Shown here one piece after another: positions 1 to 64,000 of a stretch of 64,000 nt of DNA; position 1 is the first letter of the stretch; each line of letters starts with the position of its first letter. Both the position numbers and the translations under genes were made by a program. This DNA is from Lachnospiraceae bacterium (GTDB taxonomy: Bacteria > Bacillota > Clostridia > Lachnospirales > Lachnospiraceae). Where the stretch lies: contig JAGBEV010000014.1 in the NCBI GenBank assembly GCA_017936785.1, positions 62,001 to 126,000 of the forward strand, written 5' to 3'. The notes below the pieces were generated by a model. The model was not told where the DNA came from and searched no databases. It saw only the letters and a list, made by a program, of their open reading frames with translations.

Positions 1-601
1 CCGGTATCTGAAAATCTGCCTCTAAATTCCAGTATTCTTCCGGAATAAAGGCATTGATCTCATCCTCTCTGTCACCGATCAGACGCAATGCAACGGACTG
101 TACCCTGCCTGCACTTAAGCCTCTCTTAACTTTTGCCCAAAGCAAAGGAGATATCCGATAGCCTACCATACGGTCCAGCATACGTCTTGCCTGCTGTGCA
201 TCTACCAGATCCATATTGATCTCTCTTGGATTCTTTAAAGATTCCTTTACTGCATTCTTAGTAATCTCATTAAAAGTAATACGATAAACCTTTTTGTCTT
301 CCAGCTTCAATGCCATATACAAATGCCAGGAAATCGCTTCACCTTCACGGTCAGGGTCAGTAGCAAGATAAATCTTGTCTGCTTTTTTTACTTCTTTGCG
401 CAATGCCGCAAGAATATCTCCCTTTCCGCGGATCGTGATATACTTAGGTTCATAATCATGCTCCACATCAATTCCCAGCTGGCTCTTTGGTAAATCCCTT
501 ACATGACCGTTGCTTGCCATAACCTCATAGTTCGGTCCTAAAAATTTTTTAATCGTTTTCACTTTGGCGGGTGATTCCACAATCACTAAATATTTTGCCA
601 T
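1..601 (-). CDS. topA: DNA topoisomerase I, N-terminal part (runs off the window)
   Basis: Type IA topoisomerase that relaxes negatively supercoiled DNA. About 200 residues are present and the gene continues past base 1. The translation begins [20 protein letters not shown], the typical TopA start, followed by the TOPRIM metal motif (DPDREGEAI), the HLYMALKL segment, TFNEIT, and the [11 protein letters not shown] and [11 protein letters not shown] motifs, all in the usual order. The ATG at 599-601 is preceded by AAGGGG at suitable spacing. In many Firmicutes topA follows dprA directly; here a pilus operon lies between them. Identity is certain from the motifs; only the missing 3' part is unknown. 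Confidence 0.97.
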
Positions 602-689
602 ATACATTCCCCTTATTCTCAGCCTGTGGCTGAATGATGTTGATCACCAGAGGTTAAAACCTTCCCCGAGTAATCGTTTCACACTATAC

Positions 690-724
690 ACGAAAAAAAA
701 AGACCTGTAAAGGTCTTTTTTTTA
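690..724 (-). terminator. Intrinsic terminator at the end of the pilus operon
   Basis: AAGACC and GGTCTT arms enclose a 6-base loop and are flanked by A and T runs on both sides, so the hairpin could stop transcription in either direction. It lies about 100 bases after the last pilus-operon gene and about 90 bases before topA, separating the two transcription units. The rest of the 222-base gap is AT-rich and holds no gene that I can see. Confidence 0.85.
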
Positions 725-822
725 TTTTACACATTTTTCACAAATTTAGAATAGGTATTTCGTGGGAAATATGCCTAATGGAATATTCTGTTTTGTGAAT
801 ATTCCATTGACATTATTTAACC

Positions 823-3800
823 TTAATCCAGTTTCAAAAGATCCTGTTTGATGATGGTGAACATATCAAATGCTGTTCCAAGAGGTCTCTCAATTTCGCT
901 TCCGTTGGTGCCACTGATAGTTTTATACCCTGTATTTGCCTGAATATAAATATTTACAGCGCCCTTATCATTCAGATAAGACATTGGTACATAGAAACCG
1001 TACATAGTACCAACCTCAATTTCTGTATCTGCAATTCCGTTACCGGTATCACAGATCTTCTGACTGAAATCTGAATTGTAAATTGTGATCGGAATTCTTA
1101 CCACATTGACAACAGTATTGTCATTTAACTGAATGGTCATTACCTTTCCTGACTTCGTTACATTGCCATCTTTCCAGGTAACTACATCATCTTTCTTTCC
1201 ATCCACTTCCATATAGAAGTATACCTTTGCATACTTATCGTCACTGGAAACGCCTCTGATCAGGTTTGTATCGGTCACCTTAAAATATGCTTTGGTTCCA
1301 TCTGCTTCCACACCGGTCTGGGTATTGGGATTTACAAACTTATAAAGGTAACCCGTTCCCTTTTCATTAAATTGAATGGAAGAATCAACTGCATTATGTC
1401 CTGTTACATTATTGTCATATGGTACTGCTATACTGTCAAGCATATTACCATTGGAATCGTTGGTCTCATAGTAGGAAACAACCGGATTCACAATACCGGA
1501 CTCATATGCTGCAATCAACGTATTGACAAACAGCTTCGCCTCATTATCCGTTATAGCATTCTGCCTGTTAGATCCAAATGCAGTGAAAGTCACATTACCC
1601 GAATTATAAATATAATAATTATTAATACCATCTCCCGGTGTGACAGAATATATATCTGCACCTGCAAGAACATTATTGTTATTATCAGCCATATCGCTCA
1701 GCGTATACCATACAACCGTATCAGAATTACCGTCTGTATCCGAATCTGTATCCAGATCAAGCTGGAAATACTGTGCATGTGATTTGGATACTGTCACACT
1801 TCCGTTGATCGTATAAGGATAATGTGAAATCTGTCCATCATTCATTTTATCTACATAAGTTCTTGTTGCAGCTCCTGACGGATCACTGGAGGAAGTCAGA
1901 CTGTTAATGGAACCTGCATTGATAAAGCTCTGCTGCAATGCAAGATTCTCATTGACTCTTGTTCTGCTCCATACCGTATTGGTATAAGGATAAACATTGG
2001 CATAAAAACCGGTTCTTGCTGACTGCTGCACATATCCGATTGCCTGGTTGCCATTCTCCCTGCGCACAACATATCCGTTCCATGCATCTGCATCAGACGT
2101 TGTAAACTGAGTTGCTATCTTATTGATATTAACAGGATTTAAATATGCATTATAAACCGGGTTAGTAAGTCCATAACGATCCTGTGCCAGCGAATCAAGC
2201 AGTCCTGCATTTAATGTTCTGGAATTTGTGATCGTTACCTTTCCATCATCTGCCTTGCCATATTCATTAAAGATATTCTGTGCTACAACATTGTTGCTGG
2301 TCAATAATGGTTTTCCGGATGCAATATACTCTCTGATTGCACTGACAGCATTCAGACTGGTAAACTGCGTGTAGTTATCGCCAAAGCCCAAAATTATCAT
2401 ATTAACAGACATCGGTTTATCCTTATCTGCTTCGATCTGCTCCTTGGTATAGTCTGCGTTATCTTCCTTAGTCCGTTCAAAATTACTGAAGAAATACTGC
2501 CACAATTCCTCTTCTACATGAAACTGCTTTTGATTATAATCTGCCGCATCAGGATTACTGGAATATTCAGTTGCATAGGCATGTGCCGCATCTTTCTCAA
2601 ACTGGCTGACTGTAACAGTCCTTACATTTATTTCGTACTGATCCGTTACAACGATATCCTCAAGATACTGTTTTAATATATCCTGATTATTCTCGTCCAT
2701 CAGACTCTCCAGATTGATAGTAGATGCATCTCCATCCGGAGCGATCTGTAAAATATTTATATATTTCTGCTCTCTTGGTTTAATAGCAACATAACCTTTT
2801 TCGCGGCATGAAATCTGTGAATCTGATACCTTCTCCACCTCAATACACCAATTAATGATACCTCCTTCATCTGAAGGAACATTTCTTCTTAAATTATATA
2901 CCACACCATTGCTTAAATTATAGTGTGTGATACCGTTGGCATCTGCCGTACCTCCAACAACAGAATCATCTGCTTCCAGTGTGATCTTATAATCATGCAG
3001 TTCTTCCGTCTCTGAGAATCTGCCGTCTGCATTAATATCCTGATAAAAATGGATTTCATACAGTTCAGTATTGCCAAGTGCTGCCGCTGAGCTGTTGATA
3101 GTAAACTGGTAATCCAGATAGTATTTTCCATCTGTCTTATCTGCTGTCAGATAAGAAATCGAATTATCTCCAAAATTATGGTTGTAAGAAACCGGCTGCT
3201 CCAATATCTGCAAGGTCACTCTCTCTCTGTTGAGATAGTTAATCACATCAGCTTCTCCATAAATGCCTTCGATCAGATCGCCTTCACTGACACAGTTAAA
3301 GAATTTTCCTGCAGCATCCGCAGCGTTACCGGACACTGCACCTGCACGACCGGTTGCATAGCTGAAGAATTCATACATATTAGAAGCATTATCCATCCTT
3401 CCGTGATCGATAACATTCTCTGTACTGGTTGTTGATACAGCGGTCGGATTAATGATCAGATTACCCTTTCCCTGAGATCTGATCAGATCTGAAGCTCCGA
3501 TCACAAGACCGCCGCCCTGTAAGTATTCCTTTAATTCAATCAGTTTGGCTTCTGTCAAATCTCTTGAAGAATAAAACTGGGTCTTATTTCCACTTGTAAC
3601 CACGTCACCATAGCCATAATATACGTTACCACACATATTTGTATTGGAAAAGCTCGTCAGAGAGCCTGTTTTCTGAGAAACAGCACCATTATTTATCTCC
3701 TGCGTCTGTCCATCAGCATGATGATAATACGTATTATTCTTGCTGCCGATATAGATAACATCATAATCGCGCAACAGATCCGTCTGCATTGTATTAAACT

Positions 3801-5691
3801 GATCTACTGTGATACTTGTAAATACCACAAGATCCATCTGCTCATTTGCTGTCATATTGGCATTCAGACACTGACTGATAAATTCCTTTCTTTCAACCTT
3901 TACAGCTTCTGTCTCCAAGGAATAATCTTTCGTTTCAAGAGTTGAATTGAAGCGGAATTCTCTTGTAGGCTCAATTTCAAGTACACTGTAGGAAGCCTTG
4001 GTAAGAGCCAGATCTTCACCTCGATAGCACAGGATATACTGGATTGCCACAGCCGGTGTTATATATCCTTCTGTCATCATTCCAACATCAATGGTACCAT
4101 CCTGTCTCTTTCTTGCATTCAGATCTTCGTTGTTATAGCTGATATAAGCCACAACTGCCTGAAAACCACCGGCAATCGCACCATTATTATACAAACTGTT
4201 TAAATCACCATTTGCAATATTCCCTAAGGCATTTACCTGGAACTGCTCTAGCTTTGAGCTCTGGAAATCCGTATAATGATGATTATAAACATAGACGTTA
4301 TTGACTGCCAGATTTCCGTTATAACCGGTCAGCATGGAAGATTTTAAATAATTGTACCCTTCTGCACCGATATTTAAGGTATTGGCAAACGCCACATCAT
4401 CTCCGATCACATAATGCTTTGCCTTTTTCTCAAGACCAAGCTTCTGTGCATCTGCTGCTGTCACTTCATTAAAATAAGCACTGCAAAAGCCCTGTACTGC
4501 AATCTGCTCCTGATCCTCCTGCCACAGCAAAAGTGCCAGTTTATCCAGATTGGACATTGTATTATCGGAGTCGTTATACAGTTCATAGTCCATGATCACA
4601 GCTTTATGGTAAATAGCTGACTGATTGTACAATTCCTTCAAAATGGCGGTGCTCATGTCCATACCTGCATATTCATCCGCCGTTCCTGATATATAGATCA
4701 GATCATAATCGTTGATATCCGCTGCCGTCAATTGATCAAGGGTCACATTTTTGTATGTAATATTACAGCCAAGGGTCGCATCTCCAAGAATATATTCCTT
4801 GATCCAGTCACCCACCCTATATTTTCTGTTCTGTGACAGAAAACCTACATTGGTCTCGGAAGCATCATATCCATAGTAAATATCCGCAAGATTTTCCTTA
4901 TAAACAAAGCTGACATTTCCGGTTCCATCCGTAACAGTCTCAAGTCCTTCCGGAATTCCATTCCTGGACGGAATCTGTTCATATTTATTGACCAGTGTAT
5001 TTCCACTGACTGTACCATCTATTACCGGGATGTCATTGGCACTGACACTTGTGATCTTGTAGATATAATTCTGATCCAGAGCTGTCAGCTTCTGACCATT
5101 AGGACCATACGCATCGGTTAATGTCTCTGTACCGGTTGCGATGATATAACCATCTTTCAGTTTATAAATTCCACTAGATGTATATTCATAATGACCCTGT
5201 ACCATCTTTCCGGATGAAATTCCGGGATAGGCCCTGAAATCATTTGATCCCGCCTGACCAAACAGACCTTTATTTTCAGAATCATAAATCGGATACTCGG
5301 AAAGTGTGCCAATATGATTATCCGTACCATACGGCTTGATCATACCATAACGTCTCATGGCAAATGCGATCTCTGCTTCCTCTACGCCCCATTCAGTTGA
5401 CCCACTTGCAAAGGAATTAAACCTTTTACCATATGTATAGGTACTGATAGAATCATCATTTCCGGCTCCGCCAACAAAATAACCAAGCTCAGTATTATCT
5501 GCTGAAGCCGTAACTTCCAAGATTTTTAAGCCATTGGTCTTGTAGGATGTACTGATTGGATAAAAAGTATTCTGCTTTGCATATACATCCATTGTTGAAT
5601 TTTTCATATCAACCACAATAACGGATGCAATTATTACCAACGCAATCAATCCGCATATGAATTTTTTGTAGTGCTTTTTCATTATTTTCAT
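823..5691 (-). CDS. Giant membrane-anchored surface protein, last gene of the pilus operon (possible pilus-associated adhesin)
   Basis: 1,622 residues. The N-terminus has a short basic stretch and one hydrophobic segment (about residues 10-28), so it is either secreted or anchored by an uncleaved signal; no LPXTG motif or C-terminal anchor is visible. The ATG at 5691 has GGGGAG in front; a longer reading would need a TTG start with no ribosome site. The body carries at least three related blocks where a buried strand follows an acidic turn (NDYDLIYISG near residue 330, RDYDVIYIGS near 645, VNMIILGFG near 1100). The second and third are followed by a predicted helix and a strand (LKEYLQGGGLVIG; IREYIASGKPLLT). 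This suggests repeated Rossmann/amidotransferase-like folds. From memory it resembles proteins labelled DUF5057, unverified. Its place after four prepilin-like genes suggests a role at the pilus tip or surface; that is inference. Confidence 0.8.
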   Translation of the reverse strand: MKIMKKHYKKFICGLIALVIIASVIVVDMKNSTMDVYAKQNTFYPISTSYKTNGLKILEVTASADNTELGYFVGGAGNDDSISTYTYGKRFNSFASGSTEWGVEEAEIAFAMRRYGMIKPYGTDNHIGTLSEYPIYDSENKGLFGQAGSNDFRAYPGISSGKMVQGHYEYTSSGIYKLKDGYIIATGTETLTDAYGPNGQKLTALDQNYIYKITSVSANDIPVIDGTVSGNTLVNKYEQIPSRNGIPEGLETVTDGTGNVSFVYKENLADIYYGYDASETNVGFLSQNRKYRVGDWIKEYILGDATLGCNITYKNVTLDQLTAADINDYDLIYISGTADEYAGMDMSTAILKELYNQSAIYHKAVIMDYELYNDSDNTMSNLDKLALLLWQEDQEQIAVQGFCSAYFNEVTAADAQKLGLEKKAKHYVIGDDVAFANTLNIGAEGYNYLKSSMLTGYNGNLAVNNVYVYNHHYTDFQSSKLEQFQVNALGNIANGDLNSLYNNGAIAGGFQAVVAYISYNNEDLNARKRQDGTIDVGMMTEGYITPAVAIQYILCYRGEDLALTKASYSVLEIEPTREFRFNSTLETKDYSLETEAVKVERKEFISQCLNANMTANEQMDLVVFTSITVDQFNTMQTDLLRDYDVIYIGSKNNTYYHHADGQTQEINNGAVSQKTGSLTSFSNTNMCGNVYYGYGDVVTSGNKTQFYSSRDLTEAKLIELKEYLQGGGLVIGASDLIRSQGKGNLIINPTAVSTTSTENVIDHGRMDNASNMYEFFSYATGRAGAVSGNAADAAGKFFNCVSEGDLIEGIYGEADVINYLNRERVTLQILEQPVSYNHNFGDNSISYLTADKTDGKYYLDYQFTINSSAAALGNTELYEIHFYQDINADGRFSETEELHDYKITLEADDSVVGGTADANGITHYNLSNGVVYNLRRNVPSDEGGIINWCIEVEKVSDSQISCREKGYVAIKPREQKYINILQIAPDGDASTINLESLMDENNQDILKQYLEDIVVTDQYEINVRTVTVSQFEKDAAHAYATEYSSNPDAADYNQKQFHVEEELWQYFFSNFERTKEDNADYTKEQIEADKDKPMSVNMIILGFGDNYTQFTSLNAVSAIREYIASGKPLLTSNNVVAQNIFNEYGKADDGKVTITNSRTLNAGLLDSLAQDRYGLTNPVYNAYLNPVNINKIATQFTTSDADAWNGYVVRRENGNQAIGYVQQSARTGFYANVYPYTNTVWSRTRVNENLALQQSFINAGSINSLTSSSDPSGAATRTYVDKMNDGQISHYPYTINGSVTVSKSHAQYFQLDLDTDSDTDGNSDTVVWYTLSDMADNNNNVLAGADIYSVTPGDGINNYYIYNSGNVTFTAFGSNRQNAITDNEAKLFVNTLIAAYESGIVNPVVSYYETNDSNGNMLDSIAVPYDNNVTGHNAVDSSIQFNEKGTGYLYKFVNPNTQTGVEADGTKAYFKVTDTNLIRGVSSDDKYAKVYFYMEVDGKKDDVVTWKDGNVTKSGKVMTIQLNDNTVVNVVRIPITIYNSDFSQKICDTGNGIADTEIEVGTMYGFYVPMSYLNDKGAVNIYIQANTGYKTISGTNGSEIERPLGTAFDMFTIIKQDLLKLD

Positions 5692-5751
5692 GCTTTTCTC
5701 CCCAAACAACCAAAGTAATGATATTTTGTATCTGCTGTTCAAAAAACCGCC

Positions 5752-8169
5752 CTAGGACATCTTTTTCCAACAATGATAAGTAGAATTGTAATAATAATTT
5801 CCGCCTTTATAAGTTAAGGTATAATACGAAACAGTATCATTGTTTGTCACAACACCGAGTCTAAAAGCTTCACCGGAAGATAAAGTAATATCATTTCCCG
5901 TAATGCCATTTAACTGCTGTACTGTTGCCGTACCGTTTGTGCCGCTGTTGGAAACAGCTTTTACTGTATAAGAGCACTGATAACTTCCGTCATCTTTTTT
6001 ATCCATGCTCAAAGTAGATGGTTCGGAAATAAATAAACTCTCACCTTCAACATTGGACACATAGGCATCAAATGTATAGGAGCAGTTTACCAGATGATTC
6101 TTTCCGAATGCCATGGCTGTTTTATAATAATCATCAATAGTGATCATCAGATTTACTGCATCTGTCGGATAAAATTCCGACTCGTTTTTTGCTGTCAGTC
6201 TTACAACGCCTTTATCCACATAAGTATAACGGTTACCAAGAGCACTGACATAATTGACTGAAATATAATTGTTGGCATCTATCATACCATACTCATTGGC
6301 ATTGGTATTGATATAACTGTGTGCTCCCTCATCTCTGATATAGACACCGATATGATTTTTCTTGGAAATATTGTAACCGGTTGTGGAAAAACTCATATTA
6401 TAACTGCCACCCTTGTCAATCAGGATCGTGCTACCATCTGTGGGCTTCCCTGCTTTCAGCCGAACCGGATCCAGATTAAAGTTAGCCGTTTGTGTATAAA
6501 TTGTAACGCCATCATCCATTAAGCAGGTCAATATTACGGATACATTCTGTGAATTTCCATAATAATCCAGCTGACTGCTTCCTTCTGTATACCTCATGGA
6601 TTCATAATCCAGATACAGATATGCCTTTCCGTCTCTTGTAAAGGCAACCAGGTTTTTTAATGTATCATTTCCTGAAAAGTTATTTAATGTAATGCCTATA
6701 ATCTTATCTACATGTAATTGAACATTGTTAACTGTTGTTGTCCAATTCTCAACAGCCGGCAGCTTTCCTGCCTTATACATTGCTGTCAGATCGATCTCAA
6801 CACCACGGCTTGCGCTGTCGGCACCACTGCTTTCTTCTACCTCACTGACACCGAATTCGTAGCTTGCATCCCATGTTCCGTCCCATCTGGATACAGCCAT
6901 GATCCGGAAACTGTATTTTTCATTTGCCTTACTGCCAAGACGCACATAGGCAGAACTGCCTGCTGTTCCAAGGGTTGCAATTCCTGCATCATTGCAGACA
7001 GCCCAGTCCTTTCCTGCTGTTTTATACTGAAGAGTCCAACTGCAGAGCTTATCAGCTGCACTAAGATTATAATCACTGATTTCAGCTGCAAACAATGCTG
7101 TTGCTTCCGGTTCAACTGTATTGGTAGATTTATCTACTCCACGGCTGGGCACAACTGACATATCCAGTATCTTCCGGTAATAAACCGTAGCCACTCCACT
7201 TACCGGCGCTCCTGTCTGAGGATTATTGATGGTACTGGTTGCAGTCACATTGAAGGAAGAAGGAATTACATTTCCCATAGCCGGATCTGTATATAAAAAT
7301 TCATCAAATTGAATCGTACAGCTTTTTTCATCTACACCTGATGTGATAACCGCTCCTGTATACCCTGTATCAATACTCCATGTATAAAGCTTCTGTGTGG
7401 TAACATTCTTTGCATCACTGCTTGCAATAAAAGTCTGTGTCTTTCTGACAGGTGTAGTCTGGGGATTCTCCTTTCCCTTGACATCTACATAAACAATGTC
7501 CGGAGAAACAATAACCTTAGTAATGCTCGCATTCTTATCAACAACTTTGTCCACGACCTTATTCACGCTGATAGAATTGCGCAAATTCACCTGATAATTA
7601 CCGCTGTAGCGCCTGCCGCCGCGCTCATAAGTCATTGAAAAAGTAACGATATTTTTACTCTTTCCTGTTACACGGCTTAAATCCACAGAAAAATCTGTGA
7701 CATTTTCTGCTAACAATTGTGCTTTAGAAAGATCGTATGCTTCATATGTATCAGTTCCAGCCTGTGCCCTTCTCTCAAGATAGAAAAGCTTCTCTCCATC
7801 CGGAATGATCAAAAACTGATAGTTATTATTGTCAATTTCTAATATATTATCCGCAGACGGATCAGTTCCGCCCGGAAGACTGGAAGAAGAAACTGAACCG
7901 GAGTACTCCGGAATCCTGTCCGAAACAGTGGGACCGTAACTGATGTTTACTTCACAGTCAATGATCAGATCACTGATAGAATTTGCCACCAGCTGCGCTT
8001 CTGTCTGAATGTCCGCATCAGAGCTTGTTTTCTGATACAATCTTGCCCCCGTATTCATAAAGGAATAGATTGCCAGAGAAACAACTCCCAATATTGCCAT
8101 GGCAACCAGAATCTCCACAAGAGAAAAACCTTTATTATTCATTTTTCTTTTTTTACCCTGCAATATCAT
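5752..8169 (-). CDS. Large prepilin-like protein (minor pilin with about 770-residue C-terminal region)
   Basis: 805 residues. The leader ends in NNKG followed by FSLVEILVAM, a class III (type IV prepilin) signal: cleavage after Gly and Glu at position +5. After the hydrophobic helix there is a pilin-like segment (DADIQTEAQLVANSISDLI) as in PilW/ComGF-type minor pilins. A long beta-rich stretch without recognisable catalytic motifs follows; segments such as TFIASSDAKNVTTQKLYTWS suggest Ig-like modules. Usual minor pilins have 150-250 residues, so this one is exceptionally long. The ATG at 8169 has GGGAGG upstream; the longer frame starts with TTG. It lies 24 bases after the preceding prepilin gene and 60 bases before the giant surface protein, so it is co-transcribed. 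Substrate of the prepilin peptidase in this operon. Confidence 0.85.
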   Translation of the reverse strand: MILQGKKRKMNNKGFSLVEILVAMAILGVVSLAIYSFMNTGARLYQKTSSDADIQTEAQLVANSISDLIIDCEVNISYGPTVSDRIPEYSGSVSSSSLPGGTDPSADNILEIDNNNYQFLIIPDGEKLFYLERRAQAGTDTYEAYDLSKAQLLAENVTDFSVDLSRVTGKSKNIVTFSMTYERGGRRYSGNYQVNLRNSISVNKVVDKVVDKNASITKVIVSPDIVYVDVKGKENPQTTPVRKTQTFIASSDAKNVTTQKLYTWSIDTGYTGAVITSGVDEKSCTIQFDEFLYTDPAMGNVIPSSFNVTATSTINNPQTGAPVSGVATVYYRKILDMSVVPSRGVDKSTNTVEPEATALFAAEISDYNLSAADKLCSWTLQYKTAGKDWAVCNDAGIATLGTAGSSAYVRLGSKANEKYSFRIMAVSRWDGTWDASYEFGVSEVEESSGADSASRGVEIDLTAMYKAGKLPAVENWTTTVNNVQLHVDKIIGITLNNFSGNDTLKNLVAFTRDGKAYLYLDYESMRYTEGSSQLDYYGNSQNVSVILTCLMDDGVTIYTQTANFNLDPVRLKAGKPTDGSTILIDKGGSYNMSFSTTGYNISKKNHIGVYIRDEGAHSYINTNANEYGMIDANNYISVNYVSALGNRYTYVDKGVVRLTAKNESEFYPTDAVNLMITIDDYYKTAMAFGKNHLVNCSYTFDAYVSNVEGESLFISEPSTLSMDKKDDGSYQCSYTVKAVSNSGTNGTATVQQLNGITGNDITLSSGEAFRLGVVTNNDTVSYYTLTYKGGNYYYNSTYHCWKKMS

Positions 8170-8193
8170 GCTTTTCCTCCCACATCTCAAATC

Positions 8194-8805
8194 TTATGAG
8201 TGACTGATTCTTGTTCTTGCTCCCGTCTCAACCTTCCCGGTCTTTGGATGAATGGTAATTTCATATTGATAAGCTCCTGCTGAAGCAAACATATGATAAA
8301 GATTATCTCCGCCATCTGTAGGGAGCAGCGCTCCGCTTTGTCTGTTAAATGCAACCACTGTACCGCTGGAAACACAATTTTGAAGTACATCAGATGCTGT
8401 ATTTATAGACAAATTCTTCACACCGGCTGCATAACTCCCCACCGGTGTCCCACTGGCTGCATCCTGAGAATAAGCCACGGAAAGAGTCACATTTCCTTTA
8501 CTGATCTTCTTGACATCCGTAATAGTCGAATCTGTCACAGTAATGCAGTAATTGCAATTATCTGTAGTATTCTTAACAAACACAAGATAAGTATTGGTAT
8601 TTGATGTATTGCTGCCACCTCTGGATTTGCTGAGCGCCATTGTTCTTCCATTTTCCAAACTGGAAATCACCTTGCTTCTGCATTCTTTTGCCCGGTATCC
8701 GCTGAGCCGTCCAATATTGACAGCCATGATCGTGGATAAAATCGCAATGATTGCAACAACAATAATCAACTCTACCAAACTAAAGCCTTTGTTATCCTCT
8801 CTCAT
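8194..8805 (-). CDS. Minor prepilin, GspH/FimT-like
   Basis: 203 residues. The leader MREDNKG is followed by FSLVELIIVVAIIAIL, a canonical type IV prepilin cleavage and helix motif with Glu+5. The next segment (RAKECRSKVISSLENGRTMALSKS) is typical of GspH/FimT minor pseudopilins, which prime pilus assembly. The ATG at 8805 has AAGGAG nine bases upstream. It follows the 862-residue PilX-like gene after only 6 bases and precedes the next prepilin by 24, so translation is probably coupled. Cysteines (NCNYC) occur in the C-terminal domain. The pilin class is firm; the exact minor-pilin name is a guess. Confidence 0.88.
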   Translation of the reverse strand: MREDNKGFSLVELIIVVAIIAILSTIMAVNIGRLSGYRAKECRSKVISSLENGRTMALSKSRGGSNTSNTNTYLVFVKNTTDNCNYCITVTDSTITDVKKISKGNVTLSVAYSQDAASGTPVGSYAAGVKNLSINTASDVLQNCVSSGTVVAFNRQSGALLPTDGGDNLYHMFASAGAYQYEITIHPKTGKVETGARTRISHS

Positions 8806-8811
8806 ACACGC

Positions 8812-11406
8812 TTACTCCTTATTCCAGTTCACAAATTTAACAAGATCTGTAGCTCTCACCACATCTCTCTCCTTCTGAGCTTCAATGGCATCTAAAAGAT
8901 CCGCATCTGTTGTTCCCAGTGAATTAGCATAAGCGATACCATTCTGAATGACCTCAAATACATAGCTTCCACTGTCTGTCTTTGCTGTCATGGCCTTCTG
9001 CACTTCGGCTGCATCATAATCAATCCGCGTATTATTGCTTCCAATGTAAATATTGCCGCCACTGAAAATCAGCCCTTCAAATTCACGTACATTCAAAGTA
9101 ACATCTCCACTTGCAATCACAAGATGAAGATCCGGATATGCGCCTTCATCAATAACAAAAGAACCGCTGGCTGCATTGTTTACAACAATTGCAACTACCT
9201 TGTCATCTGTATTCTTAAATGTCTTATACCCCCCAGCCTGTACATGTTCTGCAAACTCTTCCTCGTCTACGGCTATGTTTGTAAATACATCATTTTTCAA
9301 CTGGGAAGCAGACAGATCCTCTGTGGTCTTCATCAGATACTTGGACAATCCCTGATAATAACTTAAGTACAGTTTGCGGTTATTCTCCATTGCTTCAAAA
9401 TTGACCAGATCCTGATCGAAGGTATCGGATCTCATATAAATATTGTTGCCACGTTTGTAGAGCATATTGCCGGCAATGCTCAATAGCCCGCTATTTGCAT
9501 CCAACACATCACTGCTAATGGAATAGGATGCAACATAGTTGTTAAAATATCGGTTAAATGCAGCCTGATCCGCATTGTAATAATCTCTGAAAAACTCATT
9601 TGCCTTTTCATCCGACGTAAAATTCAGATAAAAATATACAAGAATCGTTCCGTTGACACGTCTGAATACAGGTGTATATGTGGCACCATAGCTGTTAGGC
9701 GACGCATTTACCTTATTCATCACTACATCAAGACGTACGACTGTATATTTAAGCTGGTCCGTATATACTACCTTGCCATCCTTCATCACCACATTACCGT
9801 TTGCATCATACTCAGGAATATAAGTTGTTGCAAACTTGGTGTATTCATCATAGGTCATTGGGTTCTTAGCCAGGATCTGAGTATCTCCGTCATACCCCAT
9901 ACACTCTACCGGTACCATATACATTAACTGATCACTCTTTGCTGCTACAGACTGACCCATCAGAATATCAGAGTTATTGGATACTGATACATCCTCATTA
10001 ACCTGTGTACCGCTTTCTGACCAGGAAGCTGTCGCCCCGCTTGCGTCCAACCTTTCCTTTTCTTTGTTATATTCTGCCCAATCCTCAACATAATCACCTG
10101 CAGGATTATTATCTGCTGCGTTATAATGAACACTGCCCACATATGCATGCCCTGCAAGGGTCAACTGTTTCAGATCAGAAAAGTCAATGGTACTGTGCGC
10201 TCCGTTAAATAAAATCGCACTATTATTTGCTGCTGTTCCATACTCGGAACCATATCCATAATATCTTCCGCTCATGGTAATTTTCGGATAAGTTCCATCC
10301 AATGTTAAGTCATCCTGAATAAAGCAGTTAGCCTCCACATCCATAGTTGCAGATTCTACATACAGATCTGTTGCCCATACCTCATAATCCTCGCCAACCA
10401 GAATGCTTGCCCTGCTTGCCGGTCTGTTATTGGACCCACTGTCACTCTGAGATCTTCCGTTTGAAGCACTGATCCGGTTGGCAGTAACTGTGAAGTCTGT
10501 TGTGGCATCTCCGGTCTTTTTATCAAAATTTATCTGACCATCAACACCATTGACAAAAATACCATTTTCACCGCCAAAAACATTACCAGTAACCACTGTA
10601 CGTGTCTGAGTACCCGGTGCTGCAGCCGGCTTATGTGTTACTGTATTCCTTTGATATCCATTATAAATTCCGCCGGAGCTGACCAAAGAATAAGTCTCCA
10701 GCTTCGGAAGGCTCAACACATTGGCAAAATTAATCTCCGGTGTCTCAATATCAATATCCGTCTTGATAATGGATACATAACCATCTTCATCAGTATAAGA
10801 AATCTTGATATTTTTAAACTCTATGACATTTCCGTCCTTAAAAATAACCATCGGACCCTCATCCTTAAAAGAAGCAAGACCCGTATCAGTACCAAGCCCC
10901 GTCCAGCTGCTATGGGCAACTGTCTCCATATATGCGCCTTCACTGCCTACTGTAGCAGCCTTAGGTGTCTCCACCCAGTACGCAACAAGGTTAGCAGGCT
11001 CATAATAGTTGACATCTTCCTGTAAGCCTGCTGGTCCCATGATCTGACTCTGCACATTCAAAATGTTTTTTAAATTTTCTTTATACTCAATTTCAAAATA
11101 TGCCTGCTGATTTTGTGCAGTATCTGCCGTATGCTCTGAAATAACCTTATAATAGCTTTCCACCATAGCGTCAGAAACATCTTTTTCAATACCAGCCTTA
11201 ATCTCATTTAATGCTGATTCAGCTGTATAAAAGTTATTCTTTGCCGCACGATCGGTATATTTCATCAAATAGTTGTAGTAAACAAGATATACCATCATCG
11301 CAACAAGAGTTCCGATAAATGCAATCGATATGATTACCATAACCAACGCTGACCCGCGGTTATCCTTCTTCATTTTCTTGAATTTATCCATCCATCTCGC
11401 TATCAT
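8812..11406 (-). CDS. Large PilX-like protein with degenerate prepilin leader
   Basis: 864 residues. The N-terminus has a basic leader ending in DNRG, followed by SALVMVIISIAFIGTLVAMM. This has the G-S junction and hydrophobic helix seen in PilX/GspK-type minor pilins, but without the Glu at +5. PilX/GspK proteins lacking Glu+5 are known at pilus tips. The next part (FYTAESALNEIKAGIEKDV) fits the PilX_N family, where the helix is followed by AESA. The large remainder has stretches predicted as beta strands and polar loops, and lacks recognised enzymatic motifs. The ATG at 11406 is preceded by AAGGAAG at nine bases; the TTG two codons earlier has poor spacing. It probably builds the pilus tip together with the adjacent large pilins. 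Confidence 0.82.
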   Translation of the reverse strand: MIARWMDKFKKMKKDNRGSALVMVIISIAFIGTLVAMMVYLVYYNYLMKYTDRAAKNNFYTAESALNEIKAGIEKDVSDAMVESYYKVISEHTADTAQNQQAYFEIEYKENLKNILNVQSQIMGPAGLQEDVNYYEPANLVAYWVETPKAATVGSEGAYMETVAHSSWTGLGTDTGLASFKDEGPMVIFKDGNVIEFKNIKISYTDEDGYVSIIKTDIDIETPEINFANVLSLPKLETYSLVSSGGIYNGYQRNTVTHKPAAAPGTQTRTVVTGNVFGGENGIFVNGVDGQINFDKKTGDATTDFTVTANRISASNGRSQSDSGSNNRPASRASILVGEDYEVWATDLYVESATMDVEANCFIQDDLTLDGTYPKITMSGRYYGYGSEYGTAANNSAILFNGAHSTIDFSDLKQLTLAGHAYVGSVHYNAADNNPAGDYVEDWAEYNKEKERLDASGATASWSESGTQVNEDVSVSNNSDILMGQSVAAKSDQLMYMVPVECMGYDGDTQILAKNPMTYDEYTKFATTYIPEYDANGNVVMKDGKVVYTDQLKYTVVRLDVVMNKVNASPNSYGATYTPVFRRVNGTILVYFYLNFTSDEKANEFFRDYYNADQAAFNRYFNNYVASYSISSDVLDANSGLLSIAGNMLYKRGNNIYMRSDTFDQDLVNFEAMENNRKLYLSYYQGLSKYLMKTTEDLSASQLKNDVFTNIAVDEEEFAEHVQAGGYKTFKNTDDKVVAIVVNNAASGSFVIDEGAYPDLHLVIASGDVTLNVREFEGLIFSGGNIYIGSNNTRIDYDAAEVQKAMTAKTDSGSYVFEVIQNGIAYANSLGTTDADLLDAIEAQKERDVVRATDLVKFVNWNKE

Positions 11407-11424
11407 CAGCAAAATCTTCCTTTC

Positions 11425-12948
11425 TTACTGTGACGAACTTCCGTCAAATGTGGTAATCAGGTCATCCCTTTTAAATCCATCCGCTGCAGCGCCCTCTTTA
11501 TATACAAAAATTCTCACACTATAAAGCCGGTCCTTTACCTCTGTCTTTACGCCGCCGTTTTCATGTACCATCTCCTGATATGCCGTTGTTGCCGACATAA
11601 CTGCCACTCCGTTAATCGTTACCCTGCATCTTGTAAAATCGTTGCGGTTTGTCTGATTATCTGCATTATTTTTTAAAATATTGTCCCTCAGATTGGAATA
11701 AATCTGTGTTTGATATCCATCTGTTGCATCATCTGTAATCTTCAGGCTGGAACGATATGTTGACTCAAGCGCTTCTGTTGTTTCATTGGTTTTCAGTCTG
11801 ACCATATGAACATTAACAGGAATATCATCCACATTATTGATTTCAAAATTATCCAGCACAGAAGTCGTGGTAGATTTATAATTAGGAATATAATAGATAT
11901 AAATATCCCTCGGCTCCTGCTTATATACGCTTCCGTCAAATATTGTCACACCGGAAGACGGCACATAGGAATTAGGACCGTCAAAACATGTATTCAGATC
12001 CACCCAGCAGCCCGAAACCGGCATTTGCACACCACCTGCTGCTTTATTGATACTATAGGTCTCTGTTGCCCTAATAACTGCAAAGTTGTTAATATCACGT
12101 TCTATCGTAATAGTCAATGTTCTGATCAGATACGGATACAGATCCTCAGCAACAATATGAGCCCATTGAATATTAAATTTGCTGACAAAATGCGCTGCTG
12201 CTTCATCCCTGCCGTTTGAACTGTCTGTATAAACACCGTCAAATAAAGGATTCATACTTGTGATCTCGGCTGCCTCATAATCATTGTACCGTTCACTTTC
12301 ACTGGCGCTGGTATCAATAACACCATCACCATTTAGGTCCCCACTGTATCCTGAATCTGCCGAAGCATCCATCTCAATGATCACATCATAAGTTCCTCTC
12401 GCCTGTTTAGCACCTTCAATATAAAAATAATACTTATCATTTGCCGACTTTTTCACCTTCAGATATTCAGCACTTCTTTCCGGTGCAGCTGCCCCATTTA
12501 ATGTTTCGGCAAACAACGCATTTGCATAAGAATAACCACTCCCACCGGAAGTCATAGTCTTGGTGTTCAGATTGATCTCAGCCTGTGAAGCTGTTACATT
12601 GCCATCAGCATCTGTTGTGATCGATACATTCTTAAGATCACCATATCCGCCTGATAACTGTACTTCATTTGGCAAAATATTCAATTCAGGAAGCGCATTA
12701 TTACTGACATGTCTATCATCTACACTGTAAAATCCCAAAATAATCTCATCCGGTGCATAGGCGCTCAATCCTTCCATGATATTACTTGCCATATTGGTGG
12801 CATCCATTGCTGCCTTTGCCCTGCCATTCAGATAAGTAGACTCGCGAAAATTGCTGTACATCGGGATCATAACAATCGCAATGATGACAATCGCAATCAA
12901 TAATTCAACTAAAGTAAAACCGCTATTGTCCTTTTTGATATTCTTCAT
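11425..12948 (-). CDS. Large prepilin-like protein
   Basis: 507 residues. The leader MKNIKKDNSG is followed by FTLVELLIAIVIIAIVMI, a clear type IV prepilin motif with Glu+5 and a long hydrophobic helix. The following region (AKAAMDATNMASNIMEGLSA) resembles PilV/GspI-type minor pilins. An Asp-rich stretch in the middle (SGYSGDLNGDGVIDTSASES, about residues 198-217) resembles a dockerin or EF-hand-like calcium loop (D-x-N-x-D-G-x-I-D). The rest is unrecognised. The ATG at 12948 has AGAGG seven bases upstream. It lies 28 bases after pilO and 19 before the PilX-like gene. Confidence 0.87.
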   Translation of the reverse strand: MKNIKKDNSGFTLVELLIAIVIIAIVMIPMYSNFRESTYLNGRAKAAMDATNMASNIMEGLSAYAPDEIILGFYSVDDRHVSNNALPELNILPNEVQLSGGYGDLKNVSITTDADGNVTASQAEINLNTKTMTSGGSGYSYANALFAETLNGAAAPERSAEYLKVKKSANDKYYFYIEGAKQARGTYDVIIEMDASADSGYSGDLNGDGVIDTSASESERYNDYEAAEITSMNPLFDGVYTDSSNGRDEAAAHFVSKFNIQWAHIVAEDLYPYLIRTLTITIERDINNFAVIRATETYSINKAAGGVQMPVSGCWVDLNTCFDGPNSYVPSSGVTIFDGSVYKQEPRDIYIYYIPNYKSTTTSVLDNFEINNVDDIPVNVHMVRLKTNETTEALESTYRSSLKITDDATDGYQTQIYSNLRDNILKNNADNQTNRNDFTRCRVTINGVAVMSATTAYQEMVHENGGVKTEVKDRLYSVRIFVYKEGAAADGFKRDDLITTFDGSSSQ

Positions 12949-12975
12949 AAGGAACCTCTAACTTTCAATCAATCA

Positions 12976-13830
12976 TTAATCATCATTTTTCGGACTTTCT
13001 TCGGATGTGTTGTCTTCATCCTCTTCGGAAGACTCCTCATCTTCTGCATCTCCCTCAACAGCTGCATTCTTATTCAGATCCAGCACTGTTCCGGACTGGA
13101 AGAAGTCTGCTGTTCCTGTACTTACACCCGGTACATTCAGTTCTTCGTACATCTTGTCTGTTCCGGATAATGTAAACATATTGGCATTCATACTGCCTGA
13201 CAGGCAGCCTGTATCTGCATCATATGCAAGAGAAAGATTGGTAATGTTCATCCTCTCTTCAGAATTAACGATTGCAGCTACAATATCTTTCATGGATCTA
13301 TATGTTACCTTGAAATTAATGGCAAAAGGAGAATTATAAAGGAATACCGTGTCCTGATAGCCGCCTGTTGCAACGACACCATCCTGTGCGCCGTCTGTTG
13401 TAGTATCCTCAACCGGTGCTTCTTCTGTTACAGCGTCCTGGTTCTCCGGTGCCTGCTGGTCTGCAGATGCAGCTGCAACCTGAACCATCTGTTTGTCTTC
13501 AACCTGTAATGCATTTACCCAGATGGAATACACATTTTCAAGCTCTACCGTATACATTACTTCATCTTCTGTCCTGATATCGCTGGGATATTTTTCGATG
13601 ACAGCCACCATCTCATCATTCATTCTGGCTGTCTCCTGCAGATAAAACTCTTTATTGTCTGCCAGCTTCTGAAGTTCTGCAACCTCTGATTCAAGAGTTG
13701 CGTTCTGTCCTTCCAGTTCAGCCGTCTTATCTTTAAAAGAAGTATATACAAAGAAGTAAGCTGCAACGGCAATCAGAACACCGATCAACATGATCAAAAT
13801 GTTAATATCACTTTTTTTCGCTTTTTTCAT
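12976..13830 (-). CDS. pilO: PilO-like inner-membrane alignment protein
   Basis: 284 residues with one N-terminal membrane helix (about 10-30), a coiled coil (about 33-60: KDKTAELEGQNATLESEVAE), and an extracytoplasmic domain. This is the layout of PilO, which pairs with PilN to link the cytoplasmic PilM to the pilus machine. The C-terminus is a strongly acidic tail (EEDEDNTSEESPKNDD) and residues 125-155 are rich in Glu, Ala and Thr, both unlike Gram-negative PilO. It follows the pilM-pilN fusion by 17 bases, the expected order. The name rests on position and architecture rather than on strong sequence motifs. Confidence 0.78.
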   Translation of the reverse strand: MKKAKKSDINILIMLIGVLIAVAAYFFVYTSFKDKTAELEGQNATLESEVAELQKLADNKEFYLQETARMNDEMVAVIEKYPSDIRTEDEVMYTVELENVYSIWVNALQVEDKQMVQVAAASADQQAPENQDAVTEEAPVEDTTTDGAQDGVVATGGYQDTVFLYNSPFAINFKVTYRSMKDIVAAIVNSEERMNITNLSLAYDADTGCLSGSMNANMFTLSGTDKMYEELNVPGVSTGTADFFQSGTVLDLNKNAAVEGDAEDEESSEEDEDNTSEESPKNDD

Positions 13831-13847
13831 GTCTCAAATCCCCCCTG

Positions 13848-15674
13848 CTATTCCTGTACAGGCGCTTCTTCTGTTGCCTGCTGCTCATCGTTTTCCTCTG
13901 TCTCTATATATGGATTTTCGCCATAAACGCATTCTAATGTATAGACATCCGTGATCGTACCTGCCTCCAGATCATTATCCTCTGTAAATCCAACTGTTCT
14001 GATCTCAGAGAAATAAGGCATTCTTCTGAATTCAACAAGTGTCTTTGCAATACTCTGTTTATTAGGAACCTGAATCGTCATCACAATTCCCTCTTCCGTT
14101 ACGGTCATAGCCGTTACCATTGTCTGGGATGGGAATTTGCTTTCCATCTCACCAATGATTTCCGGAAGCTCCGTGTTAGCATTCTGCGTCGCACCATCTA
14201 ATGACATGATATAATTATAATTTCCTTCCGTGGAAACATACTCATTATAGGTATCCTGTACCGGAGAAAGCTGTGCCTTTCTCTCCTCCAGGTTACGGTT
14301 TTCATTCTTGACCATGATATAAGGGATTACTGATATGGCAACAAGCAGCACTGCAACTGCAGTTCCTACACCAAGCACGATAAAAGGCAGCTTATCATTA
14401 TTACCAATACTTGCAAGAGAATCTTTAGCGCTTCCGCCGCCCTTTTTCTTATCTGCTTTTGTTACAACCGGCATAAAACCAACAGATCCAAGTCCCGCGC
14501 CGATTACGGAAATGTAATCACCAAGGGATACTCCCTGCAAATGAAGACCCTGATTGATATTAGTGCCTGCCAGATCCTTTAATACTTCTACATTTCTGCC
14601 CAATTCCTGGGAAAGTAATCCGGCAAATCCCCAGAAGTCCGCTGCAATACCGGTAATAATAATATTATCGATTGCCGCATCTCTGTTTTTAGAATTGTAA
14701 TAATCAATAACACGTACAATAGAACTGATCAACTGCTGATAACTGATGGTTACATCTCTTCTTAAGCGCAGCATCTTTAAGTTAGCTCCCGCCTGCTTTG
14801 CCGCTACTGTTGTAGATGCTACCTGAGAAGTATCACCGGTTGTATTGGCAAGTGCCATCGCCTGTTGCTGTGCCAGCTCCAGCTTACGAACTTCTTCTTC
14901 CTTTTCTGCTAACAGGCTTTCCTCTTCCGGTCTCATAACAAGGTTATTGCGGCGAAGAGTTTTTACTGCTCCTTCATATGTAAGAGGTTCACCATATACA
15001 TCTGTTTCCATCAGGATATCTACAACCTGATCAGCGCCGTAAATACCGGAACGCTGCATGGTAATAACACCATTATTGGTAACTGTTAAAAGAGAGGACC
15101 TTTCATCAATCTTAACAGTCAGGTTTACTCCTGTGGCAAATCTGTGGCGCAGCGCCTGGAAAATACTGTTACCACTATAATCAATGGATGCCAGTTCAAG
15201 TCCCAGGGCATTTGCCAGATTATGATATCCATTGAGCATATCTGCCGGTGCAGCCATGATCATAACACGGTACTGCTTATTTCCTGCATCATCCGTAACA
15301 GTCTCCATGATATTATGTGCAAATTCATATTGACTGGGATCAACCGGGAAATAGTCCGTGATATTTGTCATAAGCATATCACGCACCATTTTTTCCTTTA
15401 CAAAAGGAATCATTGCTTCCCTGTTTGCAATTTTGGTAGATGATACTGCAAAAATCAATTTCTTTGCTGTCATTCCGTTTGCCGTAATGTAGGATTTCAA
15501 GTCATTTACGAATTCATCCGTTGCTCTGACAAATCCATCATCCAGGATACCATCCGGTGTCTTCATGCTGAAAACTCCGTATACCTGTGGATGCTTTGAT
15601 TGGAAATCCATTTCACAAACCTGTGTCAAAGAATATCCAATTTCAATGCTAAGTACTCTTTGTGCCTTTGCCAT
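13848..15674 (-). CDS. pilM: PilM-PilN fusion protein of the type IV pilus platform
   Basis: 608 residues. Residues 1-400 form an actin/FtsA-like PilM domain: the start (LSIEIGYSLTQVCEM) is the phosphate-1 strand, and ITGIAADFWGFAGLL and IGAGLGSVGF are the later nucleotide-site segments. A linker rich in Lys and Gly precedes one membrane helix (about 427-453). It is followed by a coiled-coil-prone stretch (NRNLEERKAQLSPVQDTYNE) and a PilN-like ferredoxin-type domain (about 490-580) ending in an acidic tail. In most bacteria PilM and PilN are separate and PilM's groove binds the PilN N-terminus; here they are covalently joined. The ATG has GGGAGG upstream. PilM identity is strong, the PilN part good from topology and order. 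Confidence 0.88.
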   Translation of the reverse strand: MAKAQRVLSIEIGYSLTQVCEMDFQSKHPQVYGVFSMKTPDGILDDGFVRATDEFVNDLKSYITANGMTAKKLIFAVSSTKIANREAMIPFVKEKMVRDMLMTNITDYFPVDPSQYEFAHNIMETVTDDAGNKQYRVMIMAAPADMLNGYHNLANALGLELASIDYSGNSIFQALRHRFATGVNLTVKIDERSSLLTVTNNGVITMQRSGIYGADQVVDILMETDVYGEPLTYEGAVKTLRRNNLVMRPEEESLLAEKEEEVRKLELAQQQAMALANTTGDTSQVASTTVAAKQAGANLKMLRLRRDVTISYQQLISSIVRVIDYYNSKNRDAAIDNIIITGIAADFWGFAGLLSQELGRNVEVLKDLAGTNINQGLHLQGVSLGDYISVIGAGLGSVGFMPVVTKADKKKGGGSAKDSLASIGNNDKLPFIVLGVGTAVAVLLVAISVIPYIMVKNENRNLEERKAQLSPVQDTYNEYVSTEGNYNYIMSLDGATQNANTELPEIIGEMESKFPSQTMVTAMTVTEEGIVMTIQVPNKQSIAKTLVEFRRMPYFSEIRTVGFTEDNDLEAGTITDVYTLECVYGENPYIETEENDEQQATEEAPVQE

Positions 15675-15739
15675 GATTTACCTCCCTAAATATGGAATAA
15701 GAATCCCATCGTTTATCTTTATCATATATATAAAGTCCG

Positions 15740-16522
15740 TTACCCTGCCGGGCTCATAAACGAACCTAAATACCAACTTAAAAATTGATTGCCCCACAAT
15801 GCCGCAATAAATATTCCTGCGGATAAATAGGGTCCCATCGCCAATCTGTGTTCCGCTCCTGACACTTTCATCCGGACCAGATGAATAACAGAGCCGATAA
15901 TACATCCTAATATAAACGCTACGATTGCAAGCTTCCAGCCTAACAGCAAACCTGCCGCTCCCATCAGCTTAACATCTCCGCCGCCTATAGCGGCACCTCT
16001 AGATAACTGATATAAAATCCACAAAAAACCACTGACAGCAACGAGACCGATTCCGTAAGTCACCCAATCCCCTAAGTGAAATACGAAATGAATCAGTCCC
16101 AGTGCCAGTATAAACAAGTTGATTCCAAATGGAATCTCATAAGTTCTAAAATCGATGACGCTGAGTACGATCAGCGCCGAAGTTAATAAACAGTATATAA
16201 CTGAATCTATACTCCAACCGTTTACTAAGAAAATCAGTACATATAAGACCCCGTTTATTGCCTCAACCAGAGGATACTGGAGGGATATATGTGATTTGCA
16301 CTTTCGACACTTACCACCCAGGAATATGTATGAGAATAAAGGAACCAGATCGTACCATGCAAGCTGATAGCCGCAATTCATACAATGTGATCTCTGTTTT
16401 GCGATACTTTCCTTTAACGGAATCCGTAATATGCAGACATTTAAAAAGCTGCCTATTACGATTCCGTATAAGAATATCACCGCATATACTACAATCTCAA
16501 CTATCCAATTATCTGTGGTCAT
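15740..16522 (-). CDS. pilD: Prepilin peptidase (type IV leader peptidase/N-methyltransferase)
   Basis: 260 residues, a polytopic membrane enzyme that cleaves prepilin leaders after Gly and methylates the new N-terminus. Residues 47-75 hold the two CxxC pairs of the zinc-binding N-terminal domain (C47, C50, C72, C75). The catalytic aspartates are in VIDFRTYEIP and GGGDVKLMGA, the A24 peptidase signature. About seven hydrophobic segments are visible. It lies between pilA and pilM, 36 bases after pilA. The six or so class III leaders in this operon are its evident substrates. The ATG at 16522 has AAGGAG about ten bases upstream. Confidence 0.95.
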   Translation of the reverse strand: MTTDNWIVEIVVYAVIFLYGIVIGSFLNVCILRIPLKESIAKQRSHCMNCGYQLAWYDLVPLFSYIFLGGKCRKCKSHISLQYPLVEAINGVLYVLIFLVNGWSIDSVIYCLLTSALIVLSVIDFRTYEIPFGINLFILALGLIHFVFHLGDWVTYGIGLVAVSGFLWILYQLSRGAAIGGGDVKLMGAAGLLLGWKLAIVAFILGCIIGSVIHLVRMKVSGAEHRLAMGPYLSAGIFIAALWGNQFLSWYLGSFMSPAG

Positions 16523-16558
16523 AGGGGAATGTCTCCTTGTGCGATGGTTGTTACAAAA

Positions 16559-16957
16559 TTAGTTTTCAGGAACTGATAAAGAACCTCTTGTTATAGTAAA
16601 GTTACCCTGTGCATCTACAGTTACGCTAGGTGCGCCATTGCCCTGTCCAGCGGATTTGGATTTCCATTTCAGACTGTTCATATTGGTAACACCCAGTGTG
16701 CTCATAACTTCACCGCCCCAGCTGGTGCTCCAGTTAACAGAGCTGCCGCCGATGGGAGCATCTGCGATATCAGGATCGGAAGCAGCAATTGTACAAGCAT
16801 TGTAAATGCTGTCTAACTGATCTTTATCTGCAGATGTTCTGGATTTTTCAACATATTTTAAATACTGAGGTGCTAATACACCGATTAAGATTGCCATAAT
16901 GGCAATAACGATAATCAACTCAACAAGTGAGAAACCTTTGTTATTCATCTTTTTCAT
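16559..16957 (-). CDS. pilA: Major type IV prepilin
   Basis: 132 residues, the probable major pilin subunit. MKKMNNKG is the leader (cleavage after Gly8), then FSLVELIIVIAIMAILIGVL, a perfect pilin helix with Glu at +5. The sequence continues APQYLKYVEKSRTSADKDQL, the usual alpha-1C segment. The C-terminal globular domain is short and has only one Cys, so the common Gram-negative disulfide loop is missing. It follows pilC and precedes pilD. The ATG has AGGAGAG seven bases upstream. Size and position make it the major subunit; the other prepilins of the operon are larger or have minor-pilin features. Confidence 0.92.
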   Translation of the reverse strand: MKKMNNKGFSLVELIIVIAIMAILIGVLAPQYLKYVEKSRTSADKDQLDSIYNACTIAASDPDIADAPIGGSSVNWSTSWGGEVMSTLGVTNMNSLKWKSKSAGQGNGAPSVTVDAQGNFTITRGSLSVPEN

Positions 16958-17028
16958 GATAAACTCTCCTTTTTTATTTTTTATATATTAAAAACCCGTT
17001 CCCCTATAAACAGGTCTTTAACCGAATT

Positions 17029-18249
17029 TTACAGGCTGTCTAAGCCTTCGTACATTGCTCCCATCGGGGCAATAACAGCACCGATAATAGTACCGCAGAC
17101 AGCTGCCAGAATAATAATGATCAACGGCTCCAGTGCAGCCATCAGGGACTGGGTTGCCATTTCTACTTCTTCCTCATAGTAGTCTGCCAATGTATTTAAC
17201 ATATCCTCTGTGTTACCGGTTTCCTCACCGATCCTGGTCATATGATATACCATAGGTGGGAACAAGCCCGATTTTTCCAGAGGTGTCGATAAAGGAACGC
17301 CCTGCATAACATCATTTCTGGCATTTTTCATACATTCCTCATAATAAATATTATTCATGGTGTCTCCAACGATCTGTACCGCATCCGGCATGGAAATACC
17401 GGCAGCCAGCATAGTGGACAAGTTGCGGGCAAATTTTGCTGAACTGGATTTCACCGTCAGATTACCAAACAACGGCAATTTGATCAATGCCTTATGTATA
17501 ATTCCTTTTCCTGTAGCTGTTTTGCTGAAATATTTAAAGAAAGCTACCAATGCTATAATAACCGCCACAATGATGATCCAATGCTTCTGCATGAACTCTG
17601 ATGCCGCAACAACCATCAAGGTGATCTTCGGCATTTCAATATCCATATCCGCAAACATTTCCATAAAGGTTGGTACAACGAAAGTCAGCATGACAATAAC
17701 TACAACTACTGCTACCGCCAATACCATAATAGGATAAACCATGGCTTTTTTGATCATGCCGTTGATTTTTGCACTCTGTTCAAACTGAACCGCCATACGT
17801 TCAAAAGCAACATCCAGACTACCGGATGCCTCACCGGCTGCAACCATGTGCGCCAACAGCGGCGGAAATACGTCAGAGCGCACTCTCATAGAACTGGCAA
17901 GGGTTTCACCCTTCTGAACGTTAGCAGATACTTCCTGCAGCGCTTCTTTCAATGTAGGGTTTTCCGTCTGTTCCGTCAACATCTTCATGGATTCAATGAT
18001 CGTAACACCCGCCCGGTGCAAACTTACAAACTGTCTGCAGAACAGGCTCAAATCCCTGATCTTAACTTTTTTCTTGAACAAGCCGCCCAGATTAATGTCT
18101 TTATCCAGCATTCCCTGTTCTTTTAATTCAATAACCGTAAGACCTTCCTTTTTTAACTGGTCAGATGCCTTTAACTGGTTATCCGCCTCAATTGAATCTT
18201 TTACCTGTTTGCCCTTGCTGTCAACGGCAACATATGAAAAACTAGCCAC
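17029..18249 (-). CDS. pilC: Type IV pilus inner-membrane platform protein
   Basis: 406 residues, the usual PilC/GspF length. Two homologous T2SSF domains (about residues 68-190 and 270-395), each followed by membrane helices, contain the family signatures: FCRQFVSLHRAGVTIIESM and FARNLSTMLAAGISMPDAV, and GE-A/TG segments (AAGEASGSLDVAF; RIGEETGNTEDML). PilC anchors the assembly ATPase PilB and moves pilins into the fibre. The start is GTG at 18249, supported by GAGGAGGAG upstream; no ATG is suitably placed. It lies 50 bases after pilB. Confidence 0.96.
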   Translation of the reverse strand: MASFSYVAVDSKGKQVKDSIEADNQLKASDQLKKEGLTVIELKEQGMLDKDINLGGLFKKKVKIRDLSLFCRQFVSLHRAGVTIIESMKMLTEQTENPTLKEALQEVSANVQKGETLASSMRVRSDVFPPLLAHMVAAGEASGSLDVAFERMAVQFEQSAKINGMIKKAMVYPIMVLAVAVVVVIVMLTFVVPTFMEMFADMDIEMPKITLMVVAASEFMQKHWIIIVAVIIALVAFFKYFSKTATGKGIIHKALIKLPLFGNLTVKSSSAKFARNLSTMLAAGISMPDAVQIVGDTMNNIYYEECMKNARNDVMQGVPLSTPLEKSGLFPPMVYHMTRIGEETGNTEDMLNTLADYYEEEVEMATQSLMAALEPLIIIILAAVCGTIIGAVIAPMGAMYEGLDSL

Positions 18250-18299
18250 TGTTTCTCCTCCTCTATCTCTTAGATTAAAAAGAGCTTTCTTTCTTTTTC

Positions 18300-20003
18300 T
18301 TATGAATCAAAGGAAACCTTGATCATTTCCGATATAGATGTGATGCCGTCTAAAACATATTGTGTAGCGCACATACGTAACGTCCTCATGCCATCCTTCA
18401 ACGCTGCCTGTTTAATATGTTCAGCATCTTCTCCTGCCGCAATTACTTTTCTGACTCCCGGCGTGATCTCCATGATCTCGTATACACCAATACGACCTTT
18501 GAAACCATTGTTATCACATCCCGAGCATCCGACCGGTTCATAAATTTCCACCTCAGATCCGGGCGGCATTCCCAGAAGTTCTAATTGTTCCTCATTGGCA
18601 AGGACTTTTTTCTTGCACCTGGGGCAAAGTCTCCTTACCAGACGCTGTGCAATAATACCAACCGTAGCATCCGCTATCATATAATTAGGAAGTCCCATAT
18701 CTGCCAGACGGGTTACTGTACTGGCTGCAGAGTTGGTATGAAGGGTACTGACAACCAAGTGTCCTGTAATAGAAGCCTGTACCGCAATCTGCGCTGTTTC
18801 CTCATCACGGATCTCACCGATCATGATGATGTCCGGATCCTGACGAAGAATAGAACGAAGAGCACTTGCAAAGGTAAGTCCCGCTTTTACATTGGTCTGT
18901 ACCTGATTGATACCTGCCACATTCGCCTCTACAGGGTCTTCAACGGTAATGATATTTACATCTTCTTTATTTAATTCACTAAGTGCAGTATAAAGGGTAG
19001 TAGATTTACCACTACCGGTAGGTCCTGTTACCAGAATGATTCCATGAGGATTCATTAAAATATGATCAAACATTTTCAGATCATGTTCCCCAAAGCCCAA
19101 TTCCGATTTATCTCTGGTCAGGGCATTCTTGTTGGTAATACGCATTACGACCTTTTCACCATATACAGTAGGAAGGATAGATACACGGATATCGTACTCT
19201 CTTCCATCCACAAAAGAAGTAATACGACCATCCTGAGGCTTCCTCTTCTCGGAAATATCCATGCCGCCCACTACTTTCAAACGGGCTACGATTGCCGGAA
19301 GCAATTTGATGTTGTATGTGATCCTCTCATGGAGGGCACCGTCAATGCGGTATCTGATACGAACCTTTCTTTCCAATGCCTCAATATGAATATCGGAAGT
19401 TCTTTGTCTCACTGCCTGTTCGATCATGCTATTGACCAGCTGAACGATGGGAGAATTATTAACATCATCGTTAATCATCTTATCCATTTCGTCTTCTTCG
19501 AACAGATCGCTTCGTTCCTGCTCATAATCGTTAGCAGCCTTAATGGCTTCTGCATTACCATAATATTTGTCGATAGCGACCATGATTTCCTGCGGTGTAG
19601 CTACCATAGGTTCGATCATGCGACTGGTGATCATGGACAAGTCGTCAATCGCCAGCATATCCATAGGATCTGCCATCGCCACTTTGATAATATTGATATT
19701 CCTATCATCATAGCAATAGGGAATCGCTGTATATTTCTTTAATATTTCCACATCAAACAAGGAAATCAGATCATCCGGAATTCTGGTATCCTGCAGATTT
19801 GCCCTGTCATAGTTCAACTGATGGCATAATGCATCTGCCATAATATCATCAGTAACAAACCCTTCTGTTACTAAGATCTCACCCAAACGTTTCTTTTTCT
19901 CTTTCTGAAGATCAAGTGCCCTATCAAGTTGTTCCTGAGAAATAACACCCTCAGCTAACAGGATGTCACCGATTCTCATTTTCCTTCTGCCCAATAAACT
20001 CAT
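18300..20003 (-). CDS. pilB: Type IV pilus assembly ATPase with tandem c-di-GMP-binding motif
   Basis: 567 residues. The N-terminal MshEN domain holds two 24-residue motifs (10-33 and 39-62, each R-I/L-G...G...L...Q) separated by exactly five residues (KEKKK), the spacing known for c-di-GMP-binding MshE proteins. The C-terminal T2SSE ATPase has the Walker A GPTGSGKST (near residue 328), the Asp box (TVEDPVE), the Walker B (IIMIGEIRDEETA) and the His box (TGHLVVSTLHTN). A zinc site is formed by CPRC and CSGC. It powers pilus extension. The ATG at 20003 follows AAGGGG by ten bases; a second candidate is the Met at 19979. First gene of the pilus operon. Confidence 0.95.
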   Translation of the reverse strand: MSLLGRRKMRIGDILLAEGVISQEQLDRALDLQKEKKKRLGEILVTEGFVTDDIMADALCHQLNYDRANLQDTRIPDDLISLFDVEILKKYTAIPYCYDDRNINIIKVAMADPMDMLAIDDLSMITSRMIEPMVATPQEIMVAIDKYYGNAEAIKAANDYEQERSDLFEEDEMDKMINDDVNNSPIVQLVNSMIEQAVRQRTSDIHIEALERKVRIRYRIDGALHERITYNIKLLPAIVARLKVVGGMDISEKRKPQDGRITSFVDGREYDIRVSILPTVYGEKVVMRITNKNALTRDKSELGFGEHDLKMFDHILMNPHGIILVTGPTGSGKSTTLYTALSELNKEDVNIITVEDPVEANVAGINQVQTNVKAGLTFASALRSILRQDPDIIMIGEIRDEETAQIAVQASITGHLVVSTLHTNSAASTVTRLADMGLPNYMIADATVGIIAQRLVRRLCPRCKKKVLANEEQLELLGMPPGSEVEIYEPVGCSGCDNNGFKGRIGVYEIMEITPGVRKVIAAGEDAEHIKQAALKDGMRTLRMCATQYVLDGITSISEMIKVSFDS

Positions 20004-20127
20004 AGACCCATAACCCCTTATTGTCAATTTCAAGTTGCATTATTATGTCAATTTTAATAACTAATTGTTAACTTTCAATTAATTTTTTCTAAAGAAAGAC
20101 ATAACAAGACCTAGTTTCAAATTTATG

Positions 20128-20160
20128 TAAACATTTTATCACGTAAAATTGTCAACCGCA
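20128..20160 (-). promoter_or_regulatory. Candidate promoter of the pilus operon
   Basis: Reading on the minus strand, an extended -10 (TGATAAAAT, TAAAAT at 20133-20138) lies in the 232-base gap between dprA and pilB. A -35-like TTGCGG is 17 bases upstream, and an overlapping TTGACA is at 20150-20155. This would give a leader of about 120 bases before pilB. A second possibility nearer to pilB is TTAACA with CATAAT. The gap is AT-rich with no visible terminator for dprA, so read-through from dprA is also possible. Confidence 0.35.
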
Positions 20161-20235
20161 AGGCTTTTAATTCAGATTTGCTTATCCTTATTGCACAAGA
20201 TTTATTTTTGATTTTAATGCAATTTGACGAAAATT

Positions 20236-21390
20236 TTAGATGATATTCTCTTTTTTTCTGTAGAAACTGCCCTCAGATTCCACCAAGCCAATGCACTCTA
20301 AAGTTGCTAATGCCGCCAGAACTTCCTGTATTTTTACTTTACTTCCAACTTTCTCCAGGACATCCTCCAGGGAACAATATTGAATGTCCAACAATGATAA
20401 TATATTCTCTTCCAGGCTTCCATTTTCCGGATTCTCTTTTGGTATAACATTCTTTTCCTTTTGTATTGTCAAACATTTCCCTTTTATAAAGGAATTTCTT
20501 TCTAAAATTTCTTTTATAAACTCATCTGTACTATAAATAATTCCTGCTCCCTGTGCGATCAGACGGTTGCATCCATAACTCAGGCTGTCACCAAGTCTTC
20601 CCGGAACCACATATACATCCTTTCCCTGTTCCAACGCACTGGAAACAGTTATGAAGGTCCCGCTTTTTTCTTTTGCTTCTACTACTACCAACAAATCCGA
20701 AAGTCCGCTGATGATCCGGTTTCTCATAGGAAAATGATTTGCCAGAGGTTCTGTTGCCGGATTGAATTCACTGATAATACCCCCGCCGTTCTCTCCTCCG
20801 GACAGTTTTTTATATACATCCAGATTTTCTTCAGGATAACAAATGTCCACGCCACATCCCAATATACCAAAAGATGCTCCGCCGTTTTCCATTGCACTTC
20901 TTTGGCTGATGCCATCCACACCTCTGGCAAGACCGCTTATGACCTGAATGCCGTTTGCTGCCAATTCTCTTCCCAGTTTATGTGCTGCACTTCTTCCATA
21001 AGGAGAACAATTCCTGGCACCGACCACTGCCACGGCAGCAGCCGAAGGATCAGGAAGTTTTCCTTTAACAAACAAGACAGACGGCGGAGCATCAATTTGC
21101 TTCAGCTTGTCCGGATAACCTGCGAGATGTTTTGGTATACACCATATTTTATTATAAAGAAGCTTTTGATATTCCTTTTTTATATTCCATTTTTCTTTTT
21201 GTGCCTTCAACGCTGTTTTTTGTTTTTCAGACAATTCAAATTGCTCTCCCCACCTGTACATATTCTCATACCCTCTAAATTGTTCGTACAATTTTTCCAC
21301 AGTCTTATCTCCAATACCGGAAACATTTTTCCAAAAAAATGCATAGGCACACTCTTTATGCCAACGTTCATCCATAATTATTTCTTTCAT
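20236..21390 (-). CDS. dprA: DNA-processing protein DprA (Smf)
   Basis: 384 residues. DprA binds incoming single-stranded DNA and loads RecA during natural transformation. The N-terminal helix-hairpin region (FFWKNVSGIGDKTVEKLYEQ) is followed by the Rossmann-like core with GARNCSPYGRSAAHKLGREL, SGLARGVDG and the VVVEAKEKSGT and VVPGRLGD motifs, and a C-terminal winged-helix domain (DIQYCSLEDVLEKVGSK). It begins 23 bases after comM; the ATG at 21390 has CGGAG eight bases upstream. Close coupling to comM and nearness to a type IV pilus locus fit a role in DNA uptake, although type IV pili of Clostridia are better known for motility and adhesion. Confidence 0.95.
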   Translation of the reverse strand: MKEIIMDERWHKECAYAFFWKNVSGIGDKTVEKLYEQFRGYENMYRWGEQFELSEKQKTALKAQKEKWNIKKEYQKLLYNKIWCIPKHLAGYPDKLKQIDAPPSVLFVKGKLPDPSAAAVAVVGARNCSPYGRSAAHKLGRELAANGIQVISGLARGVDGISQRSAMENGGASFGILGCGVDICYPEENLDVYKKLSGGENGGGIISEFNPATEPLANHFPMRNRIISGLSDLLVVVEAKEKSGTFITVSSALEQGKDVYVVPGRLGDSLSYGCNRLIAQGAGIIYSTDEFIKEILERNSFIKGKCLTIQKEKNVIPKENPENGSLEENILSLLDIQYCSLEDVLEKVGSKVKIQEVLAALATLECIGLVESEGSFYRKKENII

Positions 21391-21413
21391 TATTCATACT
21401 CCGTTTTCCTTTT

Positions 21414-22934
21414 TTATCCATCCAGCATACCCCGGTACGACGCAGCCTCCAGTATATGCCCGGATCCAATCCATTCGCTTTCTTCCAGATCTGCTATGGT
21501 TCTTGCCACACGCAGCAGACGGTGATATCCTCTGATACTTAAATCTTTGGTTGAATAATATTTTCGTACAATTCTTTCTGCTTCTTTTGTCATCCTGCAC
21601 AAAAGATCTATCTGTGATGCCGGAATTCTACTGTTAAACATATTTTTACCATTTCGCATCTGCTGCATTTTTCTTGCCTTCAACACACGTTTTCTGATTT
21701 CTTTGCTCATTTCCTTTTTCTCCTGCCGGCGTATGGATTCATAACTATTTCTCATAACACTTACAGACAGATCGATACGGTTTAAAACAGGTCCCGATAT
21801 ACTATGTATATATCTGTGTACTTCTTTTTCGCTGCAGCTGCATCGGTTTTGATCCGGAAAATAGCCGCAGGGGCATGGATTCATAGCAGCCACCAGCATA
21901 AAATCACAAGGATAGGTATAACTTCCGCTTTTTCTTGTTATGGTCACCTTTCCCTCCTCCATAGGCTGCCTCAGCATATCCAAAGTCTGCCTTTTCATCT
22001 CCGGCAGTTCATCCAGAAATAACACCCCATGATTCGCAAGAGAAATCAGCCCCGGTTTTGGTATTGTCCCTCCTCCGATAAGAGCCTGGGGCGTAACTGT
22101 ATGATGCGGGCTTAAAAAAGGTCTCTCTTCAATAAAATACGCATCTTCATTTAATAATCCTGCCACACTGTAGACCTTTGATGTATCTAACATTTCTTCT
22201 TTGCTCATAGGCGGCAATATGCCCGGCATGGCTGCTGCCAGCATAGATTTTCCCGTTCCCGGCGGTCCTGATAACAAAAGATTATGAAAACCTGCTGCCG
22301 CAATTTCTGCTGCCCGCTTTGCCACACTTTGTCCGATGATATCAGCAAAATCCGGCATTTTCTGTTGTGCATTTTTCTTTTTTCTCTTAAAAGGATTTTT
22401 CTCTTCCGGCTTTTCAAAAGCAGCGGGATCATCCACATAATCTATAACTTCGTGAAATGTCTCCACTCCGATTACCTTAATACCTTCAATACATTCCCCT
22501 TCCCTCCGGTTACATTCCGGTATGATGCAAGCCTCAATTCCTTTTTCCTTCGCCATAAGAAGAATGGGCAAAATTCCTTTTATTCCCCGAACGCCTCCAT
22601 CCAATCCAAGTTCTCCCACTGCCATTATCTTACCGGGCTTTGGCAGCACCAGCCTGCCCATACATGCCAAAACTGCCATAGCAATAGGCACATCAAAGGC
22701 TGAACCTCCTTTTCTGATTCCCGCCGGGGACAAATTGACAGTAAACCGCTTAGGCGGCATAGTATATCCAATATTTTTTAGCGCCACCCGTACTCTATCC
22801 CCGGATTCTTTTACTTCACTTCCCAGAAAACCCACCATATCAATGCATGGCAAGCCTTCTGCCATATCCACTTCAACTGTAACCGGATAGCCTCCCACTC
22901 CGTATACAGCACCTGTTAAAACAGAATGAACCAT
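21414..22934 (-). CDS. comM: ComM/YifB-family Mg-chelatase-like AAA ATPase
   Basis: 506 residues. ComM is a hexameric helicase that aids branch migration during integration of transformed DNA. The N-terminal ChlI domain (VYGVGGYPVTVEVDMAEGLP) is followed by the AAA core with Walker A GPPGTGKS and Walker B (GVLFLDELPEM), and the Mg_chelatase_C domain (about 410-506). Four cysteines in CPCGYFPDQNRCSCS form the usual zinc-like loop. The ATG at 22934 has AGGAGG at four to five bases and gives the standard family N-terminus; the upstream in-frame Met at 22973 adds 13 unusual residues. It heads the comM-dprA unit. Confidence 0.94.
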   Translation of the reverse strand: MVHSVLTGAVYGVGGYPVTVEVDMAEGLPCIDMVGFLGSEVKESGDRVRVALKNIGYTMPPKRFTVNLSPAGIRKGGSAFDVPIAMAVLACMGRLVLPKPGKIMAVGELGLDGGVRGIKGILPILLMAKEKGIEACIIPECNRREGECIEGIKVIGVETFHEVIDYVDDPAAFEKPEEKNPFKRKKKNAQQKMPDFADIIGQSVAKRAAEIAAAGFHNLLLSGPPGTGKSMLAAAMPGILPPMSKEEMLDTSKVYSVAGLLNEDAYFIEERPFLSPHHTVTPQALIGGGTIPKPGLISLANHGVLFLDELPEMKRQTLDMLRQPMEEGKVTITRKSGSYTYPCDFMLVAAMNPCPCGYFPDQNRCSCSEKEVHRYIHSISGPVLNRIDLSVSVMRNSYESIRRQEKKEMSKEIRKRVLKARKMQQMRNGKNMFNSRIPASQIDLLCRMTKEAERIVRKYYSTKDLSIRGYHRLLRVARTIADLEESEWIGSGHILEAASYRGMLDG

Positions 22935-23065
22935 AAAACCTCCTACTACACCTATGTTATTTTTTCTTTTCATTGAAATTCTGACAGAAAATGCCAGATA
23001 TGCAGAAAATAATTGAATTGTTGATAAATTTGTAAATACAGAAAATGAAAACGATTTGTTTTTAG

Positions 23066-23097
23066 AATCTTCCTGCCCTGCTATGGGCAGGAAGATT
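23066..23097 (-). terminator. Hairpin terminator after pilT
   Basis: A 13-base perfect stem (AATCTTCCTGCCC and its complement) with a 6-base loop lies 45 bases after the pilT stop. The T tract on the minus strand is poor (TCTAAAAAC), while on the plus strand it is followed by GATATTTTT. It separates the sigK-pilT unit from comM-dprA. Confidence 0.65.
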
Positions 23098-23141
23098 TGA
23101 TATTTTTAATAAATAATAATAGAAATAATCCAAAAACACTT

Positions 23142-24203
23142 TTAAATTAACTGACTGCGCATCTTATCCGGATTCTGTGCATATTGGATACAGTTTTCTC
23201 TGGAAATCTTGCGGCTCATATAAAGCTGCATCAGATAATCATCCATAGTGCACATACCTTCACGCTTACTGGTCTGGATAACAGAAGGAAGCTGATGGGA
23301 TTTTCCTTCACGGATCAGGTTTTTAACCGCTGCATTCGCATGCATAACTTCGAAAGCTGCCACACGGCCATCCTCAGTAATATTAGGAACCAGCGTCTGG
23401 GAAATGATGCAGACCAAAACTGCTGAAAGCTGTACTCTGATCTGCTGCTGCTGATGGGGCGGGAATGTATCGATAATACGGTCTACAGTACTTGCCGCAT
23501 CAATGGTATGTAAGGTGGACAATACCAGGTGGCCGGTCTCAGCTGCCGTAATAGCAGTACTGATGGTCTCATAGTCACGCATCTCACCTACCAGAATTAC
23601 GTCCGGATCTTCACGAAGCGCAGCTCTTAAGGCATTTGCAAAGCTCTCCGTATCCTGTCCGATCTCACGCTGGTTGATCATTGCCATATTGTGATTATGG
23701 GAATACTCAATAGGTTCCTCCAAAGTGATGATATGTGCATCACGGCTCTTGTTGATCTTATCAATAATGGATGCCAATGTGGTAGATTTACCGCTACCGG
23801 TAGGTCCTGTTACCAGAATCAGTCCTCTCTTACGGGTATACAGATCGATAACCGACTGAGGAATACCAAGCTGTTCCGCCTGAGGAATTTCCGTAGTAAC
23901 AGTACGAAGCGCTATGCCGATGCAGCCTCTCTGTTTGAACACATTTACACGATAACGTCCGATTCCCGGAAACGCCACAGACATATCGTACTCTCCCCGT
24001 TCCTCAAATTTTTCTCTCTGCTTGGGCTTTAACATATTGACACAAAGCTCTAATGTATCATTTGCCGTCAATACCGGATAGTCCAGTTTCGTCAGATGAC
24101 CGTTCAGACGCATTATGGGAGGAAGTCCCACTGTAATGTGAATATCCGAAGCACCTGCATTATAAGCGACTGTTAAAATTTCTTCCAAAGTAGGCATTGC
24201 CAT
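23142..24203 (-). CDS. pilT: Type IV pilus retraction ATPase
   Basis: 353 residues. The start (MPTLEEILTVAYNAGASDIH) is a PilT signature, followed by the PAS-like N-domain, Walker A GPTGSGKST (about 129-137), the Asp box (TLEEPIEYSH), Walker B (VILVGEMRD) and the His box (TGHLVLSTLHT). PilT depolymerises the pilus and powers twitching. The ATG at 24203 follows AAAGGAG by about nine bases; the longer reading would overlap sigK. It begins 31 bases after sigK and lies apart from the main pilus operon, with comM and dprA between them, so it can be expressed separately. Confidence 0.95.
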   Translation of the reverse strand: MAMPTLEEILTVAYNAGASDIHITVGLPPIMRLNGHLTKLDYPVLTANDTLELCVNMLKPKQREKFEERGEYDMSVAFPGIGRYRVNVFKQRGCIGIALRTVTTEIPQAEQLGIPQSVIDLYTRKRGLILVTGPTGSGKSTTLASIIDKINKSRDAHIITLEEPIEYSHNHNMAMINQREIGQDTESFANALRAALREDPDVILVGEMRDYETISTAITAAETGHLVLSTLHTIDAASTVDRIIDTFPPHQQQQIRVQLSAVLVCIISQTLVPNITEDGRVAAFEVMHANAAVKNLIREGKSHQLPSVIQTSKREGMCTMDDYLMQLYMSRKISRENCIQYAQNPDKMRSQLI

Positions 24204-24234
24204 TTCTTTTTTCTCCTTTACCTTCCCAACTTGA

Positions 24235-24885
24235 TTACATAGTTGTGTTGTCCTCAAACGCAATCCGAAGCTTTCTCAAAGCCTTTTTCTCGATCCGGGA
24301 TACATAGCTGCGGGAAATCCCCATCATCTGTCCGATCTCCCTTTGGGTCATCTCCCGATCTCCCACAAGAGCATATCGCAGCCTGATCACTTCCAATTCC
24401 CGTTCACTTAAGGTATCATGTAAGATCTCTCTCAGCCTGTTAATGTCCTCTCTGGCTGACAGAAGTTCAAAGGCATCTGTCCCCTCCGCACATGTAATAT
24501 CCAGCAGATTGATTTCATTTCCTTCTTTATCCGTACCAATGGGTTCATATAAGGATACATCCCTGGCACTTTTCTTACGCGCACGAAGCATCATCAAAAG
24601 TTCGTTATCAATGCACCTTGCAGCATAGGTCGCCAGTTTATTCCCTTTGGTACCGTCAAAGGTCTGGATTGCCTTGATCAATCCTATTGTTCCGATAGAA
24701 ATCAGATCTTCCGGATTTTCTTCCACATTCTGATATTTTTTCACAATGTGGGCTACCAGTCTCAAATTTCGTTCTATGAGAATCTGCTTTGCTTTTTCGG
24801 ACTCTTCCTTATTGCCCTCCAAATACATGCGGATATAGTAAGCCTCTTTTTCCTCACTTAAGGGTTTTTGAAATGTCTGCATCAA
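24235..24885 (-). CDS. sigK: RNA polymerase sigma factor SigK, uninterrupted and without pro-sequence
   Basis: 216 residues. Region 2 (NLRLVAHIVKKYQN, EDLISIGTIGLIKAI, LATYAARCIDNELLM) and region 4 (TQREIGQMMGISRSYVSRIEKKALRKL) match the late mother-cell sporulation factor SigK, including KSARDVSLYEPIGTDKEGNE. The Bacillus protein has a pro-sequence of about 20 residues; here the protein starts near the position of the processed form, as in some clostridia. The gene is continuous, with no skin element. The preceding -35/-10 pair is of the SigA type. pilT follows by 31 bases, so pilT is probably co-transcribed. Confidence 0.93.
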   Translation of the reverse strand: MMQTFQKPLSEEKEAYYIRMYLEGNKEESEKAKQILIERNLRLVAHIVKKYQNVEENPEDLISIGTIGLIKAIQTFDGTKGNKLATYAARCIDNELLMMLRARKKSARDVSLYEPIGTDKEGNEINLLDITCAEGTDAFELLSAREDINRLREILHDTLSERELEVIRLRYALVGDREMTQREIGQMMGISRSYVSRIEKKALRKLRIAFEDNTTM

Positions 24886-24952
24886 AAATCCCCCGGAACC
24901 GGTTTTACTATATTGTATGCGAAAGGCTTAATTAAGGTTTCACAACATATTT

Positions 24953-24981
24953 ATTATACAAACATTACGAGTAAAGTGCAA
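24953..24981 (-). promoter_or_regulatory. SigA-type promoter of sigK-pilT
   Basis: Minus-strand TTGCAC (24976-24981) and TATAAT (24953-24958) are 17 bases apart, close to the vegetative consensus. The expected start of transcription is about 60 bases before the sigK ATG. A sporulation gene of the mother cell would normally be driven by SigE or SigK, so this is noteworthy. Confidence 0.75.
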
Positions 24982-25041
24982 GAAGTTTGTCCCAACTGTC
25001 AAAACTCAGGAATTACTGATATAGTCATTTTATTTTGTTTA

Positions 25042-25050
25042 TGGTACAAT
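25042..25050 (+). promoter_or_regulatory. Extended -10 element upstream of the YfhO-like gene
   Basis: TGGTACAAT fits an extended -10 (TGn followed by TACAAT). The hexamer 17 bases upstream is a poor -35. It lies 42 bases before the ATG, and is divergent from the sigK promoter. Confidence 0.5.
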
Positions 25051-25091
25051 ACAAGCAAAAAATATGAAACACTGTGAGAAAGGAATTCTTT

Positions 25092-28000
25092 ATGAATACA
25101 TTTGTTAAAAAAATAAATCCAAAGATCTGTGGTCAATATCTGGCAGCCTATCTGATACCGGCACTGATCCTGCTTGCTATGATACCAGTTTCTAACGGAC
25201 TTTTCGGGGTTTTTGGTATTTTTTTGATCCCGCTTTCTGCCATTTCTTTTTTATTCTTTTTGCTACACACCAGCTTTTTTTCAGTCTCCTCACATCTGCT
25301 TACACTAAGTTTTTCTTGTGCCTATGCATTATCCGGCTTTTGTCTGGCAAACAATAATTCCGTAAAAAGCCTGCTCTGCTATATTCTGCTTCCGCTATTG
25401 TTTTTATCTTTGGATGTACTGCTGGCAAAAGGCAGCTTTCTTCCGATAACACTGATTTTTTCGCTGCTTTTGTGTATAGAACCCATAACCGGATGTATTT
25501 TGTTTTTCTATCTGATCGGGTTTGTGATTTTGATTCCTGAATGCCCAATCGGAAAAAGGGTTGCCGATCTGCTCCACATAACACTTTTATTTTTATTTGC
25601 GCTGGGGCTTTCTGCCGCTTTTTCCATCCCCCAGTTACACAATTTTTTTGCTTCTGTTTCTAAGAATCCATACACAGGTTTTTCCATCAACTACCCTTGG
25701 GCAAATCTTCTTGCCAGATTTCTTCCCGGCTCTGTATTATCATCTGCCTTTTCTTCCGGTCGTGGAATGGATCTGTATTGTGGACTGCTCTCTTTTTTCG
25801 GTCTGGTCCTTTACTTTTTCAACAATACCATTTCCTTTAAAAAGAGAATGCGCACCTTGTTATACACATTATTGGTGCTGCTTACCCTGCAGACAACACC
25901 ATTTCAATATCTGATCGAGCTTTGCAATGTAACTGACACCGCTTATTTATACTATAGCTTTTTCTTTGTATTCCTGGTTCTGATGCTTGCCTGTGAAGCA
26001 ATCGGTTCTCTTAGTGAATATTACACCGGAAACCTGACTGCCGGTCTGTGCATTACGTTCTTTATGATCATTACAGCTCTCATCGGCAGTGCACACAACT
26101 ATATCTTTGCTACTCTCTTACTGATCGGATCATTCCTGGTCCTTTACATTATTCTTCTACCTTTTGTCCAAAAAGAAAGGTATCCCCATGTAAAAAAAAT
26201 ACTTTGCTTTGTCTTATTAGCAGAGCTTGCTTTCAATGGTCTTTTTTGCAGCAACACTAAATTGATTCCTTCTTCTGTATCCTTAGAGGATCGTTTTGCC
26301 TTGTCAGTGCCACAGGAAAATAAAAGCTCATCCGATATAACAGCAGATCCGATTCCAAACGAAGAAGCATATATTTCTTTTTATGAAAAAGCAATTTCAA
26401 ATGAAGTTTACGGCACATTTAATGCCGTTAATCAGTATGTCAGCTTTACCTCTGAAGAAGAAACCGCTTATAATCCACACAGAATTCTTGACTTTTTTGA
26501 AGAATTCAATCTCAAATGCCATAAACTTGGCATTGATACAGACATCCTTCAAACATCAGATGCCACTATATCCTTTGATACTTCTGACCTCTATGAGATC
26601 ACAGATGAGACCAACAGAATCTATAATTTTCATTCGTACCATAAAGCATTATCATATGATCATATTATCATTCCCTATACGGTAGAATTCCAATCTCCCG
26701 GAATCTATCTCATTTATGATAATATCAGCGGCAATCTTATGCGTTTTGATATCACAAAAGAAGATCTCAGCGCAAAGGGATATCTGTCTCTTGCACCTTC
26801 TGAAGAAATTAATCTGAATTTCCGTTTAAATGTTTATTCCTTTGACGAAGACGGCTTCCAGACAGTTCCGGATCTTCTGGTCGATTATATGAGCGCAAAT
26901 AACACTTCATTTTCTTCTATGATGTATCTGATCTATTTTGTGATTACCTGTATCTGCATATTGATTCTTCTGGCACTGACAGTCAATCATCACAAAAAAC
27001 CACTGCTAATGTGGTTTTCATCACAAAAAGAAGCAGTCATGAATTGGCACTTTTATGAAAAGGCATTACACTGGTTCCGGGAAAATGCTGTTTATCTTGC
27101 AGCCTTTGCAGTCCCTTTTTTCTTATTTGTCATTTCCATGATCCTATTCAGCTGCGAGCCATTTGGCAGCCAATCCTTTTTGGATGAGGACGGCTATCCC
27201 TCTGTCCTTGCAGGTTCTCTTGGGTACTATCATAACCTGAAAAGCGGCAATACAGTCCTCAGTATGCTTATGGGCTATGCCACCAACATATATTCTGCAA
27301 GCAATACGGTATATACTGCTTTCCTGTTGCCGTTTTCTCCCTCATCCCTTCCCAGTGTACTATTACTGTCAGAAGCTGTATTACTGGGGCTTTGCGGCTT
27401 TTCCGTTGTATACTATCTGACGCACAGATGGAATGGTCCGAAGGCATACAAAAAGGATTTCCGGCTTCTTGCGCCCGCATTCCTCTATACCATTAACGCT
27501 TTCATGCTGGCAATGCATAGCTATGTGTATTCCTGGTACCTGCTGTTTTTTATCCTGCCTCTACTGATTTTATCAGTTGAACGCCTGCTATATCAGAAAA
27601 AATGGTTTGGCTATACCATACTGCTTGCACTATCTATCTTTACCAACACCAATATTGCACTCTATCTCTGCATCTTTCTGGTACTGTACTTTTTTACCTG
27701 CAGATTTGAAAATTTTACGGACTTCATCAGAAAAGGACTGCGTTTTACTGTCTTTTCCCTTCTTGCCGCCCTATGTTCTCTATGCAATATCATCACGATC
27801 TTATTGGGTGTCACCGGCTCCGGCTACAGCGAAAAAGATAGTATTTTCCCCTCCTTTGGTTTCCACGGCTCTTTCTTTGACCAGTGGAAGAAATTAATGA
27901 TCTTCACCCCTTCCGGTGCCGTCAATACCAATGATGGCGGTATCAATCTCTATATGAGCCTGCTGTGTCTGGTTTTGCTTGCAGTTTTTCTAACAAACCG

Positions 28001-29645
28001 CTGCATAAGCCTAAGACGTAAGCTTACCTTTGCACTGCCTTCTGCTTTTCTGCTTTTCAGTTTCAATGAGCAGATTCTCTCTTATATGTGGAATGGTATG
28101 CATTATCAGTCCAACGTTCCGAACCGCTATGTTTTTCTTCTTGTATTTTTATGCAGCATTATGGCTTATGACGGGCTGCTTGTGATCCGCCGACAAAGCA
28201 TCCTCAAAATGTCTCTTTTGTGCCTGTCAGCAGTTGCCTTTCTGACATTATGCCAGTTTGTCGGTGATGGAAATGCCTTATTCTGCTATGTATGCTCACT
28301 GGCACTTATTCTGCTGTATCTGTTGCTGCATCTGATATATAAAAAGTTTCCAAAATACAGGCGCTTTTACTATCCGGTCATGATTCTTGTGCTGTTTGCT
28401 GAACTTTCTGCCAACTGGTTTTATACATGCACCACATTTAGCTTGACCAGTCCCATTCCCTATGGTGATTATGAAACGCAAAGTGAGGTAAATACTTCCC
28501 TGCTTGCAGATGCTGACAGCTTTTCACGTTTCTGCACGCCTGCTACTTTTTGCCTGAATACAGGTAATTTTTCCAACACACCAAACGGAAATGTATTTAT
28601 TTCCACATTATCAACCTTCCAACAGACACTAAATTCTCTTTATGGCAACTATGGCGGGGATAATTTCATTTGCAGCAACTACGATTCCACTCCATGGGGA
28701 CAATCTGTTGCCGCAAACGGCTACATTTCCGTGCCCCTTTATGCAACACAGACCTTACGCGATCTGGCACAATACGAATATATCGGCTATGCCAACCAAT
28801 GCTATTTATTTAAAAATCCGGATGCCCTGCATTTAGGCTTCTATATCCCTCTGGATTTAGCTACGGAATTTGATACTGCTTCACTACCGGATTTTATGAA
28901 TATCTTTACCGATTGTTATACTGCCAACAGCTATGCTCCATTGCTTACACCTCTTGCATTGAGCGTAAATACCGGCGAAGAAAACTCCATAACATTCCTA
29001 AACAATAATCTTGAGAAAATCAATATTGCGGAAGCTGATGCCATATTGTCTTCTCCCAAAACTGCGGAGTCAGCTTCTTCTGCTAATTCTTCTCTTTACC
29101 TTAAAATGGATTTTACCCCGGCAAAATCAGGGCAGGTTTATCTGAGCCTAAATGAATTTATCTGTCTTGGTTACTATACAGCAGGAGAAAAAGCAAGCAT
29201 AACCATTCCATATCCCAATAAAACACCGGATATTTCAAAGGAGTATTTTCTCTATACTTTCGACGATGATGTTTATGAAAAATTTATCAGAGAAGTATCA
29301 AAAAATCAGTTGGAAAATATTACTATTGACGACAATGTGATCACTGCCACATCCGATTATGAAGAAGACGGTTATACAATGCTAAGCCTCCCTTATGATG
29401 AAAACTGGAAGGCATACATTGACGGAATAGAAGTGCCTGTTGAAAATGTATTGAATTCTGCGGTGTTTGTTCACACACCTGCCGGCAGCCATGAAATAAA
29501 ACTGATCTATGATGTGACTATCTATCAGATCTGCACATGGATTTCATTTATCACAACATTTGCAGTCATCCTGATTTATTGTTTCCTAAAACGCCGCCGT
29601 CCATCCTGTTTCAACACAGATAACACAGTATCAACTAATATATAA
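25092..29645 (+). CDS. Internally duplicated YfhO-family membrane glycosyltransferase-like protein
   Basis: 1,517 residues, almost twice the length of ordinary YfhO proteins (about 800-860). The C-terminal half is a recognisable YfhO module: membrane helices from about residue 670, then a beta-rich outer domain ending in LPYDENWKAYIDG and AGSHEIKLIYDV, then a last helix. The N-terminal half repeats the pattern: for example FLPGSVLSSAFSSGRGMDLY (about 208) against FTPSGAVNTNDGGINLY (about 937), each followed by a helix and an N..IS segment; then an outer domain (about 400-605) and a helix. YfhO proteins are GT-C transferases that move sugars from undecaprenyl phosphate to teichoic acids. The ATG at 25092 has AAAGGA. 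Tail-to-tail overlap of 70 bases with the next gene. Confidence 0.82.
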   Translation: MNTFVKKINPKICGQYLAAYLIPALILLAMIPVSNGLFGVFGIFLIPLSAISFLFFLLHTSFFSVSSHLLTLSFSCAYALSGFCLANNNSVKSLLCYILLPLLFLSLDVLLAKGSFLPITLIFSLLLCIEPITGCILFFYLIGFVILIPECPIGKRVADLLHITLLFLFALGLSAAFSIPQLHNFFASVSKNPYTGFSINYPWANLLARFLPGSVLSSAFSSGRGMDLYCGLLSFFGLVLYFFNNTISFKKRMRTLLYTLLVLLTLQTTPFQYLIELCNVTDTAYLYYSFFFVFLVLMLACEAIGSLSEYYTGNLTAGLCITFFMIITALIGSAHNYIFATLLLIGSFLVLYIILLPFVQKERYPHVKKILCFVLLAELAFNGLFCSNTKLIPSSVSLEDRFALSVPQENKSSSDITADPIPNEEAYISFYEKAISNEVYGTFNAVNQYVSFTSEEETAYNPHRILDFFEEFNLKCHKLGIDTDILQTSDATISFDTSDLYEITDETNRIYNFHSYHKALSYDHIIIPYTVEFQSPGIYLIYDNISGNLMRFDITKEDLSAKGYLSLAPSEEINLNFRLNVYSFDEDGFQTVPDLLVDYMSANNTSFSSMMYLIYFVITCICILILLALTVNHHKKPLLMWFSSQKEAVMNWHFYEKALHWFRENAVYLAAFAVPFFLFVISMILFSCEPFGSQSFLDEDGYPSVLAGSLGYYHNLKSGNTVLSMLMGYATNIYSASNTVYTAFLLPFSPSSLPSVLLLSEAVLLGLCGFSVVYYLTHRWNGPKAYKKDFRLLAPAFLYTINAFMLAMHSYVYSWYLLFFILPLLILSVERLLYQKKWFGYTILLALSIFTNTNIALYLCIFLVLYFFTCRFENFTDFIRKGLRFTVFSLLAALCSLCNIITILLGVTGSGYSEKDSIFPSFGFHGSFFDQWKKLMIFTPSGAVNTNDGGINLYMSLLCLVLLAVFLTNRCISLRRKLTFALPSAFLLFSFNEQILSYMWNGMHYQSNVPNRYVFLLVFLCSIMAYDGLLVIRRQSILKMSLLCLSAVAFLTLCQFVGDGNALFCYVCSLALILLYLLLHLIYKKFPKYRRFYYPVMILVLFAELSANWFYTCTTFSLTSPIPYGDYETQSEVNTSLLADADSFSRFCTPATFCLNTGNFSNTPNGNVFISTLSTFQQTLNSLYGNYGGDNFICSNYDSTPWGQSVAANGYISVPLYATQTLRDLAQYEYIGYANQCYLFKNPDALHLGFYIPLDLATEFDTASLPDFMNIFTDCYTANSYAPLLTPLALSVNTGEENSITFLNNNLEKINIAEADAILSSPKTAESASSANSSLYLKMDFTPAKSGQVYLSLNEFICLGYYTAGEKASITIPYPNKTPDISKEYFLYTFDDDVYEKFIREVSKNQLENITIDDNVITATSDYEEDGYTMLSLPYDENWKAYIDGIEVPVENVLNSAVFVHTPAGSHEIKLIYDVTIYQICTWISFITTFAVILIYCFLKRRRPSCFNTDNTVSTNI

Positions 29646-30781
29646 AGAACTAATAAATATACACCCATCGCACATATTGCATGTGCCCAGCGTATTCCCG
29701 TGGGAAGCTGGAACATTGAAAACGCTATGGAAAACAACAATGCATAGACAGCATCTTGTGATGCTGTCGAATCCCATTTTTCTTTCATAAAGAAAACCAT
29801 AAGAATTACCAGATAACTGACTGTATAATATCCGCTCCATATGGGCACAACAATCATAATAGTGGTCAAAATCAGATATCTTTTCCATGGAGTCTTTTGG
29901 ATAAAAAAGGCGGCAAGCAGCATAACCAGCACAACACATGATGCAATTTGCATAACAGCTTTCTGGCTGGTAATACAACTCACTGCTGCAGCAGCACTGA
30001 TACAATCCGTCAATGTTGAAATCGTATGTAACATTAATTGATTCTGCAGCATTTGAACCAATCCATGTATTCCATCAAAAAAGACAAATGGTACAAAAAA
30101 ACACAAAATACCATAAATCAGTAACCTTACTGTTTCTTTCCACCTTTTTTCTTTTATATAAAGCAATCCGAATACAGCAGGGTATATTTTTAAGCCAGCT
30201 GCTACCGCAATCAGGATCAAAGCAATTTCTTTTTTAATCTTGTTATCTGAGTCTTTCAAATATAATGCCAGAATCAGTATAAATGATATAACAGCAGCTA
30301 AACTTCCTCTTTCCAAAACCCCGGATATAAACGTATACGAAAAACAGACACTCACAATAAGCGCCAAGCTCTTTTCAACATTTCCAAGTACTTTAATCAC
30401 AGCATAAAAAAGCATGATTACAGTAATCAAAGCAAAACCCGCATAAACCAGTATACTGTATGTATTTGCTGATAACGGCTCCCAAATACCGATACTGTTT
30501 TCCGGAAGAATACAAGCGAGCAAATGGAAAAACATATATGCCAGCGGTGGAAAACAAACATTACAATTGAGCTCATATACTTTTTCCTTTCCATTAGACA
30601 CATATGCTATATGATTCAAAAAATCTGCAAACCGATCATTACCGTTCTGAAATATAATGTTATTCCAAATGTCTCCATGGGTAATAATCAAAGAAAAACC
30701 AGTAAAAATCCACCCTGCCAGAATGATAAAGAAAAAAATCTGCCAGATACTGATTTCTTTCTTCTGTTTTTGTTTCTCCAT
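29576..30781 (-). CDS. GT87/DUF2029-like polytopic membrane glycosyltransferase
   Basis: 401 residues with about 9-10 membrane helices. The segment ERGSLAAVISFILILALYL, then AVAAGLKIYPAVFGLLYIKEKRW, matches the GT87 (DUF2029) pattern of polyprenol-phosphate-dependent mannosyl- and glycosyltransferases: an acidic residue in the first outer loop (HGDIWNN) and a KIYP motif. It would transfer a lipid-linked sugar outside the membrane. The Met at 30781 is preceded by GGGGAG; an alternative start at 30808 has AAAGG. Last gene of the glycan operon. Its final 70 bases overlap the end of the YfhO-like gene on the other strand, with no terminator visible in between. Substrate unknown. Confidence 0.75.
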   Translation of the reverse strand: MEKQKQKKEISIWQIFFFIILAGWIFTGFSLIITHGDIWNNIIFQNGNDRFADFLNHIAYVSNGKEKVYELNCNVCFPPLAYMFFHLLACILPENSIGIWEPLSANTYSILVYAGFALITVIMLFYAVIKVLGNVEKSLALIVSVCFSYTFISGVLERGSLAAVISFILILALYLKDSDNKIKKEIALILIAVAAGLKIYPAVFGLLYIKEKRWKETVRLLIYGILCFFVPFVFFDGIHGLVQMLQNQLMLHTISTLTDCISAAAAVSCITSQKAVMQIASCVVLVMLLAAFFIQKTPWKRYLILTTIMIVVPIWSGYYTVSYLVILMVFFMKEKWDSTASQDAVYALLFSIAFSMFQLPTGIRWAHAICAMGVYLLVLYILVDTVLSVLKQDGRRRFRKQ

Positions 30782-30825
30782 CTCACATTCTCCCCGTTTT
30801 ATATTCATTTCAAAACCTTTCTAAC

Positions 30826-31929
30826 CTATTTCATCCACTCTGCTTCTTTACAAAACGCATTAATCTGGTCATCCATACACCGACAGATATCGTTTCCGGC
30901 CAAGTAAACATCCAGCCACTCTGTAATCCGTTCAACTGCTGTCTCAATTTTCCAGACCGGATGCCATCCCGTCATACGCTTTAAATGGCTGCAGTCAAGC
31001 TTCAAAAAATTTGCTTCATGAGGACCTTCATTACATACCTGCTCCCATTTTATATGCATTCGCCCCTGCTGTGTGCCATTATGTCCGGTCCTGCTATTCC
31101 ACTTTTCACAAAACATCTGTACAAGCTGTCCTGTTGACAGGCATCCTTCATCATCCGGTCCCACATTATAGTAACCGGCTATGCCCTGATCCTCGTACTG
31201 TTTCATAGCAATATACAGATAAGCACATACCGGCTCCAGCACATGCTGATAAGGTCTTGTGGAATATGGATTCCGGATCAGGATATTTTTTCCCTCTTCC
31301 AGTGCTCTCACACAGTCCGGAATGATCCGGTCCTTTGCAAAATCTCCTCCGCCGATCACATTGCCCGCACGCATACAGCTGACAGCGGTCTGTGTCTGTC
31401 CAAAAAATGAGTTGACGTAGCAGTGTGTCACAAGCTCAGAACAGGATTTAGAATTAGAATATGGATCATATCCGTCAAGTTCTTCATTTTCACGGTATCC
31501 CCACTCCCACTCCTTATTTTTGTATACTTTATCCGTTGTTACATTAACAAAACTTCTGACTTCCGGATGCAGCCTAACGCATTCCAGTACATTGACCGTC
31601 CCCATTACATTTGTCTCATAGGTTGTCACCGGATTCCGGTAGCCTTCCCTGACAATAGGCTGTGCCGCCAAATGAATGACGATCTGAGGCTGCACTTCAT
31701 CGAAAACCTTCTTTAAATGCTGTAAATCTCTGATATCACCATGGATAGAACGAATTTCCCGATTCAGTTTACATAACTCAAACAAACTGGGATCTGTGGG
31801 GGCATCCAGTGCATAACCTGTAATCTGTGCCCCCGCTAAAAGCAGCACACGGCACATCCATGCTCCCTTAAATCCGGTATGCCCGGTAATCAATATCTTT
31901 TTCCCCTGATAAAATGACAGATCAAGCAT
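30826..31929 (-). CDS. rfbG: CDP-glucose 4,6-dehydratase
   Basis: 367 residues, an extended short-chain dehydrogenase that turns CDP-glucose into CDP-4-keto-6-deoxyglucose using bound NAD. The glycine motif (ITGHTGFKGAWM), the substrate region (HLAAQPIVREGYRNP), TTDKVYKNKEW in place of the more common serine motif, and the YxxxK site (YDPYSNSKSCSELV) fit RfbG/AscB specifically rather than dTDP-glucose dehydratases. Together with RfbF and RfbH in the same operon it forms the standard route to CDP-3,6-dideoxyhexoses. It starts 4 bases after the preceding gene. Confidence 0.95.
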   Translation of the reverse strand: MLDLSFYQGKKILITGHTGFKGAWMCRVLLLAGAQITGYALDAPTDPSLFELCKLNREIRSIHGDIRDLQHLKKVFDEVQPQIVIHLAAQPIVREGYRNPVTTYETNVMGTVNVLECVRLHPEVRSFVNVTTDKVYKNKEWEWGYRENEELDGYDPYSNSKSCSELVTHCYVNSFFGQTQTAVSCMRAGNVIGGGDFAKDRIIPDCVRALEEGKNILIRNPYSTRPYQHVLEPVCAYLYIAMKQYEDQGIAGYYNVGPDDEGCLSTGQLVQMFCEKWNSRTGHNGTQQGRMHIKWEQVCNEGPHEANFLKLDCSHLKRMTGWHPVWKIETAVERITEWLDVYLAGNDICRCMDDQINAFCKEAEWMK

Positions 31930-31932
31930 CTG

Positions 31933-32850
31933 TTATTCCCTCTCTTTTCTTGCCCATTCAATAGTCTTCTTAATTCCCGCCTCAAAAGATGTTTCCGGCA
32001 TCATTCCCGTATCCTGTATCAACGCACTGATATCTGCACACAAATGCATTACCTGTCCTTTAGTATATGGAATATCACCATATCCCGGTTCCTGATTGGG
32101 ATCAATCTCATTTTTTATGATCTCTATGTATTCCTTAAGGCTTCTTGCATTTCCACTTCCAAGGGGATAAACTCTGCCGTGTTTTCCCTTTTGTCCCAGC
32201 AATAGCAGTGCCTTTGCCGCATCTGCACTGTAAAGATAATCCCATTGCTGCCTGCCTTCTGTAAAATGTGTCGGTTTTTTCTCTGACATTTCCCGGATTG
32301 CCATCATGATCATACTATCCGCACCGTCATGGGGACCATAAACGCTCAATATCCTTGTCCAGATATGTCTGATCTCAAGCTGTTCACACAATATCCGTGT
32401 CAAGCCTCCGGCAGCAAGCTTAGCCATTCCATAACCGTTTTCAGGCTCCACTGGTGTGTTTTCTCTAAGTTTTCCTTCCTGTCTGCCATATTCAGCCTGA
32501 CTGCCAGCTCCTACAAAAGTATGACATCCCAAAGCCTTGGCGAGCCTGACAGCATCCAGCGCATAGCCGATATTTTTTGCCTGTATAACCGTATCATTGC
32601 GATACGCTCTACCTGCTCCTTCCCATGCAAGATGATAAAAAATATCATAATCCCCGCTTAACTTTTTTGCAGCCTCTGCATAATCACACAGATCCAATTC
32701 CAGCACTTTGATAAAAGGAGCCCTGGGCAAATCATCTTTACGCAAAGAATCTTTCCTGCATACTGCCAAAGCTTCGATATGTTGTTGTTTACATACGTCA
32801 AGCAAGGCACAGCCAATGGCGCCTGTGGGTCCTGTGATCACAATCTTCAC
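31933..32850 (-). CDS. NAD(P)-dependent nucleotide-sugar epimerase/reductase (SDR)
   Basis: 305 residues. Glycine motif (ITGPTGAIGCALLD), core segments YHLAWEGAGRAYRN and GAGSQAEYGRQEG, YxxxK site (YGMAKLAAGG), and the SVYGPHDGADS and LYSADAAKAL segments show an extended SDR acting on a nucleotide sugar. Position suggests the last reduction step of the CDP-dideoxysugar, as done by YerF or abequose/paratose synthases. The sequence alone does not give the stereochemistry. The start is GTG at 32850 with GGAGG upstream. It follows the GT2 gene by 13 bases and precedes rfbG by 3. Confidence 0.85.
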   Translation of the reverse strand: MKIVITGPTGAIGCALLDVCKQQHIEALAVCRKDSLRKDDLPRAPFIKVLELDLCDYAEAAKKLSGDYDIFYHLAWEGAGRAYRNDTVIQAKNIGYALDAVRLAKALGCHTFVGAGSQAEYGRQEGKLRENTPVEPENGYGMAKLAAGGLTRILCEQLEIRHIWTRILSVYGPHDGADSMIMMAIREMSEKKPTHFTEGRQQWDYLYSADAAKALLLLGQKGKHGRVYPLGSGNARSLKEYIEIIKNEIDPNQEPGYGDIPYTKGQVMHLCADISALIQDTGMMPETSFEAGIKKTIEWARKERE

Positions 32851-32863
32851 GGATTTTCCTCCA

Positions 32864-33796
32864 TCAAAAGTTAATACGCTCTTCTTCCACTACCAAAGGT
32901 CTGTTCATAACCCTTTGATTGATACTGCTGATATATTCTCCGATAAACCCGATAAAAAACAATTGAAGGGAACCCAGGAAAAACATTCCGATCAAAACCG
33001 GTGCCATACCGGCAGCAAAGCGGTCCCACCAAATAAGTTTAAATACCAGATAGATCAAACCAATGATAACACTGACAAATCCGCAGAACATTCCGATAAA
33101 AGTGCAAAGTCTCAAACCAAACTTAGTATAGGAAGTAATGCTGAGCATGGCTGCATCATACAGCGTATAAAAATTATTTTTACTTTTTCCCGCTCTTCTC
33201 CTGGGCTGTTCATAAGGAATCTCTTTTCGCTTATATCCCAGTTCTGCCACAATTCCCCTCATAAAAGGAGTAGGGTCTTTTAAATCCCGCAATACCTGAA
33301 TAAAATCCTTATCATAAAGCCCTGATCCGGTAAAATGTTCAATCTGCTCCACTCCGGAAAATTTGTTCAGCAGTTTGTAATAAAGGCTTCGTATGCCATA
33401 CATAATCTTATTTTCCTTACTGCTGGTCTTGATACCGATAACGATCTTATATCCTTTTTCCCATTCTGTAATATATCTTGGTATCAGATCTACCGGGTCC
33501 TGGAAATCACAAACCATAGCAATGGTACAATCTCCTGTAGTCTGAAGAATGCCATAATAGGGAGAATTAAACTGTCCAAAATTTTTAGCATTAAAAATTG
33601 CCTTAATATGAGGATTCTGCCTGCATATTTCCCTCAGTTTTATTCGTGTTGTATCCTTAGAATCGTTATCAATGAAAACCAGTTCATAGTCATAATCAGA
33701 CAATTCCCCTTCGAAGAGAGCAACGATTGCCTCACTCATGGGTCCCACATTTTCTTCTTCATTATAGCATGGTATCAGAATACTGATCTTTTTCAT
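32864..33796 (-). CDS. GtrB/CsbB-like polyprenyl-phosphate glycosyltransferase (GT2)
   Basis: 310 residues. A GT-A domain starts ISILIPCYNEEENV, contains LVFIDNDSKDTT, the KNFGQFNSPYYGIL segment and a DFQDP motif (the DxD region of this group). Two C-terminal membrane helices follow (about 228-255 and 265-292). This is the GtrB/CsbB/DPM1 architecture: it charges undecaprenyl phosphate with a sugar on the inner face for use by an outer-face GT-C enzyme. In Bacillus, CsbB works with YfhO, and a YfhO-like protein is encoded nearby. The sugar donor is unknown. It follows the ThDP enzyme by 18 bases. Confidence 0.88.
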   Translation of the reverse strand: MKKISILIPCYNEEENVGPMSEAIVALFEGELSDYDYELVFIDNDSKDTTRIKLREICRQNPHIKAIFNAKNFGQFNSPYYGILQTTGDCTIAMVCDFQDPVDLIPRYITEWEKGYKIVIGIKTSSKENKIMYGIRSLYYKLLNKFSGVEQIEHFTGSGLYDKDFIQVLRDLKDPTPFMRGIVAELGYKRKEIPYEQPRRRAGKSKNNFYTLYDAAMLSITSYTKFGLRLCTFIGMFCGFVSVIIGLIYLVFKLIWWDRFAAGMAPVLIGMFFLGSLQLFFIGFIGEYISSINQRVMNRPLVVEEERINF

Positions 33797-33814
33797 TCCA
33801 TCATCCTCTTTTGG

Positions 33815-35611
33815 TCATGACTCCCGAAACAGGGGAATCAGCATATTTTCCTCAAATTCTTTTTCATCAATAGGTGGATTCATATACTCCAATGGTTTTG
33901 ATTCCATCTGCCCGTCTTTTCTCTTATAAGAAACCTGTTTGGGCACTGCTGTCAATCCAATAGGGGTAAATACCTCACAGATTACCGGTCCTTCATATTC
34001 CAGCACTTCCCTTACCTTATCCCTTAATTCCTCATTGGAATGAATCCGGAAGGTTTTTAATCCATATGCCTCTGCAATATGGGCAATATGGGGAATCGAT
34101 AAATCTGAGCTCTCATCACATGCTACAAAATGTTTTGCAAATACATTGGTCTGTGTCGCCTTGATAGCGCCGTATCCCCGGTTACTCAACACAAAAATTT
34201 TAATTGGCAGATTCAGCCTGCGGATTGTTTCCAGCTCCTGAATATTCATAACAAAACCGCCGTCGCCATTAACCCCCACTGTCCTCTTTCTGCCGCTTGC
34301 AAGACACGCCCCGATAGTAGATGGCAGTCCGTATCCCATAGAAGCAAGTCCTTTGGTACAGAATACTCTCTGACCTTTTTTTACCCTGAAAGCCTGCATG
34401 GAAATATCAATGCAGCTTCCTGAACTTCCCGATACATATACATCTTTTTCCGTCAACTGCTCCGAAATGGTATCCAACAGGCAATAAGTATTTACCAATT
34501 CTTTTTGTTCCCAGTATTCCGGCTGGACAATAGGATATTTTTGTTTCAGCCTGTCAGCATAATCAAACCAGTCTTTTCTGGATTTTCTTTGTATTCTGTC
34601 TTTATATTTTAGGAAAGTGTCTATGAATTGCTTTGCATCTGCACATACGGGAATATCCGGTCTTACATTGATCTTATGCAGTTCCGCACTGTCGATATCC
34701 ACCATGATCTTAACCGCTTCTCTCGCAAATCCGTCAAAATTATAGCCTGTTTGAAGAAGATTCAGCCTTGCTCCGATGCTCATAAAGAAATCTGAATTCT
34801 GCTGGATAAAGTTGGCATAACGATGCCCCAGTCCTCCCGGTCTGCCGTAATACAAAGGATTGCTTTCCTCTATCAGATCAATACCATTCCATGTGGTCAG
34901 TACCGGAATTTCCAATACTTTGATCAATTCTTCAAATTCAGGGATGCCGCCTGACAGACGTATACCGTTTCCAGCCAGTAATACAGGTCTTTCTGAAGCA
35001 TTCAATCTATCAATAATATCCAAAACTATATTATCCAGCTGAGGAACTTTTTCCGCAACAGGATAAAATCCAATCAATTCACTTTCTTCCACCATGCTTG
35101 CCTGTACATCCAATGGAATATCCAGCCATACCGGTCCTTTCCTGCCATGCACAGCCTCATATAATGCCCTGTCCATATGATATTTTATCATCTGTGGTTC
35201 ATCTACAACTGCTGCATATTTGGTAATGGGCTTTACTACAGAAATAATATCCAGTTCCTGCATTCCCTGCTGGCGAAGTCCCTGATCTCTGATCATATCC
35301 AGCCGCTTTACCTGTCCCGATACAACAAACATGGGAGTGGACTCCAGGAATGCTCCTGCAACACCTGTCAGGGCATTGGTCCCTCCCGGTCCGGTAGTTA
35401 CCATGAGAAGTCCAATGGTATTATTGACTCTGGCATAGGCTTCCGCCGCAATAGCGCATCCCTGCTCATGCTGACAGCAGACAAATTGAATCTTTCTGCT
35501 TTTTCCCAGAGAATCATTTAAATGCATGGCACCGCCTCCGGGCAGCATAAACATATGTCCCACATTTAATTCTTCTAATCTCTGAATTATATAATCCGAT
35601 ACTTTTATCAC
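33815..35611 (-). CDS. Thiamine-diphosphate enzyme, acetolactate-synthase family, YerE-like
   Basis: 598 residues with the three domains of the family: Pyr (catalytic Glu49 in CCQHEQGCA), the central Rossmann-like domain (GNGIRLSGGIPEF; PGGLGHRYANFI), and the PP domain with GDGGFVMN plus the NRGYGAI segment for thiamine diphosphate and metal. It could be an ordinary acetolactate synthase, but it has no regulatory-subunit gene and sits between rfbH and sugar genes. YerE of Yersinia is a homologue that adds the two-carbon unit of pyruvate to CDP-3,6-dideoxy-4-keto-hexose, making yersiniose. A similar role is inferred. The start is GTG at 35611 with AGGAG upstream. Confidence 0.85.
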   Translation of the reverse strand: MIKVSDYIIQRLEELNVGHMFMLPGGGAMHLNDSLGKSRKIQFVCCQHEQGCAIAAEAYARVNNTIGLLMVTTGPGGTNALTGVAGAFLESTPMFVVSGQVKRLDMIRDQGLRQQGMQELDIISVVKPITKYAAVVDEPQMIKYHMDRALYEAVHGRKGPVWLDIPLDVQASMVEESELIGFYPVAEKVPQLDNIVLDIIDRLNASERPVLLAGNGIRLSGGIPEFEELIKVLEIPVLTTWNGIDLIEESNPLYYGRPGGLGHRYANFIQQNSDFFMSIGARLNLLQTGYNFDGFAREAVKIMVDIDSAELHKINVRPDIPVCADAKQFIDTFLKYKDRIQRKSRKDWFDYADRLKQKYPIVQPEYWEQKELVNTYCLLDTISEQLTEKDVYVSGSSGSCIDISMQAFRVKKGQRVFCTKGLASMGYGLPSTIGACLASGRKRTVGVNGDGGFVMNIQELETIRRLNLPIKIFVLSNRGYGAIKATQTNVFAKHFVACDESSDLSIPHIAHIAEAYGLKTFRIHSNEELRDKVREVLEYEGPVICEVFTPIGLTAVPKQVSYKRKDGQMESKPLEYMNPPIDEKEFEENMLIPLFRES

Positions 35612-35617
35612 AAATCT

Positions 35618-36967
35618 TCAACTCCTAACTGCATCCGTAATGACCTCTGCCATATAGTCGATCATTTCATCAGTCATTCCCGGATATACGCCTACCCAGA
35701 AGGTGTCATTCATAATCCGGTCCGTATTGACAAGTTCTCCAACAATGCGGTATCCGTTTCCTTCCGCCCTCATCTGATCAAAACAGGGATGCTTGGTCAG
35801 GTTGCCTGCAAATAACATTCTTGTCTGCACGCCATGATCTTCCACATATTCAACTACCCTCTTTCTCTCCACCCCTTCCCTGCAGGTAAGGAGAAATCCA
35901 AACCAACTGGGCACGGAGTTTTCACAGGGAACGGGCAAAATCAGCTTCTTTTGTACATTTTCAAGACCCTTGTACAGCCTTTCAAAATTTTGCCGCCTTC
36001 TCTCCACAAAAGAAGGAAATTTCTCTATTTGGGCACATCCGATGGCAGCCTGCATGTCCGTTGCCTTCAGATTGTATCCAAAATGGGAATATACATATTT
36101 GTGATCATATCCTAAAGGCAGTTTCCCGAATTGTCTGTCAAAGCGATGTCCGCACAGATTATCCTGCCCGGAAGCACAAATACAGTCCCTTCCCCAATCC
36201 CTGAAGGAACGGATGCATTTGTGAAGAAGCGGGTTGTTGGTATAAACTGCACCGCCTTCTCCCATAGTCATATGATGAGGCGGATAAAAACTGGAAGTTC
36301 CCACATCCCCAATAGTTCCGGTAAACTTCTCTTTTCCATCAATTACATATTTACTGCCCAAAGCATCACAATTATCTTCGATCAGCCAGAGACCATGTTT
36401 GTCACAAAATTTTTTCACTTCTCCCAGATCAAAAGGATTGCCTAAGGTATGCGCCGCCATGACCAATTTCGTTTTTGGCGATAAGGCTGCCTCCAATTGT
36501 GTCACATCCAGATTATACTGGGGAATGGTCACGTCAACGAATACAGGAACCACCCCATATTGTATTGCCGGTGTTACCGTAGTGGGAAATCCCGCTGCCA
36601 CTGTGATCATTTCATCTCCGGGACGAACCTGCCTTTCTCCCAAAAGAGGAGACGTCAATGCCATAAATGCAATCAGATTTGCCGATGAACCGGAATTGAC
36701 CAAAGAACAGAATTTCACTCCCAGATAATCGGCAAACGCCTTTTCAAATTGTGCCGTATATCGCCCTGAGGTCAGCCAGAATTCCAGTGCTGAGTCCACC
36801 AGATTTGTCATCTCTCTGCTGTCATATACTCTGGACGCATAAGGAATTCTCTGTCCCCGTACAAATTCTTTTTTTTGATTATGGTAAGTATTACAATATT
36901 CCTCTACCAGCTTTAGGATTTGTTCCCTTGCCTGCTGCTCGGTCATATTTTCAAACAAATTATCCAT
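35618..36967 (-). CDS. rfbH: CDP-4-keto-6-deoxyglucose 3-dehydratase (E1)
   Basis: 449 residues. A PLP/PMP enzyme of the aminotransferase fold that removes the C3 hydroxyl from CDP-4-keto-6-deoxyglucose. The usual PLP lysine is replaced by His in FYPPHHMTMGEGG, the mark of the dehydratase, and the cysteines in RDCICASGQDNLCGHRF are those that bind the [2Fe-2S] cluster. It needs an electron-transfer partner (E3, DdhD/AscD); none is in this window. The start is uncertain: Met at 36967 fits the family, Met 36979 or 36988 would overlap rfbF. It lies 6 bases before the ThDP gene. Confidence 0.95.
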   Translation of the reverse strand: MDNLFENMTEQQAREQILKLVEEYCNTYHNQKKEFVRGQRIPYASRVYDSREMTNLVDSALEFWLTSGRYTAQFEKAFADYLGVKFCSLVNSGSSANLIAFMALTSPLLGERQVRPGDEMITVAAGFPTTVTPAIQYGVVPVFVDVTIPQYNLDVTQLEAALSPKTKLVMAAHTLGNPFDLGEVKKFCDKHGLWLIEDNCDALGSKYVIDGKEKFTGTIGDVGTSSFYPPHHMTMGEGGAVYTNNPLLHKCIRSFRDWGRDCICASGQDNLCGHRFDRQFGKLPLGYDHKYVYSHFGYNLKATDMQAAIGCAQIEKFPSFVERRRQNFERLYKGLENVQKKLILPVPCENSVPSWFGFLLTCREGVERKRVVEYVEDHGVQTRMLFAGNLTKHPCFDQMRAEGNGYRIVGELVNTDRIMNDTFWVGVYPGMTDEMIDYMAEVITDAVRS

Positions 36968-36972
36968 CCTGA

Positions 36973-37746
36973 TTACCATACCTTCCATGGCGCCCTGCCA
37001 CTGCTCCACAATTCTTCCAAACGAATCTTTTCCCTTTTCGTATCCATACACTGCCAAAAGCCGTTGTACATATACGCTTTCAGTTCACCTTTATCTGCCA
37101 ATGTCTGAAGAGGTTCTTTTTCAAAAACAGTTTCATCCCCTTCTATGTAATCAAAAATTTCCGGTTCCATTACCATAAATCCTGCATTGGCACGGCTTCC
37201 ATCGCTGACATCTTTTTCCCTGAAGCATCTGATGGTATTATCCACATCAATATCCAGTATTCCAAATCTTTGTCCCAAAGTAACAGCCGTTACCGTTGCA
37301 ATTTTTCCATGTGACCTATGAAAATCCAACAGCTTATTGATATTGATATCAGACACTGCATCTCCGTAAGTCAGCATAAACGGCTCATTTCCAACATATT
37401 TCTGCACCCGCTTCACCCTGCCTCCGGTCATGGTCTTTAATCCTGTATCAACTAAAGTAACCTTCCATTGTTCCGATTCATTATTATGAACAGTCATTTC
37501 GTTCCCTTTTGTAAAATCAAAAGTAACATCACAATTATAGAGATAATAATCCGCAAACCACTCTTTGATCATATGCTGTTTATAACCGCAGCAAATAATA
37601 AACTCATTAAAGCCATAATGAGAATACTGCTTCATAATATGCCATAATATAGGCTTCTCTCCGATTTCTATCATAGGTTTCGGTTTTAAATGGCTCTCTT
37701 CACTGATACGTGTCCCAAAACCTCCTGCTAAAATAACAACTTTCAT
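36973..37746 (-). CDS. rfbF: Glucose-1-phosphate cytidylyltransferase
   Basis: 257 residues. The start MKVVILAGGFGTRISEES is the nucleotidyltransferase signature, and KPKPMIEIGEKPILWHIMK, MLTYGDAVSDININ and GFWQCMDTKREK are characteristic of RfbF. It makes CDP-glucose from CTP and glucose 1-phosphate, the first step of the CDP-dideoxyhexose route. The ATG at 37746 has GGAG eight bases upstream; the tool-like GTG three codons earlier has no site. It starts 17 bases after the aldolase-like gene, and ends just before the probable rfbH start. Confidence 0.96.
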   Translation of the reverse strand: MKVVILAGGFGTRISEESHLKPKPMIEIGEKPILWHIMKQYSHYGFNEFIICCGYKQHMIKEWFADYYLYNCDVTFDFTKGNEMTVHNNESEQWKVTLVDTGLKTMTGGRVKRVQKYVGNEPFMLTYGDAVSDININKLLDFHRSHGKIATVTAVTLGQRFGILDIDVDNTIRCFREKDVSDGSRANAGFMVMEPEIFDYIEGDETVFEKEPLQTLADKGELKAYMYNGFWQCMDTKREKIRLEELWSSGRAPWKVW

Positions 37747-37763
37747 TTTTCGCACTCCAAAAT

Positions 37764-39380
37764 TTATTTTTTGTTAAATATACTTTCCGTTATAAACCGG
37801 ATTTCCATTGTAGTACTTGTAGTCCTGCAAAAATCCTCAAACATGTCCGCTATTTCTTCATTCAGCTCGTCCCATTTCCCATCAGGATTTAAAGTGGGCA
37901 AAGAAGCATCCGCATAACTTTCATTATATTTGTGTTTAAAGCCGTCAAAACCTGCAATTGCTATATGAGAAACCTGCAGCCTGTCCATCAATCTAAGACA
38001 GTTGATAACAGCATTATCAAAATGCTCCCATCCAAATTTAACAACTCTGTTAAAGTTGATAATAATTTCATCCTGCTCCGGCTCCGTCTTTATGTTGGAA
38101 AGCAGAATCTTCTTCGTCCTGTTAAACTGCTGTGTATAGATTTCTCTGGCATACTGATATCTTGCTGAATTAATGACAAATAAATAATCATATTCATAAA
38201 CAGGATTCAGTGCATTTACTCCTATAACAAGAGGATCATTTTTCTCAATATAAGCTTTGATCTTATCCTTTTCTATGTCTATGGTTTTTCCCGGCGCCAG
38301 CAAAAGGACTTCCCTTTCTCCTATGACCTGCTTTAACTCTGCCAAAACATTTTCATCATTTACGATTCTGTTTTGATTTTCATTGTATTTTTTCTCTAAC
38401 AGATCATAATCATATTTTTTGCGTGCTGCCGGTGAAAGGGATTGAATAATATTCCTCATATCATGTGCGTTTGTCCTATGATTTTGAGTTAAATATGCAA
38501 TATTATTTACATGACAGCAATACATTCCCGCAATGAAATAAGATGTGGAATATCCCCACGAATAGTTTTCCTGAAAATACTCCATATACATATCGATTGC
38601 ATCCATGATCACATTCATGTCATAATTACAATAACACTTATTATTAAGATAATTGGCAATCAATTCCGTAGTGGTATTGCCGGCTCCTCTGCCCATACCA
38701 CACAAGCTGGCATCTATGATCATTCCCCTGCTGCTCTTTGTCAGCATTTCTACAAAATGAATGGATAAGGAAAAGGATAACTGCTGATTATTATGAGAAT
38801 GAAACCCCAGCTTAATATCCGGATTTAATTCCTTATCTAAAACGGTTACGATTCTATCCAGATCATCCTGATACATTGCACCAAAAGTATCTACAACCGA
38901 CAAACTTTCCGGATGTACTTCGTTGATCATATGTGCCAGTTCAACTAAATCTTCTTCACTATACGCCAGGGTATTTGCCGCCTGGTAATAAACCTTATAA
39001 CCTTTTTCTCTGATTTTAATGCCTATGGCAATGCCTTCCCGGAATTTCTCATAAGGGAACACAACTCTGATGGCATCAATAGACTTTCCATCCCTGGGCG
39101 GGAGATATTCCAGATCATACCGGTCCCAGTCAATCATCACCACATAGGTGGAACGATTGCTTTTATGATAAAGATACTGCTCCAGATCCTTTGGGACATG
39201 ATAAAAAGTGCTGCCTTCTTCATGATCATTGTTTTTCAGCCAGCCGCATTCTATAATATCCACATTTGCATCCTGCATTTTTTTGATGATGCCTTTAATT
39301 GCCGGCGTCCCAAACCGGGATTCCACAATATATGCCCCATCCCTTAAAGTACAATCCAGCAATTCAATCCTTTTATTCAT
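37764..39380 (-). CDS. DRE-TIM metallolyase/aldolase (HMGL-like) with C-terminal Rossmann-like domain
   Basis: 538 residues. Residues 1-280 are a DRE-TIM barrel: LLDCTLRDGAY at the start gives the catalytic Arg-Asp pair, LGFHSHNN the metal-binding His-x-His, and CGMGRGAGN the glycine loop. These resemble 4-hydroxy-2-oxovalerate aldolase. The C-terminal part (about 340-530) opens with EVLLLAPGKTI and has VIGVNALNP and YDYLFVINSARY, suggesting a Rossmann-like fold seen in some glycan-cluster proteins. The ATG at 39380 has AAGGGTGA; the GTG at 39407 would overlap the previous gene. It may supply or change a 2-keto acid for the ThDP enzyme; that is inference. Confidence 0.8.
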   Translation of the reverse strand: MNKRIELLDCTLRDGAYIVESRFGTPAIKGIIKKMQDANVDIIECGWLKNNDHEEGSTFYHVPKDLEQYLYHKSNRSTYVVMIDWDRYDLEYLPPRDGKSIDAIRVVFPYEKFREGIAIGIKIREKGYKVYYQAANTLAYSEEDLVELAHMINEVHPESLSVVDTFGAMYQDDLDRIVTVLDKELNPDIKLGFHSHNNQQLSFSLSIHFVEMLTKSSRGMIIDASLCGMGRGAGNTTTELIANYLNNKCYCNYDMNVIMDAIDMYMEYFQENYSWGYSTSYFIAGMYCCHVNNIAYLTQNHRTNAHDMRNIIQSLSPAARKKYDYDLLEKKYNENQNRIVNDENVLAELKQVIGEREVLLLAPGKTIDIEKDKIKAYIEKNDPLVIGVNALNPVYEYDYLFVINSARYQYAREIYTQQFNRTKKILLSNIKTEPEQDEIIINFNRVVKFGWEHFDNAVINCLRLMDRLQVSHIAIAGFDGFKHKYNESYADASLPTLNPDGKWDELNEEIADMFEDFCRTTSTTMEIRFITESIFNKK

Positions 39381-39403
39381 ATGCTCACCCTTTTTCTCTC
39401 TGA

Positions 39404-40513
39404 TCACTCAATCCACGCATACAAAACAGTGTCATCCATTTCCACAGAATGATGTCTGACCGCCATTTTATATTCAGGAACCATGGACTTCAATAACAAC
39501 GGAACGGAATACATATCAACTCCGTTATGATAAATGCAGACAGCTACTAAAGGGCGATATTTTTCAATAATATCCTTTGCACCTAACAACATATTATATT
39601 CATAGCTTTCTATATCCGCTTTTAAAAAGGTAACCGGTTCTTCAATGAATTCATCTAATGCCACAATCCTGCATTCCTCTTTACCCGGATCTGCAGTAGC
39701 TTTTTCATCCCATGATCTTTCTGTCATTTTGGACCCCAGACCATTATTTCCTGCATTTCTTTCCAACCTGCCTATAACACTTTTGGCACCTACTCCATAG
39801 GGATATAATTCAATGGCTCCATCTTTGATATTCCACTCTTTTTTCAATCTATCCACTCTGTGTTCCATTGCTGTAAAATTGCCCGGATCAGGTTCAAATG
39901 CAATAATCTTTTGAAATCCTCCATCTCTTTCCCACATATATTTCTCAATTGAATCACCTACAAATGCCCCACAGTCTACAAAAACTTCTTTTGGATTTTT
40001 CCCCATATGAGAAGGAACAGCAAAATACTGCTTTTCATTTACATATTCGATATCAGGATATACTCCTGCCATTCTGCATTTTATGACTTCTTTGTAAATT
40101 TTTTTAGACTCCAGATCCTCTAACAGATCATAACATGCCAATATATCTTCTTTATGAGTTTTGAATATTACTTCATCAATATGATACCAGTCTATGCCAC
40201 TATGATCTAACTGACTGCCCACTGCTATAACTACCCGCTTTTGCGGAGAACAAATTAATACACATACAGAATCCCTTTTTCCCAATTCCTTTGGACTGAT
40301 AATCTCTTTATCATCAAAAAATTTGCCCCATTTATCAGGATTATTGTCGCAATATCCCTTGATCATGAAGCCTTCATCAGTCAGACGTTTCAGACCTTCC
40401 CGATATAATTCCGCTGTATTCCCCGTTCCCCATATGTAAAGATTCTTTCCTTTAATATTGGGCATATCACTTAATAAACTTACCAGTTCTTCCCTGTTTC
40501 TATCTTCAGCCAT
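39404..40513 (-). CDS. FkbM-family methyltransferase with N-terminal Rossmann-like domain
   Basis: 369 residues from the Met at 40513 (GGAG six bases upstream); a longer version of 383 residues from 40555 has only a weak site. The N-terminal part (NLYIWGTGNTAELYREGL, CDNNPDKWG) is a nucleotide-binding-like fold often placed before glycan methyltransferases. The FkbM domain (about 190-350) has the SAM motif EVFVDCGAFVGDSIEKYMWE, IAFEPDPGNF and VTFLKADIESYEYNMLLGA. It probably O-methylates a sugar of the glycan, but the acceptor is unknown. First gene of the operon; its promoter lies 60-80 bases upstream. Confidence 0.85.
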   Translation of the reverse strand: MAEDRNREELVSLLSDMPNIKGKNLYIWGTGNTAELYREGLKRLTDEGFMIKGYCDNNPDKWGKFFDDKEIISPKELGKRDSVCVLICSPQKRVVIAVGSQLDHSGIDWYHIDEVIFKTHKEDILACYDLLEDLESKKIYKEVIKCRMAGVYPDIEYVNEKQYFAVPSHMGKNPKEVFVDCGAFVGDSIEKYMWERDGGFQKIIAFEPDPGNFTAMEHRVDRLKKEWNIKDGAIELYPYGVGAKSVIGRLERNAGNNGLGSKMTERSWDEKATADPGKEECRIVALDEFIEEPVTFLKADIESYEYNMLLGAKDIIEKYRPLVAVCIYHNGVDMYSVPLLLKSMVPEYKMAVRHHSVEMDDTVLYAWIE

Positions 40514-40590
40514 TTCAATCTCCAATTTACTAAAGCTTTCATAAAATATTTTCATTTCTCTTTAAAAAAATCATAATTTTTTACAAAATA

Positions 40591-40619
40591 ATTTTAGTAT
40601 AGCCCCCTTACTTTGTCAA
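40591..40619 (-). promoter_or_regulatory. SigA-type promoter of the glycan operon
   Basis: Minus-strand TTGACA (40614-40619) and TAAAAT (40591-40596) are separated by 17 bases. This nearly consensus pair lies 36-80 bases before the FkbM start and inside the tail of the decayed nuclease reading frame. No other promoter of this quality is seen in the gap. Confidence 0.7.
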
Positions 40620-40770
40620 TGTTGAACGACCTTGCCCAATAATCAATCTGGTACTTTTTATCTTCTTCAGTAGCCAGATCCACCTGTGTTAAGTCTACCA
40701 TAGACAGCACAAACTTGTCACTATAAACCGAATGATTTTTCACATTTAACAGTTTATATGTGGAATAGAA
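40594..40770 (-). pseudogene. Remnant of a PD-(D/E)XK nuclease/transposase (Rpn family)
   Basis: On the minus strand an open stretch without a proper start reads ...LLNVKNHSVYSDKFVLSMV, then DLTQVDLATEEDKKYQIDYW and ARSFNIDKVRGLY before a stop at 40594-40596. The NHSVYSDKF...D-L-TQ..LATEEDK..QIDYWARSF part is very like the middle of the PD-(D/E)XK family 'transposase'/recombination-promoting nucleases common in Lachnospiraceae. The catalytic N-terminal part and the C-terminus are missing. The rest of the gap upstream (to 40892) is open for more codons but not recognisable. Confidence 0.7.
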
Positions 40771-40892
40771 TTGTGTTTTAAATAAGATTTTTAGATATGA
40801 GTAATAATTAAAGTTAGTACAGCTCCTATATGATTTAATGAAAAATGAAATTACCGGCGAATTGCCGCAAGAATAAAAGACCGCTTTTCAAG

Positions 40893-40926
40893 CAAAAAAA
40901 TCATAGCATGAAATATATTTTCATGC
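40893..40926 (-). terminator. Intrinsic terminator downstream of hemW
   Basis: GCATGAAA and TTTCATGC arms (40906-40926) close a short AT loop, and the minus-strand transcript continues into a run of seven T (40894-40900). It lies about 70 bases after the hemW stop and ends the spoIIP-lepA-hemW unit. Confidence 0.75.
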
Positions 40927-40996
40927 AAGATATTTCTATTTTATATTCAAATAATTAAAAATAATTTATATTGCAGGTTCCATTTCCTGACTGCAG

Positions 40997-42253
40997 TCAT
41001 AAAATCAAAAACTTCTCAAACACATAATTGCTTAAATCCATTCCATAATCCGTCAGATAAACGCGATCTTTCTGCTGTTCTATTACCAATAAGCCCTGCT
41101 CTGCCAGTTTTTTCAAAACATCTCCATACACTTCAGGCATTTTTCGTCCAAAACAAGCCTCAAACCTTTCCAGAGACACGCCTTCGCTCATCCGAAGTCC
41201 CAGATACATATACTCTGCCATTTCATCCTGCAAAGTAAGTCTTTCATATTCCTCATAGATTGGGCAGCACTTTCCTGTTCCATCTGCCTCTTTCTCCTGT
41301 CCACATCTGACAAAGTCCCCATTGTTTTCAAAATCTGTCTGTCCCCAAATCTGCAAGTATTCCTTCAAATCGCTGATATTTTTCCATCTGGTATGATTCA
41401 TAAAAGAGGATGCCCCCAACCCCAGTCCCAGATATGGAATCCTCTTCCAATAACCACTGTTATGTTTTGATTCAAAACCGGGCTTTGCATAATTTGAAAT
41501 CTCATACCGTCCATAACCGGCTTCCCCAAGTTTTTCCTTGGTCAGATGATACATTTCCCGGTCTTCCTCTTCATCAGGAAGCAGATCCGGACGCTGTGAA
41601 TAAACCTCATAAAAAGGCGTTCCTTCCTCCAAAATCAAGCTGTAAGCGGAAATATGCTCCGGTTTCAGAGCAATGACCTTCTCCAGACTTTCCAAATAAC
41701 TTTTCACACTTTGTCCCGGCAGGGAAGAAATTAAATCTACATTTAAGTTTTTAAATCCAACTTCTACCGCATCAGAAAAAACACTTAGAAAATCCTCATA
41801 ATCATGAATTCTGCCCAATAATTTTAATTCCTCAGCATTTGCGGACTGCAATCCGATACTGAGCCTGTTTACTCCGTTTTCTCTTAAATTTTGCAGTCCA
41901 TTTTTGTCAATAGTTGCAGGATTTATTTCAACTGTGACCTCTGCATCCTCTATCACATCAAAACTGTTCCGGATACATTCCAATATACATACCAGCGCCT
42001 CTGCCCCCATTACAGAAGGTGTCCCGCCGCCAAAATATATAGTCTCAATCTGTTGGCTTCCGGAAAAAATTGTCTCTTTTTCATTTCCCGCTTCTCTTTG
42101 GCTGCTATGTTTAAAAACTTTACCATAATATTCAATTTCGTGACATAGCGCTTCTACATACCGATTTCTGGTTTCCTCATCAGCCGGCATAGATAAAAAA
42201 TCACAATATCTGCACTTTCTCACACAAAAGGGAATATGAACATACAATTCCAT
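40997..42253 (-). CDS. hemW: Radical SAM heme chaperone HemW
   Basis: 418 residues. The N-terminus MELYVHIPFCVRKCRYC carries the CX3CX2C cluster motif (C10, C14, C17) of the HemW/HemN family, followed by IETIYFGGGTPSVM and the SIGLQSANAEELKLLGR segment. The C-terminal HemN domain (about 330-418) is present. HemW lacks the extra residues of true HemN coproporphyrinogen dehydrogenase and is thought to insert heme into proteins. Residues 50-68 form a charged insert that varies between species. ATG at 42253 with AGGAGG upstream. It follows lepA, an arrangement conserved in Firmicutes. Confidence 0.93.
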   Translation of the reverse strand: MELYVHIPFCVRKCRYCDFLSMPADEETRNRYVEALCHEIEYYGKVFKHSSQREAGNEKETIFSGSQQIETIYFGGGTPSVMGAEALVCILECIRNSFDVIEDAEVTVEINPATIDKNGLQNLRENGVNRLSIGLQSANAEELKLLGRIHDYEDFLSVFSDAVEVGFKNLNVDLISSLPGQSVKSYLESLEKVIALKPEHISAYSLILEEGTPFYEVYSQRPDLLPDEEEDREMYHLTKEKLGEAGYGRYEISNYAKPGFESKHNSGYWKRIPYLGLGLGASSFMNHTRWKNISDLKEYLQIWGQTDFENNGDFVRCGQEKEADGTGKCCPIYEEYERLTLQDEMAEYMYLGLRMSEGVSLERFEACFGRKMPEVYGDVLKKLAEQGLLVIEQQKDRVYLTDYGMDLSNYVFEKFLIL

Positions 42254-42320
42254 CCCGGATTATCCTCCTGCCGCTTCTATCCTGCGCCCGCTCTGCCACT
42301 TGATCTGTTTTACCCTTACA

Positions 42321-44138
42321 CTATTTTTTGTCGTCCAGCTTCAGAACGCTCATAAATGCAGATTGAGGAATCTCTACGTTTCCGATCTGCCTCATTCGCT
42401 TTTTGCCCTCTTTCTGTTTCTCCAACAGTTTTTTCTTACGGGTAATATCGCCGCCATAGCATTTTGCCAAAACGTCCTTGCGCATAGCCTTTACAGTTTC
42501 TCTGGCAATGACCTTGCCTCCTACAGCAGCCTGTATGGGAATTTCAAATAGATGACGGGGAATCTCATCTTTTAATTTCTCGCACATTTTCCTTCCCCTG
42601 TCATAAGCACTGTCTTTATGAACAATAAAGGACAGCGCATCCACTTCTTCCTTATTGATCAGAATATCCAGTTTAACCAGTTCAGACTGTTCATAGCCCT
42701 TCAACTCATAGTCAAAGGAAGCATAACCTCTGGAACGGGATTTTAAAGCATCAAAGAAGTCATAAATAATTTCATTTAAAGGAAGTTCATATTTCAGCAA
42801 AGCTCTTTTTTCTTCCATATATTCCATACCAAGGTAAACGCCCCGCCGTTCCTGGCACAGTTCCATAATGGAGCCGATAAATTCCGTCGTTACCATGATC
42901 TCCGCCGTAACAATAGGCTCCTCCATATATTCAATTTCTGCCGGATCGGGCAGATTGCTTGGATTAGTCAGTTCAATAACCTCTCCGTTGGTCTTATGCA
43001 CCTTATAAATAACTCCCGGCGCTGTGGTGACCAGATCCAGATTATATTCTCTTTCCAGCCTTTCTTGAATGATTTCCAAATGCAATAGTCCGAGAAAACC
43101 ACAGCGGAATCCGAATCCCAAAGCAATGGAAGTTTCCGGCTCATAATTTAACGAAGCATCATTTAACTGCAGTTTTTCCAGTGCATCCCGCAGATCCGGG
43201 TATTTAGCTCCGTCTGCCGGGTACATGCCGCAGTAAACCATGGAATTGACCTTTTTGTAACCCGGAAGAGGTTCTGCACAGGGGTTGTCCGCATCCGTAA
43301 CCGTATCGCCTACTGCCGTATCCTTTACATTTTTAATGGAAGCCGTAATATATCCTACCATGCCTGCCGCCAGTTCTTCACAGGGTATAAACTGCCCCGG
43401 TCCGAAATATCCCACTTCCACGACCTCTGCAGTAGCTTTCGTAGCCATCATTTTAATTTTCGTGCCCTTCCTCACTCTTCCTTCCATCAGCCGGCAGAAA
43501 ATGATCACCCCTTTATAAGAATCATAAAGGGAATCAAAGATCAGAGCTGATAAAGGTGCATCGGGATTTCCTGAAGGGGCAGGAATTTTAGCCACGATCT
43601 GCTCTAACACATCTTCTATGCCGATTCCGTTTTTGGCAGAGATCAAAGGTGCATCCTGAGCTTCTATTCCAATGACATCTTCTATTTCATCTTTTACTCT
43701 TTCCGGCTCCGCACTGGGCAGATCGATTTTGTTGATAACCGGAAATACATCCAGATCATGATCCAATGCCAGATACACATTGGCAAGGGTCTGTGCCTCG
43801 ATTCCCTGTGCCGCATCCACCACCAGAATTGCGCCGTCACATGCCGCTAAAGCTCTGCTTACCTCATAATTAAAATCTACATGACCGGGGGTGTCGATCA
43901 AATTGAATATATACTCTTCCCCGTCCCTGGCATTATAGATAATGCGCACAGTCTGCGCCTTAATGGTAATGCCTCTTTCTCTCTCCAGATCCATATTATC
44001 GAGAACCTGCGCCTGCATTTCACGACTGGTAAGCAGACCTGTTTTTTCTATAATTCTATCCGCAAGAGTGGATTTACCGTGGTCAATATGCGCCACAATA
44101 CAGAAGTTGCGGATTTTACTTTGATCATATTGCTGCAT
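42321..44138 (-). CDS. lepA: Elongation factor 4 (LepA), back-translocating GTPase
   Basis: 605 residues, the usual length of about 600. G1 ([14 protein letters not shown]), G2 ([10 protein letters not shown]), G3 (DTPGHVDF) and G4 (NKIDLPSA) are all present, followed by EF-G-like domains II, III and V and the LepA C-terminal domain ([20 protein letters not shown] and [20 protein letters not shown]). LepA binds stalled or mistranslocated ribosomes. The ATG at 44138 has GGAGG seven bases upstream. It lies between spoIIP and hemW. Confidence 0.98.
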
Positions 44139-44218
44139 GGGGTTTCCTCCGTTTTATCTACTGTGTAAGAGTATAACAAAATTCTCAATTCATGGCAATG
44201 TGAAATGCCTTCCTCTTT

Positions 44219-45439
44219 CTACGGTTTCTCGCCTTTTAGGACCATTGCAAGGATATGCGCAATGGGCTCGACGGCATTCATGGCTTCTTCCACGGTATTG
44301 GTCTGGGCTCCCACCTCGATCAGCAGGCTTTTGGCACGGTAATGCATATTATACCGGAGACCTTTTAAGTAAATATTTCTTGCAAAATTGGGGTAATATT
44401 CCTCTGCGGCAAGCTTCATCTGGAAGGAAAATGCAAGATTTTCTTCAATATAGGGGTTTTCCAGATAATCAATATTCCCTTTACTGTTTAAATAACTCAA
44501 TCCGTTAAAAAACATAAACTGCGCCGTATTTCTGCCTCCCACATCTGTTACCAGCCTGGTAGTATCCGCCACACCATCTCTGTGCAAATCAATAACCACC
44601 TCTATGGAGGGATTTTCCTCAAGAATCTGTTCAATGGCAGGACCTGCGGCTGAATATGCATAATCCCTGCTCTCCACATCATATACTCCGGTGTGGTGGA
44701 TGACGTTAAAACCATATTCATCCTGCAGGATCTGCGCCAGTTTATCTCCTACCCCCACAATGCTGGTGGAAGCATCTCCCGGAATGCTGTCAGCAAATCC
44801 TTCCTGGGAATGAGTGTGATAGATTAAAATCTGCGGCTGTGAGGCATCTGTGGAGATAGTTGCATCATACTCCAGCATTTTTCTTGCATTGAGCCGGTCC
44901 TCTCCGATATTTGTAGAGCTGTCCACTGTATAAAAATGCTTCTTTAAATAATCAAAATCCAGCAATGCCTCATAATCCAGAACCTGTGCCGGTTCAGCTG
45001 CTTTGATAAATTCTTTGGATTCTCCGCTCTGTACTCCGTTTTCCGCCAGTATTTCCTCCTGTTGTCCCTCCGTCAGAAATACTTCATTCATGCTCTCATC
45101 TTCTGCCATCCCTTCATTATGCTGCTCATCTGTCTCAATTTCCCCGGGATTTAATTCATATGCCATCAAAAGTTCTCTGGCTCCTGCCGAATTTTCCACA
45201 CAGATCTCCGGTTCCATGTATTTTTCCATATATCCGTAATACCCGCTGGAAAAACCGGCTGCCATTTTATATACGCTGCTATCATCGGTATCGTATTCAT
45301 CCAACATATAGGAAATGCCCGGATAGACCAGGCAGAATAATTGTTCCTTTAAGCCTAAAGACAGCAAAATCAACAGACAAACCATGGCAATTAAAAACAA
45401 CAGGTTTTCCTGTCTTCCTTTTACCCATTTTCTTCTCAT
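44219..45439 (-). CDS. spoIIP: Stage II sporulation protein P, peptidoglycan amidase/endopeptidase
   Basis: 406 residues. One membrane helix (about 14-31) is followed by a variable outer region (acidic, Gln/Glu-rich, about 80-140) and the SpoIIP domain: ILIYHTHSQEGFADSIPGD has the zinc-binding His and Glu, and VIDLHRDGVADT and LLIEVGAQTNTVEEAMN complete the site. SpoIIP acts with SpoIID and SpoIIM to thin septal peptidoglycan during engulfment. The Met at 45439 is chosen because the longer frame, opening with a TTG, would run through the rpsT terminator; its ribosome site (GGTGA) is weak. Confidence 0.93.
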   Translation of the reverse strand: MRRKWVKGRQENLLFLIAMVCLLILLSLGLKEQLFCLVYPGISYMLDEYDTDDSSVYKMAAGFSSGYYGYMEKYMEPEICVENSAGARELLMAYELNPGEIETDEQHNEGMAEDESMNEVFLTEGQQEEILAENGVQSGESKEFIKAAEPAQVLDYEALLDFDYLKKHFYTVDSSTNIGEDRLNARKMLEYDATISTDASQPQILIYHTHSQEGFADSIPGDASTSIVGVGDKLAQILQDEYGFNVIHHTGVYDVESRDYAYSAAGPAIEQILEENPSIEVVIDLHRDGVADTTRLVTDVGGRNTAQFMFFNGLSYLNSKGNIDYLENPYIEENLAFSFQMKLAAEEYYPNFARNIYLKGLRYNMHYRAKSLLIEVGAQTNTVEEAMNAVEPIAHILAMVLKGEKP

Positions 45440-45497
45440 GTTATCACCAATTAAATATATGAGTAAAAATGCCTGTCTATGCCTCATATGAAAGGAC

Positions 45498-45531
45498 AAA
45501 AAAACCAACCAGCGGGTAAACTGATTGGTTT
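45498..45531 (-). terminator. Intrinsic terminator of rpsT
   Basis: An 11-base stem (AAACCAATCAG on the minus strand, with one G-U pair) and a loop of 8 bases, followed by a run of seven T. It lies 83 bases after rpsT. Its position inside the long spoIIP frame argues that the frame's N-terminal part is not translated. Confidence 0.85.
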
Positions 45532-45547
45532 CTGAATTCTTTTCATC

Positions 45548-45571
45548 ATACCGGGATGACGGACCCGGTAT
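45548..45571 (-). repeat. Perfect inverted repeat between rpsT and its terminator
   Basis: ATACCGGG and CCCGGTAT form a GC-rich 8-base-pair stem with an 8-base loop, 43 bases after the rpsT stop. It has no T run, so it is not a terminator by itself. It could stabilise the 3' end of the rpsT message. Confidence 0.6.
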
Positions 45572-45613
45572 CATCAAATTTTACATTTATAATTCTTATC
45601 TCTATTCCAAAAA

Positions 45614-45877
45614 CTAGGCAATACCGTTAACAGCTTTTGTCAAACGGGAAACCTTTCTGGATGCATTGTTTTTGTGATAAACGCCCTTTGTAGCTGCTTT
45701 ATCAATTGCAACTGTAGCATCTCTTAATGCTGCTTTTGCTGCATCTGCATCTTTTGCATCAATTGCTGCGTAAACTTTTTTGATCGCAGTTTTAACGCCG
45801 GATTTGATTGCTTTGTTTCTCTCAGCCTTTGTTCTGTTTACTAAAATTCTTTTCTTAGCAGATTTGATGTTAGCCAT
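45614..45877 (-). CDS. rpsT: 30S ribosomal protein S20
   Basis: 87 residues, normal for S20. The start MANIKSAKKRILVNRTKAER and the end with KNNASRKVSRLTKAVN are the family signature; the protein is highly basic and helical. It binds 16S rRNA early in assembly. The ATG at 45877 has GGAGGTG upstream. It is a single-gene unit with its own promoter and terminator. Confidence 0.98.
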   Translation of the reverse strand: MANIKSAKKRILVNRTKAERNKAIKSGVKTAIKKVYAAIDAKDADAAKAALRDATVAIDKAATKGVYHKNNASRKVSRLTKAVNGIA

Positions 45878-45970
45878 AACTCACACCTCCTATTATCTAA
45901 TAGTCATATCTCTATGCCTGTGTCACGCTTCATCCAGACACGGGCAGACTAATGCGAACACACGCATATT

Positions 45971-45999
45971 ATAATAGCTGAAACCAATTTTAATGTCAA
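45971..45999 (-). promoter_or_regulatory. SigA promoter of rpsT
   Basis: Minus-strand TTGACA (45994-45999) and TATTAT (45971-45976) are 17 bases apart. The leader of about 85 bases holds a small hairpin (GTGTC...GACAC, about 45917-45939) that might serve autoregulation; that is speculative. Confidence 0.8.
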
Positions 46000-46101
46000 T
46001 ACATATTTCATATTTTTCTGGAAAAAATACCTGTAAAAAGTTGTGACCTGTTTCGTGGTCATCAGAAGTCCCGGCATATAATTTTTTCAGGAGGTCAACC
46101 T

Positions 46102-47028
46102 ATGCAGACACAACAAATCCGTACCGACCTGGCTCTGGAAGCTCATGAAAGCATCGACCAGTCCACCACCCATATTCATGGCATAGAAGTCAATGAAAAG
46201 GATTTTAAAGAGGATCAGGTGCATATCACCACTGTTTCCGTTACAACAAAAAATGCGGCAAAAGCATTGGGAAAACCTATGGGAACCTATATCACCATAG
46301 AAGCACCTGCGCTGGATATTCCCGATGACGGCAGCCACCGGGAGGTTTCCACACATTTAGCTTCCATTCTCAAAGAACTGATTCCCGATTTTGAAAACGA
46401 AAAATCCATTCTCGTCATAGGGCTGGGAAACCGGGATGTCACTGCTGACTCTTTAGGTCCCCATGTAATTGATAATCTCTGCATTACAAGACATATTATC
46501 CTGGAATACGGAACTGCCGCCTATGATAAGAGCCGTATGCACTCCATCAGTTCCCTTGCCCCCGGCGTTATGGCTCAAAACGGCATGGAAACTGCTGAAA
46601 TCATTAAGGGTGTCATAGACCAGACTTCTCCTGATATTGTCATTGTCATAGATTCTCTTGCTGCCAGAACGCTCCACAGATTAAACCGTACCATACAGAT
46701 TACCGATACAGGCATACATCCCGGTTCCGGTGTGGGAAATCACAGAAATGCACTGACAGAAGAAAGTCTGGGCGTTCCCGTCATTGCCATTGGCATTCCT
46801 ACCGTTGTAGATGCAGCAACCATCGTCTGGGACGCATTAGAAGATTTTTCCAAAAAGTCACATCATTCCATTGACCTTCACATGCTCCAGGATGACTGCT
46901 CCAACACTATGCTCCAGGAATTAAACAATATGTATGTGACCGGCAAAGACGTAGATGCGATCATCAAGCGTCTGAGCTTTACCATTTCCGAAGCCCTCAA
47001 CATGGCATTTGACGAAATAGAAGCCTAG
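46102..47028 (+). CDS. gpr: Germination protease (GPR)
   Basis: 308 residues. The N-terminal RTDLALEAHE, VTTKNAAKALGKPMGTYIT, VIGLGNRDVTADSLGPHV and the GIHPGSGVGNHRNAL segments are diagnostic for the A25 aspartic-type protease that degrades small acid-soluble spore proteins after germination. It is made as a zymogen in the forespore; the propeptide here is short. The ATG at 46102 has CAGGAGG seven bases upstream. A forespore (SigG) promoter is expected but no convincing pair was found. The last four bases overlap the end of the facing ydjH-like gene. Confidence 0.97.
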   Translation: MQTQQIRTDLALEAHESIDQSTTHIHGIEVNEKDFKEDQVHITTVSVTTKNAAKALGKPMGTYITIEAPALDIPDDGSHREVSTHLASILKELIPDFENEKSILVIGLGNRDVTADSLGPHVIDNLCITRHIILEYGTAAYDKSRMHSISSLAPGVMAQNGMETAEIIKGVIDQTSPDIVIVIDSLAARTLHRLNRTIQITDTGIHPGSGVGNHRNALTEESLGVPVIAIGIPTVVDAATIVWDALEDFSKKSHHSIDLHMLQDDCSNTMLQELNNMYVTGKDVDAIIKRLSFTISEALNMAFDEIEA

Positions 47029-47846
47029 TGGCGTCCGCCGCCTCCACCGTGTGAATGGCCGCCGGAGGATATATGGTGTCCGCCACCGCCTCCACCGCCG
47101 CCGCTGCTTCTCTCAATATGACGGCTGGTGGTATGCTTCGTCACAAAAAGATCCCTTCTGTCATTGAACACAGGACGTCCGCCTGCCACATAAGTACTTG
47201 CTGTTGTGGTTTTCTTCCCTTTATTATGATATACACCAACGATCACATAAATAAGGGTAATGATAAATGCAGCAAATAAAACAATGCCCATACTGTAAAC
47301 CGGCGCAGCTTTGCCTGACATAGTGCGGCTTAAAGAATTCACATAAGTCTTATATGCCTTGTATGGATCTGCATTTACTGTTGCACACACATCATCGATC
47401 AATTCATTGATCTCATAAGTGGAATACTCCATTTCTACTCTGCCGCAGGTGGAAAACCAGCAATATCCGTTTGCCCAATTGTCCAGATAAAGGGCTCCGT
47501 CCCCCCACGGTTCATCATAGCCGAACATATGGTTATCATAAAAATCATCGGCATAGTTCATCATGTCATAATCCGAAGCAATGGAAGAATCATTGATGGT
47601 CACCAGAATAATGTCACAACCCACTTCCTTTTCCTTCTCTGCGATCAGCTCCCTCAGATCATCTTCCTGTGCATCTGTCAGCTTATCCGCATAATCGAAA
47701 ACCCTTTCCGTTTCCGTACATTGGTCATTGGTTCGTGTATATTCCTTCTGATCAGATCCTGCTGCAATTTTCACCCCTATGAAAATTACCAGCAGCACAC
47801 CCAGCGCAATAAAAAGGAACCGAAAATGTCTTAAATAATTTTTCAT
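47025..47846 (-). CDS. TPM-domain (DUF477) membrane protein, YdjH-like, with Gly/His-rich tail
   Basis: 273 residues. A hydrophobic N-terminal segment (about 8-28) is followed by a TPM domain (RVFDYADKLTDAQEDDLREL, then CDIILVTINDS, about 45-165), a membrane helix (about 184-206) and a basic region. The last 35 residues are almost only Gly, His and Ser, ending GGHSHGGGGGRH. Such tails are common in this family, where the helix keeps the domain at the membrane. In Bacillus subtilis YdjG and YdjH belong to a PspA-linked membrane-stress operon. It follows the YdjG-like gene by one base. Function here is not known. Confidence 0.85.
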   Translation of the reverse strand: MKNYLRHFRFLFIALGVLLVIFIGVKIAAGSDQKEYTRTNDQCTETERVFDYADKLTDAQEDDLRELIAEKEKEVGCDIILVTINDSSIASDYDMMNYADDFYDNHMFGYDEPWGDGALYLDNWANGYCWFSTCGRVEMEYSTYEINELIDDVCATVNADPYKAYKTYVNSLSRTMSGKAAPVYSMGIVLFAAFIITLIYVIVGVYHNKGKKTTTASTYVAGGRPVFNDRRDLFVTKHTTSRHIERSSGGGGGGGGHHISSGGHSHGGGGGRH

Positions 47847-47847
47847 A

Positions 47848-48831
47848 TCAGATCACCCCCAAAATTCCGTTTAATAAGGCGCCGATCGCCATAATGCTTG
47901 CAAAAAGCGTAGCGGCATAAGCAGCCATTTTTCCAAAGGAAATCGGGGCTTTTCCTACCAATTTACCCGTTTGTCCGTTTAATCTGAAAAAGTAATCTTT
48001 TCCGTTAAAGCGGTACACATAATTCCACACAGGCAGTAACGCATAATTTTGGGCAGTTCTGTTACAACGGCAATCGTCCATTTCCGGCGTTACGCTGTCA
48101 TAACCCACAATGCTCTCCCGCATCAGGGCAGACGCATCATTTCTTGCTTTCTGCTTTGCCCTTGGCTCTAAGGTATCCCCTGAAACGCTGTACACTTCTC
48201 CCAAATATCCCGACATATATTTTGCCTGAAAATTTACCAATGCTCCATAATCATAAGGTTCTAACAGATCCATTTCCCCATCGGGCATGGCAATGGAAGC
48301 ATCAACAGGAATTCTGGAAAAATCCACATCCATATCCCTGTAAATCTGAAAAATGGAGGTTTCCGTGTATTCCGTATCTCCACTGGTCCAGCGCCTGATC
48401 TTCTTAGCTTTTGCCGCAAACCTGTAATGGCAGTCAAAGTCATAGAGGAAAAAGGGAATATAATCTCCTTCAATTTTATCCAGATAAGATGCTTTTAAAA
48501 AATTAGACGGCAAAAACAATTTTTTGCCAAATTCCTTTTTGATCAGTTCTTTTGCCTTTTCCTTTCCTATTGCAAAAGGAAGGATCAGATGCGGTTCGTA
48601 TTCTCCGCTGATCCTTTGTTCAAAAATAGTATAAGCACCACAATGCTCACATTTATTGGCACTGTCATACTGCTTAGGCTGCATGGGAGCTCCGCAGGCA
48701 GCACATTGTGACATATTGCTGCCTGCAACCATTTCTTCACTGTCAATGCTTTCACAGTGCGGGCAGCACATACTGTCTTTCTCCGGTGACCACAAAATAT
48801 TGGCACCGCAGTTTTTACATTTAAATATCAT
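47848..48831 (-). CDS. Zinc-ribbon membrane protein, YdjG-like
   Basis: 327 residues. Two zinc ribbons at the N-terminus: CKNCGANILW...CCPHC and CAACGAPMQP...CEHCGAY, then a domain of about 200 residues with FALPFAIG-type segment (LILPFAIGKEKAKELIKKEF) and YVYRFNGKDYFFRLNGQTGKL, and a C-terminal membrane helix (about 303-325). The layout matches B. subtilis YdjG, which pairs with the TPM protein YdjH encoded directly downstream here. The precise function is not established. It lies 27 bases after xpt and may share its promoter. Confidence 0.82.
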   Translation of the reverse strand: MIFKCKNCGANILWSPEKDSMCCPHCESIDSEEMVAGSNMSQCAACGAPMQPKQYDSANKCEHCGAYTIFEQRISGEYEPHLILPFAIGKEKAKELIKKEFGKKLFLPSNFLKASYLDKIEGDYIPFFLYDFDCHYRFAAKAKKIRRWTSGDTEYTETSIFQIYRDMDVDFSRIPVDASIAMPDGEMDLLEPYDYGALVNFQAKYMSGYLGEVYSVSGDTLEPRAKQKARNDASALMRESIVGYDSVTPEMDDCRCNRTAQNYALLPVWNYVYRFNGKDYFFRLNGQTGKLVGKAPISFGKMAAYAATLFASIMAIGALLNGILGVI

Positions 48832-48858
48832 GTTTAACCCCTCTCCTTTTATCCTTCT

Positions 48859-49434
48859 TTATTGCTCTTTAAAAACAACAGTTCCGTTTTCAAAACGATC
48901 GATAATTGCCAGTGATTCCAGCCTGAGCCCTTTGCTGCGGATCAGATCTCCTCCATGCTGAAAGCCCTTTTCCACTGCTATTCCGATGCCTTCTACCGTA
49001 GCGCCTGAACTGTGCACCAGGTCCACCAAACCTTCCAGGGCACAGCCGTTTGCCAGGAAATCATCAATGATCAGCACATGATCTTCCGGACTCAGATATT
49101 TCCTGGAAACGATCACATCATATACCCGCTTATGGGTAAAGGACTGAATTTTGGTCTGGTAAACATCTCCGTCAATATTGATGCTCTGAGCCTTTTTGGC
49201 AAATACTACAGGAACATGAAAATATTGTGCCACAACACACGCTATCCCAATTCCCGAAGCCTCGATGGTCAATATTTTGTTAATGGGAGCATCTGAAAAA
49301 AGGCGTTTGAACTCCTTTCCCATCTCATTGAATAATTCAATATCCATCTGATGGTTTAAAAAGCTGTCAACCTTTAAAACCCCTCCTTCTTTTACAATCC
49401 CATCTTTTAAAATCCGTTCCTCCAAAAGTCTCAT
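48859..49434 (-). CDS. xpt: Xanthine phosphoribosyltransferase
   Basis: 191 residues, the usual length. [31 protein letters not shown] and the PRPP-binding [17 protein letters not shown] identify Xpt, which salvages xanthine to XMP. The ATG at 49434 has GGAGGG upstream. No purine (guanine) riboswitch is visible in the 122-base gap upstream, although many Firmicutes xpt genes have one. Two zinc-ribbon/TPM genes follow closely, an unusual pairing that may be only read-through. Confidence 0.96.
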
Positions 49435-49556
49435 GGATATCCCTCCGCATATTTATCATCATTTGTTATCAGTTTACAACAATAAACGACCTTTTTCCAT
49501 AGTAATTTCTGTCCCTTTTCCATAAATTTATTTTTACATATTTAGCGAACTTTTTC

Positions 49557-50972
49557 TCACTCTTTCTGCAAAATTTGCAGGATTTCTTCCACAACTATTC
49601 CTACACCCTCGGATTTATGGGATTTTGTCACATAATTTGCAGCATTTTTTGCAGTATCAGAAGCATTTTCTACCGCAATACCGATTCCTGCATAAGCTAA
49701 CATATCTGCATCATTATCTCCGTCACCAAATGCCAGACACTCCTCAGGCTCTATGCCGATTTGTTCCAAAAGCCACTTCAAAGAAGTTCCCTTTGATACT
49801 CCCTCCGGCGTAATTTCTATTAAATGCTCAATGGATGAGGTTATGGATATGCCTTTTATTTCATTTGTTAATTTTTGTTTTAACTTTTCTCTTTCATCTT
49901 TTTGTGCACTGATAAATGAAATACTTTCCAATTCTTTTTTATGTTCCTTAACAAACCCGCCCATATCATCCACTGCATTTCTGGTGGTGCGCACATATTC
50001 CGCTGCTTTTTGGGAGCCAAACCTTTCCGGATGTTCATAATATTCCTTATCACAATAGGCTCTTCCCTGCCAGAACACTTCCATTGTTATAAGAAATCTC
50101 TCTTTTGCCTGTAAATATTCCTTCAAAAGTGCTTCTGCCCCATCCTCCTTCAGGAAGCTGCGGCGGATACATTCCCCGTTCTGACTGACTACAGCCCCAT
50201 TAGATGTAATGGCATATTGCGTTTTGGCTATTTCGGCAATTTCCGCCGGAAGGGTATCATATGCCCTTCCGCTGGCGATGATCAACCCGATTCCATTTTC
50301 CATGGCAGCTTTTATGACCTTTGTGGTATGTTCAGATAATTTTCCCTGTTCATTCAGAATGGTTCTGTCCAAGTCTGTGGCGATGCAGCGGATATTAGTG
50401 GAAATACTTAGTTTACTTTTTAATTTATCAGGTTTTAATAACACCTGATATGTGTGATAAATCTGATCTGCTGTCTGAAACAATTGTCCGCTGTCCTCCG
50501 TCATCACAAGATATTCCACATCATACAAAAAAATGCGCAGATGAGTCAGCGTCATTCCGTTTCTGATATAAAAGGCAATTCTCCGCCTGCGCAGCTCCCG
50601 GTCCCATGGATCAATGCCAAATCTTGGGTTCTCTACCTCCAGGATCAGATTTCCCAGTTCTTTCTTTCTGATTTCTTCTTTCAGCATGGCAAAACACCGG
50701 CTGCCATACCCCTTTCCCCGTATGTCTCCCGAAACTGCAAAATAGTCAAGGAGTACTGCATCTTTTGCTTCAGAAGTCACACAAAAACAATAGCTGACCA
50801 TTTTTTCCGTTCCATTTAAATATTCAAAAATGCCATAGCATAAATATTTTCCCGATTCCCGAAGCATCAGAATCCTTTCTAAGGGCTTGATTTCTCCCTT
50901 TGCAAAGTCCTGCGGCATTTTTTTATGATAGATTTCCGCAATTTCTTCTTTATTTAATAATCGGATCATCAT
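49557..50972 (-). CDS. GNAT acetyltransferase fused to a Cof-type HAD hydrolase
   Basis: 471 residues. Residues 1-155 form a GNAT domain: YFAVSGDIRGKGYGSRCFAM has the acetyl-CoA loop (R/Q-x-x-G-x-G), and RRIAFYIRNGMTL is the C-terminal part. From about 193 a class IIB (Cof) HAD phosphatase follows: CIATDLDRTILNEQG (motif I, nucleophile Asp), ASGRAYDTLP (motif II), and AFGDGDNDADML (motif IV). The two enzyme types are usually separate, so this is a fusion. Substrates are unknown. Two adjacent ATGs at 50972 and 50969 are possible starts. Confidence 0.9.
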   Translation of the reverse strand: MMIRLLNKEEIAEIYHKKMPQDFAKGEIKPLERILMLRESGKYLCYGIFEYLNGTEKMVSYCFCVTSEAKDAVLLDYFAVSGDIRGKGYGSRCFAMLKEEIRKKELGNLILEVENPRFGIDPWDRELRRRRIAFYIRNGMTLTHLRIFLYDVEYLVMTEDSGQLFQTADQIYHTYQVLLKPDKLKSKLSISTNIRCIATDLDRTILNEQGKLSEHTTKVIKAAMENGIGLIIASGRAYDTLPAEIAEIAKTQYAITSNGAVVSQNGECIRRSFLKEDGAEALLKEYLQAKERFLITMEVFWQGRAYCDKEYYEHPERFGSQKAAEYVRTTRNAVDDMGGFVKEHKKELESISFISAQKDEREKLKQKLTNEIKGISITSSIEHLIEITPEGVSKGTSLKWLLEQIGIEPEECLAFGDGDNDADMLAYAGIGIAVENASDTAKNAANYVTKSHKSEGVGIVVEEILQILQKE

Positions 50973-51088
50973 TTCCTACGCCCTCTTTCCTTTTGTCATG
51001 ATCTATAAAAAAATTACCCATATGGGGTTCCTCATATGCTTCATGAACAAAAAATTCATTTTTCTGCATTTTATGCACACTTTCCATA

Positions 51089-51117
51089 TTGCGCCAATTT
51101 TCTTACTCTGATATAAT
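51089..51117 (+). promoter_or_regulatory. SigA promoter of the amino-acid ABC operon
   Basis: TTGCGC (51089-51094) and TATAAT (51112-51117) are 17 bases apart, 39 bases before the binding-protein ATG. The region upstream has two CATATG copies (51019-51024 and 51033-51038); no known operator was recognised. Confidence 0.75.
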
Positions 51118-51155
51118 AACCCACAAATGGATTTATGAAAAGAGGAGGAACTATC

Positions 51156-51953
51156 ATGAAAAAATGTAACAAACTTGTTGCACTGGGATTGATCGGCGCT
51201 ATGGCATTATCCTTATGTGCATGCGGCAGCAAAGTAGCAGAGAATACTGTTTTCTCTGTAGATGATCTGCCCGGAAAGACAATCGGTGTTCAGTTAGGTA
51301 CAACCGGCGATATCTATGCATCCGATTATGAAGAGGAAGGCTCCACCATCGAGCGTTTCAACAAAGGGAATGATGCGGTTCTTGCTTTAAAGCAGGGCAA
51401 GATCGACTGCGTTATCATTGACAGCCAGCCTGCTCAGGCATTTGTCAGCAAAAATGATGATTTAACCATTCTGGATGAGGAATTTGCTGTGGAAGAATAT
51501 GCGATCTGCATCAGCAAGGACAACAAGGAATTAACAGAAGCATTCAATGATGCTTTAGCAGAATTAAAAGCTGACGGAACACTTGACCAGATCGTTGCAA
51601 ATTACATCGGTGATGATACAAAGGGTACCTGCCCTTATGAAACACCCGAAGGAACCGAATATCCTAACGGAACCTTGACAATGGCAACCAATGCCGCTTT
51701 CGAACCCTATGAATATTATGCAAATAATGAAGTTATAGGTATCGACGCTGACATGGCAAAAGCCATCTGTGACAAGCTGGGATATGAACTGGTGATAGAG
51801 GATATGGAATTTGATTCCATTATCACTGCTGTTCAGTCCGGTAAAGCTGATTTCGGCGCTGCCGGCATGACAGTAACTGAAGACCGTCTGAAGAACATTG
51901 ATTTCACAGATTCCTATACAACCGCAACACAGGTTATCATTGTAAGAAAGTAG
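51156..51953 (+). CDS. Circularly permuted amino-acid ABC transporter binding lipoprotein (SBP family 3)
   Basis: 265 residues. The signal peptide ends in a lipobox (LCAC, C23). The mature part shows family-3 binding protein segments in reversed order. Residues 33-160 match what is normally the second part (VDDLPGKTIGVQLGTTGDIY; IDCVIIDSQPAQAF; ADGTLDQIVANYIGDD), and residues 169-265 match the normal first part (GTLTMATNAAFEPYEYY; GIDADMAKAICDKLGYELV; SGKADFGAAGMTVTEDRLKN, ending TQVIIVRK). Both halves are complete, so this is a permutation, not a truncation or duplication. The ATG at 51156 has GAGGAGG. The permease and ATPase genes follow. The ligand is probably a polar amino acid. Confidence 0.93.
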   Translation: MKKCNKLVALGLIGAMALSLCACGSKVAENTVFSVDDLPGKTIGVQLGTTGDIYASDYEEEGSTIERFNKGNDAVLALKQGKIDCVIIDSQPAQAFVSKNDDLTILDEEFAVEEYAICISKDNKELTEAFNDALAELKADGTLDQIVANYIGDDTKGTCPYETPEGTEYPNGTLTMATNAAFEPYEYYANNEVIGIDADMAKAICDKLGYELVIEDMEFDSIITAVQSGKADFGAAGMTVTEDRLKNIDFTDSYTTATQVIIVRK

Positions 51954-51973
51954 TAAAATGTGATATGATGTAC

Positions 51974-52004
51974 AAGGGCTGTAGCTTCCGCTATAGCCCT
52001 TTTT
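51974..52004 (+). terminator. Intercistronic terminator-like hairpin
   Basis: A 12-base-pair stem (AAGGGCTGTAGC with its complement, one G-U) with a 4-base loop and a run of five T lies between the binding-protein stop and the permease start. It probably stops part of transcription, giving more binding protein than membrane components. Confidence 0.8.
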
Positions 52005-52030
52005 AAACGATACAAAGAGGAGGAAGAAAT

Positions 52031-52717
52031 TTGGATTCATTTATTCAAAAATTTCAACAATGTTTTATTGACGATAACCGGTACATGTATTTGTTAAAAG
52101 GTTTGGGAACAACTCTTTCCATCACTCTTTTTGCTGTGATCCTGGGCGTCTTTCTGGGATTTTTGGTGGCGATCATCCGTTCCACCTATGACAAAACAGG
52201 CAAATTAAAAATTCTGAATTTTATTTGCAATTTTTATCTGACGATTATCCGCGGAACTCCTGTAATGGTGCAGTTATTGATCATGTATTATGTCATATTT
52301 GCAACCTCTTCCAACAAAACGGTGGTTGCAATTTTATCCTTTGGTATTAACTCAGGCGCCTATGTGGCTGAAATCGTCCGTTCAGGTATCATGTCCATTG
52401 ACCAGGGACAGTTTGAAGCCGGCAGAAGCCTTGGTTTCTCCTATCCCAGCACCATGGTATATATTATCATGCCCCAGGCATTTAAAAATGTTCTTCCTGC
52501 TCTGGCAAACGAATTTATCGTATTGTTAAAGGAAACTTCCATTTGCGGTTATATCGGCTTATCTGATTTGACCAGAGGCGGCGATATTATCCGAAGCGTT
52601 ACATATGAAGCTTTCCTTCCCCTGATCGCCGTGGCTTTGATCTATTTATGTATGGTTATGATTTTAACTGCACTTGTAAAGAAACTGGAAAGGAGGCTGA
52701 GAAACAGTGAGCGATAA
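52031..52717 (+). CDS. Amino-acid ABC transporter permease (HisM/GlnP family)
   Basis: 228 residues with about five membrane helices. It contains [19 protein letters not shown], the [10 protein letters not shown] segment and the EAA loop ([22 protein letters not shown]) that contacts the ATPase. This is the polar amino-acid transport permease family. The start is TTG at 52031 with AGGAGG eight bases upstream; no ATG fits. It overlaps the ATPase gene by 11 bases. Confidence 0.95.
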
Positions 52718-53492
52718 AAATACTTTTAATTATGAAACACAGGCACCCATTCAGGATGGAGATATTTTATTTCAGATCGATAATCTCTGTAAATCCTTCG
52801 GCTCCCTTTCTGTACTGAAAAACATTTCCACTGAGATCAGAAAAGGGGAGGTTGTGGTTATTATCGGACCTTCCGGTTCCGGTAAATCCACGTTCCTGCG
52901 TTCTTTAAATCTGTTGGAAGACCCTACGGAAGGAACCATTCTCTTTGAAGGAAAAGATATTACGGATAAACATGCCAATGTCAACAAATACCGCCAGAAT
53001 ATCGGTATGGTATTCCAGCATTTTAATCTGTTTCCTCATATGACTATCCTGCGCAATATGACCCTTGCTCCCGTTAAGCTTTTGAAAATGCCGGAAGCCG
53101 ATGCCCAAAAAATGGCAATGGATTATTTAAAACGTGTGGGATTAGAGGAAAAAGCCAGCGCCTACCCCAACCAGTTATCCGGCGGGCAGAAACAGCGTAT
53201 TGCCATTGTAAGGGCATTGTGTATGCAGCCTGATGTATTATTATTCGATGAACCCACATCCGCTCTTGATCCCGAAATGGTAGGGGAAGTTCTGGAAGTT
53301 ATGAAGGATCTTGCCAAATCAGGCATGACCATGCTGGTAGTAACCCATGAAATGGGATTTGCCAAAGAAGTCGGCTCCAGAGTTTTATTTATGGATGACG
53401 GAAGGATCGTGGAAGAAAATACCCCTCATGAAATCTTTTCCAATCCCCAAAGCGACAGATTGAAGGATTTCTTATCCAAGGTATTGATCTAA
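52707..53492 (+). CDS. Amino-acid ABC transporter ATP-binding protein (GlnQ-like)
   Basis: 261 residues. Walker A (GPSGSGKST), Q-loop ([12 protein letters not shown]), signature ([11 protein letters not shown]), Walker B ([14 protein letters not shown]) and switch His (VTHEMGFA) are all present, and FPHMTILRN and the [12 protein letters not shown] segment are typical for polar amino-acid importers. The start is GTG at 52707, with AAAGGAGG upstream within the end of the permease gene. The N-terminal 20 residues are an extension relative to usual GlnQ. The last gene of the operon. Confidence 0.96.
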
Positions 53493-53570
53493 CGCTGCTG
53501 CATCCTGCAAATGTTTAAAGAACTGATGTTATTTATACACGGTAAAGGAATACAGATACCACATATATGC

Positions 53571-53620
53571 AAAAAAATAACACAAAAAACATGTGAATAC
53601 TGCTTTTGTGTTATTTTTTA
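53571..53620. terminator. Bidirectional intrinsic terminator
   Basis: AAAAAATAACACAAAA and its complement TTTTGTGTTATTTTTT form a long stem around a 16-base loop. It lies between the ABC ATPase (plus) and the aldo/keto reductase (minus) that meet here, and has T runs on both strands. Confidence 0.85.
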
Positions 53621-53625
53621 TGGCT

Positions 53626-54546
53626 TTAAGGCAGTTTATTTCCTGCAGCCCCATACAATTCATACCACTCTTCCCTGGTCAGGCGGATATCCGCTCCTTC
53701 TGCGATTCCCGGCGTCCGTTTTATATTGGTAGTCCCTACTACCACCTGCATATCCGCAGGATGGCGCAAGATCCACGCTGTGGCAATTCCGTTTACCGTT
53801 GTATCATATTTTTCTGCCAGACGTTTCAGAACTTCATTTAACTGCCCGTAATGGGGATTTCCAAGAAAAGTTCCTTCAAATACCCCATACTGGAAAGGGC
53901 TGTAACACTGGATTGTGATTTTGTTGCATCTGCAATAATCCAAAACACCTGCATCTCTGTTGATTCCGTGGGAATCTGTGGTATTCAGATAGGCAGGCGC
54001 ATCCAAAAGCAATGTGTGCGCCAGAGAAAACTGCAATTGATTGATTTCGATCGGCTGTTTTACACAGGTCTTTAAGAGCTCGATCTGTCCGGGTGTATGA
54101 TTGCTGACACCGAAATACAATACTTTTCCCTGCTTTTGCAGCCAGTCAAAGGCTTCTGCCACTTCCTCCGGCTCCATAAGCAGATCGGGTCTGTGCAAAA
54201 GCAGATAATCCAGATGGTCTGTATGAAGACGCTTTAAGCTGCCTTCCACACTTTTCACAATATGCTCTTTAGAAAAGTCATATTCGGTATACTCTCCCGG
54301 TCTGATGCCACATTTGCTCTGAATGATCAGTTTTTCTCTCATACCGGGCATATCCTTTAAAGCATCCCCAAAAATCCTCTCACAGTTTCCGCCGCCATAA
54401 ATATCTGCATGATCCCAAAAATGAATCCCCAGCTCCAATTGTTTATCTATAAGCTCCTGTACTTCTCTGACACTCATTTCTCCAATACGCATACAGCCCT
54501 GAATAACTGCCGGGACTATTTTATCTTTTATTTTTACTTGTTTCAT
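53626..54546 (-). CDS. Aldo/keto reductase, YdhF-like
   Basis: 306 residues. The TIM-barrel enzyme has the catalytic Asp and Tyr (FWDHADIYGGG), Lys (LIIQSKCGIR) and His (DYLLLHRPD), with VGTTNIKR in the NADPH-binding part. LNTTDSHGINRDAGVLDYCR and ITIQCYSPFQYG are the YdhF-type marks. The substrate is unknown. The ATG at 54546 has AAAGGAG upstream; the longer frame adds 13 unlikely residues. It stands alone between two plus-strand units. Confidence 0.93.
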   Translation of the reverse strand: MKQVKIKDKIVPAVIQGCMRIGEMSVREVQELIDKQLELGIHFWDHADIYGGGNCERIFGDALKDMPGMREKLIIQSKCGIRPGEYTEYDFSKEHIVKSVEGSLKRLHTDHLDYLLLHRPDLLMEPEEVAEAFDWLQKQGKVLYFGVSNHTPGQIELLKTCVKQPIEINQLQFSLAHTLLLDAPAYLNTTDSHGINRDAGVLDYCRCNKITIQCYSPFQYGVFEGTFLGNPHYGQLNEVLKRLAEKYDTTVNGIATAWILRHPADMQVVVGTTNIKRTPGIAEGADIRLTREEWYELYGAAGNKLP

Positions 54547-54690
54547 ACAAATGCTCCTTTTCTTTTCATATTCCAAAACTGGCATGATTAAAAAAACAAA
54601 ATCTGGCTATTTTACTCGATCCACTCTGGGATTAATATGCAAATAACATAATTTTACATCGGATTATCCATGAATGAGGAGGCACAAACA

Positions 54691-55245
54691 ATGAATACTC
54701 AAAACAAAACAATGAAAATTGTACTTGCCGGATTATTTGCAGCCTTAACCTGTGTTGCAACCATGATCATCCGGATTCCCACTTTTAAAGGATACGTACA
54801 TATCGGAGACTGCATGGTCATTGCATCCGGTATTATCTTAGGACCTGTTGTAGGCGGGCTTGCAGCCGGAATCGGCTCCATGCTTGCTGACTTACTTGGC
54901 GGCTATTACGTATTTTCCGTTGCAACATTTGTGATCAAATTCCTCGCAGCACTGGCTGCCGGATTTACATTTACAGCATTTCAGAAATTATTCAAAAAAT
55001 ACAATCTGCCGGGCACGATTCTTGCAGGTCTGGCTTCTGAAATCGTTGTAGTATCAGGCTATTTCCTGTTTGAAATCTTTTACGAAGGCTTTGCTGCTGC
55101 AGTGGCAGAAATCTTCCCTAACTGCGTACAGGGAATTACCGGTCTGATACTTGCTGCCGCTTTGACACCGATTCTCTTAAAGATTCCCATGATCAGGGAT
55201 ATCAAAGTAGGACTGAATTTAAAACAACAATCTATGGCGAAGTAG
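54691..55245 (+). CDS. ECF transporter S component
   Basis: 184 residues with six membrane helices. The helix-1 segment (KIVLAGLFAALTCVATMII), then the loop IPTFKGYVHIGDCMVIASGIILG and GGLAAGIGSMLADLLGGYYVF match the ECF S-component group formerly called DUF1393 (thiamine/pyrimidine- and vitamin-type substrates). The group imports vitamins by a shared energising module; genes for that module are not nearby. The substrate cannot be read from the sequence. The ATG at 54691 has GAGGAGG; an upstream in-frame ATG at 54670 has none. No riboswitch is visible in the short leader. Confidence 0.9.
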   Translation: MNTQNKTMKIVLAGLFAALTCVATMIIRIPTFKGYVHIGDCMVIASGIILGPVVGGLAAGIGSMLADLLGGYYVFSVATFVIKFLAALAAGFTFTAFQKLFKKYNLPGTILAGLASEIVVVSGYFLFEIFYEGFAAAVAEIFPNCVQGITGLILAAALTPILLKIPMIRDIKVGLNLKQQSMAK

Positions 55246-55315
55246 ATCTTTGAAATTGCAAAGTCTTTGCAATAAAAAAATATTTGAAATAGAAAAATAT
55301 TTAAATATAGAAATA

Positions 55316-55400
55316 AGGCTGCCGCATAAAGAAAATATCAAATGTTAAAAAAACGATTCTCATACTATTGAATATTTTCTCTTTGCAGCAGCCTCCTTTT
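55316..55400. terminator. Long hairpin terminator between the ECF and aguB genes
   Basis: AGGCTGCCGCATAAAGAAAA and a nearly complementary stretch (ATATTTTCTCTTTGCAGCAGCCT region, up to 55394) form an imperfect stem of more than 20 pairs. T-rich sequence follows on the plus strand (CCTTTTTATAA), and an A/T-rich tail on the other. It separates convergent genes, so it may serve both. Confidence 0.7.
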
Positions 55401-55445
55401 TATAACAGGAGCATTTCCGGAATCCGCTCCCGCTTTTCCCATTTC

Positions 55446-56321
55446 TTACTTACACAGATCCTTGTAACATTCCGGTCTGCGGTCCCGAAACAGCCCCCAT
55501 TCCAGCCTTTCCTCCGCATTTTTATCCAGATCATATGCTGCGATCAGAATCTCTTCCCGGTCTTTGGACGCACTCTTTATGATTTCTCCCGTAATATCTG
55601 TCATAAAGGAAAAGCCATAAAAGTTTAAAGCGGATGACTGACCTCCGTTTTCTTTGCAGGGTTCCACTTTTTCCTCACCGATACGATTTGCCGCAATGAC
55701 CGGAACCGTATTGGCCGCTGCATGTCCCTGCATGGTCCTCCTCCAATGAAGGCTGCTGTCGCTTCCCAGAATAGGTTCACTGCCTATGGCTGTAGGATAT
55801 AAAATCAATTCTGCGCCTTTTACAGCAAGGGCACGGGCAGTTTCAGGAAACCACTGGTCCCAGCAGATACCAATGCCGATTCTGCCATATTGGGTATCCC
55901 ATACCGGAAATCCTGTATTCCCCGGAGAAAAATAGAATTTTTCCTGATAATAATGGTCATCAGGAATATGTGTCTTGCGGTAAATGCCCAAAAATGAACC
56001 ATCTCCATCGATCACTGCAATGGAATTATATAGCCTGTTTTCATCCTTTTCGTAAAAGCTGACGGGTATTACTACTGACAATTCCTCTGCCACTTTCATA
56101 AAATGCCGTACAGCGGCATTTTCCATGACAGGTGTGGCAAAGCTGTAATAATCATATCTGCGTTCCTGACAAAAATAGGGACGTTCAAATAATTCCGGCA
56201 GCAATATGATATCAGCTCCCTGTGCAGCCGCCTCTCTCACCATCTTATCAGCTTTTTTTATATTATCCTCTACTTGTCCGCTCATTCTCATCTGAATGGC
56301 AGCTACTGATACATTTCTCAT
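55446..56321 (-). CDS. aguB: N-carbamoylputrescine amidase
   Basis: 291 residues, a nitrilase-superfamily enzyme turning N-carbamoylputrescine into putrescine, ammonia and carbon dioxide. The catalytic triad is Glu43 (LLPELFE), Lys116 (YRKTHIPD) and Cys153 (GICWDQWFPE). FERPYFCQ, DDHYYQEKFYF and SLHWRRTMQGHAAANTVPV match AguB specifically. It is the last gene of the polyamine operon, 55 bases after aguA. The ATG at 56321 has AAAGGAAA upstream. Confidence 0.96.
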   Translation of the reverse strand: MRNVSVAAIQMRMSGQVEDNIKKADKMVREAAAQGADIILLPELFERPYFCQERRYDYYSFATPVMENAAVRHFMKVAEELSVVIPVSFYEKDENRLYNSIAVIDGDGSFLGIYRKTHIPDDHYYQEKFYFSPGNTGFPVWDTQYGRIGIGICWDQWFPETARALAVKGAELILYPTAIGSEPILGSDSSLHWRRTMQGHAAANTVPVIAANRIGEEKVEPCKENGGQSSALNFYGFSFMTDITGEIIKSASKDREEILIAAYDLDKNAEERLEWGLFRDRRPECYKDLCK

Positions 56322-56376
56322 ATGCCTGTTTTCCTTTCCTGCATACTATCTGTAATCTTCTATATCCAATATATAA

Positions 56377-57513
56377 TTACAAAGGGATCTGCTGGGTAAT
56401 ACAATGGATATTTCCTCCGCCCACAATGACACTTCTTGCCATAACAGGTACTATTTTTCTATCAGGGAAGGCATGTTCCATCAACTGTACTGCCAGACCA
56501 TCATTTTCGTCACCGAACTGGGGAAGTATAATACTATGGTTGGAAATATAGAAGTTTACATAACTAGCCGCCAATCTTTCTCCTGCCTGACGTATATCTT
56601 CGCCCTCTTCAAAAACAAAGCCCTCACATTCTTCCTTTGTAATACAGACCGGCTTCCTGGGAATGGGCAGCTTTATGACCTCCAATGTTCTTCCTTTTGC
56701 ATCTTTCTCATTACATAACACCCCATATGCTTCTTTTGAATAAGCATACTGGGGATCGTTTTCATCATCTGTCCATGCAAGGACAACTGTTCCCGGCTTC
56801 ACAAAGGCACATACATTGTCCACATGTTCATTGGTTTCATCCCCATAGATTCCATGCGGCAGCCAAATAACTTTTTCACCGCCAAGATAATTGCATAACG
56901 CTTGTTCTATTTCTTCTTTGGTCATAGAGGGATTTCTTCCCGGGCTTAACAGACATGCCTCTGTTGTTATAATAGTTCCTTCTCCGTCCGTATGAACAGA
57001 ACCGCCTTCTAATACAAACGGTGTCGCATCCACACATGGATAATCCAACTGCCTGCAAAGCTCTTTTGCCACCAGGTCATCCTTTTCCCAATGGGCATAA
57101 AGTCCGTCATAGGTTCCGCCCCATGCGTTGAAGGTCCAGCTGATCCCTTGTACTTCTCCTTCCCGGTTCCGTACAAAGGTAGGCCCCACATCTCTTGCCC
57201 ATGCGTCATCGGATGCAATTTCCAAAACCTGCATATTTTCGTAGTTACCACATTTAGATAACATCTGTTTTGCTTCTTTTACATGCTCTTTATCAGCCAG
57301 CATAAACAGCTTTTCATCTGCCCCGATGGCATTGGCGATTTCACAAAAGGTTTTTTTGGCATCCCTGCCTTCATATATCCATGATCCGGGTCTTACGGGC
57401 CAGATCATGATGCAGCCAAAATGTTGTTCAAATTCTCCGGGCATGATAAAAGCATCTTTTAAATTATATTGATTTATTTTATTATTTAGCATTTCTGTCT
57501 TTGACATTTTCAT
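56377..57513 (-). CDS. aguA: Agmatine deiminase
   Basis: 378 residues, the usual length. It turns agmatine into N-carbamoylputrescine and ammonia. The start of the domain (MPGEFEQHFGCIMIWPVRPG), SDDAWARDVGPTFV, WTFNAWGGTYDGLYAHWEKD, LEGGSVHTDGEG, HGIYGDETNEHVDN and the catalytic Cys371 in GGGNIHCITQQ are all characteristic of the agmatine deiminase branch of the guanidino-modifying family. It lies 66 bases after nspC. The ribosome site at 57513 is weak. Confidence 0.97.
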   Translation of the reverse strand: MKMSKTEMLNNKINQYNLKDAFIMPGEFEQHFGCIMIWPVRPGSWIYEGRDAKKTFCEIANAIGADEKLFMLADKEHVKEAKQMLSKCGNYENMQVLEIASDDAWARDVGPTFVRNREGEVQGISWTFNAWGGTYDGLYAHWEKDDLVAKELCRQLDYPCVDATPFVLEGGSVHTDGEGTIITTEACLLSPGRNPSMTKEEIEQALCNYLGGEKVIWLPHGIYGDETNEHVDNVCAFVKPGTVVLAWTDDENDPQYAYSKEAYGVLCNEKDAKGRTLEVIKLPIPRKPVCITKEECEGFVFEEGEDIRQAGERLAASYVNFYISNHSIILPQFGDENDGLAVQLMEHAFPDRKIVPVMARSVIVGGGNIHCITQQIPL

Positions 57514-57579
57514 TATCAGCCTTTTATTCCATCTAAACGATCTTATCTCTTTTTTTCTGCAGCATTCATTGACCTTTAT

Positions 57580-58725
57580 TTATGATAAACGTTCTTTAAA
57601 ATCTATATATCCAAAAGTCTTTACGATTTGGCAGTCCCCGCCTGTCTTTTGAATGGCGATTGCAGGCAACGGCATTCCATTAAATGTGTTATTTTTTACC
57701 ATGGAATAAATCGCCATATCCTCAAACAACAGTTTATCACCAATTTTAATTTCCTTATCAAAAGAATAATCTCCGATCACATCTCCTGCCAGACAGGTGG
57801 CTGAAGAAAGTCTGTAGGTATATGCCTTCTCTCCCGGCTCTCCACCATCCTTTAACGGCGGTCTGTAGGGCATTTCCAGCACGTCAGGCATATGGCATGC
57901 TGCAGAAGCATCCAATATGAGGATTTCCAAGCCGTTTTTTACCTTATCAAGTACTTCTGTTATCAAATAGCCTGCATTCAGCGCAATGGCTTCTCCCGGC
58001 TCTAAATATACTTCTACTCCATAAGTTTCTTTCATATGACGGATACAGTCTTTTAAAAGCTCTATATCATAGTCTTCCCTTGTAATATGATGTCCGCCGC
58101 CCATATTCAGCCACTTGATCTGTGACAGAAAGGGGGCAAATTTTTCTTCCACTGCATCCAGGGTCTTTTTCAGATCATCTGCATTCTGTTCGCAGAGAGT
58201 ATGGAAATGCAAGCCTTCCACATCCTTTGGCAAACACACGTTATGTTTCTCTTCCAGCCATTTTCCCAGCTGCTCCAGTGTCATTCCCAGACGGGAACCA
58301 TAGGCGCAGGGATCATAAATGGCATGTCCTTCCTGGGTGGAACACTCCGGATTGATGCGAATACCAATACTGCTGTTTTTACACAGCTCATGAAACTTTT
58401 CATATTGACCGGCTGAATTAAAAACAATGTGATCACAAATCCGGTCCAGTTCTTCTATTTCTTCTTTTTTGTAAGCAGGACAGAAAACATGGTTTTCCTT
58501 TCCCATTTCTTCCATTCCCAGCCTTGCCTCATATAAACCGCTGGCTGTTGTTCCGCTGATATACTTTCCGATCAGGGGATAGGAATAAAAGAAGGAAAAA
58601 GCCTTCTGTGCCAGCAAAATATGGCATCCGGTGTCCTGTTCCACCTTCTGCAAAATAGTCAAATTGTGAATTAACTTTTCTTCATCCACCACATAACAGG
58701 GTGTGGGAAGTTTACATAATTCCAT
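57580..58725 (-). CDS. nspC: Carboxynorspermidine/carboxyspermidine decarboxylase
   Basis: 381 residues, a fold-type III PLP enzyme. The PLP lysine is Lys41 in LLAQKAFSFF; GLHFHTLCEQ and the NMGGGHHITREDYD segment form the phosphate site; DASAACHMPDVLEMPYRP and SATCLAGDVIGDYSF belong to NspC rather than to diaminopimelate or ornithine decarboxylases. It makes spermidine from carboxyspermidine (or norspermidine from its analogue). The preceding gene ends seven bases upstream. Confidence 0.96.
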   Translation of the reverse strand: MELCKLPTPCYVVDEEKLIHNLTILQKVEQDTGCHILLAQKAFSFFYSYPLIGKYISGTTASGLYEARLGMEEMGKENHVFCPAYKKEEIEELDRICDHIVFNSAGQYEKFHELCKNSSIGIRINPECSTQEGHAIYDPCAYGSRLGMTLEQLGKWLEEKHNVCLPKDVEGLHFHTLCEQNADDLKKTLDAVEEKFAPFLSQIKWLNMGGGHHITREDYDIELLKDCIRHMKETYGVEVYLEPGEAIALNAGYLITEVLDKVKNGLEILILDASAACHMPDVLEMPYRPPLKDGGEPGEKAYTYRLSSATCLAGDVIGDYSFDKEIKIGDKLLFEDMAIYSMVKNNTFNGMPLPAIAIQKTGGDCQIVKTFGYIDFKERLS

Positions 58726-58731
58726 TATACA

Positions 58732-59991
58732 CTACTCCACAGTCCGGGGATTTTCTTCCACTACCCAGGGCAGTCCCCATTTATTTAAAGCATCCATATA
58801 AGGGTCAGGATCAAATTCTTCAATATTGAAGACACCTGCACCGCTCCATGTGCCGGTTACTAACATCATGGCTCCGATCATTGCCGGTACGCCTGTAGTA
58901 TAGGAAATTGCCTGGGAACCTACTTCTTTGTAGCATTCCTGATGATCACATACATTATAGATATAGATGGTCTTTTCTTTTCCATCCTTTTTACCGTGGA
59001 AAATACAGCCGATATTGGTCTTTCCTACTGTTCTGGGTCCCAAAGATGCAGGATCAGGCAGAAGGGCTTTTAAAAACTGAATGGGCACGATCTGTTTCCC
59101 TTCAAACTCAATGGGTTCTGTAGAAAGCATTCCTACATTTTCCAGACATTTCATATGTGTTAAATAGCTCTGTCCAAAGGTCATAAAGAAACGGATTCTT
59201 TTTACTCCCGGAATATTCTTTGCTAAAGATTCGATTTCCTCGTGGTGAAGAAGATACATATCCTTCATGCCTACCTGTGGGAAATCATACTCCCTTTTAA
59301 TGCTCATAGGCTCTACTTCTATCCATTTGCCGTTTTCCCAGTAGGAACCGGGTGCAGAAACTTCACGAAGATTGATTTCCGGATTAAAATTAGTAGCAAA
59401 GGGGTAACCGTGATCGCCGCCGTTACAGTCCAAAATATCAATGGTATCGATCTCATCAAAATAATGTTTTAAGGCATAAGCGGAAAAGACACTGGTTACG
59501 CCGGGATCAAAGCCGCTTCCCAAAAGTCCGGTAATTCCCGCTTCTTTAAATTTTTCTTCATAAGCCCACTGCCAGGAATAATCAAAATATGCAGTAAAGC
59601 CCAGACGCTTACAGCGTTCCTCGTATACCTTTCTCCATGCAGGATCATTGGTATCCTCTGCCTCATAATTAGCCGTATCAATATAGGAAACCTTACATTC
59701 CACACAGGCATCCATAATGGACAGATCCTGATAAGGCAGTGCCACATTTAAAACCGCATCCGGCTTGTATGCCTTGATCAAAGCTGCGACTTCTTCACTT
59801 TTATCCGCATCCACCTGTGCTGTTGTAACTTTGGTCTTCGTCCATTTGTCCACTTCTTCTTTTACTGCATCACATTTGGATTTAGTACGGCTTGCAATAC
59901 AGATCTCTGTAAAAACCTCACTGTTCTGACAGCACTTTTTGATCGCTACCTGTGCGACACCGCCGCATCCGATAATTAATAACCTGCTCAT
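58732..59991 (-). CDS. lys9: Carboxynorspermidine/carboxyspermidine dehydrogenase (saccharopine dehydrogenase family)
   Basis: 419 residues. The N-terminal Rossmann motif (LLIIGCGGVAQVAIKKC) binds NADPH; IASRTKSKCDAVKEE, DTANYEAEDTNDPAW, GSGFDPGVTSVF and ILDCNGGDHGYPFATNF are typical of the polyamine branch of this family. It joins aspartate semialdehyde to putrescine (or diaminopropane) and reduces the Schiff base. It overlaps speE by four bases and lies directly before nspC, the expected pair. ATG with GAGGAGG upstream. Confidence 0.96.
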   Translation of the reverse strand: MSRLLIIGCGGVAQVAIKKCCQNSEVFTEICIASRTKSKCDAVKEEVDKWTKTKVTTAQVDADKSEEVAALIKAYKPDAVLNVALPYQDLSIMDACVECKVSYIDTANYEAEDTNDPAWRKVYEERCKRLGFTAYFDYSWQWAYEEKFKEAGITGLLGSGFDPGVTSVFSAYALKHYFDEIDTIDILDCNGGDHGYPFATNFNPEINLREVSAPGSYWENGKWIEVEPMSIKREYDFPQVGMKDMYLLHHEEIESLAKNIPGVKRIRFFMTFGQSYLTHMKCLENVGMLSTEPIEFEGKQIVPIQFLKALLPDPASLGPRTVGKTNIGCIFHGKKDGKEKTIYIYNVCDHQECYKEVGSQAISYTTGVPAMIGAMMLVTGTWSGAGVFNIEEFDPDPYMDALNKWGLPWVVEENPRTVE

Positions 59992-60845
59992 GAATTTTCC
60001 TCCTCTTCCAGTAAATCTTCAACGTATTTAGGCAGCATAAAAGCGCCCATGTGCAGATTGGTGGTATAATACCATGTTTCCAGATTGCGGTTATTAAACC
60101 GCTCCGGTTTAAAATCATTTAAAGGGTGATACTTTTTGGAAGCAAATCCGAAAAGCCAGTAGCCTGAGGGACAGGTGGGAATATGCGCCTGATACACCCG
60201 GCTGATGGGAAAACTCTTATAGGCTTTCCTGTGCATGCTCCGGCATGCCACTTCATCCTCATCATAAAAGGGGCTTCCGTGCTGATATACCATAATGCCG
60301 TCTTCCTTCAGGGCTTTATAACAGCTTCCGTAAAATTCTTTGGTAAAAAGTCCTTCCGTATGTCCGAAAGGATCTGTGGAATCATTTACGATAATATCAT
60401 AAGCATTGATCTTGTCACGCAAGAACCGCAGACCGTCTTCATAAAAAATTTTCACTCTGGAGTCCTCAAATCCTTTTGCCGTCTCAGGGAAAAACTTTCT
60501 GCATACATCCACAAACATATCATCGGATTCCACCACATCGATTTCTTCGATTTCGGAATAGCGACAGAATTCTCTTGCCACGCCCCCGTCACCGCCGCCG
60601 ATGATCAGCACTTTTTTTACATCAGGGTGAACGCTCATGGGAACATGGGTTACCATTTCATTATAAATAAACTCGTCAGCTTCAGAAAATATAATATCTC
60701 CGTCCAGAGTTACAAATCGTCCGAACTCCGGCGACTCAAAAACATCGATTCTCTGGTAATCACTTTGAGCACTATATAATTGTTTGTCCGTACGAATGGA
60801 GATCTTAACATTTGCAGTATGCATTTCAGAAAACCACATTTCCAT
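59988..60845 (-). CDS. speE: Spermidine synthase (polyamine aminopropyltransferase)
   Basis: 285 residues. After a short N-terminal beta domain (YQRIDVFESPEFGRFVTLDG), the methyltransferase-like fold has VLIIGGGDGGVAREFCR and IVNDSTDPFGHTEGLF with the catalytic Asp. The family transfers aminopropyl groups from decarboxylated S-adenosylmethionine to putrescine or a similar amine. No speD (AdoMet decarboxylase) is in the window. The ATG at 60845 has GGAGGG. It lies 62 bases after speA and overlaps lys9 by four. Confidence 0.95.
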   Translation of the reverse strand: MEMWFSEMHTANVKISIRTDKQLYSAQSDYQRIDVFESPEFGRFVTLDGDIIFSEADEFIYNEMVTHVPMSVHPDVKKVLIIGGGDGGVAREFCRYSEIEEIDVVESDDMFVDVCRKFFPETAKGFEDSRVKIFYEDGLRFLRDKINAYDIIVNDSTDPFGHTEGLFTKEFYGSCYKALKEDGIMVYQHGSPFYDEDEVACRSMHRKAYKSFPISRVYQAHIPTCPSGYWLFGFASKKYHPLNDFKPERFNNRNLETWYYTTNLHMGAFMLPKYVEDLLEEEENS

Positions 60846-60907
60846 AGCTGCGCCCTCCTATAGTTTACATAACTTATATGTTTTCATGGTAATAAAAAGA
60901 CTCTGTT

Positions 60908-62365
60908 TCAATTTATTGATTTGATAACATTTAACCTTTTAACTTCCGGGTCCTCGGTTCCCTGCAAAGAACACCCTTTTTCTCCTGCGTACAGAATAAA
61001 ATCAATGATCTCTTTGCTGATCTTCTCTCCCGGCGCCAGAATGGGAATTCCCGGCGGATAGCACATAACAAATTCTCCGCACACTGCCCCTTCTGTTTCT
61101 TCAATGGGAAGGGAAACCTTTTGGGAATAAAATGCCTTCTGGGGACTCATGGCAACCTGAGGCTGAATATATTCTCCCGTTACCAGATCGCTTCCGTCCC
61201 GTTCATAAAGCCGTTTAATATCCGCCAGGGCTCCTACCAGCCGCTCTATATCCCTGATTCTGTCCCCTATGGAAATATACGCAAGAATATTGCCAATATC
61301 ACCGAATTCTATCTGAATATCGTATTCATCCCGCAAAAGATCATAGACCTCTATTCCTGTCAGTCCGATACCCTGGGTATGAATAGACAGCTTTGTCACA
61401 TCATAATCAAAAATACTGCCGCCATTGACCAGTTCCTTGCTGTACGCATAATATCCACCGATAGCATTGATCTCATTTCTGGCATATTCTGCCATCTGTA
61501 CCACCTTGGCAAAGGATTCCCTTCCCCGCAGCGCCAGATTTCTTCTGGAAATATCCAGGCTGGATAAAAGCAGGTATGAGGCACTGGTTGTCTGTGTCAG
61601 ATTGATGATCTGCCTCACATAATCTGCATTGACCCCGTTATTGGTCAAAAGCAGGGAGCTCTGGGTCAGGCTTCCGCCGGATTTGTGCATGGAAACCGCT
61701 GCATAGTCCGCCCCTGCTGCCATAGCGGATATGGGAAGATTTTCTCCAAAGTATAAATGGGTTCCGTGAGCCTCATCCACCAATACCTGAATGCCATAAC
61801 CATGAGCAAGCTCCACAATGCTTTTCAGATCAGAGCAAATGCCGTAGTATGTGGGATTATTGACCAACACTGCAACTGCATCAGGGTTTTCTTTGATAAT
61901 CTGCTCCAAAGGTTCTGTTTCTATTCCAAGGGCAATGCCGATCTGGCTGTTGACTTCAGGCTCCACATAAACGGGAACTGCACCACAGATGACCAAAGCA
62001 TTGATAACGCTTTTATGGACATTTCTGGGCAGGATGATCTTGTCTCCGGCTTTGCATACGGACAGGATCATACTCTGTACTGCAGAGGTGGTTCCTCCGA
62101 TCATCAGAAAGGCATGCTCAGCTGAAAATGCATCTGCGGCGAGTTCTTCCGCTTCTCTGATGACGGAAATCGGATGACACAGGTTGTCTAAGGGTTTCAT
62201 GGAATTTACGTCCAGACCCACGCATTTTTCTCCTAAGAGTTCTACTAACTCAGGATTGCCCCTGCCTCGCTTATGTCCCGGTACGTCAAAGGGTACTACT
62301 CTTTTCTTTCTGAACTTTTCAAGCGCCTCGTAGATTGGGGCGGATTTTTGTCTTTCCAGATCCAT
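60908..62365 (-). CDS. speA: Arginine decarboxylase of the Orn/Lys/Arg decarboxylase (fold type I) family
   Basis: 485 residues, the short Gram-positive form. VPFDVPGHKRGRGNPEL is the family start; FLMIGGTTSAVQSMIL, LVDEAHGTHLYFGE and the PLP lysine (about Lys228, VSMHKSGGSLTQSSLL) form the active site; the C-terminal domain contains CYPPGIPILAPGEKI. Clustering with aguA and aguB makes arginine (giving agmatine) the likely substrate, although lysine or ornithine cannot be excluded from sequence. First gene of the polyamine operon. The ATG at 62365 has GAGGTG upstream. Confidence 0.93.
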   Translation of the reverse strand: MDLERQKSAPIYEALEKFRKKRVVPFDVPGHKRGRGNPELVELLGEKCVGLDVNSMKPLDNLCHPISVIREAEELAADAFSAEHAFLMIGGTTSAVQSMILSVCKAGDKIILPRNVHKSVINALVICGAVPVYVEPEVNSQIGIALGIETEPLEQIIKENPDAVAVLVNNPTYYGICSDLKSIVELAHGYGIQVLVDEAHGTHLYFGENLPISAMAAGADYAAVSMHKSGGSLTQSSLLLTNNGVNADYVRQIINLTQTTSASYLLLSSLDISRRNLALRGRESFAKVVQMAEYARNEINAIGGYYAYSKELVNGGSIFDYDVTKLSIHTQGIGLTGIEVYDLLRDEYDIQIEFGDIGNILAYISIGDRIRDIERLVGALADIKRLYERDGSDLVTGEYIQPQVAMSPQKAFYSQKVSLPIEETEGAVCGEFVMCYPPGIPILAPGEKISKEIIDFILYAGEKGCSLQGTEDPEVKRLNVIKSIN

Positions 62366-62466
62366 TGTGCACCTCGTTTTTTGCGGTAAATGAATGTGTT
62401 AATTGTAAGGATAGTTGCAATTATTTACTCCGACGTGCCAAGCCAGTGGGGTCTCATTGCTCACAC

Positions 62467-62492
62467 AAAAAGCAGGTGTCACCACCTGCTTT
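62467..62492 (-). terminator. Terminator/attenuator hairpin 100 bases before speA
   Basis: AAAGCAGGTG and CACCTGCTTT form a 10-base-pair stem with a 4-base loop, followed on the minus strand by a T run. It ends the candidate RNA, and may attenuate transcription into speA. The next 100 bases have a further possible pairing (GCAAT and ATTGC) and no clear promoter for speA. Confidence 0.8.
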
Positions 62493-62745
62493 CTAGTTTT
62501 AAAGTCATATACATAAGAAGTATAAGCTTTTCATCCGGAGTAATTAAAACAAATATATTGCTTTTCTTATTGACCGTTTCACAAGATGATGTGTACTACA
62601 CTGATTATTAAGTAATCAACTTATAAAATTGAGCTTTTAACTCTATCAATAATGTGGCATAAGGCCACCCTCGGCAATTGCCCCGCCTGTCCGTTGGCTT
62701 ATTATAAAGGGCTTATATTTGCGTAATTATCCATAACGCTCATAC
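62467..62745 (-). ncRNA. Candidate structured non-coding RNA upstream of speA
   Basis: Between the lipoprotein gene and speA lies a 442-base gap without a convincing ORF. A strong promoter is followed by about 280 bases that end in a terminator. Near the 5' end, UGAGC (62738-62742) can pair with GCUCA (62630-62634), enclosing a GC-rich core (about 62650-62705) in an otherwise AT-rich gap. Inside it AUAAGCCA (62695-62702) can pair with the UGGCCUUAU at 62659-62667, and GGCAAUUGCC forms a self-complementary element. Further hairpins follow (UUGAUUA/UAAUCAG; GUGUAGUACAC). It may be an independent RNA (the raiA motif is one candidate) or a regulatory leader. I cannot name the family by eye. Confidence 0.5.
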
Positions 62746-62751
62746 ATTCAT

Positions 62752-62780
62752 ATCATTGCATAACCCACCGGGTTTGTCAA
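62752..62780 (-). promoter_or_regulatory. SigA promoter of the candidate RNA/polyamine operon
   Basis: Minus-strand TTGACA (62775-62780) is separated by 17 bases from AATGAT (62752-62757). The predicted transcription start is near 62745, about 380 bases before speA. It lies 28 bases after the stop of the upstream lipoprotein gene. Confidence 0.65.
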
Positions 62781-62807
62781 TGTTCTTTTTTGTGCATTTC
62801 TGCTTTT

Positions 62808-63911
62808 TTATTCTACTACAAGATCATCCCAGACATCATCTGCAACAAGGGCGATGTAGGTCTTTCCTGTATTTAAAGTTATCTCATTTCCGTCTTTGTC
62901 ATAATACTTGGTGGGATAGATATCATCCTGTTTGGACCAGGTTACAGGAATGGCTTTTCCGCCTGTAATATAATAACCGCTCATTCTATTGCTTTCTTTG
63001 ACCCAGAAATTCATATAGCCGTTATCATCATACTGCTCATATGAGCATTCCTGAAGGATCACGTTGGTAAATTCCATATAAGAACCGTTTCCTGCATCCT
63101 TATATTCGCTGCCATATTCAGAATAACGGTATGTATTGCTTTCAGCAATATATTCCAGACAGGAATTGTTATGTTCAAAAGGAAGCTCGATATTGGTACA
63201 ATCAATAGAACCATTTTCACCGCTTAAATCAACCGGAGCCGATTCGGAAGCAAACTGGAAATGTGCTCCCTGATAATATTCATTATACTCTCTGGATACA
63301 CCTGAATTATCAAACTTCTTATCTAAGTCACCGCTTAAAATGTACTCTGTAAACTCTCTGGATTTACCGTTATTTACACGGCTGAAACCACCATTAAAGT
63401 TATCCACATAAGGATTTACAAGGAAATAATCGATGTAGAAAGGACCTCCATCATGGCACACAACTGCATTCCATTCAGGCGCCAGCTGTAAATTGGTGGT
63501 ACGTGTGCTTCGAATGCTGCCCAGCTGTTCGATCTTTTCCCAGTCTTTTACCAATACCATAAATCTGGTAATATGACCGTTCATAGTGCTGTTCATCATT
63601 TCATAAACAACATCTGCTTCACTGATTCCGTAATGAGGCAAAGCTGCTTTCTCATTATCGATCATAACTGCAATGGGTCTTTGATTTTTGAGACTTTCAT
63701 CAATCCACTCATTGGTCAGTTCGCTGCGGTACATGCCGTCTCTGGTCTCTTCCACAACAACTTCTTCTGCCGGTTCTTCTACGGTTACGGTATCCTCAAC
63801 TGCACTTTCCTGCTCTACCGGCTCTTCTTCTGCCGGCTCTTTACCGCCGCATGCTGCAAGGCTTAAACTTAAACCGCATGCCAATAAAATATACACTAGT
63901 TTTTTCTTCAT
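62808..63911 (-). CDS. DUF3048 (YerB-like) lipoprotein
   Basis: 367 residues. The signal peptide ends in a lipobox (LAAC, Cys21), followed by an acidic Glu/Val-rich linker (residues 25-57) and the DUF3048 domain: RPIAVMIDNEKAALPHYGIS, ADVVYEMMNSTMNGHITRFM, LGSIRSTRTTNLQLA, and a C-terminal domain ending in NTGKTYIALVADD. YerB-family lipoproteins are widespread in Firmicutes and of unknown function, though linked with spore or envelope biology. It has an excellent promoter. The ATG at 63911 has GAGGATAGGG upstream. Confidence 0.92.
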   Translation of the reverse strand: MKKKLVYILLACGLSLSLAACGGKEPAEEEPVEQESAVEDTVTVEEPAEEVVVEETRDGMYRSELTNEWIDESLKNQRPIAVMIDNEKAALPHYGISEADVVYEMMNSTMNGHITRFMVLVKDWEKIEQLGSIRSTRTTNLQLAPEWNAVVCHDGGPFYIDYFLVNPYVDNFNGGFSRVNNGKSREFTEYILSGDLDKKFDNSGVSREYNEYYQGAHFQFASESAPVDLSGENGSIDCTNIELPFEHNNSCLEYIAESNTYRYSEYGSEYKDAGNGSYMEFTNVILQECSYEQYDDNGYMNFWVKESNRMSGYYITGGKAIPVTWSKQDDIYPTKYYDKDGNEITLNTGKTYIALVADDVWDDLVVE

Positions 63912-63948
63912 ATCCCTATCCTCTTTGTTAAAATTTTGTTACGAAAAT

Positions 63949-63977
63949 ATTATAGGAAAATTTCAAAGGCTTGTCAA
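63949..63977 (-). promoter_or_regulatory. Consensus SigA promoter of the DUF3048 gene
   Basis: TTGACA (63972-63977) and TATAAT (63949-63954) are 17 bases apart on the minus strand, a perfect match to the vegetative consensus, 38 bases upstream of the ATG. Confidence 0.9.
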
Positions 63978-64000
63978 TGTATATGGGAAAAGCCGGCACA

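What the first reader, a model, noticed from the sequence alone, without database searches (positions are those of the whole stretch)
51156..51953. Circularly permuted family-3 solute-binding protein
The mature binding protein has its two halves in the reverse of the normal order. The segment that is usually the second half (VDDLPGKTIGVQLGTT...) comes first, and the segment that normally starts the mature protein (GTLTMATNAAFEPYEYY...) comes last, ending in the hinge strand VIIVRK. All the usual motifs are there once, so the fold can be complete with new termini at the hinge. From memory similar proteins exist in other Lachnospiraceae, so it may be a clade-wide state rather than unique. New termini at the hinge may change closing dynamics and the distance to the lipid anchor.
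Basis: partly seen in the sequence, partly recalled or inferred. Interest (0 to 1): 0.75.

Follow-up and report, generated by a model that had tools for sequence, protein, structure and literature searches.

The report
Circularly permuted amino-acid binding protein
A bacterial lipoprotein that should catch amino acids for an import pump has the two ends of its chain moved to the hinge between its lobes; the same swap is widespread in gut Clostridia, and related proteins have been re-cut in a second place, in one case within a single genus.

Summary
The 265-residue lipoprotein at 51156-51953 holds every part of a family-3 solute-binding protein once, in the order lobe 2 + C-terminal helix, new linker, first part of lobe 1. 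Rotated at the linker it matches a profile of 39 canonical relatives over 216 of 217 positions (318.6 bits; native order 160.5). It keeps the ligand residues, is followed by permease and ATPase genes, and is under purifying selection.

It is not unique: 131 distinct ORFs of the hinge-permuted clade were read, 38 fused to the permease, in Lachnospiraceae, Oscillospiraceae and others. Beyond the finding, permutation recurs: at least one more hinge form is separate (AU p 0.012), and a second kind, cut inside lobe 2, is not one clade (AU p 1.8e-5). In one genus three of ten genomes read are lobe-2-permuted and seven canonical; two of the three share flanking genes with four of the canonical loci. 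Tandem copies exist among relatives, so I infer duplication and out-of-phase trimming.

No structure could be predicted; folding is inferred. A permuted type I binding protein (TpMglB-2) is known; seven searches of the held library showed no family-3 report.

The parts
51156..51953 (+). Hinge-permuted family-3 solute-binding lipoprotein, 265 aa
   Evidence: the ORF is also open from an ATG at 51135, but GAGGAGG before 51156 favours the latter
51156..51224 (+). Signal peptide and lipobox LCAC; lipid-bearing Cys23 (inferred from sequence)
   Evidence: C23 nearly invariant
51225..51251 (+). Short tether between anchor Cys and the new N-terminal lobe
   Evidence: tether statistics
51252..51611 (+). 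Lobe 2 followed by hinge strand 2 and C-terminal helices (residues 33-152), normally the second half
   Evidence: matches 4zv1 107-232
51612..51665 (+). New linker joining the former C- and N-termini (Y161 invariant, P164 nearly invariant)
51666..51950 (+). First part of lobe 1 (residues 171-265), normally the start, ending in hinge strand VIIVRK
   Evidence: PF00497 1-92; 4zv1 8-104
51974..52001 (+). Hairpin with a U run between binding protein and permease, possible partial terminator
   Evidence: -20.2 kcal/mol, z -3.96; not listed by the consensus scan
52031..52717 (+). Permease of the polar amino acid ABC importer (TTG start)
   Evidence: (PF00528)
52707..53492 (+). ATPase of the importer, GlnQ-like (GTG start)
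   Evidence: PF00005; NF007027 320.4 bits, below its cut-off of 379

Best explanation
It is the substrate-binding lipoprotein of a polar amino acid ABC importer (binding protein, one permease, one ATPase), and a natural circular permutant of the family-3 fold. The former termini are joined by a linker of about 18 residues and the chain is opened at the first lobe-to-lobe crossing. The two lobes then share one covalent crossing instead of two; the last residues (VIIVRK) should still complete the hinge as a free strand; the lipid anchor pulls at the hinge rather than at lobe 1. Shown: segment order, completeness, conserved ligand residues, conserved operon, selection, clade-wide spread. Inferred: same bilobed fold, amino acid binding, and origin by tandem duplication/fusion of a canonical gene with trimming of both ends out of phase. 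The C-terminus at the hinge is also a usable port: in 38 of the 131 ORFs of the clade read here it runs straight into the permease.
For: Swapped blocks and rotation test. In alignments of 25 and of 42 permutants T49, T50, D89, F182 and R244 are invariant or nearly so; in the 82-row set they are also the commonest residues in canonical rows (38 to 40 of 40) and type-2 rows (16 of 16). dN/dS 0.026-0.052 in 5 of 6 comparisons (dS not estimable in the sixth; L009 and L064 are one sequence; dS is 1.5-2.0, near saturation, so the ratio is rough). C-terminus 2-4 residues after the hinge strand in 90 of 93 unfused clade members. Of 80 clade ORFs with room downstream, 76 are followed by or fused to permease and followed by ATPase, 3 have the permease only, 1 neither. 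Tandem relatives exist: canonical x3 + permease in one 973-aa ORF (L038) and permuted x2 + permease (L117, L139); the solved tandem 6h30 matches the permuted profile in one stretch across its internal junction. In one genus L229/L234 show such a conversion at a syntenic locus, with a canonical-like signal peptide and a linker ending in the canonical pre-domain sequence FTT(V/I)E.GKL.
Against: No structure could be predicted or compared. The window's own linker shows no relic of a canonical N-terminal tether (best of 56 canonical tethers: 94 of 1000 shuffles reach its score), so duplication is argued by analogy with type 2c. In the trees canonical L174 falls beside the small permuted subclade (unresolved), and in the permease+ATPase tree canonical operons lie inside the permuted ones, so reversion or replacement of the binding protein is possible. 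A domain-swapped dimer is not excluded.
Confidence: 0.88

Rival explanations
1. The chain folds as a domain-swapped dimer: lobe 2 of one molecule completes lobe 1 of another, so the fold is complete only in oligomers.
For: The linker is only about 18 residues. As recalled, TmArgBP, one of the closest solved relatives, is a domain-swapped dimer.
Against: Linker length with 7 flanking residues is held within 20-28 over 131 ORFs, and 38 of 131 are fused to a permease. Neither excludes a dimer.
Confidence: 0.12
2. It is a truncated tandem or decaying gene fragment: two half copies left by deletion that no longer work.
For: Tandem relatives exist.
Against: Each element once, profile covered 1-216 of 217; dN/dS 0.026-0.052, rough; 131 distinct ORFs of the clade with the same ends.
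Confidence: 0.02
3. The permuted order of the window's clade came from several events, reversions or replacements, not from one event in its ancestor.
For: Canonical L174 beside the small permuted subclade (L043, L051, L053, L063, L127) and canonical operons inside permuted ones in the permease+ATPase tree.
Against: Holding main and small subclades together is not rejected (p 0.5, 0.196). A loose linker pattern Y-x-[STAPKN] occurs in 131 of 131 and a stricter Y-x-[STA]-[PAEND] in 107 of 131.
Confidence: 0.2

Closest known systems
Canonical family-3 (cluster F, type II; class names recalled) amino acid binding proteins: AncQR 4zv1, TmArgBP 6svf, GlnH 1ggg, HisJ 1hpb
   Same: Homologous over both lobes; ligand residues as in canonical relatives; permease and ATPase partners
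   Different: Segment order; termini at the hinge rather than on lobe 1; extra linker
TpMglB-2 (Tp0684), glucose-binding lipoprotein, proposed 'Type Ic' (PMC4990184; passages, part 1 of section 6)
   Same: Natural circular permutant of a binding lipoprotein; the paper reports the topology also in Gram-positive, often gut, bacteria; it binds glucose
   Different: Type I sugar-binding fold, not family 3; the permutation adds a fourth lobe crossing there, here it should remove one of two
GlnP/GlnPQ-type binding domain-permease fusions (tandem pair in 6h30)
   Same: Same family; tandem or permease-fused binding domains also occur in the permuted clade
   Different: Those domains are canonical in order (recalled, and consistent); the window's protein is a separate gene

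Membership tests
SBP family 3 (PF00497) | Score above Pfam's gathering cut-off | tested here: met
   128.1 bits vs 26.4
SBP family 3 (PF00497) | Both lobes and C-terminal helices complete | tested here: met
   Positions 1-216 of 217 of the canonical profile after rotation
SBP family 3 (PF00497) | Amino acid ligand residues (Thr-Thr, Asp, Phe, Arg) in place; their roles recalled | tested here: met
SBP family 3 (PF00497) | Permease and ATPase partners | tested here: met
   52031-53492
Canonical family-3 topology (sub-class) | Lobe 1 first, termini on lobe 1 | tested here: not met
   hence a member of the family but not of the canonical topology
SBP family 3 (PF00497) | Bilobed fold and ligand binding in fact | not testable with these tools
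   structure prediction switched off
TpMglB-2 'Type Ic' proteins | Type I sugar-binding fold | tested here: not met
   Only PF00497, Lig_chan-Glu_bd and Phosphonate-bd listed at E up to 0.01
GlnP-type fused binding protein | Binding domain and permease in one chain | tested here: not met
   Stop at 51951-51953; separate permease gene
Tandem or truncated tandem | More than one copy of a half | tested here: not met

The most novel reading that the evidence does not exclude
Family-3 binding proteins of Clostridia are a natural laboratory of circular permutation: their genes pass through tandem states and are re-cut, repeatedly and independently, at two places (hinge strand 1, and a loop inside lobe 2), with at least four changes of order in the set read here. 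The hinge form persists because it moves both chain ends and the lipid anchor to the hinge, which also makes the C-terminus a port for fusion to the permease.
Probability: 0.6. Interest if true: 0.78.

Novelty: new variant of a known kind. Interest (0 to 1): 0.66.

Why it matters
Natural circular permutation is usually seen long after the event. Here one family gives several separate events, tandem forms that could be intermediates, and one genus in which seven genomes read have the canonical gene and three a permuted one, partly at a syntenic locus. That makes 'does permutation go by duplication, fusion and trimming, and what does it change in function' directly testable with natural before-and-after pairs. 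It also warns that family-3 proteins in gut Clostridia are split into two reversed domain hits by family searches, and it offers natural binding scaffolds with both ends at the hinge, useful for sensors.

Tried and rejected
Rfam at gathering threshold on 8001 bases round the operon: nothing; on 16 relatives: one hit, TwoAYGGAY RNA downstream of the L110 operon. Consensus scan: 9 promoter-like sites against 8.7 expected, 1 terminator-like against 1.8, uninformative. Single origin of all near hinge permutants plus L173: rejected (AU p 0.0116; group chosen after seeing trees; the same test on the 96-row tree did not finish). Single origin of type-2 (lobe-2) permutants: not rejected for type 2a plus L055 (p 0.399), rejected for 2b, 2c and L055 together (p 1.8e-5), not rejected for 2b plus L055 (p 0.238). 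The test with the far group (L158, L160, L161) did not finish and was not repeated. Relic of a canonical tether in the window's linker: none found. A first count of fusion changes treated tandem fusions as a separate label; the recount is. Four ORFs were dropped as incomplete (first ORF of L046, permuted ORF of L090, L178, L180). Twelve loci of distant paralogues were set aside in the tether and rotation-profile counts. Papers: seven searches listed no report of a permuted family-3 protein; most subscription papers and bioRxiv preprints are not held. Only PMC4990184 was opened (passages and one part of a section); the others were seen as search listings.

Full report
What is there. The ORF at 51156-51953 encodes 265 residues with a lipoprotein signal peptide (lipobox LCAC, Cys23), then lobe 2 with the C-terminal helices (about residues 33-152), a linker of about 18 residues, and the first part of lobe 1 (171-265) ending in VIIVRK. 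Pfam finds SBP_bac_3 at 128.1 bits in two stretches, with the profile start at residue 174. NCBIfam models split likewise: TIGR01096 positions 124-250 lie at residues 33-151, GlnH positions 26-117 at residues 173-264. Solved relatives align in two swapped blocks, AncQR 4zv1 8-104 to residues 170-265 and 107-232 to residues 30-152.

A direct test. I built a profile from 39 canonical relatives and scored every rotation of the mature window protein (241 rotations). Rotations cut in the linker gave one match over positions 1-216 of 217 at 318.6 bits; native order gave a best match of 160.5 bits, the median was 238.0 and the minimum 153.7. So the protein is a complete family-3 protein that has been rotated, with the new break at the first lobe crossing.

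Function. The permease (52031-52717) and ATPase (52707-53492) follow. Between binding protein and permease lies a stable hairpin with a U run (51974-52001, -20.2 kcal/mol, z -3.96), as is common where the binding protein is made in excess (recalled); the consensus scan did not list it. Residues T49, T50, D89, F182 and R244, which by recall of amino acid binding proteins contact the ligand, are invariant in the 42-row alignment and dominate the same columns in canonical and type-2 relatives (in the permuted rows of that set, which include distant ones, 25, 24, 26, 22 and 26 of 26). dN/dS against orthologues is 0.026-0.052 in 5 of 6 comparisons; L009 and L064 give identical values and are evidently one sequence, and dS of 1.5-2.0 makes the ratio rough. 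The substrate cannot be named; no RNA family was found near the operon.

How far it spreads. In 200 genomes drawn from the window's family, 41 hold a hinge permutant of this clade that I confirmed by reading the ORF (matches; architectures); weaker matches were not all fetched, so this is a lower bound. In 391 genomes of the class, 12 were confirmed among the 30 best loci (architectures). In all, 131 distinct ORFs of the clade were read; 38 are fused to the permease. Of the 93 unfused, 90 end 2-4 residues after the hinge strand. Linkers with 7 flanking residues are 20-28 long. Of 80 ORFs with enough sequence downstream, 76 have permease (fused or next) and ATPase, 3 lack the ATPase (L040, L066, L068) and 1 both (L056). 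The sampling was by similarity to the permuted protein, so these are not population estimates. In the window's own genus, five genomes (G000, G201, G203, G205, G206) gave a strong full-length match and four (G200, G202, G204, G086) only weak ones.

Other architectures. L038 (973 aa) is canonical three times plus permease. L117 and L139 are permuted twice plus permease. L158, L160 and L161 are distant hinge-permuted forms fused to permease, the last two also to the ATPase; in L160 Pfam's best match lies across the middle, where the order is canonical, so that chain could pair its halves in two ways. L173, L211 and L217 are single hinge permutants with other linkers.

A second kind of permutation. 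Relatives L055, L057, L154-L157, L159 and L163-L167, and L194-L201 and L203-L205, read: last part of lobe 2, lobe 1, first part of lobe 2. Their ends lie between the helix ending AKAFVAxN and the strand LKIL of lobe 2, while the joined former ends are the same as in the hinge form. By linker there are three sorts: 2a (GDGEPEAVESAELD type), 2b (HDLxFQ type, with L055) and 2c (L194, L199, L201).

A before-and-after pair. In the genus of 2c, the ten genomes with a match were read: three have the lobe-2 permuted order, seven the canonical order, each with permease and ATPase following. L229 (permuted) and L234 (canonical) are 93% identical in the lobe-1 part and 86% and 78% in the two lobe-2 parts. 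Flanking genes of permuted L229 and L230 match those of canonical L232-L235, at up to 89% for L229/L234; L231 and L236-L238 show no such shared flank, apart from short matches that lie antisense to the binding gene. So for part of the set this is one locus in two states. The signal peptides are alike, and the linker of the permuted form ends FTTIEEGKL, FTTVEEGKL or FTTVKEGKL where the canonical mature protein of L234 has FTTVESGKL before lobe 1; this resemblance is reached by 168, 47 and 38 of 5000 shuffles for the three linkers, suggestive rather than proof. It is what fusion of two tandem copies followed by trimming would leave. The other canonical proteins of the genus show only parts of that motif.

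How many events. On the 96-row tree the three orders need 6 changes; on the 82-row tree 8, with well-supported branches forcing at least 4 for the lobe-2 type and 2 for the hinge type. AU tests: the main and small hinge subclades may be one clade (p 0.5; 0.196); adding L173 is rejected (p 0.0116). Types 2b, 2c and L055 as one clade are rejected (p 1.8e-5); 2b plus L055 is not (p 0.238); 2a plus L055 is not (p 0.399). With two hinge groups and two lobe-2 groups as the least, I count at least four changes of order, gains or reversions. The groups were chosen after looking, so p values are optimistic. Against a tidy story, canonical L174 sits beside the small hinge subclade, and canonical operons lie within permuted ones in the permease+ATPase tree.

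What it may change. In the canonical fold two chain crossings join the lobes (recalled); here one is cut and should survive as a paired free strand. The tether from lipobox Cys to the first lobe has median 11 residues in 84 single hinge permutants with a recognised lipobox (of 96, which include L173, L211 and L217) against 22 in 39 canonical proteins (of 39), Mann-Whitney p 2.7e-8 without correction for kinship. Fusion to the permease needs 7 changes on the 96-row tree, of which well-supported branches force 3 (all fused forms, canonical and distant ones too). These fit the idea that the hinge end is a convenient attachment point, but cause is not shown.

What is known. TpMglB-2 of Treponema pallidum is a crystallised circular permutant of a type I binding protein, called Type Ic by its authors, who note relatives in Gram-positive gut bacteria and suggest a link with membrane anchoring (PMC4990184; passages, part 1 of section 6). 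The present case is in another fold class and is cut at a different place. Seven searches listed no report for family 3. Of the 60 solved chains shown (of 88 matched) only the tandem 6h30 matches the permuted profile in one long stretch, across its two domains.

Noticed in passing
L229, L230, L231 (permuted) and L232-L238 (canonical): Within one genus the binding protein of the operon is lobe-2-permuted in three genomes read and canonical in seven; L229 and L230 share flanking genes with canonical L232-L235.
   Followed up: yes
L055, L057, L154-L157, L159, L163-L167, L194-L201, L203-L205: A second permutation type with ends inside lobe 2 (order: end of lobe 2, lobe 1, start of lobe 2), not a single clade.
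   Followed up: partly
L038:3913-6831 (- strand): 973-aa ORF with three very similar canonical binding domains fused to the permease.
   Followed up: partly
L160:3088-6534 and L161:2653-5382: Single ORFs joining permuted-order binding domain(s), permease and ATPase in one chain.
   Followed up: partly
window 55446-57513, - strand: Carbon-nitrogen hydrolase next to a PF04371 protein of agmatine-deiminase type, perhaps an agmatine to putrescine route, near the importer.
   Followed up: no
window 49557-50972, - strand: 471-aa ORF: Pfam HAD hydrolase at 197-458; the first about 190 residues look like an acetyltransferase by eye but match no Pfam family at 1e-5.
   Followed up: no
L110:6474-6639: TwoAYGGAY RNA (RF01731, 107.4 bits) just downstream of the ATPase gene.
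   Followed up: no
L039 (two adjacent genes at 2924-3721 and 3869-4684): Two hinge-permuted binding protein genes side by side before one permease and ATPase.
   Followed up: no
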